Shown piece by piece: positions 1 to 24,847 of a stretch of DNA of 24,847 nt; position 1 is the stretch's first letter; each line of letters begins with the position of its first letter. The notes beneath the pieces are model-generated. The model made no database searches and was not told the DNA's origin. It saw nothing but the letters and a program-made list of their open reading frames with translations. The position numbers were made by a program, and so were the translations under genes. This stretch comes from a virus, in IMG/VR virus record IMGVR_UViG_3300028837_001008, positions 1-24,847 of that record; one strand, 5' to 3'.

Positions 1-20
1 CATATGATTACCCTTTAACT

Positions 21-518
21 TTAGACAGGTGATGTACCATAGGTTACTGTCCAAGTAACTTCAAGAATCTGGGTTGCACCTTTTACGACATTTAAACTAT
101 CATCATAAAGTTGCATATCTGCTGTTGCTTGTGCTTGTGCTATAAATAATCCAACTTCTGTAAGTGTTGCAGTACACACGCCAGCACCCAATGTGAACAC
201 ATACACCACATCATTTGCATCATTACCAGCACCTTGCGTTTTACTATCAATTGCAGTTCGTGCTTCATCAACATGAGCAGCTAAATTGGTATCTTGTGCA
301 TCTTGACCACTACCTGTACCAGCATGTCCGTAGCTAATAAGTGTATCTGTACCACCTGACATATGGTCGGCAATCAAAACACCATGCAATTTACAATCTG
401 TGTTATGCGATTCGCCCTGATTTACAAGAGTTGTTTTGATACGTTCACCTTTCTCATTTATTTTTGTGTCAAAAAGTTTCCATTTTACATTTTGCTTTAT
501 ACTTATACTATCTTTCAT
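21..518 (-). CDS. Virion tail-fibre/appendage-like structural protein (165 aa)
   Basis: Last leftward gene of the virion module, 16 bases after the 465-aa tail protein. I chose the ATG at 518 because the longer open frame runs back into the upstream gene, and an AGAGATGA-like ribosome binding site precedes 518. The middle part has a Gly-rich segment (YGHAGTGSG) followed by DTNLAAHVDEAR, and later a segment ending in TLTEVGLFIAQ. This layout, a G-G-G loop, then a DTxL...E..R segment, then a T.TE.GLF strand, is familiar from many phage baseplate-proximal or fibre proteins whose exact role is often unassigned. No catalytic motif, signal peptide or membrane segment is visible. The assignment as a distal tail structural protein is inferred from position and this motif pattern. 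Confidence 0.6.
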   Translation of the reverse strand: MKDSISIKQNVKWKLFDTKINEKGERIKTTLVNQGESHNTDCKLHGVLIADHMSGGTDTLISYGHAGTGSGQDAQDTNLAAHVDEARTAIDSKTQGAGNDANDVVYVFTLGAGVCTATLTEVGLFIAQAQATADMQLYDDSLNVVKGATQILEVTWTVTYGTSPV

Positions 519-534
519 ATTATCATCTCTTTTA

Positions 535-1932
535 TTAATCATCATATTCCAATTCGAGTATCCAATCATAATGTTCAGGTTTTTCGCCAATATGATTCCA
601 CCCAAAACTTCGTATTTTATAATCCCCATTAAATAAGGAACGTAATCCTGATATTGTTATAGTTGAGCCATTTTTTCCCATATCTTTAATACATGCTATA
701 TGTTCACATGGACATGCTTTATTACAAGTATTTGACTGATACTCACTTCCAGTTAATACCATACTTTTTCCACTTCTATTTAGACCATAAACTTCTCTAG
801 TTCCATTCCAAAAATTTAGCGTTTTTACATTAATACTATGGTCTACGCTGATTGTTTTTGGTTTGTTTAATATACATTCAGCATCAGATGGTACATAGTT
901 TACTTTTGCGAAACATTGAGTTGTTCGTATCTCAGGATTTGTTTCACCAGCATTGTAGGATACAACAATATATATCTGTGTACAGTGATTATCATATTCA
1001 GCAGTACCATATGAAGTTACTCCACCAATTAAAGCATCTATTTCAGCCCAAGTCCAAGCAGTAGAAGTAAATGGATTAACAGCATAATTGGTGGATATAT
1101 ATGTCCATTCATTACCTGCAACATATTCCATATCACCTTGATAATCTGTAGCGTGTGTTCTAATTTCAGTACGACTATAATTAGCTTCTGGTGCATCAGT
1201 CGGATTGAAGCATACAAATATTGCTACATTGATAATTATACCTGTTTCGGATACATGGTTTGTAAAATCAAAAGTTGATTTATTAAGAGGATAACCGACA
1301 GCAGGATTCATATGAATAGTTGAATTATAGCCGTCTTGAGCTTCCTCATCTATAAAATCATTAAGGTTTGGTCCACCACCAGGACCAGAAACCGTATGCT
1401 CTGTTACAAATTCTGCTGTAGGTCTAATTGTTAAGTATTGTGTTGGATAAGTTACTGATGGACTACTGCATTCCGCACCAATTTGTAAATTATCTATGTC
1501 AGTCCATAACCAAGCATTATCAGTTCTTGGATTAGTTGTCCAAGTTTTGTTATACGTTAAATAATTAGTTGTTAAATCAATATCATCTGATTTATAAACA
1601 TTGGCACAAGCATTATCGGTAGCTATAATTTTATATACGCCATCTGCATGTTGTGCTAATATATGTGATTTTGCTCTTGAGTAAACTTGCACATAATTTA
1701 TTGTTCCTATTTCTGTTGTATGATTTGGAAGTGCATACAAATCGTAATTCAAATCTGAGCATGTACTATAATTATAAGTATCGTCATCATCAGGAACTCT
1801 TCTAGGGTCATCTACACACTCCCAATTTTCAGCTTCACCAACAGGTGTAAAATCAATATTACAACCATTAGCATTTGGAATAAGATACAAATCCGCACTT
1901 GCTCTTGGTTGAATTAATGTAAATGTACCCAT
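535..1932 (-). CDS. Distal tail / adhesin-like structural protein with two repeated modules (465 aa)
   Basis: A beta-rich, Trp/Asn/Thr-rich protein in the distal-tail gene block. The ATG at 1932 is preferred over the GTG at 1941 because a GTGAT element lies just before it and the upstream stop ends at 1941. An internal duplication is visible. Around residues 127-160 there is TNPRTDNAWLWTDIDNLQIG, and around 285-305 a related stretch NPFTSTAWTWAEIDALIGG, about 150 residues apart. Each is preceded by an I..V.V strand (GTINYVQVYSRA and GIIINVAIFVCF). The first module starts with a WECVDDP...PDDDDTY segment, a pattern I associate with lectin-like jelly-roll modules of viral structural proteins. 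The C-terminal third has a Cys cluster (KACPCEHIAC) that could bind metal. Likely role is tail tip or host attachment; that is inference. Confidence 0.6.
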   Translation of the reverse strand: MGTFTLIQPRASADLYLIPNANGCNIDFTPVGEAENWECVDDPRRVPDDDDTYNYSTCSDLNYDLYALPNHTTEIGTINYVQVYSRAKSHILAQHADGVYKIIATDNACANVYKSDDIDLTTNYLTYNKTWTTNPRTDNAWLWTDIDNLQIGAECSSPSVTYPTQYLTIRPTAEFVTEHTVSGPGGGPNLNDFIDEEAQDGYNSTIHMNPAVGYPLNKSTFDFTNHVSETGIIINVAIFVCFNPTDAPEANYSRTEIRTHATDYQGDMEYVAGNEWTYISTNYAVNPFTSTAWTWAEIDALIGGVTSYGTAEYDNHCTQIYIVVSYNAGETNPEIRTTQCFAKVNYVPSDAECILNKPKTISVDHSINVKTLNFWNGTREVYGLNRSGKSMVLTGSEYQSNTCNKACPCEHIACIKDMGKNGSTITISGLRSLFNGDYKIRSFGWNHIGEKPEHYDWILELEYDD

Positions 1933-1940
1933 GATAATCA

Positions 1941-2492
1941 CTATAATTTGAATGGTATTTCTACTTTAATATCTTCCCAGGTTGCATTATTACTATGCCA
2001 TAGTACAGTATATTCATTGCAATTAACTTCTACTTTTAAATAAATTCTTTCTTTCTCATTTAAAGTTTCTTTTTGCCAAGCATCAATCCAAAATGGATAA
2101 ACCATTTCTTGTCCAATGCTATATGTATCATCCCAAGTAAGAGTATCATCTACTGTTACCCATCCAGTAGTAAATAGTTCATTTTTTTGATTATTCTCAT
2201 GTATTTTACAAATTGATACCCTATAGCTAGTTACTGTACTATCATCTGATTGTGCAGCAAGGGTTATTTGTCCAGTTATAATACCCTCTATATGGTATAT
2301 CTTTTTTATATGGTGAGGGTAAATAAATTCTTGAGTAAGGCTAGCAGAACTATGATCGGTAGTAGAACATCCTACACTTATATATTCTTTTGTCAATAAT
2401 TTTTGATGCTCAGAAAAAGTGCCAAAATTTATTTTCCAATCATCAGTATGTATAGCATAAAATGTCTCATAAAATCTCATATCTTCTGCCAT
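1941..2492 (-). CDS. Hypothetical distal tail protein (183 aa)
   Basis: Not recognised at family level. The start ATG at 2492 overlaps the stop of the preceding gene as TAATG, so the two genes are probably translationally coupled, with GAGAT upstream. The sequence is rich in aromatic and polar beta-strand-forming residues (for example TGQITLAAQSDDSTVTSYRV and YLKVEVNCNEYTVLWHSN) and has no membrane segment or signal peptide. The N-terminus (FYETFYAIHTDDWKINFGTF) and the alternating hydrophobic pattern suggest a beta-sandwich. Its position between a TNF/C1q-like protein and a lectin-like protein suggests a virion appendage component. Function is not claimed. Confidence 0.55.
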   Translation of the reverse strand: MAEDMRFYETFYAIHTDDWKINFGTFSEHQKLLTKEYISVGCSTTDHSSASLTQEFIYPHHIKKIYHIEGIITGQITLAAQSDDSTVTSYRVSICKIHENNQKNELFTTGWVTVDDTLTWDDTYSIGQEMVYPFWIDAWQKETLNEKERIYLKVEVNCNEYTVLWHSNNATWEDIKVEIPFKL

Positions 2493-3013
2493 TATCTCGC
2501 TACTCCACCACGATAGTTTTCTGCACCACCATGCGAATTATCCCACCCTTGTTGTGGCATAAATTTAATAATGAATCTTGTAGTATTTAAACTGGTTTTC
2601 ACTGTACCACCACCAGAGCCGACAGTAGAACCAAGTTGTATGTAGTCACCTTTATTTAAATAGCTATAGTAATGTGCTGTAATACAACTATATCTTGAAT
2701 CAATTAAACCAGCACGACTAGAACTGCCCTTCATAAGTACACCATTTTGATATAAAGCAAATATAACATAATCTAATGACCCACTATATAAATATACAGT
2801 TGTTTCGTAAATGATTTCATAAAACCCTGGTGTTAATATGAATATTTTTGTTTCACCTAATTTATATTCAAAATCACTTGTATTAACAGATTCAGTATTC
2901 CAAATAAAAGATACATTGCTACTCCATGACAATACTGAATCTCTTTCTTGCAAGAATAAAAACGGTGTCGCAGGAAAAATTTCTCTTGGTCTATTTCTAT
3001 CTCCATAAGGCAT
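2492..3013 (-). CDS. TNF/C1q-like jelly-roll virion protein (173 aa)
   Basis: The central region (about residues 45-155) has the strand pattern of the TNF/C1q-like fold: PGFYEIIYETTVYL, then FALYQNGVLMKGSSSR, then HYYSYLNKGDYIQLGS. This G-x-Y-x-I opening strand, the YxNG turn and the final L-xx-GDxIxL strand are characteristic of the family, known in phage receptor-binding and tail-fibre proteins, where such domains trimerise. The N-terminus lacks a signal peptide. The C-terminus is a Gly-rich, basic tail (GGAENYRGGVAR). The gene starts two bases after the tape measure stop. A receptor-binding or tip-decorating role is likely from fold and position; ligand unknown. Confidence 0.6.
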   Translation of the reverse strand: MPYGDRNRPREIFPATPFLFLQERDSVLSWSSNVSFIWNTESVNTSDFEYKLGETKIFILTPGFYEIIYETTVYLYSGSLDYVIFALYQNGVLMKGSSSRAGLIDSRYSCITAHYYSYLNKGDYIQLGSTVGSGGGTVKTSLNTTRFIIKFMPQQGWDNSHGGAENYRGGVAR

Positions 3014-3015
3014 TT

Positions 3016-5856
3016 TTATCGCAACCTGTATTTTGATTTTCCACGCTTATTAGATAATTGTGCTTGTCTTATTGCACCTAATACTGATGCTACTTTTCCA
3101 ACATCATCAATATCAGCAAGTTCTTTTACTTCTATCGTTACATTATCTATATAAGTATCCCCACTGGGCGATTCCCTGCCCGCTGGAGAAATTGCTTCTC
3201 CTTTATGTATTACTGCTAATCCTGTTTCGTGAACATATTCTGTCCCTCTTTGGCGTATCGAAATAGTCGGTGTTTTAAGTACATCCCAAGGTGAGGGTAT
3301 TTCATATGTATCTGCAATCCCAAGGTCAATTAGAGGTTTACGAAGTGATGCAAGATAATTTTGTAGACTTGATGTAAAAGTAGCCATATCAAAAGGAGTT
3401 GTAGGCTCTGTTACTGGTTCAGGCTCTACATATGTAAGTCCCGCTGTTGCCATAAATGCGATAACTTTTTCCTTTAAAATATCAACATCTAAACCCCAAG
3501 ACTTTAATTTTTCTGAAAACACATCTTCTCCCAATATTTCATTAAGTGTAGTCATTAAATTTTGTGAACTTTCAATTATTTTTTGATTAGTAGTTTCCCA
3601 CCAATCATATCTAGTCAACAATTTCTCCCCTTCTCGGCTAATTGTTGTTTCTAAATCTGTTATTTGTTGGTCATATGTATACTTTAATTCATATTGTTTT
3701 TCTTTGAGTTTTAAAAGATAATCATCTATTAATGCTTTGCTTGCTTGATTAGTGGAAACATCTGATTCTAACATTGACTTTTGTGCAACCATATTTTCTA
3801 GGCGTGCTTGTGCTTGTGCAATCTGTATTTTTTTAATCGCCTGCTCTTCGCTTCTTGTAAGTCCACGCCTTCTCATCATGCCTTTTAATTGCAACTCTAA
3901 TAACTGTATTTGATGCTCACGCATTGCTGCCGTCATTCGTTGTGTAGCTTCTTTATTATCTTTTTGAGCTTCTGTATATTCACGAACTGCATTAACGGCT
4001 GCTTGTATATTAGTAGGAATTTCTTTATAAACGTAATCCAAAACTTTTAAACCCATTGAAACATCATGTGTTGCATCAGCATATGCTCTTTGTGCATGTA
4101 ATGCTGTATATTGATATGCTAAATTACCTTGTATTGTATCTCCTAACTTACTTAATGCCTCTTGCTGCTCTTGTGTTAAAGTAGTCAATTCACTAATATT
4201 AACAGATGCTTCTTTCATTGCTCCTGCTGAATCTTTAAATCCATATACAAATGTTTTTAATAATTCATCATCAAGTTCTCTAATAGCAAGTTCAATATTA
4301 TCAAGTGTTATTTCTAAATTACCAAGTGCATCTATTTCATCTAAAATTCCACCTGTAATTTTATTAAATGATTCTAAAAATTTTTCCTGTGTTTCAGTTA
4401 CTTTAACGGTATCTTTATTTATTTGTTCAATAGGTCTTAAATCGGGCATTTCCTCAATGATTATTCCCAACTTGCCACCGCCTTTAACTTTCCATTTTTC
4501 TGCCATCGTTCTTTCTTTTTCTAAGGCAACAAGGTCATCTATGGCTTTTAAATACTCTGTTGCATTGTGTATGTCATCGTCTGCTATGAATTTAAATTTC
4601 TCGCCTGCTGTTGAGATATACTCAGTTCCAGAAAAAATTTGTTGAATAGCACCACCAATATTAAGAATAGCTCTTTGAATATCAAGCACCATTTCATCCC
4701 AATCTTCGCCAACATCTCTCTTTACTTTTTCCCATTGTTGCGTTAACTGGTTAGAAACAAACTGACTTGTATCCATTATTTTCTTTAAGGCAATTTCTGT
4801 GGAATTACCCATATTTGCAAGTTCTATTAAATCCTGATTAAAACCTTCAAGTCCTACATCACCAGCTAACACCATAGCAACTCTCAATGAACGCATATTT
4901 GGGATTAATTCACCGAGAATACTTTTACCATATTCTTTAGTTGCCTCATTTAATTCTGAAAACCATCCATGTAATCCCATTACACGTAATGCTAAACCAT
5001 TCATTTCAATTCCGTATTTTTCTGCTGCCTTAGTAGCTTTGACACTTGGATTAACAATACCCTGGATAGCTAACGCTAAACCTCTTGAAGTCATATCAAG
5101 ATGCAAACCGTGTCGTGTTGCAGTTGAAAGTGCTGCCATTAACTCTTTAAATTGTATTCCAGCTTGTGCAGCAATTGGGACAACATAACCAAGTGCTTGC
5201 TCTAAATCTGCAAATTGAAACTTACCACGTATAACAGATTGAAATAAAGTATTGGAAACATTAGTTGCTTGCACAACTTGCATACCGTATGTATTCAAAA
5301 CTGTTGTAAAAATATCAACGGATGTTCTAATATCAGATAAACCAGCAATACTTGCTTTAGTCGCAGTTGTCAATAAATTGAGGGCATTTTCTGCATCAAA
5401 CGCAGCAGATAAAATATCATACATACCCTTAGACATATCACTTGTTGCTTGTCCATATGCTACTGACAAGTGTTCTATACCTCCTTTAAGACGTTCCATT
5501 AAAGGTATTTGGTCAGCACCAAGTATGGTACTAATTTCCGCTAGTCTAAGTTCAAATTCACGATATGCTGTAACAGAATCTTGAATAAATTGTACAAGTT
5601 TCTGTTGTGCACCCATTACTTGATTTAAAATTAAGTTGTATCCAACGAATCGTAAGGCAAGTCCTTTCATAGCCGAAGCTTGTCCTTTTATTGATGTGGT
5701 GAGTCCTGTAGTTGCTCCAGTACCTTTTTTGCTTACCGCATTCATACGTTGTTGATTATCTCTAATATTATGTAACTCAGCATTCATTAATCTGAGTTCA
5801 CCTAGAATCATTTTTGCATTAGAAAGAAATTGTAATTCTATTGTTTCTTTTGCCAT
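3016..5856 (-). CDS. Tail tape measure protein (946 aa)
   Basis: The longest gene of the virion module. It follows the tail chaperone pair, the usual position for the tape measure that sets tail length and occupies the tail lumen. Residues about 75-330 resemble the TP901-type tape-measure core: a helical stretch with AYREFELRLAEISTIL, then repeated small-residue helices (SKGMYDILSAAFDAENAL, TTVLNTYGMQVVQATN). Residues about 440-800 are long charged helices and probable coiled coils. The C-terminus (about 880-946) ends in a basic KRGKSKYRLR. The start codon overlaps the stop of the frameshifted upstream product as TAATG. With the known rule of roughly 0.15 nm per residue, the tail would be about 140 nm long (inference). 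Confidence 0.9.
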   Translation of the reverse strand: MAKETIELQFLSNAKMILGELRLMNAELHNIRDNQQRMNAVSKKGTGATTGLTTSIKGQASAMKGLALRFVGYNLILNQVMGAQQKLVQFIQDSVTAYREFELRLAEISTILGADQIPLMERLKGGIEHLSVAYGQATSDMSKGMYDILSAAFDAENALNLLTTATKASIAGLSDIRTSVDIFTTVLNTYGMQVVQATNVSNTLFQSVIRGKFQFADLEQALGYVVPIAAQAGIQFKELMAALSTATRHGLHLDMTSRGLALAIQGIVNPSVKATKAAEKYGIEMNGLALRVMGLHGWFSELNEATKEYGKSILGELIPNMRSLRVAMVLAGDVGLEGFNQDLIELANMGNSTEIALKKIMDTSQFVSNQLTQQWEKVKRDVGEDWDEMVLDIQRAILNIGGAIQQIFSGTEYISTAGEKFKFIADDDIHNATEYLKAIDDLVALEKERTMAEKWKVKGGGKLGIIIEEMPDLRPIEQINKDTVKVTETQEKFLESFNKITGGILDEIDALGNLEITLDNIELAIRELDDELLKTFVYGFKDSAGAMKEASVNISELTTLTQEQQEALSKLGDTIQGNLAYQYTALHAQRAYADATHDVSMGLKVLDYVYKEIPTNIQAAVNAVREYTEAQKDNKEATQRMTAAMREHQIQLLELQLKGMMRRRGLTRSEEQAIKKIQIAQAQARLENMVAQKSMLESDVSTNQASKALIDDYLLKLKEKQYELKYTYDQQITDLETTISREGEKLLTRYDWWETTNQKIIESSQNLMTTLNEILGEDVFSEKLKSWGLDVDILKEKVIAFMATAGLTYVEPEPVTEPTTPFDMATFTSSLQNYLASLRKPLIDLGIADTYEIPSPWDVLKTPTISIRQRGTEYVHETGLAVIHKGEAISPAGRESPSGDTYIDNVTIEVKELADIDDVGKVASVLGAIRQAQLSNKRGKSKYRLR

Positions 5857-6128
5857 TATCTCTGAACTTTCCTTTTAGAAATCATGTCTTTGGAGCTTTG
5901 TGGAACACCTTGCTCAACATATGATTTTCCACTCTTTACACAATTAATTTTATTCAAGCTTCTAAGAATGCTTATAAATCTCCAATAATCCATATGAAGA
6001 ATTTCTTGGAAATTTCCCCCTACTTCTAAGTAAAGGAAGTTAATTAATTGCTGGAACTCTTGGAGTTCTTCATCCCAATAGATTTGAGTTGTTGGAGTGT
6101 GTGGGTCTCTAGCTCCTTGCGAAAATCC
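5856..6128 (-). CDS. Frameshifted C-terminal part of the tail assembly chaperone (gpT-like, -1 frame)
   Basis: Downstream of the 129-aa tail gene the -1 frame is open from 6128 to a TAA at 5858-5856, which overlaps the tape measure ATG. This frame has no start codon near its beginning; its first ATG is at about 5990, in the segment HMDYWRFISILRSLNKIN. The likely product is therefore a fusion of the upstream protein with this extension (about 192 aa in total), like lambda gpG-T. No canonical X-XXY-YYZ heptamer is seen. A TTT codon preceded by T at 6124-6122 could re-pair after a -1 slip, and a perfect 6-bp hairpin lies further downstream at 6054-6068, just before the zero-frame stop. The extension ends in a basic tail. 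That this is translated is inferred from position, open frame and family behaviour. Confidence 0.6.
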   Translation of the reverse strand, partial: GFSQGARDPHTPTTQIYWDEELQEFQQLINFLYLEVGGNFQEILHMDYWRFISILRSLNKINCVKSGKSYVEQGVPQSSKDMISKRKVQR

Positions 6129-6433
6129 TTAGAGTAAATCCCTTTCCTACCAGCACCATATATGGCATTGAATATATCAATTAAGTCTATTGGATGCATC
6201 TTTCTTATTTTTTCTAAAGTACATGCCCCAGTTGTGTCTATAGCTGATAAAGTTTCATAAATAACATAATGTTTAAATTCTTTATCTTCTTTTCCTTTGG
6301 GCATATTTTTCATATCTGCTGCAAGATGAGCTAATGCAGATTCGTGTTTTTCAGTTGTCCAGTTAGGGATTGAAAAAGCCTTACCTTTATTTACAAATTC
6401 CAAACTATAGGGTTCTTTTATCTTTTTTGTCAT
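6044..6433 (-). CDS. Tail assembly chaperone (gpG-like, 129 aa)
   Basis: A small, largely alpha-helical, charged protein located between the tail tube gene and the tape measure, the conserved place of the tail assembly chaperone in siphoviruses. The N-terminus has EPYSLEFVNKGKAFSIPNWT followed by a helix (KHESALAHLAADMKNM), and the middle has KIRKMHPIDLIDIFNAIYG, a D-L-...-I helical arrangement common in such chaperones. The start ATG at 6433 has a clear GAGGAAAAAAT ribosome binding site. An overlapping -1 frame at its end probably extends it. The family coats the tape measure protein during tail assembly and is absent from the mature virion. Assignment relies mainly on gene order plus the frameshift architecture. 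Confidence 0.7.
   Translation of the reverse strand: MTKKIKEPYSLEFVNKGKAFSIPNWTTEKHESALAHLAADMKNMPKGKEDKEFKHYVIYETLSAIDTTGACTLEKIRKMHPIDLIDIFNAIYGAGRKGIYSKDFRKELETHTLQQLKSIGMKNSKSSSN
6054..6068 (-). promoter_or_regulatory. Perfect hairpin inside the chaperone frameshift region
   Basis: The 6-bp stem GAACTC/GAGTTC with a 3-base loop is formed in the mRNA just before the zero-frame stop. It lies in the overlap of the zero and -1 frames and could pause ribosomes, so it is a candidate frameshift stimulator. Confidence 0.4.
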
Positions 6434-6464
6434 ATTTTTTCCTCTTTTATATTAAAAATGAAAG

Positions 6465-6481
6465 AGAGGGTATTCCCCTCT
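6465..6481 (-). terminator. Hairpin after the tail tube gene
   Basis: In the leftward transcript the stem AGAGGG/CCCTCT (6 bp, 5-base loop) is followed by a T-rich run (CTTTCATTTTTAATAT). It lies between the tail tube stop at 6488 and the chaperone start. It may act as a partial terminator or as a 3'-end stabiliser for tail tube mRNA. A closely similar hairpin follows the capsid gene. Confidence 0.5.
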
Positions 6482-6487
6482 AAAATC

Positions 6488-7456
6488 TTACACTGATGGA
6501 GTTGATACGAACTCATAGCAAGTAGATGGCTTACATGTAAAAGGTACGCTTGACATTATAGCCTCTCCACCAATATTGCTGTCAACACTAGAATTTTTCC
6601 ATTCACAGCCAGGTAGAGTTATTCGTGGTACATCTGCACCTGCATCCATTAAGCCCATGTCGATTACTATTTCAAAAGACCTGTTACTCAACACTTCATC
6701 AATATGTTTTGCACCACCACCGTCAAGAGTAATGTCTACACTACCTTCAACATCCATAGCTCCTTCAATAAGATAAGTTTTATATGTTGAATCATGGTCA
6801 GTATACCCAGTTAAATTGTGGGATACAGTTAATTCTATCGAGTTTGTGATAAAAGCTATGTGGTCAGTGTTAACAACAAGTCCACCAGTTTTCCGAATTT
6901 CTCCAGCTACATTGAACTGTAAATATTCTCCTGACAACACGCTTGGTGCACTACCAGTGCCAGTTAAAGTAGCTTCACTTAAAATATTAGTAGTAACAAT
7001 AGATCGTGCTTCATAGTCTATTACAACTAAGTATTCGGTATTTTTTGAGCCTGTAATTCTAACTGTCGCAGGTTTCATTCCGTTAATGATAAAGTAAGAT
7101 ACATCGTCTGTATCTTCTGTCATTATTGTATTTAAACCGACACACATACGAATAGATTGCAATGTACAGTGACTATCTACTCTGTCTATAGAATCATCAA
7201 TTAAAGTGTCTCCAGCTTGCGGGATATATTCCAAGTGAACTTTAGGCTCATCAATTTGTTTTAATAGATGACATGCTAGTGGTGAGCCTATGTCTCTTAA
7301 TACCTTGTGTCTATCTCCAGTATCAATTCTTATATTTTGTATTTTACATGATATTGGAAGTTCATTAAGGGATGGTTCGGAAACCACGCCATAAGTATCT
7401 TCTATCCAATACCATGCTGTGCCCTGAAAGGGTCTGCCTAATTTGTCTAAGGTCAT
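6488..7456 (-). CDS. Major tail tube protein (322 aa)
   Basis: Located immediately before the tail chaperone and tape measure and after a tail-terminator-like gene, the standard position for the tail tube subunit. The sequence is beta-rich with two apparent halves. The first (about 1-140) has ISCKIQNIRIDTGDRHKVLRD and HCTLQSIRMCVGLNT; the second (about 190-322) has NSIELTVSHNLTGYTDH followed by EGAMDVEGSVDITLDGGG and FEIVIDMGLMD. The G-x-x-D/E-x-x-G-S-V-D-I-T-L segment is typical of tube subunits, which polymerise as hexameric rings. At 322 aa it is larger than minimal tube proteins, so an extra surface domain is possible. The ribosome binding site (GGAGGATAAAAACA) is almost identical to that of the major capsid gene, which fits high expression. 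Confidence 0.75.
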   Translation of the reverse strand: MTLDKLGRPFQGTAWYWIEDTYGVVSEPSLNELPISCKIQNIRIDTGDRHKVLRDIGSPLACHLLKQIDEPKVHLEYIPQAGDTLIDDSIDRVDSHCTLQSIRMCVGLNTIMTEDTDDVSYFIINGMKPATVRITGSKNTEYLVVIDYEARSIVTTNILSEATLTGTGSAPSVLSGEYLQFNVAGEIRKTGGLVVNTDHIAFITNSIELTVSHNLTGYTDHDSTYKTYLIEGAMDVEGSVDITLDGGGAKHIDEVLSNRSFEIVIDMGLMDAGADVPRITLPGCEWKNSSVDSNIGGEAIMSSVPFTCKPSTCYEFVSTPSV

Positions 7457-7473
7457 TGTTTTTATCCTCCATA
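7457..7473 (-). promoter_or_regulatory. Strong ribosome binding site of the tail tube gene
   Basis: The leader reads TATGGAGGATAAAAACA before the ATG, with a full GGAGG core. It is nearly the same string as in front of the capsid gene (11293-11310) and stronger than the sites of neighbouring genes. Confidence 0.65.
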
Positions 7474-7490
7474 ATTATTTTTCGTTATCC

Positions 7491-7994
7491 TCATGGTGTT
7501 ATACAAGTATCGTAATATAAACAATACAGGACTAATATATAATGGAATATTACTCTTCTTCCATCTGTTTCTTCTACTAACCCATCTTCTTCTATGTTCA
7601 TAAAAGTGATTCCTGGTGTTGTACTTTGATTTATACGGGTTAGGTAATGTAGTCTATTTTTTATTTTCCTGGCAAATTCAGTTCTATCAAGATTATCGGT
7701 ATCAGTAAAGTATACATGCATCACGATTTTGCTCTGCATTTTTCTAGTTGATGCTAAAACATCATGTGGTTCATATGTTGTACTTCCTGGTGGTAATTCC
7801 ATTTCGATATATGGCATAGGGGGCAAATCTTCTGATTTAACCTCTTCACTAAGATACATTGGAATATATGTTACATCTCCTTTAACATTTGTTATAGTAA
7901 TACAAGATTCAGTATTACCATCTTGATTTGTATCCCATATAGTACCTAGATATTCACGGTATGCTTTTCTTGGATCAAGACATTCATATACCAT
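7491..7994 (-). CDS. Tail terminator / tail completion-like protein (167 aa)
   Basis: A mid-sized alpha/beta protein directly upstream of the tail tube gene. The segment MPYIEMELPPG (about residues 60-70) is followed by RKMQSKIVMHVYFTDTDNLD and the helix RTEFARKIKNRLHYL, then a last strand RRVIFHYILVLYCLYYD. A P-x-I-x-L loop, a strand-rich centre with V-x-V, then an amphipathic helix and a final strand resembles tail terminator proteins (lambda gpU type), which cap the tail tube and join it to the head. The start at 7994 has a TGGAGAA ribosome binding site. Family membership is inferred from order and secondary-structure pattern rather than a diagnostic motif. Confidence 0.6.
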   Translation of the reverse strand: MVYECLDPRKAYREYLGTIWDTNQDGNTESCITITNVKGDVTYIPMYLSEEVKSEDLPPMPYIEMELPPGSTTYEPHDVLASTRKMQSKIVMHVYFTDTDNLDRTEFARKIKNRLHYLTRINQSTTPGITFMNIEEDGLVEETDGRRVIFHYILVLYCLYYDTCITP

Positions 7995-7996
7995 AA

Positions 7997-8968
7997 TTAT
8001 TCTCCAGGTAACATGCCAGCCCCAATGACAGGCTTTGATATACTCCGCATAGCTTTCTTGTAGGCTTTTTCCATTCTGTTACGGTCATGTAATATTACTG
8101 TTTTATTAGTGTGTAAATCGGCTTGTGTAGCTTTCCCCAGTTCCTTAAATCTTACAATGCATTTATGGGCTGCTAGGAACGCCACAGCCGATTTGAAAAT
8201 AGCCATATCGAAAGTTCGCCATTCAGTATAGTAATTTATTGTAACTCCGCAATTAGTATTAGGAATGGGCGTCCCGTTTAATTGTGTTATTGTAAGTTTT
8301 CCACATCTTGCATCAAGTACAGTTATTTTTAATTGGTGGCAATTCCCATTAGTATCTATCCAATGTCCATCTACATCAGTTCCACAAGAAGTTTCGCCAT
8401 ATCCTGTTACTACTCCATCCCCATTAATATCAGCCAGTAAACCCTCCTTGGTGGCAAAAGTAGTATTAGTTCCATCAAACCATGCACCAGTATCAGGATT
8501 GCATTTGGGGCGTTCATCTTCGTGATATAAGTAAACTTCTCTCAATGCTTCAATGTATGCTTCCCAAATAATTCCAGCTATATCATGGTCGCTTACAGAT
8601 TTTTTTGAGGTAAGTCCAGAATATCTTCTAGTGTCATAGATAATATTCCAAGGAAGTATGTAAAATTTATCTTTGTAAATTGTAGCATATGTAGGAGAAG
8701 ATGCTGTTACTTCTATAATGTATTGTCCGAAAATAGCATCAGCAGGTATATTATACGAGTAATAATAATGTCCAGTTGTTAGTGAAACCATCGAAATTGA
8801 ATTTATAGTTACATTAGAACATGGGTCATATATTGTAATTGAAACAGATGATGGGTCTACATATGCATTTCCATCAATATTTTTAATTTTAGCAACATAA
8901 TAATTTTCTTCGCCCCTCTCGTAAATTGAATTTTCATACTTTGTTGTAATATTGTAAAAGTTTCCCAT
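7997..8968 (-). CDS. Connector-region protein with Ig-like N-terminus and dockerin-like Ca-binding motif (323 aa)
   Basis: Residues about 15-105 look like an Ig-like beta-sandwich (VDPSSVSITIYDP, then TTGHYYYSYNIPADAIFGQYI). A helix with EAYIEALREVYLYHEDE follows, then an acidic loop ADINGDGVVTGYGE at about 177-190 that matches a dockerin/EF-hand calcium-binding loop, and a second D-x-D-G...D-x-N-G-N stretch. Cys residues lie around these loops. The C-terminal 90 residues are helical and basic (FDMAIFKSAVAFLAAHKC, then NRMEKAYKKAMRSIS), which resembles head-tail connector or adaptor proteins. The gene sits three bases before the tail-terminator-like gene. A connector role is inferred; the Ig and Ca-binding insertions are unusual for one. 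The start at 8968 has GGTGAAAT upstream. Confidence 0.5.
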   Translation of the reverse strand: MGNFYNITTKYENSIYERGEENYYVAKIKNIDGNAYVDPSSVSITIYDPCSNVTINSISMVSLTTGHYYYSYNIPADAIFGQYIIEVTASSPTYATIYKDKFYILPWNIIYDTRRYSGLTSKKSVSDHDIAGIIWEAYIEALREVYLYHEDERPKCNPDTGAWFDGTNTTFATKEGLLADINGDGVVTGYGETSCGTDVDGHWIDTNGNCHQLKITVLDARCGKLTITQLNGTPIPNTNCGVTINYYTEWRTFDMAIFKSAVAFLAAHKCIVRFKELGKATQADLHTNKTVILHDRNRMEKAYKKAMRSISKPVIGAGMLPGE

Positions 8969-8969
8969 T

Positions 8970-9710
8970 TTATTTCACCCATTTTCCAAGTTTATGTTGC
9001 CATTTGTAAAGTTCTAATGCATGAACGTAAGCCTCAAAGTCTAATTCAAGTTCATCCCAAGTTTTCTCCGCAACTTTTAATTTTCCATCACGGATTCTTG
9101 CTATGAATGCACCTTTAACTTTAATTCCAGTTAGCTCTTTAAAAGCCATTGCGTAAGCTGCAAGTTGTAACCAGTATGTCGGATAGAATGCTTTACCAGT
9201 TTTCCAATCACCGATGACATAAGCAGGTTTCTCAAATTTTGGTTCACGCCCTCTTACTAAAAAAGGACTTGGTGAAACGCCCTTTGGTGTCTTGATTTTT
9301 GGGGGGCTTTGATACATTCCCACGAAATCCGCAGTTCCAGCATATCCGTACTTGTTGCTCCAAAGTCTTTGTTCAAGTCCATCGGGTTTAAGTGATGCAC
9401 TTTGTCGAAATTCGTAAAATTTACACATGCCTTCTTGAATTTCTAGTTCATATCCACCAAGATTGCAATCTTCGCCCTTTAATGTTAATTCAATGAGCTT
9501 ATGCACATGAATACCTATTGCTTGTCTAGTTTCAAGTATCTGATTTGCCTTTGCACGCCCTATTTTTTTTATCCAAGCATCTATTCTGTGTTTGGCTATA
9601 ATGCCAAGGGATGCTGTTACTCTGATATAATCTTTTCCGTGTATACGATAATTTGTGTTAGTAGATTCAAAGTCTTTAGGTACAACTATTTGCCACTTTT
9701 TTTGTACCAT
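8970..9710 (-). CDS. PD-(D/E)XK nuclease, RecB/Cas4-like exonuclease domain (246 aa)
   Basis: The PD-(D/E)XK signature is readable in order: a GIHVHKLIE helix (His at about 70), GLEQRLW (Glu about 113), YAGTADFVGMY (Asp about 128), IGDWKTGK (Asp 168, Lys 170), and the motif QLAAYAMAF (Gln 182, Tyr 186). This set defines RecB-like and Cas4-like DNA exonucleases that cut DNA with Mg2+. No Cys cluster for an Fe-S centre is visible at the C-terminus, so it is not a canonical Cas4. A basic Pro-rich insertion of about 30 residues separates the second and third motifs. It lies between the capsid/tRNA region and tail genes, an odd place for a DNA-processing gene; roles in recombination, DNA packaging or host DNA degradation are possible. 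The start has a GAGGAATAAAC ribosome binding site lying in the end of the preceding small ORF. Confidence 0.8.
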   Translation of the reverse strand: MVQKKWQIVVPKDFESTNTNYRIHGKDYIRVTASLGIIAKHRIDAWIKKIGRAKANQILETRQAIGIHVHKLIELTLKGEDCNLGGYELEIQEGMCKFYEFRQSASLKPDGLEQRLWSNKYGYAGTADFVGMYQSPPKIKTPKGVSPSPFLVRGREPKFEKPAYVIGDWKTGKAFYPTYWLQLAAYAMAFKELTGIKVKGAFIARIRDGKLKVAEKTWDELELDFEAYVHALELYKWQHKLGKWVK

Positions 9711-9712
9711 GT

Positions 9713-9832
9713 TTATTCCTCAAATAATTTATGGAATCTATTTGGATGATTTTCTACTATCATTTTAAGAGTATCAGAGGACCAAGGATAAATTGCTACT
9801 ATTTTACCTGTTTGTATATCTAAATATTTCAT
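9713..9832 (-). CDS. 39-aa ORF starting one base after tRNA-Thr
   Basis: A short open frame with a normal hydrophilic composition (for example MKYLDIQTGKIVAIYPWSSD), ending three bases before the nuclease start, so the two are probably coupled. There is no Shine-Dalgarno-like sequence before the ATG, because the preceding bases are the acceptor stem of tRNA-Thr plus one base. If the tRNA is processed at its 3' end, this ORF would begin an almost leaderless mRNA that also carries the nuclease gene. No family recognised. Confidence 0.5.
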   Translation of the reverse strand: MKYLDIQTGKIVAIYPWSSDTLKMIVENHPNRFHKLFEE

Positions 9833-9833
9833 A

Positions 9834-9905
9834 AGCCGACACTCTGCATCGAACAGAGGACATACCCTTACAGGGGGTGCATTTTACCAACTAAACTATA
9901 TCGGC
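9834..9905 (-). tRNA. tRNA-Thr (anticodon TGT)
   Basis: A 72-base cloverleaf can be folded on the minus strand. The acceptor stem is GCCGATA/TGTCGGC (7 pairs, one G-T). The D stem is GTTT/AAAT with a G-G pair in the loop, and the T arm is CTCTG-TTCGATG-CAGAG. The anticodon arm has a 4-pair stem plus one outer C-A mismatch and the 7-base loop CCTGTAA, giving anticodon TGT (plus-strand bases 9870-9872) for ACA codons. The base after the acceptor stem is U73, as in archaeal tRNA-Thr rather than bacterial A73. No CCA is encoded. Oddly, position 33 is C instead of U. Confidence 0.8.
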
Positions 9906-9919
9906 ATTAAAAATTAAAA

Positions 9920-9935
9920 GAGGGGATTAACCCTC
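9920..9935 (-). terminator. Hairpin plus T-run after the major capsid gene
   Basis: In the leftward transcript the stem GAGGG/CCCTC (loop TTAATC) is followed directly by TTTTAATTTTT, which looks like a terminator or a 3'-end stabiliser. It lies between the capsid stop at 9946 and tRNA-Thr. It would limit transcription of downstream genes relative to the capsid gene. Confidence 0.55.
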
Positions 9936-9945
9936 ATTCACCTAT

Positions 9946-11292
9946 TTAAGGATTTACAACGTGTGCAATCGCATCCGTATCAAGTTCGCCTACAGCGAAA
10001 TATGCCCACTGGTCGATTCTGTATGAATTACAGTTGCTTTGGAAAAACTTGTAGGTCTTAGGGCGTTCTCCAAAGACCGCACCAACGGCTCGTCTTGAAT
10101 CAACAATGATTGCTACGACTTCACTAGCTAAATCAGTACAACCATTTGCACCGCAGTATTCAATGACTTTAAGCCCACTCATTTTTTTGAGCCTGCCATC
10201 GTCATCGAAACTAACATCTGCCATCCAAGGCATAGGTTGCGAATGTTGCATTCTCTTAAAGATTGCAGCGACAGTTGGTGATACAATCAAATAGTCAGGG
10301 CTATAAGGTCCAGCTAAACCGTTACCTTCTCTCATACCAGCTACAGCAAGATGAATTGCGTTGTAAAGTTGGTACAATGCAGTATCGGTACAACATGAAC
10401 CAGCAATATCAGGAGTACAGCTTATTGCAGTACCAAGAGTTTCTGTAGTTCCAGGTGCAGCAGTTTCTAGCTCACTGTAAATCTGAGCATCGAACCATTG
10501 TGCCCATGAATCGGACATAGCAATAAGATACGAATCCATTAGGATTGAACCTACATCCCATATATCCTTGTCACAAACGATAGCCTCAAGATTGTACTGT
10601 TTCAAAGTAAGCGGGTAAGTCGTGAATAAGATACTTGCACAAGATGCACACTCACAAGCTGCTTTTTCACTTGGAGCACCGAATGCACCGAATGCTCGAA
10701 TCTGTACACCAAGTCCATCACCAGGGTTTATAGCAATACCTTTTACAGCAATTTTGAAAAGGTCGGCTTTACAAACGAAGGTATTCCAAACGATTTTAGC
10801 ATAAACATCTTCAGGACTCCACTCACTAACATCATCCTCACAACCAGTATCGGCATCAGTGTTAATAAATAACCTGTCCATGCTTGTTTCACCATACTTT
10901 TGACCTTCATAGATTTGGAATTTAATGTCTTTCACATTTGAAAGTTTAGTTTCATACTGAGACCGAGTATCTATATTCTCGTATCTTTTGTAGTAACCAT
11001 TGTAGAATTTTTGTATGTCATTTACTTCGTTTCCATTGCCTTTAACTTCACCACCATCATCAGTGATTTTTGGCTTTGGAGCAAGTTCAGGGTGTTCTTT
11101 GTAGATTGCCTCAAGAGCAGCAGTTTTTTGCTCTTCAAAAGCAGCATCTTTAGCTTCTTTGACTTCTTTATCCTTCTCTTCATCAAGTGCAGCCTGTTTT
11201 GTTTTCAGGTCTCGCAACTTGATTTCTTTGTCGAGATTTTCCTCATAGGCTTTTAATTCCTCTGGGGACATATCTTCAATATCTTTACTCAT
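9946..11292 (-). CDS. Major capsid protein, HK97-like with N-terminal scaffold-like region (448 aa)
   Basis: The first about 85 residues are highly charged and helical (SPEELKAYEENLDKEIKLRD, KDKEVKEAKDAAFEEQ), like the delta/scaffold domain removed from HK97-type capsid proteins during maturation. The rest has the HK97-like order: an N-arm and E-loop region, a long central helix region (DSYLIAMSDSWAQWFDAQIY), then YSPDYLIVSPTVAAIFKRM, a segment common in HK97-fold capsid proteins, and a C-terminal strand with RRAVGAVFGERPKTYKFF and a final YFAVGE. There are 12 Cys residues after the scaffold region, including the cluster ACECASC, CC and CGANGC, unusual for this family. It follows the protease-like gene and has the strongest type of ribosome binding site. 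Assigned from length, order and these segments. Confidence 0.85.
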   Translation of the reverse strand: MSKDIEDMSPEELKAYEENLDKEIKLRDLKTKQAALDEEKDKEVKEAKDAAFEEQKTAALEAIYKEHPELAPKPKITDDGGEVKGNGNEVNDIQKFYNGYYKRYENIDTRSQYETKLSNVKDIKFQIYEGQKYGETSMDRLFINTDADTGCEDDVSEWSPEDVYAKIVWNTFVCKADLFKIAVKGIAINPGDGLGVQIRAFGAFGAPSEKAACECASCASILFTTYPLTLKQYNLEAIVCDKDIWDVGSILMDSYLIAMSDSWAQWFDAQIYSELETAAPGTTETLGTAISCTPDIAGSCCTDTALYQLYNAIHLAVAGMREGNGLAGPYSPDYLIVSPTVAAIFKRMQHSQPMPWMADVSFDDDGRLKKMSGLKVIEYCGANGCTDLASEVVAIIVDSRRAVGAVFGERPKTYKFFQSNCNSYRIDQWAYFAVGELDTDAIAHVVNP

Positions 11293-11310
11293 TGTTTTCT
11301 ATCCTCCATA
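11293..11310 (-). promoter_or_regulatory. Strong ribosome binding site of the capsid gene
   Basis: The leader TATGGAGGATAGAAAACA carries a full GGAGG core and differs by one inserted G from the tail tube leader at 7457-7473, suggesting a shared high-expression translation signal. Confidence 0.65.
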
Positions 11311-11314
11311 AATT

Positions 11315-12190
11315 TTAGTTCTTTAACGCTAATTTTTTAGCTTTTATTCTACTAATAATTTCTTGTCTTTTTTCTTCAATTTCAGCTTCTAATTTGCCTG
11401 TGCAAATATCACATTCACAAGCACTTTCATGTTCACCATCATTGCGTAATCCACAACCGTCTTTGTCGTTGCAACGCCCTTGTAGGACAGTAGATACACA
11501 AACAGGTGTGATTTCGGTCAAAACCGGTACAAGGTCATCTTCACCGTAACCTTCTTTCTTCCAAGGTACATTTTTTGGTAAATTTGATGCTAGTATAAAA
11601 TCCCGCTTTCCATAATATGTTACTGATACATTAGGAATTTGTCCTGCACGTTCACACAATTTGACATATGCTGTCCATGCAGTAGTAAACTCACAATCAG
11701 GCTCTACATTTAATTCCATTGATACTTCTTTAGTTTCTGTATTGAATTTTACATTTGTATGATACCCAATAAAATAAGTAATATCAGTTTGCATCAAGAA
11801 GAACCCTGTGGAAGTGCCCATATGATTAATGTCATGTAAAGTTCCGTTCCATTTCTTGTAGCTCTTCTCTAATACTTCCGCAGAAAGAAATCCACCGTTC
11901 ATAAATCTGTCACCTATAATAGCTATCATGTTTTTAGTACCTGTTTGAACAGGATTTTCAGCTTCTTCGGATTCTAATTCCTTAATAGGTATTACTGTAA
12001 ATTGAGCTTCATCAGTAAACATCTCTTCATTTTTCTTATGTCTACGTTTCCAATACTCATGGCATACTGCAACAACTTTATCACGACTCCAACTGGGGTG
12101 TTCTTTTTTTGTATATGGAATACACCGCTTGATGAAATCTGTTTTAGTCTCACCTTTTTTTGGCTTTGGATTCTCAAATTCATTATCCAT
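11315..12190 (-). CDS. Prohead protease-like / capsid maturation protein (291 aa)
   Basis: Located just before the major capsid gene. The N-terminus (about residues 9-55: PKKGETKTDFIKRCIPY, then RDKVVAVCHEYW) matches a short module often found at the start of phage capsid-maturation proteins. The central part has GTLHDINHMG (His at about 123) and, about 80 residues later, IPNVSVTYYG (Ser at about 202), a His/Ser arrangement compatible with an S78-type prohead serine protease that trims the capsid scaffold region. The C-terminal segment is Cys-rich (CNDKDGC, then ACECDIC), followed by a charged helix (KLEAEIEEKRQEIISRIKAK) that may be scaffold-like. The catalytic residues are inferred, not proven. 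The start has AGGTGA upstream. Confidence 0.65.
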   Translation of the reverse strand: MDNEFENPKPKKGETKTDFIKRCIPYTKKEHPSWSRDKVVAVCHEYWKRRHKKNEEMFTDEAQFTVIPIKELESEEAENPVQTGTKNMIAIIGDRFMNGGFLSAEVLEKSYKKWNGTLHDINHMGTSTGFFLMQTDITYFIGYHTNVKFNTETKEVSMELNVEPDCEFTTAWTAYVKLCERAGQIPNVSVTYYGKRDFILASNLPKNVPWKKEGYGEDDLVPVLTEITPVCVSTVLQGRCNDKDGCGLRNDGEHESACECDICTGKLEAEIEEKRQEIISRIKAKKLALKN

Positions 12191-12194
12191 AAAG

Positions 12195-12689
12195 TCACCT
12201 TTTCATATTTTTATTATATCGTTTATTTTGAATACTCTTAATATACATAGTCTCTTCGAAACTGTGCATATTTTTCGGAATTTTGCCCTCTTTTCTAAGT
12301 CGTTTTGTTTTTTCTTTTGACTCAAACCATATATTAGGAATCCATTTTTCAGGAGGTTTAACATATGGTTTTATTAAGACTTGTAATTCAGCAGATTTTT
12401 TGAGCATCTCATTAAGTATCCAAAAGAATACATCATTGTAAGCAGTATCTTTTGCAATTATCCATAAAGCAAGTTGTCCGAACCGTTTCACCATATCTCG
12501 TTGCCATTCAGGTTTTAATTGATTTGCACCAATGACAAGTATGCTATTTAAATTCTTAATTACGGGATTTGGATAAAATTTTAAATTCTCATCCATTATA
12601 GCCATATCAACTTTCAAATGGCGATAACCTAGTTTCAGCAAGAGGCGTAATATTTTCTTGGAGTGTTCGCCATAGCCTATATCGGTCAT
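12195..12689 (-). CDS. Hypothetical head-region protein (164 aa)
   Basis: Not recognised. The start overlaps the stop of the preceding gene by four bases (ATGA), indicating translational coupling. The first half is alternating hydrophobic/charged (KKILRLLLKLGYRHLKVDMA and NSILVIGANQLK), compatible with an alpha/beta fold, and includes a helix with FGQLALWIIAKDTAYNDVFF. The last about 50 residues are very basic (KEKTKRLRKEGK, NKRYNKNMKR), suggesting nucleic acid or capsid contact. Its position between the gp10-like gene and the protease suggests a role in head assembly, but no function can be claimed. Confidence 0.5.
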   Translation of the reverse strand: MTDIGYGEHSKKILRLLLKLGYRHLKVDMAIMDENLKFYPNPVIKNLNSILVIGANQLKPEWQRDMVKRFGQLALWIIAKDTAYNDVFFWILNEMLKKSAELQVLIKPYVKPPEKWIPNIWFESKEKTKRLRKEGKIPKNMHSFEETMYIKSIQNKRYNKNMKR

Positions 12690-13279
12690 GCTTTTTTCTT
12701 CCTAGCGACATTTCTCTTAATAGCTTCTTTATTAGCTTTTTTGAACTCTTCCCGTTTTACTGAGTCCTTCTTGAGGTCACTAAACTCAGCCTCAAATAGA
12801 AGCTCTTCATCTTTTTCTCCTATATCTCGCAAAGGAACAATGCTTTTTGCTTTTGCATTTTTAAATCGATTGTTAATAAATTCTTTATTTCGTACAGCCG
12901 ATTCCATGTAATCTTCATATCTATGCTCTAGTTGTCCTTCTAAACTAGCTAAATTTGTATTGTAGGATTGTATCTGTTCATCAAATATCTTCAATACTTT
13001 TTTCTTGTCGTACTCTGAATAAAACATAAGATTAGGAATTAATGTTATTGTTATAGGAAGTTTTATTTCCTCCTGTTGAATTTTTTTTCTATCATTTATT
13101 AGTCTTTTAACAATGAACTCATATTGAGCTTTCTGTTTCAATGCGTTTGTATAACGATTTGATGCATTTACAAGCTCTTGAAAATATTGCCCTTCAACAT
13201 CCATAAGCGGTGGTGACTTATGAGGTTTCGCTTCTTCTGGAACTTTTTGTTTTTTCTTAATAACTCTTTTTTTTGCCAT
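12686..13279 (-). CDS. Charged coiled-coil head-region protein (197 aa)
   Basis: Not recognised. The protein is lysine/glutamate-rich with basic ends (MAKKRVIKKKQK and RNVARKKKA) and long helices between (NRYTNALKQKAQYEFIVKRL, then FDEQIQSYNTNLASLEGQLE), a probable coiled coil at about residues 35-135. No membrane segment or signal peptide. The start at 13279 has GAGGAAAAAAT before the ATG, the same string as used by the tail chaperone. The pattern would suit a scaffold, minor capsid or DNA-packaging accessory protein; this is inference from position and composition. Confidence 0.5.
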   Translation of the reverse strand: MAKKRVIKKKQKVPEEAKPHKSPPLMDVEGQYFQELVNASNRYTNALKQKAQYEFIVKRLINDRKKIQQEEIKLPITITLIPNLMFYSEYDKKKVLKIFDEQIQSYNTNLASLEGQLEHRYEDYMESAVRNKEFINNRFKNAKAKSIVPLRDIGEKDEELLFEAEFSDLKKDSVKREEFKKANKEAIKRNVARKKKA

Positions 13280-13291
13280 ATTTTTTCCTCT

Positions 13292-13714
13292 TTAATTATA
13301 GAATCTCATTATTTTATCTTTAAATATTTTTGGCACTTCTTGCAGGGTTCTCCAAGCAGCCCAGGACATATACGGGAGAAATGCCGTTTTCCCACTACTA
13401 CTTTTAATTACTCTAGGATTTTCAGTAGTTCCAACTCTAATATATCTTGTTCCATATTCAAGAAATGCTGTATAAGGTTCGCCCTTATCATTGGTTACAT
13501 CACAAATAATCTTGAAACTATGTTTGCCAGTTTTTTGAGAACGGATACCTCTTACCAAGTGACCTTTTTTTCTAGGTGCTCGATATTTAGCTCTCCTAAC
13601 TATTTTTTTCTCTATTTCGTTAGTAAGTACCCCTTCTTCCAATGCTTTAATTACGCTTTCAGTTTTAGATATGAATTGCTGGAGACCTTTAGTTCTTACT
13701 TTTAGTGCTACCAT
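13292..13714 (-). CDS. HK97-gp10-like head-tail joining protein (140 aa)
   Basis: The sequence follows the HK97 gp10 pattern: an N-terminal helix (LQQFISKTESVIKALEEG), then RRAKYRAPRKKGHLVRGIRS, the family's A-P-x-K-x-G-x-L-R core, then a strand YTAFLEYGTRY (E-Y-G-T is diagnostic), and a C-terminal aromatic/Pro stretch (TAFLPYMSWAAW). The family acts at the head-tail interface or as tail completion protein. I prefer the ATG at 13714 over the TTG at 13729 because GGTGA lies at a normal distance before 13714. It overlaps the portal stop by 26 bases. Its location between portal and protease, rather than after the capsid, is a gene-order variation. Confidence 0.75.
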   Translation of the reverse strand: MVALKVRTKGLQQFISKTESVIKALEEGVLTNEIEKKIVRRAKYRAPRKKGHLVRGIRSQKTGKHSFKIICDVTNDKGEPYTAFLEYGTRYIRVGTTENPRVIKSSSGKTAFLPYMSWAAWRTLQEVPKIFKDKIMRFYN

Positions 13715-15203
13715 CTTGCTCTTCACCAAGGAGTTTTTCTTTTGCAGCTTGTAGTTTTCGTTTCTCTATCATAGCCTTCTGTGAAACATTAAGTTGATAA
13801 TCATATAAGTTTTGTACACTTTCTTCATTATCATCATTATCTTCTTCTCCGTCATTATCTTTACTTGGTGATTCAGGTTTTTGTGGTTTTGGAATATCAG
13901 TTGGAATCTTTTCAGTATCAAGTTCAATTTGACCTTTATTGAAAACTGTTCGAGCTTCTTTCGGATTAATAAATCCACCTGCTCCTCTTTGCCCATTCAT
14001 AGCAAGAGTTGCAGCTTCTACTCTTTTATGCAGAATTGCAGCTTCGGCTAACTCATCAATATAAATAGCATTCCAAACAATGTTATACTTCCATTTTCGC
14101 CCTTTGGCTTTTAAAATTCTTTCGTATAGAATTTCTATTAATGGAGTATATTCAAAATCTTGGTCGTCTTTTACATCTTTAACATAATCGCCCATACCCA
14201 CTTCTGCACCAGTTACTTTACCAATTTGAACACCAGTTAAAACATGAGTAGGCATTCTAAACGCAGAAGCAACTTTGAGCACTAAGTAATCATAAAATGG
14301 TTTAGGGTCAATCGCTACAGGATTTATAGCTTTAATTTCAGATGTTTCATCATGTATATAAGCTCCTGGATGTTGTTTTACTACCCTTTGCCAAAATTTT
14401 AGTCTCTCATCTCCAAGACCATCCTCTTTTATATCATATGAACCATGTGCAAACCAAGCTAGGATTTCGCCACAACTAATATCTACATTTACCATAGATT
14501 TAATAATGTTTCGGAGTAGATTGATTTTAGAATTTCCAAATTCTTTATGTGGTAATTTATCAACCGTTAAATGTATAATCCTATCAGGATGAATCCAGTA
14601 ATCTTTACCATTTTTGGTATCTTCATAATGAAAATGCTTGGTAAAAAGTTTTTGATATTTTCTTTTTTGGGAAGGATAATAATCTATTTCTTTAATGTAC
14701 TCGCTGTTCAATACTGTAATTTTCCAAGGAGCTGCATAAACTTTATTATCATTTACTTCTATTTTGGTGGGAGGGTCATGCACTTCAGTTTTTTCATCAT
14801 TTTCATAAGTAATTAAAAGATAACCATCACCATAGGTAAAAGCAGCTACTTTTGCTTCTTCCCATTTCTTTTTAAATTGATTACGTCTTTCAAATGTTTT
14901 TAATATTTGTAAATCTTCTTTTACTGGAACTGTTTGTTGATTTTGAGATTCTATTTCAAACCAAGCTCTAATTGAATCCATAGCTTTCTTTCTTGCACCT
15001 TTCATAAATAAAGGACATTGTAGTGCTGTCTCTCTACAGGTCTCCATGCTTAATTCTTTTTTAAGAAAACTATGCTTATATTCAGGACTTGCATCAGGTG
15101 GATGTATTAAATTCAGTTCTTTCTTACCTTCTTTAATATCTTCGGCAGAAGGTGCAATATAATTTTTCCAAACCTTTCTCAAGTGGTCGCCTATTGTTGC
15201 CAT
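13689..15203 (-). CDS. Portal protein (504 aa)
   Basis: The second gene of the leftward unit, directly downstream of the large terminase, where the portal is expected. The start at 15203 has GGAGATTAAA before ATG and begins with MATIGDHLRKVW; the longer frame runs into the terminase. The core (about residues 85-380) has portal-like segments: AAPWKITVLNSEYIKEIDYY, WIHPDRIIHLTVDKLP (the conserved H-x-x-R-I-I-H strand), and RMPTHVLTGVQIGKVTGAEVGMGDY, a P-x-x-x-L-G..TG-x-E segment near the clip/stem helix. The C-terminus is acidic and disordered (PSKDNDGEEDNDDNEE), then basic. The family forms the dodecameric DNA gate of the procapsid. Confidence 0.85.
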   Translation of the reverse strand: MATIGDHLRKVWKNYIAPSAEDIKEGKKELNLIHPPDASPEYKHSFLKKELSMETCRETALQCPLFMKGARKKAMDSIRAWFEIESQNQQTVPVKEDLQILKTFERRNQFKKKWEEAKVAAFTYGDGYLLITYENDEKTEVHDPPTKIEVNDNKVYAAPWKITVLNSEYIKEIDYYPSQKRKYQKLFTKHFHYEDTKNGKDYWIHPDRIIHLTVDKLPHKEFGNSKINLLRNIIKSMVNVDISCGEILAWFAHGSYDIKEDGLGDERLKFWQRVVKQHPGAYIHDETSEIKAINPVAIDPKPFYDYLVLKVASAFRMPTHVLTGVQIGKVTGAEVGMGDYVKDVKDDQDFEYTPLIEILYERILKAKGRKWKYNIVWNAIYIDELAEAAILHKRVEAATLAMNGQRGAGGFINPKEARTVFNKGQIELDTEKIPTDIPKPQKPESPSKDNDGEEDNDDNEESVQNLYDYQLNVSQKAMIEKRKLQAAKEKLLGEEQDGSTKSKN

Positions 15204-15204
15204 T

Positions 15205-16530
15205 TTAATCTCCAAAATCCCATAATGCTTTTCTAACAAATCCAACTACGCTTTTGCCTTTAAAGGCACGATAAGGTGTAAGTCCATATTTTAAAGCATC
15301 CATAGTGTGGTCATCAAGTTTTGCGGGGACTTCTGTTTTATTTTTCCCCGTTTTATCTTTTTCATATTGATAAGCTTGAAATTCTCTTATTGTGTGAACA
15401 CAATGTCGGTCAACATGAAGATTCATTTTCTTAAGCATAGATTTAATCTTACCTATGCCAGTATTCACATCTCGGTCTCCTTTTTCCGAAGGAATCTTTA
15501 AATCTGCTGCTTGAAATATTAAGTCAGGATTTGAGGGGTCAAAGTATACTTTTCTGAAATGTCGTTTTTCATGTCTTTTTGCGATTTCACTAACAACGAA
15601 ATGAGAAGGCTTTTCTTTTTTATAATACTCTTCTAGTATGAATACGTCTTTATCTTTGAATCCTAATGTTAATATTACACTAGGATTTGTAAAACCCCAA
15701 TCCACACCAGCCGTAATAAAATCAAAGTTCTCTAAATCTCTATAATCCCCAACATGTTTATCTGGATTAAATTCTTTATAGATTTGACCTGCAAATGCTT
15801 CCCATGTTCCATCAAGAAATCTTCTTACCCAATCCTCATCACCAGAATCTTGTGCTTCTGCAATAAATGCTTCGTAACGTGGAAGAAGTACATTATCATA
15901 AGTAGTTGTTTCAATTACGTGATAATCAGGATTTCCCCTTTTAAAGAATCTTTTATAAATCCAATGTGATTGACTACCAGGATTAGTTGTTAAAAGAATG
16001 AAAGGATTTTTATTTCTTAAGTTTCCAGTTCCCGATATTCTTAAAGTTAATTGTGCAAATATAGTTTCAGCAATTTCAATAGGTTCATCAAGTCCTACGA
16101 AATCTAAAGTCATTCCTCTAAGTTTCTCTTCTTCATCACAAGGTTTAAACCATACTTCTGAGCCATTCCAAAAAATAGCTTTCATATCTCCCTTGCTATG
16201 TTTAATTCGACATAATTGGATTGGGATATTCGCTTTGTCAAGAGCATTTTGATAATACTCTAATTCTTGTTGGAATACTTTAAATACGACATCAGTTAAT
16301 TGCGGTGTAGTTAATGAACCAAGCATACCAATACAGCCAGGATTCTCAATGCATGTTTGAATAGCAACATGAGCAAGTAGTAAGGTTTTGCCTGCTCTTA
16401 CTGCACCACTATAAAGAATGTATCTATATTTACTTATAGCACGCATGGCTCGAATTTGGACAGGAAGAAATTCTCTACCTAATTTCAAATTCATAGAAGT
16501 AATGTTATGCCCACCCTTACCCGAATCCAT
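15205..16530 (-). CDS. terL: Terminase large subunit (441 aa)
   Basis: Packaging ATPase-nuclease. Walker A is SGAVRAGKTLL near residue 42-52, Walker B is LDFVGLDEP near 141, and the coupling motif is LLTTNPGS near 184. The C-terminal RNase H-like nuclease shows AGVDWGFTNPSVILTLG (first Asp), VYFDPSNPD (second) and DDHTMDALKYGL (third acidic site). This set matches the PBSX/T4-type terminase nuclease. ATG at 16530 is chosen with AAGG upstream; the alternatives are a GTG at 16539 and an ATG at 16494. It is the first gene of the leftward unit and sits downstream of one half of the mirrored promoter. Length is typical. A separate small subunit may be the divergent HTH gene. Confidence 0.93.
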   Translation of the reverse strand: MDSGKGGHNITSMNLKLGREFLPVQIRAMRAISKYRYILYSGAVRAGKTLLLAHVAIQTCIENPGCIGMLGSLTTPQLTDVVFKVFQQELEYYQNALDKANIPIQLCRIKHSKGDMKAIFWNGSEVWFKPCDEEEKLRGMTLDFVGLDEPIEIAETIFAQLTLRISGTGNLRNKNPFILLTTNPGSQSHWIYKRFFKRGNPDYHVIETTTYDNVLLPRYEAFIAEAQDSGDEDWVRRFLDGTWEAFAGQIYKEFNPDKHVGDYRDLENFDFITAGVDWGFTNPSVILTLGFKDKDVFILEEYYKKEKPSHFVVSEIAKRHEKRHFRKVYFDPSNPDLIFQAADLKIPSEKGDRDVNTGIGKIKSMLKKMNLHVDRHCVHTIREFQAYQYEKDKTGKNKTEVPAKLDDHTMDALKYGLTPYRAFKGKSVVGFVRKALWDFGD

Positions 16531-16575
16531 CAAGAACACGCCTTAGTAATGTAAAAATGAGAGAAATTTTCTCTT

Positions 16576-16593
16576 CATTATAAGTATGTCGCC
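16576..16593 (-). repeat. Left arm of mirrored operator (18-bp inverted repeat)
   Basis: CATTATAAGTATGTCGCC here is the exact inverted copy of 16670-16687. In leftward reading it lies six bases downstream of a TATA-like ACTTTAAAT, so it probably covers the initiation region of the terminase transcript and may bind a repressor or activator. Confidence 0.8.
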
Positions 16594-16599
16594 CATTGT

Positions 16600-16608
16600 A
16601 TTTAAAGT
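16600..16608 (-). promoter_or_regulatory. TATA-box-like element of the leftward (virion) unit
   Basis: In leftward reading the sequence is ACTTTAAAT, preceded by an A-rich stretch. It matches an archaeal box A and is the exact mirror of 16655-16663. Expected initiation about 25 bases downstream, near 16577, would give a leader of roughly 47 bases to the terminase ATG. Confidence 0.6.
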
Positions 16609-16654
16609 TTTTTATAAAAAGAGTTATATTCATCTATTTTATTGAGATTAGGAG

Positions 16655-16663
16655 ACTTTAAAT
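16655..16663 (+). promoter_or_regulatory. TATA-box-like element of the rightward (replication) unit
   Basis: ACTTTAAAT preceded by the purine-rich AGGAG (possible BRE). Expected initiation about 25 bases downstream falls inside the right arm of the inverted repeat near 16686, leaving a leader of about 12 bases before the ATG at 16698. Confidence 0.6.
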
Positions 16664-16669
16664 AGTAGT

Positions 16670-16687
16670 GGCGACATACTTATAATG
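16670..16687 (+). repeat. Right arm of mirrored operator (18-bp inverted repeat)
   Basis: GGCGACATACTTATAATG is an exact inverted copy of 16576-16593. It sits six bases after the rightward TATA element, the same spacing as on the left, so both promoters share one regulatory module. Confidence 0.8.
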
Positions 16688-16697
16688 AGAAGATATT

Positions 16698-17171
16698 ATG
16701 ACTGTTGCTCAAGAAACTCGATGGAGAGCCGAATTAGAAATCCTTCAAGAATTGGGGAAAATACCTTCATCTAGGGAAATGCAAAAGTTACTTAAAGATA
16801 AATATGGAATAGAAGCTAATCATAATACAGTTAATGCCGACTTGAAGCGAGATTTGGAATTTCTTACTAAAGAAGAATACACTAATCAAAAGAATGGTAT
16901 ATTAAGTATGTTAGATACAGAAATCAACATTGCTCATAATATAGCTACTAATGAAGAGGACAGTGAACTTAAACTTAAAGCTATGAATACAGTGTCTAAA
17001 TTATCTAAAACTAAATCAGAAATTTTGATTAAATTTAGAAGGGCACAAGCTAAATTGTCTACAGAAGAAAAGCCCATTTATAATATATCTATTGGAGAAC
17101 CTATAGAAATTGATATGAAAAAATTTAATAAGTTAGAGAAGGATGCGAAAGATGTTAAGAAAATTGATTGA
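16698..17171 (+). CDS. HTH DNA-binding protein, candidate small terminase or regulator (157 aa)
   Basis: First gene of the rightward unit, divergent from terL. The N-terminal about 60 residues form a helix-turn-helix: ELEILQELGKIPSSREMQKL, then HNTVNADLKRDLEFLTKEEY. The S-R-E-x-x-x-x-L followed by T-V-x-x-D-L pattern is common to small terminase subunits and to some repressors. The centre is helical (ILSMLDTEINIAHNIATNEE, then AMNTVSKLSKTKSEI), like the oligomerisation core of TerS, and the C-terminus is acidic-basic (DMKKFNKLEKDAKDVKK). It could recognise packaging DNA or bind the mirrored operator and control both units. The start is preceded only by a short GAGAAG leader. Confidence 0.6.
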   Translation: MTVAQETRWRAELEILQELGKIPSSREMQKLLKDKYGIEANHNTVNADLKRDLEFLTKEEYTNQKNGILSMLDTEINIAHNIATNEEDSELKLKAMNTVSKLSKTKSEILIKFRRAQAKLSTEEKPIYNISIGEPIEIDMKKFNKLEKDAKDVKKID

Positions 17172-17361
17172 ATATTTACCTATTAGTAGACGAAAACACG
17201 CAAAAAGTGTAGAAGAGATTAATAAAGTAATAGCAGGTCTCGTTGAATCGGATGCAAATCATTGTCAAATAGAATTGAGCATCATTCAACAATTAGAGAA
17301 AAAACCGTTAACACAACCATCTAAGAGTACAAAAAATGATATTGACCCTTCATTTCAGTAA
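17152..17361 (+). CDS. Hypothetical small protein (69 aa)
   Basis: Overlaps the end of the HTH gene by 20 bases. ATG at 17152 is chosen with AGAAGG nine bases upstream; an ATG at 17143 is possible. The N-terminus is basic (MLRKLIEYLPISRRKHAKSV), a central helix follows (EEINKVIAGLVESDAN), and the C-terminus is polar and Pro/Ser-rich. No family recognised. It probably belongs to the same transcript as the HTH gene and the metallophosphoesterase. Confidence 0.5.
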   Translation: MLRKLIEYLPISRRKHAKSVEEINKVIAGLVESDANHCQIELSIIQQLEKKPLTQPSKSTKNDIDPSFQ

Positions 17362-17375
17362 GGATAAGGATAAAT

Positions 17376-18200
17376 ATGGAAATAAATGTTAAGACAATAA
17401 AGATAAAAGATGAAGTAACATGGTATCACATCATACCCATTGGTGATATACATATAGGTAATATTGGTTGTGATATCGAAAAACTTAAAAAATTAGTTGC
17501 GTGGATAAAAGCAAAAGATAATGTATATTGGATTGGTATGGGTGATTTTCTTGATTGTATTAACATGTCAGATAAACGATTTGACCCTCAAACTGTTGCC
17601 CCTGAATTTAGAGATGCGTTAGATAATCTTGTACCGATGCAAATGCATAAAGTTACTGAAATACTTGAACCCATTAAAGAAAAATGTTTAGGATTACATG
17701 AAGGTAATCACGAAAGAAAAATAAGATTGAAATATCATTATGACCCTATATATGAGATATGGAAGTCATTTAACATGCCTAGTATACCAATGCTTAAAGA
17801 TGCAGCAATAACTAGATTACGATTTATAGCACAATCTAAAAACAAAAAACAACCCTCTTATACGTATGATATTTTTAGTGTGCACGGTAATGTCGGTGGT
17901 CGAAAAGGTGGTGCGAAATTAAATAGATTAGAAGATATGTGTGCAAATTTTCAAGCTGATATATACTTAATGGCTCACTCCCATATTAAATTAACAGAGT
18001 CTAAGTCACAATTATATGTAGATAACAGATTAAACTTAAGACGGACTAAAAAAGTGTTAGCCGTTACTGGATGTTTTTTGAATGGCTATACTGAGGGTGC
18101 AGGTGGATATTGTGAACAATGGATGTTATCACCTACTATGACAGGCGTAGTAAAAATATCAATACGACCAGTTCAACGAGATTTACATATTTCTGAATAG
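17376..18200 (+). CDS. Calcineurin-like metallophosphoesterase (274 aa)
   Basis: All metal-binding motifs are readable in order: IGDIHIG (Asp 24, His 26), MGDFLD (Asp 57), EGNHERK (Asn 111, His 112), VHGNVGG (His 170), and MAHSHIK (His 201, His 203). The two-metal centre hydrolyses phosphoesters; the family includes nucleases such as Mre11/SbcD and nucleotide phosphatases. Similar genes occur in many tailed viruses beside packaging or replication genes, with unclear substrates. Length is typical for the viral stand-alone form and no capping domain is obvious. The start has AAGGATAAAT as ribosome binding site. Confidence 0.85.
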   Translation: MEINVKTIKIKDEVTWYHIIPIGDIHIGNIGCDIEKLKKLVAWIKAKDNVYWIGMGDFLDCINMSDKRFDPQTVAPEFRDALDNLVPMQMHKVTEILEPIKEKCLGLHEGNHERKIRLKYHYDPIYEIWKSFNMPSIPMLKDAAITRLRFIAQSKNKKQPSYTYDIFSVHGNVGGRKGGAKLNRLEDMCANFQADIYLMAHSHIKLTESKSQLYVDNRLNLRRTKKVLAVTGCFLNGYTEGAGGYCEQWMLSPTMTGVVKISIRPVQRDLHISE

Positions 18201-18207
18201 TGATTCT

Positions 18208-18333
18208 ATGACAAATAAAAAGGCAGATGATTCTTTAGACTCTCATGCAATAAAACGAAAAGACGGTTCGCTTGATGAGAAAGCAGAACATAGAGCTATT
18301 TTAAAAGAATTAAAAAGATTAGGTTTAAGATGA
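18208..18333 (+). CDS. Small charged protein upstream of the primase (41 aa)
   Basis: A short frame with ATG at 18208 ending TGA at 18331-18333, overlapping the primase start by four bases (ATGA), so the two are likely translationally coupled. It starts seven bases after the metallophosphoesterase stop. The sequence is hydrophilic, rich in Lys, Asp and Glu (TNKKADDSLDSHAIKRKDGS) with a C-terminal helix (HRAILKELKRLGLR). No family recognised. Confidence 0.5.
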   Translation: MTNKKADDSLDSHAIKRKDGSLDEKAEHRAILKELKRLGLR

Positions 18334-20504
18334 CACTTAAAATTCCTAAACAGTTAAGGGGTGTACAATTTAGATTTATTAAAATACGCCCCAAGTCTAA
18401 GAAAGCATCAGAAAAAAATTGGCAAGAATCTTACAATTATAAATATGATGAGGTAGCTTTTAAAGATTATTTAAGACATGCCACAGGTTATGGTGTATTA
18501 TGTGGATTTGGAAAACTCGCTGTAATAGATTGTGACAAAGAGGAATTTGCAAAACATCTTTATATGAATTTGCCTCCGACATTTAGCATTACTACTGGCT
18601 CTGGAGGACTCCATTTATACTATATAATTAAGGATTTAGATAAGAAAATAATAGTTACTGATACCAAAGATGTTCATCATGGAGAAGTACAATTTAATGG
18701 GTCTTATGTTCTAGGTGCAGAATCTATTCATCCAACTTCGGGCACACTTTACAAGATAAAAAACGATATGGAAATTCAAACTATCACCAAAAAACAACTT
18801 CTTGAAGCTTTAGAACCTTTTTTGAAAAAAGAGGATAAGTTTATAGAGACTACCTCAACTGGATTGAATTGGGATATAGGAGTAATTCTCAAAACTCTTA
18901 GAGGTATACAAGAAGAAAGAGAAACAGATGAAGGTATTGAACATTGGGGACAGCATCCCATACATGGCTCAAAAGATGGCGATGAAGGAAGTAATTTTAA
19001 TCTGAATCCCACTAAAAATGTTTGGCATTGTTATAGATGTGGAACAGGTGGAGACGCATTGTCTCTTGTTGCCATACTAAATGGTTTAGTGAAGTGTGAA
19101 GATTGCAAACCTGGGTTCTTTAGCACCAAGGAGGGAAAAGAGATTTTCCTAAAGGCTAAAAAAATTGGGATGCAGAAATATGGTTTTGAAGATGCTCGTT
19201 TATTATTATTTTATAGAGGAAAACGTAAAGGAGCATTATTGGTAAAGGATATTGTTGATTATATAAAACTACAATGTCAATTTATAACAGTACGAGATTC
19301 TACAGGAAGATTACCTCATATATATGCCTATGAAGATGGCTACTATAAATTATTTGGTGAGGATTTAATTGTGCAACAGCTAAAGAAAATTCTTGATAAT
19401 CAAGATGTTCCTTATAAAATACAGTATAAAAATGAGATTTTAGATTATATCAAAACTGAAAATGTAGTTGACAGGGATGAAATAAGTCCACCAAAGCATT
19501 TATTGAATCTTAATAACGGAATTTATAACACAATTTCCAAAAAGCTTATACCTCATAGTCCAAAGCATTATTTCCTTTACAAAATTCCCTGGGATTATAA
19601 ACCAAAGGCTAAATGTCCAAAAGTTATGAAATACTTAGAAAGTACCCTAAAGCCTGAATTTATTGACTTAACTCAAGAGATATTTGGGTATTGCTTAATG
19701 TTTGACTATCGACATGCAGCCATTTTCTATCTCTATGGAACAGGTGGAAACGGCAAGAAAATTTGGACTAAAATGCTAGAGCATATGCTTGGTGCTAAAA
19801 ACGTAGCGAATAAATCTATTGATAGTTTAATAAGATTTAGATTTACCTCTGCACTTCTCTATGGGAAACTTGCGAACATTTGCGGTGAACTTACTTCATC
19901 GGTATTAAAAGATACGGACATGTTAAAAAGTTTAAGTGGTGGAGATTCAATACAAGCAGAATTTAAAGGAAAGGATGGATTTGATTTCGAGAATAGAGCT
20001 AAGATTATCACAGCTTGCAACTCTATTCCTTATTGTAAAGATATGACCGATGGATGGTATCAAAGACAGATTGTGATTCCATTTTTAAAGAAATTCAGGC
20101 ATACCAAACAAGAAGATACAGAACTACTTGACAAATTATTAATACAAAAAGAGATGGAAGGTCTATTAGCATGGTCACTTGTAGGAATGCATAGATTATT
20201 AGAAAATAAACAGTTTTCATACCCTATAGATAGAAAAGAACGTTATTTAATGTATAGGGATAATACTCGATATTTTGTACATAAATTCTTCAAAAAAACC
20301 TCAGATATTAATGATACTATTAAATCAGACGATATTTATGAATATTATTGCAAATGGTGCAAAGAAAATAGTATCCCTACTGAGAGTAAAAATGCTTTGG
20401 GTAGAGCCTTTACATACTCAAATATAACATTTGATAGAGTATTAGAAAAGGGGAATCATAAATATACGGATATAAGAAGATATGTTATAAAAGTAGTAAC
20501 ATAA
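18330..20504 (+). CDS. Primase-polymerase with zinc finger fused to SF3/D5-like helicase (724 aa)
   Basis: Replication protein. The N-terminal domain (about 1-165) is a primase-polymerase of the archaeo-eukaryotic type: AVIDCDKEE (Asp 67, Asp 69), TGSGGLHLYY (S-G-G-x-H) and GEVQFNGSYVLG. A zinc-binding segment follows: VWHCYRCGTGGDALSLVAIL with CEDC (Cys 234, 237, 256, 259). The C-terminal domain (about 390-650) is an SF3/D5 helicase: Walker A GTGGNGKK at 470-477, Walker B-like NICGE near 516-520, sensor ITACN near 560, and an arginine finger in WYQRQ near 579. The residue after the Walker Lys is Lys instead of Ser/Thr, which is unusual. The C-terminus is a winged-helix-like region. This architecture is typical of archaeal mobile elements. 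Confidence 0.9.
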   Translation: MTLKIPKQLRGVQFRFIKIRPKSKKASEKNWQESYNYKYDEVAFKDYLRHATGYGVLCGFGKLAVIDCDKEEFAKHLYMNLPPTFSITTGSGGLHLYYIIKDLDKKIIVTDTKDVHHGEVQFNGSYVLGAESIHPTSGTLYKIKNDMEIQTITKKQLLEALEPFLKKEDKFIETTSTGLNWDIGVILKTLRGIQEERETDEGIEHWGQHPIHGSKDGDEGSNFNLNPTKNVWHCYRCGTGGDALSLVAILNGLVKCEDCKPGFFSTKEGKEIFLKAKKIGMQKYGFEDARLLLFYRGKRKGALLVKDIVDYIKLQCQFITVRDSTGRLPHIYAYEDGYYKLFGEDLIVQQLKKILDNQDVPYKIQYKNEILDYIKTENVVDRDEISPPKHLLNLNNGIYNTISKKLIPHSPKHYFLYKIPWDYKPKAKCPKVMKYLESTLKPEFIDLTQEIFGYCLMFDYRHAAIFYLYGTGGNGKKIWTKMLEHMLGAKNVANKSIDSLIRFRFTSALLYGKLANICGELTSSVLKDTDMLKSLSGGDSIQAEFKGKDGFDFENRAKIITACNSIPYCKDMTDGWYQRQIVIPFLKKFRHTKQEDTELLDKLLIQKEMEGLLAWSLVGMHRLLENKQFSYPIDRKERYLMYRDNTRYFVHKFFKKTSDINDTIKSDDIYEYYCKWCKENSIPTESKNALGRAFTYSNITFDRVLEKGNHKYTDIRRYVIKVVT

Positions 20505-20516
20505 AAAGGTGTAAAT

Positions 20517-20798
20517 ATGGGAAAATGTAGCGAATGTGGAAAAAAGATACTGTACAATAAATATAAAATGTACAGAGGAAAAGTTCTCTGTCCAGAGTGT
20601 TACAACACTCGTTTAGAGAGAAAAGCAGCAAAAAAAGCGAAGCTAAAAAGACAAGCAGAGTTAGTCAAGATTACTAAACCATCAAAGAAAGCGAAGAAAA
20701 AAGCTAAAGAATATGGGCTTACTACGAAAATAGATTTGAAAATAGATTTAAAAGGAGATAATGAAAATGAAGATAAAGCCCAAGAGGATTCCATCTAA
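20517..20798 (+). CDS. Zinc-ribbon protein with basic tail (93 aa)
   Basis: The N-terminus has KCSECGKK and LCPECYNT, two CxxC pairs about 20 residues apart, typical of a small zinc ribbon. A very basic helix (RLERKAAKKAKLKRQAEL) and a Lys-rich tail follow, suggesting nucleic acid contact. The ribosome binding site is AAAGGTG. The end overlaps the next gene by 38 bases in another frame. The downstream 53-aa gene encodes a similar ribbon, so the two probably arose by duplication. Confidence 0.65.
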   Translation: MGKCSECGKKILYNKYKMYRGKVLCPECYNTRLERKAAKKAKLKRQAELVKITKPSKKAKKKAKEYGLTTKIDLKIDLKGDNENEDKAQEDSI

Positions 20799-20922
20799 TC
20801 CTGTTTGTGTAGAATGCGGATTTCCGATAGCTAAATTTCAAAAATATTTATTGCATAAAAATGGAACAGTTCTTTGTGAAAAATGTTATACAAAACTTAA
20901 AAAAGAAGGTGTAGTAGGATGA
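20761..20922 (+). CDS. Zinc-ribbon protein, paralogue of the preceding gene (53 aa)
   Basis: Overlaps the previous gene and starts at ATG 20761 after a perfect AAAGGAG. It has VCVECGFP and LCEKCYTK, the same pair of CxxC motifs with the same spacing and a shared aromatic pattern (K-Y-L-L-H against K-Y-K-M-Y). The C-terminus overlaps the next gene by ATGA. Likely a small metal-binding regulator or nucleic acid-binding protein. The overlap of two independent zinc ribbons in different frames is compact. Confidence 0.6.
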   Translation: MKMKIKPKRIPSNPVCVECGFPIAKFQKYLLHKNGTVLCEKCYTKLKKEGVVG

Positions 20923-21131
20923 GAGAAGTAGAACTTATTTATGTAGAAGTACTGAATGAGACTGAGCAAGTATTCATATTTGAAACAGTATTTAATAAGC
21001 AAAAATATGCACACCTACTTGTACTGAATACAGCATTACTTATAAAAATACAAGATTTAGAATTAGCTAGATGTATTTTATCACTCGCAAATATGACAAG
21101 AAAAGATGCTGAAAAATCAGTAAAGGGGTAA
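20919..21131 (+). CDS. Hypothetical small protein (70 aa)
   Basis: Coupled to the preceding gene by an ATGA overlap; GGTG lies upstream inside that gene. It is a small alpha/beta protein with an acidic N-terminal strand (VELIYVEVLNETEQVFIF), a hydrophobic helix (HLLVLNTALLIKIQD) and a basic C-terminus. No Cys motif apart from a single Cys and no recognised family. Confidence 0.5.
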   Translation: MREVELIYVEVLNETEQVFIFETVFNKQKYAHLLVLNTALLIKIQDLELARCILSLANMTRKDAEKSVKG

Positions 21132-21133
21132 AA

Positions 21134-21742
21134 ATGAAAACTCTCGATGATTTAGGACTCTGTAAGAAGTCCCGTAAGAAAGTTGAAGATTGGCTTCAAG
21201 AATGGTTAGACTTATTCATAAAACAAGCTAATGGAAAACAGGGATGGGTTTATAGAGCTAACTTTGAAAAGAACGATTTCTTTTACTTCACAGATTGCAA
21301 AGACATTCTTGAAAAAGACCCCGAAGCAAGAGCACAAGAGAACAATCTCGCCATAAGAAGTCGAAAGCGGAAAGTCTTAATGCAGTTATTTATTAAGACT
21401 CTAATGGGAAAGAAACTCGGAACTATTATAAAATGTAATCATTGCAGTTTTGAACCTTGTTGGATAGAGGGATTACCTAATGGAACTGGTCATTGGGTTT
21501 ACTGCCCCAAGTGTAAAAAAACTGATATACATGTGTTTCCAGAAGGCTATGACAATTGCATGAATACAATAAAACTAGAGATAGCTAAAAGGAGAAATCA
21601 GTCGCCAATAAAAATATGCCCAGATTGTAAAAAACTTATTGAAGAAATGCAATCTTATAAATATGAACACGCAGCAAAAAATTTATATGACCCAGGAAAA
21701 AATCCTAAACCTAAGAAACCATTGAAAGGCGATAAAAAATGA
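21134..21742 (+). CDS. Hypothetical protein with zinc-binding motifs (202 aa)
   Basis: Residues about 1-100 are helical and basic (KKSRKKVEDWLQEWLDLFIK, then RKVLMQLFIKTLMG). Then IKCNHCSFEPCWIEG and VYCPKCKKTD give a four-Cys zinc ribbon at about 102-138, and a third CPDC pair lies at about 172. The C-terminus is Pro/Lys-rich. The overall form suggests a DNA- or RNA-binding protein, but no family is recognised. It has AAGGGG as ribosome binding site and overlaps the next ORF by ATGA. Confidence 0.6.
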   Translation: MKTLDDLGLCKKSRKKVEDWLQEWLDLFIKQANGKQGWVYRANFEKNDFFYFTDCKDILEKDPEARAQENNLAIRSRKRKVLMQLFIKTLMGKKLGTIIKCNHCSFEPCWIEGLPNGTGHWVYCPKCKKTDIHVFPEGYDNCMNTIKLEIAKRRNQSPIKICPDCKKLIEEMQSYKYEHAAKNLYDPGKNPKPKKPLKGDKK

Positions 21743-21882
21743 TACTGACATTACCATTTCTTTATTTGATGCTATGCTTCTTTTTCGAGCAGATAAAATT
21801 ATATCCTAAGGGGTGTCTCATCTTGATAGTCATTGGTGGACTTTATGATTTATTGAAAAGTTTGATAAATAAATTTGATTAA
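21739..21882 (+). CDS. Small membrane protein (47 aa)
   Basis: ATG overlaps the preceding stop (ATGA). The sequence has two hydrophobic segments, an N-terminal one (ILTLPFLYLMLCFFF) and a second one (CLILIVIGGLYDLL), joined by a charged turn (EQIKLYPKG), consistent with a two-helix membrane hairpin. A lysis (holin-like) or membrane-associated role is imaginable in a viral genome that shows no other lysis gene, but nothing in the sequence proves it. Confidence 0.5.
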   Translation: MILTLPFLYLMLCFFFEQIKLYPKGCLILIVIGGLYDLLKSLINKFD

Positions 21883-21898
21883 AGGAGAATGAGAAAAA

Positions 21899-22105
21899 AT
21901 GAAAATATGGCTCGCTGGAAGTTGGTATACATTACCTGATTATGCTCTGATTGTACATTTAAGTGACCAAGATAAGAAAAATATTAAGAATATGCATCCA
22001 GATTGTGATTTGTATTGTGCATATGATGAGAAGATATTTACTACTGAGGAAATAAAAGAAATATTAACAAGATTAAAGAAAGAATTAAGGAGAATGAAAA
22101 AATGA
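21899..22105 (+). CDS. Hypothetical small protein (68 aa)
   Basis: Begins after AAAGGAGAATGAGAAAAA, a strong ribosome binding site. The N-terminal half is beta-like (MKIWLAGSWYTLPDYALIVH) with two Cys in a DCDLYC stretch; the C-terminal half is a basic amphipathic helix (EEIKEILTRLKKELRRM). The end overlaps the next gene by ATGA. No family recognised. Confidence 0.5.
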   Translation: MKIWLAGSWYTLPDYALIVHLSDQDKKNIKNMHPDCDLYCAYDEKIFTTEEIKEILTRLKKELRRMKK

Positions 22106-22308
22106 AAAAGATAATGTTATGTGGTAGACCAGCAGGTTGTTGTCCTTCAATTAAAGAGGGCACAGAAAAAGATGTAATACATATAGTTGATGGAGACCAA
22201 AAAATAACTCTCAATAAAAAGCACATACGAAAATTAACCAAATATTTGAATAAAAGAAACAAAAAATCTGTGTGTAGGTGCAAATGTGCAAGTTGTCGTA
22301 TGAGTTGA
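22102..22308 (+). CDS. Small cysteine-rich protein (68 aa)
   Basis: Coupled to the previous gene by ATGA, with AGGAGAATG upstream. It has an N-terminal MLCGRPAGCCP stretch and a C-terminal VCRCKCASC cluster, together seven Cys, and a basic helix between (KKHIRKLTKYLNKRNKK). This suggests metal binding and nucleic acid contact. No known family. The end overlaps the next small gene by 25 bases. Confidence 0.5.
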   Translation: MKKIMLCGRPAGCCPSIKEGTEKDVIHIVDGDQKITLNKKHIRKLTKYLNKRNKKSVCRCKCASCRMS

Positions 22309-22439
22309 AATGTTCAAAATGTGGTAGGAATATGCAAATGGTGATGGATACTCCACTTTGCCCTATTTGTAATGCAGATGTTATTTTTGAATTAAATGCA
22401 TATGTAAAATACGATTTAATAGCAAACAATAAATCATAG
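22284..22439 (+). CDS. Zinc-ribbon protein (51 aa), loosely Com-like
   Basis: ATG at 22284 is preceded by GGTG four bases upstream. It has LKCSKCGRNM and PLCPICNADV, two CxxC pairs 13 residues apart, then a hydrophobic strand. Its size and layout are loosely like phage Mu Com, a zinc-ribbon translational activator of mom, and a Mom-like gene lies about 1.2 kb downstream; this link is speculative. Its stop lies within the first copy of the promoter/leader repeat. Confidence 0.5.
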   Translation: MCKLSYELKCSKCGRNMQMVMDTPLCPICNADVIFELNAYVKYDLIANNKS

Positions 22440-22496
22440 TATATAAATGTTACTTACCTATATCAAATATGCGTAGGTAATCATTTTTGAGTACCT
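22425..22496 (+). repeat. Promoter/leader element, copy 1
   Basis: About 72 bases closely related to 22651-22720. It has a TATA box (TATATAAA, 22440-22447), then segment A TTACCTA (22454-22460), segment B TAGGTAA (22474-22480) and segment C TACCT (22492-22496). B can pair with A or with C, not both. GGTGA and the ATG of the 43-aa gene follow directly. Confidence 0.65.
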
Positions 22497-22507
22497 GTGG
22501 TGAAAAA

Positions 22508-22639
22508 ATGAAAAAAGATGAAATACTTAATTATCTTAAAAAAGAACTGCACAGCACCAAGGAGTACACTTTCATAGTAATTGATGCTAGATATAAAAAG
22601 CCCCGATTGTTTGAAGCTTGGCAACTTGCGGAATTTTAA
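22508..22639 (+). CDS. Hypothetical small protein (43 aa)
   Basis: Start ATG at 22508 after GTGGTGAAAAA, directly downstream of promoter/leader copy 1. A charged helix (MKKDEILNYLKKELHSTKEY) leads into a strand (FIVIDARYK) and a short aromatic C-terminus. No family recognised. Being the first gene after a dedicated promoter, it may have a regulatory or host-takeover role (inference). Confidence 0.5.
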   Translation: MKKDEILNYLKKELHSTKEYTFIVIDARYKKPRLFEAWQLAEF

Positions 22640-22650
22640 AAAGCATAGGT

Positions 22651-22720
22651 AACAATAACTCTTAGTATATAAACATTACCTTAGTATTAATTATGCGCAG
22701 GTAATCATCTTTGAGTACCT
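22651..22720 (+). repeat. Promoter/leader element, copy 2
   Basis: About 70 bases matching 22425-22496 with substitutions and a two-base length difference. TATA is TATATAAA (22666-22673). Segment A ATTACCT (22675-22681), B AGGTAAT (22699-22705) and C TACCT (22716-22720) keep their complementarity although the bases of the arms have shifted by one, as if selected for pairing. Confidence 0.65.
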
Positions 22721-22785
22721 ATAAATCTCAATGGTATACGCTGAAAGCAACAAATTTGTTAACTATGATGTATAAGGATGAGAAA

Positions 22786-22959
22786 ATGAAAGATACCTTA
22801 ACAGGACTTAAAGGAATGCCCAATGGAAAAACTGTTTATTTAAATGTACAGATAAAAAATTGCCCCAAGTGTGGAGAGTCCATGCGTAAATACTATATCA
22901 TAGGTGGGCGAGAAAGATGGGAATGTTCTAACTGTGGACATAAGGAGAAGATAAAATGA
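22786..22959 (+). CDS. Zinc-ribbon protein (57 aa)
   Basis: I prefer the ATG at 22786, with AAGGATGAG just upstream, over a TTG at 22711 that would lie inside the repeat element. It has NCPKCGESM and WECSNCGHKE, two CxxC pairs with an aromatic strand between (RKYYIIGGRER), a classical zinc ribbon. The end overlaps the next ORF by ATGA. Likely an RNA- or DNA-binding protein. Confidence 0.6.
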   Translation: MKDTLTGLKGMPNGKTVYLNVQIKNCPKCGESMRKYYIIGGRERWECSNCGHKEKIK

Positions 22960-23015
22960 AATTAAAAGGTAAACTAATAGATGATGAGTGGATACTTATC
23001 AGGAAGATAAAATGA
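22956..23015 (+). CDS. Very short ORF (19 aa), possible leader or linker peptide
   Basis: ATG overlaps the preceding stop and an AAGGAG lies nine bases upstream; the end overlaps the next start by ATGA. The peptide is MKLKGKLIDDEWILIRKIK. It may serve only to couple translation of the neighbouring genes. Coding status is uncertain. Confidence 0.3.
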   Translation: MKLKGKLIDDEWILIRKIK

Positions 23016-23158
23016 TAAAAGAATATATGATAAAGAATGAACTTATGGTAACTGGTTATGAGCATATAATCACAACAATTACTAAAGCTGGTATTATGAA
23101 AACAAGATTGCTAGTTAGTTTTTGTAATGATGATGACCCTAATTGGAAAAAGCTATAA
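23012..23158 (+). CDS. Hypothetical small protein (48 aa)
   Basis: Starts at an ATGA overlap with AGGAAG upstream. It shows an amphipathic beginning (MIKEYMIKNELMVTGYEH), a strand-like middle (TRLLVSFCND) and an acidic loop DDDP near the end. No family recognised. It is the last gene before the accessory region. Confidence 0.45.
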   Translation: MIKEYMIKNELMVTGYEHIITTITKAGIMKTRLLVSFCNDDDPNWKKL

Positions 23159-23164
23159 TCATAA

Positions 23165-23179
23165 ATCGCCCCTGTAGCA
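23165..23179 (+). repeat. Left arm of inverted repeat flanking the GIY-YIG gene
   Basis: ATCGCCC plus TAGCA is repeated in inverted form at 23525-23538 (TGCTA plus GGGCGAT), with a three-base against two-base spacer. The GIY-YIG gene lies between. Confidence 0.5.
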
Positions 23180-23191
23180 ACATGATGCACT

Positions 23192-23485
23192 ATGAAATTT
23201 AAATATGATTTACCTGATTTAATAAAGAGAAAGAGATATTCTATTGCTCTATCTTTCCCTAAAAATTATAAACGACAAGGGATATACGCATTATTTTATC
23301 AGAGTAAACTTATATACATAGGGCAAACTATTAATTTTGGTGCTAGATTAAGTGCACATCGTTTAAAATATGGTCATAGTATTGAATATACTTTTTATGA
23401 ATTACCTGATGCTTCTGCAAATGAGTTATTAATTTATGAAGCCATTTATATTAATCATTATAACCCTCTCCACAATATAAAGTAA
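23192..23485 (+). CDS. GIY-YIG family endonuclease (97 aa)
   Basis: The GIY-YIG core is complete: QGIYALFYQSKLIYIGQTIN (GIY and YIG strands at about 30-48), then FGARLSAHR with the conserved Arg, and a Glu in LIYEAIYINHYNPLHN near 85-97. The protein has almost no other domain, so DNA target recognition would depend on a few flanking residues or on a partner. Such small stand-alone genes occur as free-standing homing endonucleases. No ribosome binding site is evident before the ATG. A TATAAT-like sequence lies near 23154-23159. The gene is flanked by an inverted repeat and followed by an 8-bp hairpin at its stop codon. Confidence 0.8.
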   Translation: MKFKYDLPDLIKRKRYSIALSFPKNYKRQGIYALFYQSKLIYIGQTINFGARLSAHRLKYGHSIEYTFYELPDASANELLIYEAIYINHYNPLHNIK

Positions 23486-23522
23486 GTAATAGGTAGCATG
23501 ACATAGGGATACGTCTTACTTT
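23479..23522 (+). terminator. Hairpin at the GIY-YIG stop codon
   Basis: AAAGTAAG (23479-23486) pairs exactly with CTTACTTT (23515-23522) across a 28-base loop; the left arm contains the TAA stop. It could end transcription or stabilise the mRNA, or be part of the tRNA precursor. Confidence 0.35.
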
Positions 23523-23524
23523 GC

Positions 23525-23538
23525 TGCTAAAGGGCGAT
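23525..23538 (+). repeat. Right arm of inverted repeat flanking the GIY-YIG gene
   Basis: TGCTA-AA-GGGCGAT is the inverted counterpart of 23165-23179. It overlaps the first copy of the GCGATTCCGTTAATCCT direct repeat. Confidence 0.5.
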
Positions 23539-23556
23539 TCCGTTAATCCTCAATGA
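23534..23556 (+). repeat. Direct repeat, copy 1, upstream of the tRNA-mom cassette
   Basis: GCGATTCCGTTAATCCT followed by CAATGA matches 24385-24407 at 20 of 23 positions. It lies just before tRNA-Gly. Confidence 0.65.
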
Positions 23557-23559
23557 AAT

Positions 23560-23631
23560 GCGAGATAAGTCTAAAGGGTAAGACGTCTGACCTCCAATCA
23601 GAAAGTGCAGGTTCAATTCCTGTATCTCGCA
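23560..23631 (+). tRNA. tRNA-Gly (anticodon TCC)
   Basis: A 72-base cloverleaf. The acceptor stem is GCGAGAT/ATCTCGC (7 perfect pairs), the D stem GTCT/AGAC, the anticodon stem TCTGA/TCAGA with loop CCTCCAA, and the T arm GCAGG-TTCAATT-CCTGT. The anticodon TCC (23593-23595) reads GGA. The discriminator is A73, as in archaeal and not bacterial tRNA-Gly, and CCA is not encoded. Position 33 is C instead of U and position 8 is A instead of U, so structure or modification may be unusual. The mom-like ATG begins two bases after it. Confidence 0.85.
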
Positions 23632-23633
23632 CT

Positions 23634-24407
23634 ATGTATGTAATAAAGGTTATCTCCAAAGATGAAGCATTCCGATTAATTTGGAAGTTTCATTACAACA
23701 ATACACTTCCTAGACTTATAAAACACTGTTTAGGTGGATTTGTTAATGGAGAACTTGTTGCAGTAATGACATTGGGATGGGGTGTTAGACCATTGCATAC
23801 AATCAGAAAATTATTTCCGTCACTAACAGCACAGGATTATTATGAAAATGGTAGAATGTGTTTAGATGATAAAATGCCAAGGAATAGTGAAAGTCAATTT
23901 ATATCAGAATGTGTAAAGTTTATAAAACAACATTATCCAAATATTAAAGTATTATTTAGTTGGTCAGATGGTATGCTCGGTAAACCTGGGTATGTTTATC
24001 AAGCATCAGGATTTTTGTATGGTGGGTATATTTGGACAGATTCATATTTTTCTAAGAAAGGAGAAAGAATACATCCTAGGCAAACTAATCGTATAGGTGG
24101 TAGACCTACATGGGGACAAATGAACAAGTTAGACTGGCTACATTTTCGTGGAAAGCAATTTAAATATTGTAGATTCATCTGCTCACATAAAGAAAGAAAA
24201 CAATTATTGAGAGAATCAACAGTTAAATGGACAATGGATTTCCCAAAAGAAAAAGATTTAGCATGGAAAGTCAGAACCTTAAATGGATGGGAAGAGAGCA
24301 AAAAGCCCTTTTATGATTCAAATGAATTAGTACATAATAAAAAAATAGGAGAAAAACGAAAAGCATTATTGTATTCCCACATGAGCGTTTCCGTTAATCC
24401 TGAGTGA
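23634..24407 (+). CDS. Mom-like DNA modification protein (257 aa)
   Basis: The upstream in-frame ATG at 23553 lies before and across the tRNA, so the start is taken at 23634. The sequence resembles the phage Mu Mom family (GNAT-like fold): an N-terminal WKFHYNNTLP (residues 17-26), a strand pair GGFVNGELVAVMTLGWG at about 34-50, GRMCLDDKMPRNSES at about 73-87, a helix and strand ending KVLFSWSDG, and YVYQASGFLYGGYIW at about 120-134. Mom converts adenine in DNA to a carbamoylmethyl form and protects phage DNA from restriction. No ribosome binding site precedes the ATG. The C-terminal residues (SVSVNPE) are encoded by a copy of the direct repeat. No canonical com gene is adjacent. Confidence 0.75.
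   Translation: MYVIKVISKDEAFRLIWKFHYNNTLPRLIKHCLGGFVNGELVAVMTLGWGVRPLHTIRKLFPSLTAQDYYENGRMCLDDKMPRNSESQFISECVKFIKQHYPNIKVLFSWSDGMLGKPGYVYQASGFLYGGYIWTDSYFSKKGERIHPRQTNRIGGRPTWGQMNKLDWLHFRGKQFKYCRFICSHKERKQLLRESTVKWTMDFPKEKDLAWKVRTLNGWEESKKPFYDSNELVHNKKIGEKRKALLYSHMSVSVNPE
24371..24382 (+). repeat. Short direct repeat GTATTCCCACAT, copy 1
   Basis: The 12-base string recurs exactly at 24728-24739; in both cases a GCG(A/T)TT motif follows after two bases. Confidence 0.55.
24385..24407 (+). repeat. Direct repeat, copy 2, at the end of the mom-like gene
   Basis: GCGTTTCCGTTAATCCT followed by GAGTGA. It matches 23534-23556 with three differences, and it encodes the C-terminus and stop of the mom-like gene. 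Confidence 0.65.
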
Positions 24408-24412
24408 TTATT

Positions 24413-24565
24413 ATGAATACTGTATATATCAATATTGAGATGAAGCATTTACGCTTTAAAATGGAACGAGCATTAGGTAGACCAGTAAGCGACAAGGAAC
24501 TGGAAAATCAATTTAGATTATATTTAGCTTATGAGAGGAATGAATCGGCTCTGAGAGGAGGGTGA
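24413..24565 (+). CDS. Hypothetical small protein (50 aa)
   Basis: ATG at 24413 follows GAGTGATT, which lies at the end of the direct repeat and could serve as ribosome binding site. The protein is helical and charged (EMKHLRFKMERALGRPVSDK, then LENQFRLYLAYERNE). The GRPVSDKELENQF stretch is a plausible helix-turn-helix-like turn, but no family is recognised. Confidence 0.5.
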   Translation: MNTVYINIEMKHLRFKMERALGRPVSDKELENQFRLYLAYERNESALRGG

Positions 24566-24569
24566 AAAA

Positions 24570-24716
24570 ATGACTGATGAATATGATGATAATATAATAG
24601 TATTAGAAATAGATTTAATGAGAATCTCCGATGCTTCTCTAGTGCATATTAGAAATAGGGTTATGTGGGAATGTAAACGAAGAATCGTACTTGGAAAAAA
24701 ACTGAAGGGGAAATAG
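24570..24716 (+). CDS. Hypothetical small protein (48 aa)
   Basis: Last rightward gene, with a perfect AGGAGGGTGA ribosome binding site located in the end of the preceding gene. It has an acidic N-terminus (MTDEYDDNIIVLEIDL), a central helix (SDASLVHIRNRVMWECKRR) and a basic end. No family recognised. Confidence 0.5.
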   Translation: MTDEYDDNIIVLEIDLMRISDASLVHIRNRVMWECKRRIVLGKKLKGK

Positions 24717-24727
24717 CATCAAGTTAA

Positions 24728-24747
24728 GTATTCCCACATCGGCGATT
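24728..24747 (+). repeat. Short direct repeat, copy 2, with GGCGATT
   Basis: GTATTCCCACAT followed after two bases by GCGATT, matching the left part of the 24371-24407 element; the bases to the right diverge. Confidence 0.55.
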
Positions 24748-24777
24748 CAAAAATTATACACCATTCAAAAATTATAC
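24745..24777 (+). repeat. Tandem 15-bp repeat
   Basis: ATTCAAAAATTATAC occurs twice with an 18-base period in the non-coding right end. Could be a protein-binding iteron or a remnant; no gene overlaps it. Confidence 0.5.
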
Positions 24778-24803
24778 TGTCATTTGTGAGTTAAGGGTCA
24801 TCC

Positions 24804-24830
24804 AATTTCCTTTTTCCTGTCGCCTTTTTA
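24804..24830 (+). terminator. T-rich tract downstream of the rightward unit
   Basis: Two T5 runs within a pyrimidine-rich stretch follow the last rightward gene; archaeal RNA polymerase can terminate at such oligo-T tracts. No strong hairpin is next to it inside the window. Confidence 0.35.
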
Positions 24831-24847
24831 TCGAACCTACCTTATAT

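Follow-up and report, generated by a model that had tools for sequence, protein, structure and literature searches.

The locus analysed here raises the question of why two divergent promoters of one virus carry the same sequence behind their TATA boxes in mirror image, and whether structural and replication genes share a regulator. The window, meaning the whole stretch of DNA that was analysed, comprised 24,847 bases of a seemingly incomplete virus record, which was without the polymerase operon. The leftward structural unit opened with the large terminase subunit (TerL), whose start codon was uncertain (ATG 16530 or near). The rightward unit encoded a 157-aa HTH protein, a phosphoesterase and a PrimPol/D5 primase-helicase (Table 1). 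The window also held tRNA-Thr(TGT) at 9834-9905 (-) and tRNA-Gly(TCC) at 23560-23632 (+), and tRNA-Thr(TGT) occurred in the genomes of the relatives L096 and L097 as well; an Rfam search returned tRNAs only. A Mom-like DNA modification protein was encoded at 23553-24407 (Pfam PF25680, 7e-42), with no match in the other relatives examined. Since its listed start overlaps tRNA-Gly, the true start is probably near 23634.

Table 1. Features of the mirrored promoter region and of the gene units on either side, in window coordinates
Feature	Position	Strand	Basis
TATA box TTTAAATA, structural-gene promoter (TerL, portal, capsid and others)	16599..16606	-	Sequence; octamer enrichment
Left arm, virus-specific element GGCGACATACTTATAATGA after left TATA box	16575..16593	-	Sequence comparison
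TATA box TTTAAATA, HTH / phosphoesterase / primase-helicase operon	16657..16664	+	Sequence
Right arm, identical element GGCGACATACTTATAATGA after right TATA box, same register	16670..16688	+	Sequence comparison
AT-rich 50-bp centre separating the TATA boxes, with the BRE positions of both promoters	16607..16656	.	
Terminase large subunit, first gene of leftward structural unit	15205..16530	-	Pfam Terminase_3 4.5e-14, PHROG 2 1.1e-40
157-aa HTH protein, first gene of rightward unit	16698..17171	+	Layout: HTH, two long helices, C-terminal tail
Calcineurin-like phosphoesterase, rightward unit	17376..18200	+	Pfam PF00149 2.4e-6, PHROG 7339 2.1e-24
PrimPol/D5 primase-helicase, rightward unit	18330..20504	+	Pfam PF09250, PF08706, PF19263; PHROG 864 1.5e-83

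The 18-bp inverted repeat, the 9-bp TATA-like inverted repeat and their equal spacing, all described in the initial annotation, were confirmed. The exact 18-mer GGCGACATACTTATAATG was located at 16670-16687 (+) and 16576-16593 (-), each time after an outward-facing TATA box and in identical register. The 9-mer TATA motif ACTTTAAAT occupied 16600-16608 (-) and 16655-16663 (+) and was followed on both sides by six bases and then the arm. Sites related to GGCGACATACTTATAATG by up to three mismatches numbered two in the window, both of them the arms, compared with a chance expectation of 0.04, which places the arrangement far beyond chance. The match between the arms extended one base beyond the 18-mer, to 19 nt. 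The whole inverted repeat measured 39 nt at 85% complementarity with 46 nt between its halves and was the longest of the window. The six bases separating each TATA box from its arm were unlike, with ACAATG on the left and AGTAGT on the right, and the arm sequence was asymmetric, without a dyad. A role of the arms as an RNA hairpin or a cruciform was set aside, because each transcript would hold a single arm and the loop of a cruciform would have to span about 46 nt.

The sequence TTTAWATA was found 26 times at positions -60..-21 of ORF starts in this virus group, with nine occurrences expected. The TATA octamer and its enrichment before genes point to archaeal-type promoters, and the virus, an uncultivated tailed one, probably infects archaea. 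PMC8553660 and PMC7289017 place the TATA box of such promoters about 25-28 bp upstream of the start. At this usual distance, the arm would cover the expected start site, from about -17 to +3. A GTDB host search by TerL retrieved only two Clostridia MAG loci, with terminases about 25% identical. The nearest annotated relatives of TerL, primase and polymerase were bacterial phages with about 22-36% identity. This kinship, together with 10 of 12 consensus matches on both strands of the window, would suit a bacterial sigma-70 promoter pair of an ordinary bacteriophage, with TTTAAA, 18 bp and TATAAT on both strands and the -10 box inside the arm. In the relatives, however, the spacing to the -10-like hexamer varied from 12 to 18 bp, so that 16-18 bp was not kept, whereas the TTTAWATA octamer was constant. 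TTGACA was not enriched before genes, unlike TTTAWATA, and a sigma-70 pair would leave the shared virus-specific element to be explained. This alternative is regarded as highly improbable.

Terminase and HTH-protein scans yielded 16 further IMG/VR genomes as relatives, with TerL about 52-95% or the HTH protein 60% identical. The search of related viruses for the same module, suggested in the initial annotation, had a divided outcome. An exact module scan of IMG/VR found the window's exact module in no other virus, but a virus-specific form of the mirrored pair was present in L003, L004 and L096. In these three viruses, mirrored arms stood in the window's register with another sequence (GCAAACATATTAT..TGAGGATAG in L003, GGCGAYATACTATTGGCGA in L004 and AAAAAYATARTTATAAGTGGA in L096). 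Each arm fitted its own partner and not those of other viruses, with self scores of 16.5-20 against cross scores of at most 11.5, and none of 20,000 permutations scored as high. Among the window, L003 and L004, 5 to 8 of 31 arm columns were altered in both arms, and at 5-6 of these columns the two arms had changed to the same base. The distance from TATA box to TATA box was 51 in the window, 59 in L003, 66 in L004 and 57 in L096, and a fixed helical phasing between the arms was ruled out because of this variation. A weaker mirror was detected in L149/L150, with GGGCGT at the same offset followed by ATGGAGA in a shifted position, and 12/24 matches at fixed register. The more distant TerL relatives L155-L164 contained no clear mirror, with partial resemblance only in L156/L157.

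Arms that change jointly between close relatives might also result from a mutation process that equalises them, namely template switching or gene conversion between the inverted copies, with no common binding protein. Nearby inverted repeats are known substrates for this kind of correction. However, the six-base spacers have remained side-specific, and the substitutions confined to a single arm formed a mosaic rather than copied tracts. Evidence from promoters outside the mirror, given below, also bears on this explanation.

In L092, L093, L094, L095, L006 and L088, the mirror was absent and the TerL promoter held another conserved element with CTTATATTWAT. This element read TTTRCCACCTTATATTWAT in three of the six relatives, about 30 nt past the start of the TATA box; the TerL promoters of the window, L003, L004 and L096 lacked it. 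Neither the mirror nor this element was clearly present in L097, L098 and L100. Contig ends cut off L005 and L101/L102 at the region, and L099 was rearranged next to TerL. On the TerL tree, mirrored viruses occupied two places, the clade of the window, L003 and L004, and L096, whose sister L097 was unmirrored; the mirror needs two changes on this tree. Because several relatives keep the different conserved element, including L092, the nearest of them with the region complete, an exchange of the structural-promoter element in two lineages is the simplest history. Loss, rather than exchange, is a less simple alternative. Retention of the genes without the mirrored arms, which the initial annotation had counted against its own reading, was observed in several relatives. 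The element itself survives this observation, being common to both replication promoters in L094, L097, L099 and L100.

The arm was not confined to the divergent region. A third copy, again standing behind a TATA box at the same spacing, was detected at G002:44892-44910 in L004 and at G003:5762-5782 in L096, more than 13 kb and 15 kb from the mirror, respectively. Both third copies lay inside the 5' end of a zinc-ribbon ORF heading a gene cluster, which continues to genes for an SSB-like protein and a family A DNA polymerase, all names in this cluster being taken from sequence. At L105:3968-4444 (-) and L106:4050-4316 (-), the third promoter copy was in frame within the 5' end of the zinc-ribbon ORF. 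The zinc-ribbon protein may have an N-terminal extension encoded by the TATA box and arm, or its gene may start downstream of the promoter copy. A cysteine-synthase-like auxiliary gene, named by sequence only, was observed beside replication genes in two relatives, at L105:468-1415 (-) and L006:151-1107 (-), and the L096 genome contained a ThyX-like gene at L106:4919-5545.

In the unmirrored L097 and L100, the equivalent internal promoter matched the HTH promoter of its own virus. In L094, L006 and L099, the third promoter was found by gene position, and its identity to the HTH promoter was 18/24, 6/24 and 21/24, respectively, with GGCCTCTATACTATTAGAGG at both L099 promoters. Across the seven readable genomes, identity between the HTH and polymerase promoters was 24, 19, 18, 17, 6, 21 and 19 of 24, against a between-virus mean of 8.4. 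The promoter of the HTH/primase operon and the internal promoter of the SSB/DNA-polymerase operon carried the same block in 6/7 genomes. No other pairing equalled the true virus pairing in summed identity (exact permutation, 1/5040 for seven genomes), a value that is somewhat optimistic because the third promoter of L004, L096, L097 and L100 was first spotted by similarity, although its operon place was equivalent; L094 and L099 are free of this bias. Altogether, one virus's element was carried by two promoters in the window, L003, L094, L097, L099 and L100 and by three in L004 and L096. At L132 and L133 of the L099 genome, the shared element GGCCTCTATACTATTAGAGG formed a dyad (CCTCTA/TAGAGG), in contrast to the window's arms, which are asymmetric. 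For the equalising mutation process, the matching of a copy so distant from the mirror and the agreement of HTH and polymerase promoters in the unmirrored L094, L097, L099 and L100 are difficult to accommodate, and it is considered distinctly unlikely.

The arm might instead be nothing but a strong core promoter tuned to the host, made up of a proximal element, the melted region, the start site and ribosome-binding purines, without a viral regulator. It sits where such elements sit, and its 3' half is rich in A and T, resembles that of other viruses and in many cases precedes GAGG/GGAG. The match within viruses, 17-24 of 24 in all but one genome, nevertheless exceeds what generic features would give. 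Other TATA promoters of the same virus differed in sequence, and the TerL promoters of most relatives did not follow. In the arm-bearing genomes, most other TATA-like sites were without an arm. Two look-alike tandem promoters before small ORFs were observed in the window at 22419-22496 and 22645-22720 (AGTATATAAA..., ATGCGYAGGTAATCATYTTTGAGTACCT); they were 83-89% identical and had an AGGTA/TACCT dyad. Their post-TATA sequence differed from the mirrored arms. Since these two promoters and most other TATA sites lack it, the arm is not a general requirement of the host core promoter, and the core-promoter explanation as a whole is judged unlikely.

The initial annotation had proposed one DNA-binding protein for both transcription units and had named the 157-aa HTH protein as a candidate. 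The linkage of structural and replication genes fits the comparison, in which relatives keep two promoter types, but the candidate does not. Its HTH (residues 23-54) differed by one residue among the window, L003 and L004, whose arms are unlike, and the protein was also kept in viruses without the mirror. By its layout and its place beside TerL, it is probably the small terminase subunit (TerS). The structural model predicted helices 3-19, 25-36, 42-54, 58-85 and 89-122 at a mean pLDDT of 73, arranged as a three-helix HTH, a long hairpin and a tail. This agrees with the TerS layout of an N-terminal HTH, a helical oligomerisation hairpin and a neighbouring TerL, the gene being divergent from TerL. 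No family match was obtained in Pfam, PHROGs or NCBIfam and nothing convincing among PDB sequences, and a direct profile comparison with a small terminase and an HTH protein, both annotated next to TerL in phages, was negative. A fold search listed 44RR gp16 (Z 7.7) and T6 TerS (Z 7.6) among many unrelated helical matches.

With a TerS-like gene on one side and TerL on the other, the region could be a packaging (pac) site in which the mirrored arms are two binding sites of the 157-aa protein, acting as small terminase subunit; pac phages are known to have paired sites near terS. Against this, the arms hold register with the TATA boxes, a further copy stands at a distant promoter, the arm-to-arm distance varies, the TerS-like HTH is near-constant while the arms vary, and many relatives possess both genes without the mirror. 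A pac site is hardly credible on these grounds. No gene stood out as swapping in step with the arms. The fastest-evolving neighbour was a 72-aa ORF behind the HTH gene (17143-17361), with 53% identity between window and L003, where its neighbours had 94% and 84%. It showed no known domain in Pfam or PHROG.

The mirrored arms are a real and informative regulatory feature and are kin to known virus-specific promoter elements. As far as the sequence comparison indicates, the common denominator is the virus-specific post-TATA block of both replication promoters and not the mirror, which arises because the structural promoter also bears this block. With moderate confidence, we favour the explanation that a virus-specific regulatory element of the replication promoters was adopted by the structural promoter, which would place both under one factor. 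The TerL promoter would have swapped a late-type element for the replication-type block twice, once in the clade of the window and once in L096. A single sequence-specific factor, probably one encoded by the virus, would then act jointly on the structural and the replication promoters. We infer such a factor because the matching exceeds core-promoter features and because close relatives show concerted change. It would most likely be a repressor that keeps RNA polymerase from loading. The position of the arm at about -17 to +3, which in archaeal-type promoters is where the polymerase is loaded, would suit such occlusion. Element and factor would drift jointly between viruses, like the operators and immunity repressors of temperate phages. 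Two observations count against parts of this explanation. The asymmetric arm lacks the dyad usual for dimeric repressors, the L099 element being the only dyad, and the replication promoters of L006, at 6/24, speak against sharing.

A putative link of the arms to immunity-type operator turnover is plausible. The further-reaching version, an arms race of the immunity type among tailed archaeal viruses, is put forward only tentatively. Close relatives would then differ in the specificity of their operators, which a virus-encoded regulator would have fixed in concert at two or three main promoters, and two lineages would have brought the structural operon under the same operator. If true, the split between early and late promoters would have been removed in these two lineages. 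To our knowledge, almost nothing is known about when and how specifically tailed viruses of uncultivated archaea transcribe their genes. A short recognisable element that is matched at the main promoters and rewritten between close relatives offers a handle on the regulon and its regulator. The viruses also represent a natural experiment, with structural genes under a late-type element in some and under a replication-type element in others.

Several known systems are comparable in part. AvtR of an Acidianus virus and C68 of pSSVx are single DNA-binding proteins that operate between adjacent or divergent promoters of an archaeal element; in these cases the binder has been identified, and no mirrored site at a fixed distance from the two TATA boxes is described (PMC5569661). 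The operators and stoperators of Cluster A mycobacteriophages resemble the arms as repeated sites within a genome whose consensus varies between related phages. They differ in number, with 20-30 sites per genome, mostly off promoters, compared with two or three at promoters here, and in having a known repressor and a bacterial host (PMC6550527). Repressors of archaeal viruses act at promoters, usually by occlusion (PMC5569661). The sites of F55 of SSV1 overlap the start site and the BRE of several early promoters and provide coordinate control (PMC5569661); for the arms, overlap with the start would follow from the usual TATA-box distance. F55 is a known ribbon-helix-helix protein and binds tandem ATAGATAG repeats (PMC5569661), whereas the element described here is a single, longer and asymmetric block. 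In SIRV1 and SIRV2 promoters, the TATA box is followed by a GTC motif peculiar to these viruses (Kessler et al. 2004, as cited in PMC5569661). The GTC motif is like the present element in being virus-specific, in its position just after the TATA box, in its occurrence at several promoters per virus and in its proposed regulatory role. The element described here is distinguished by its greater length, by differing in step between close relatives, by its occurrence in a tailed virus and by joining or leaving the structural promoter between clades.
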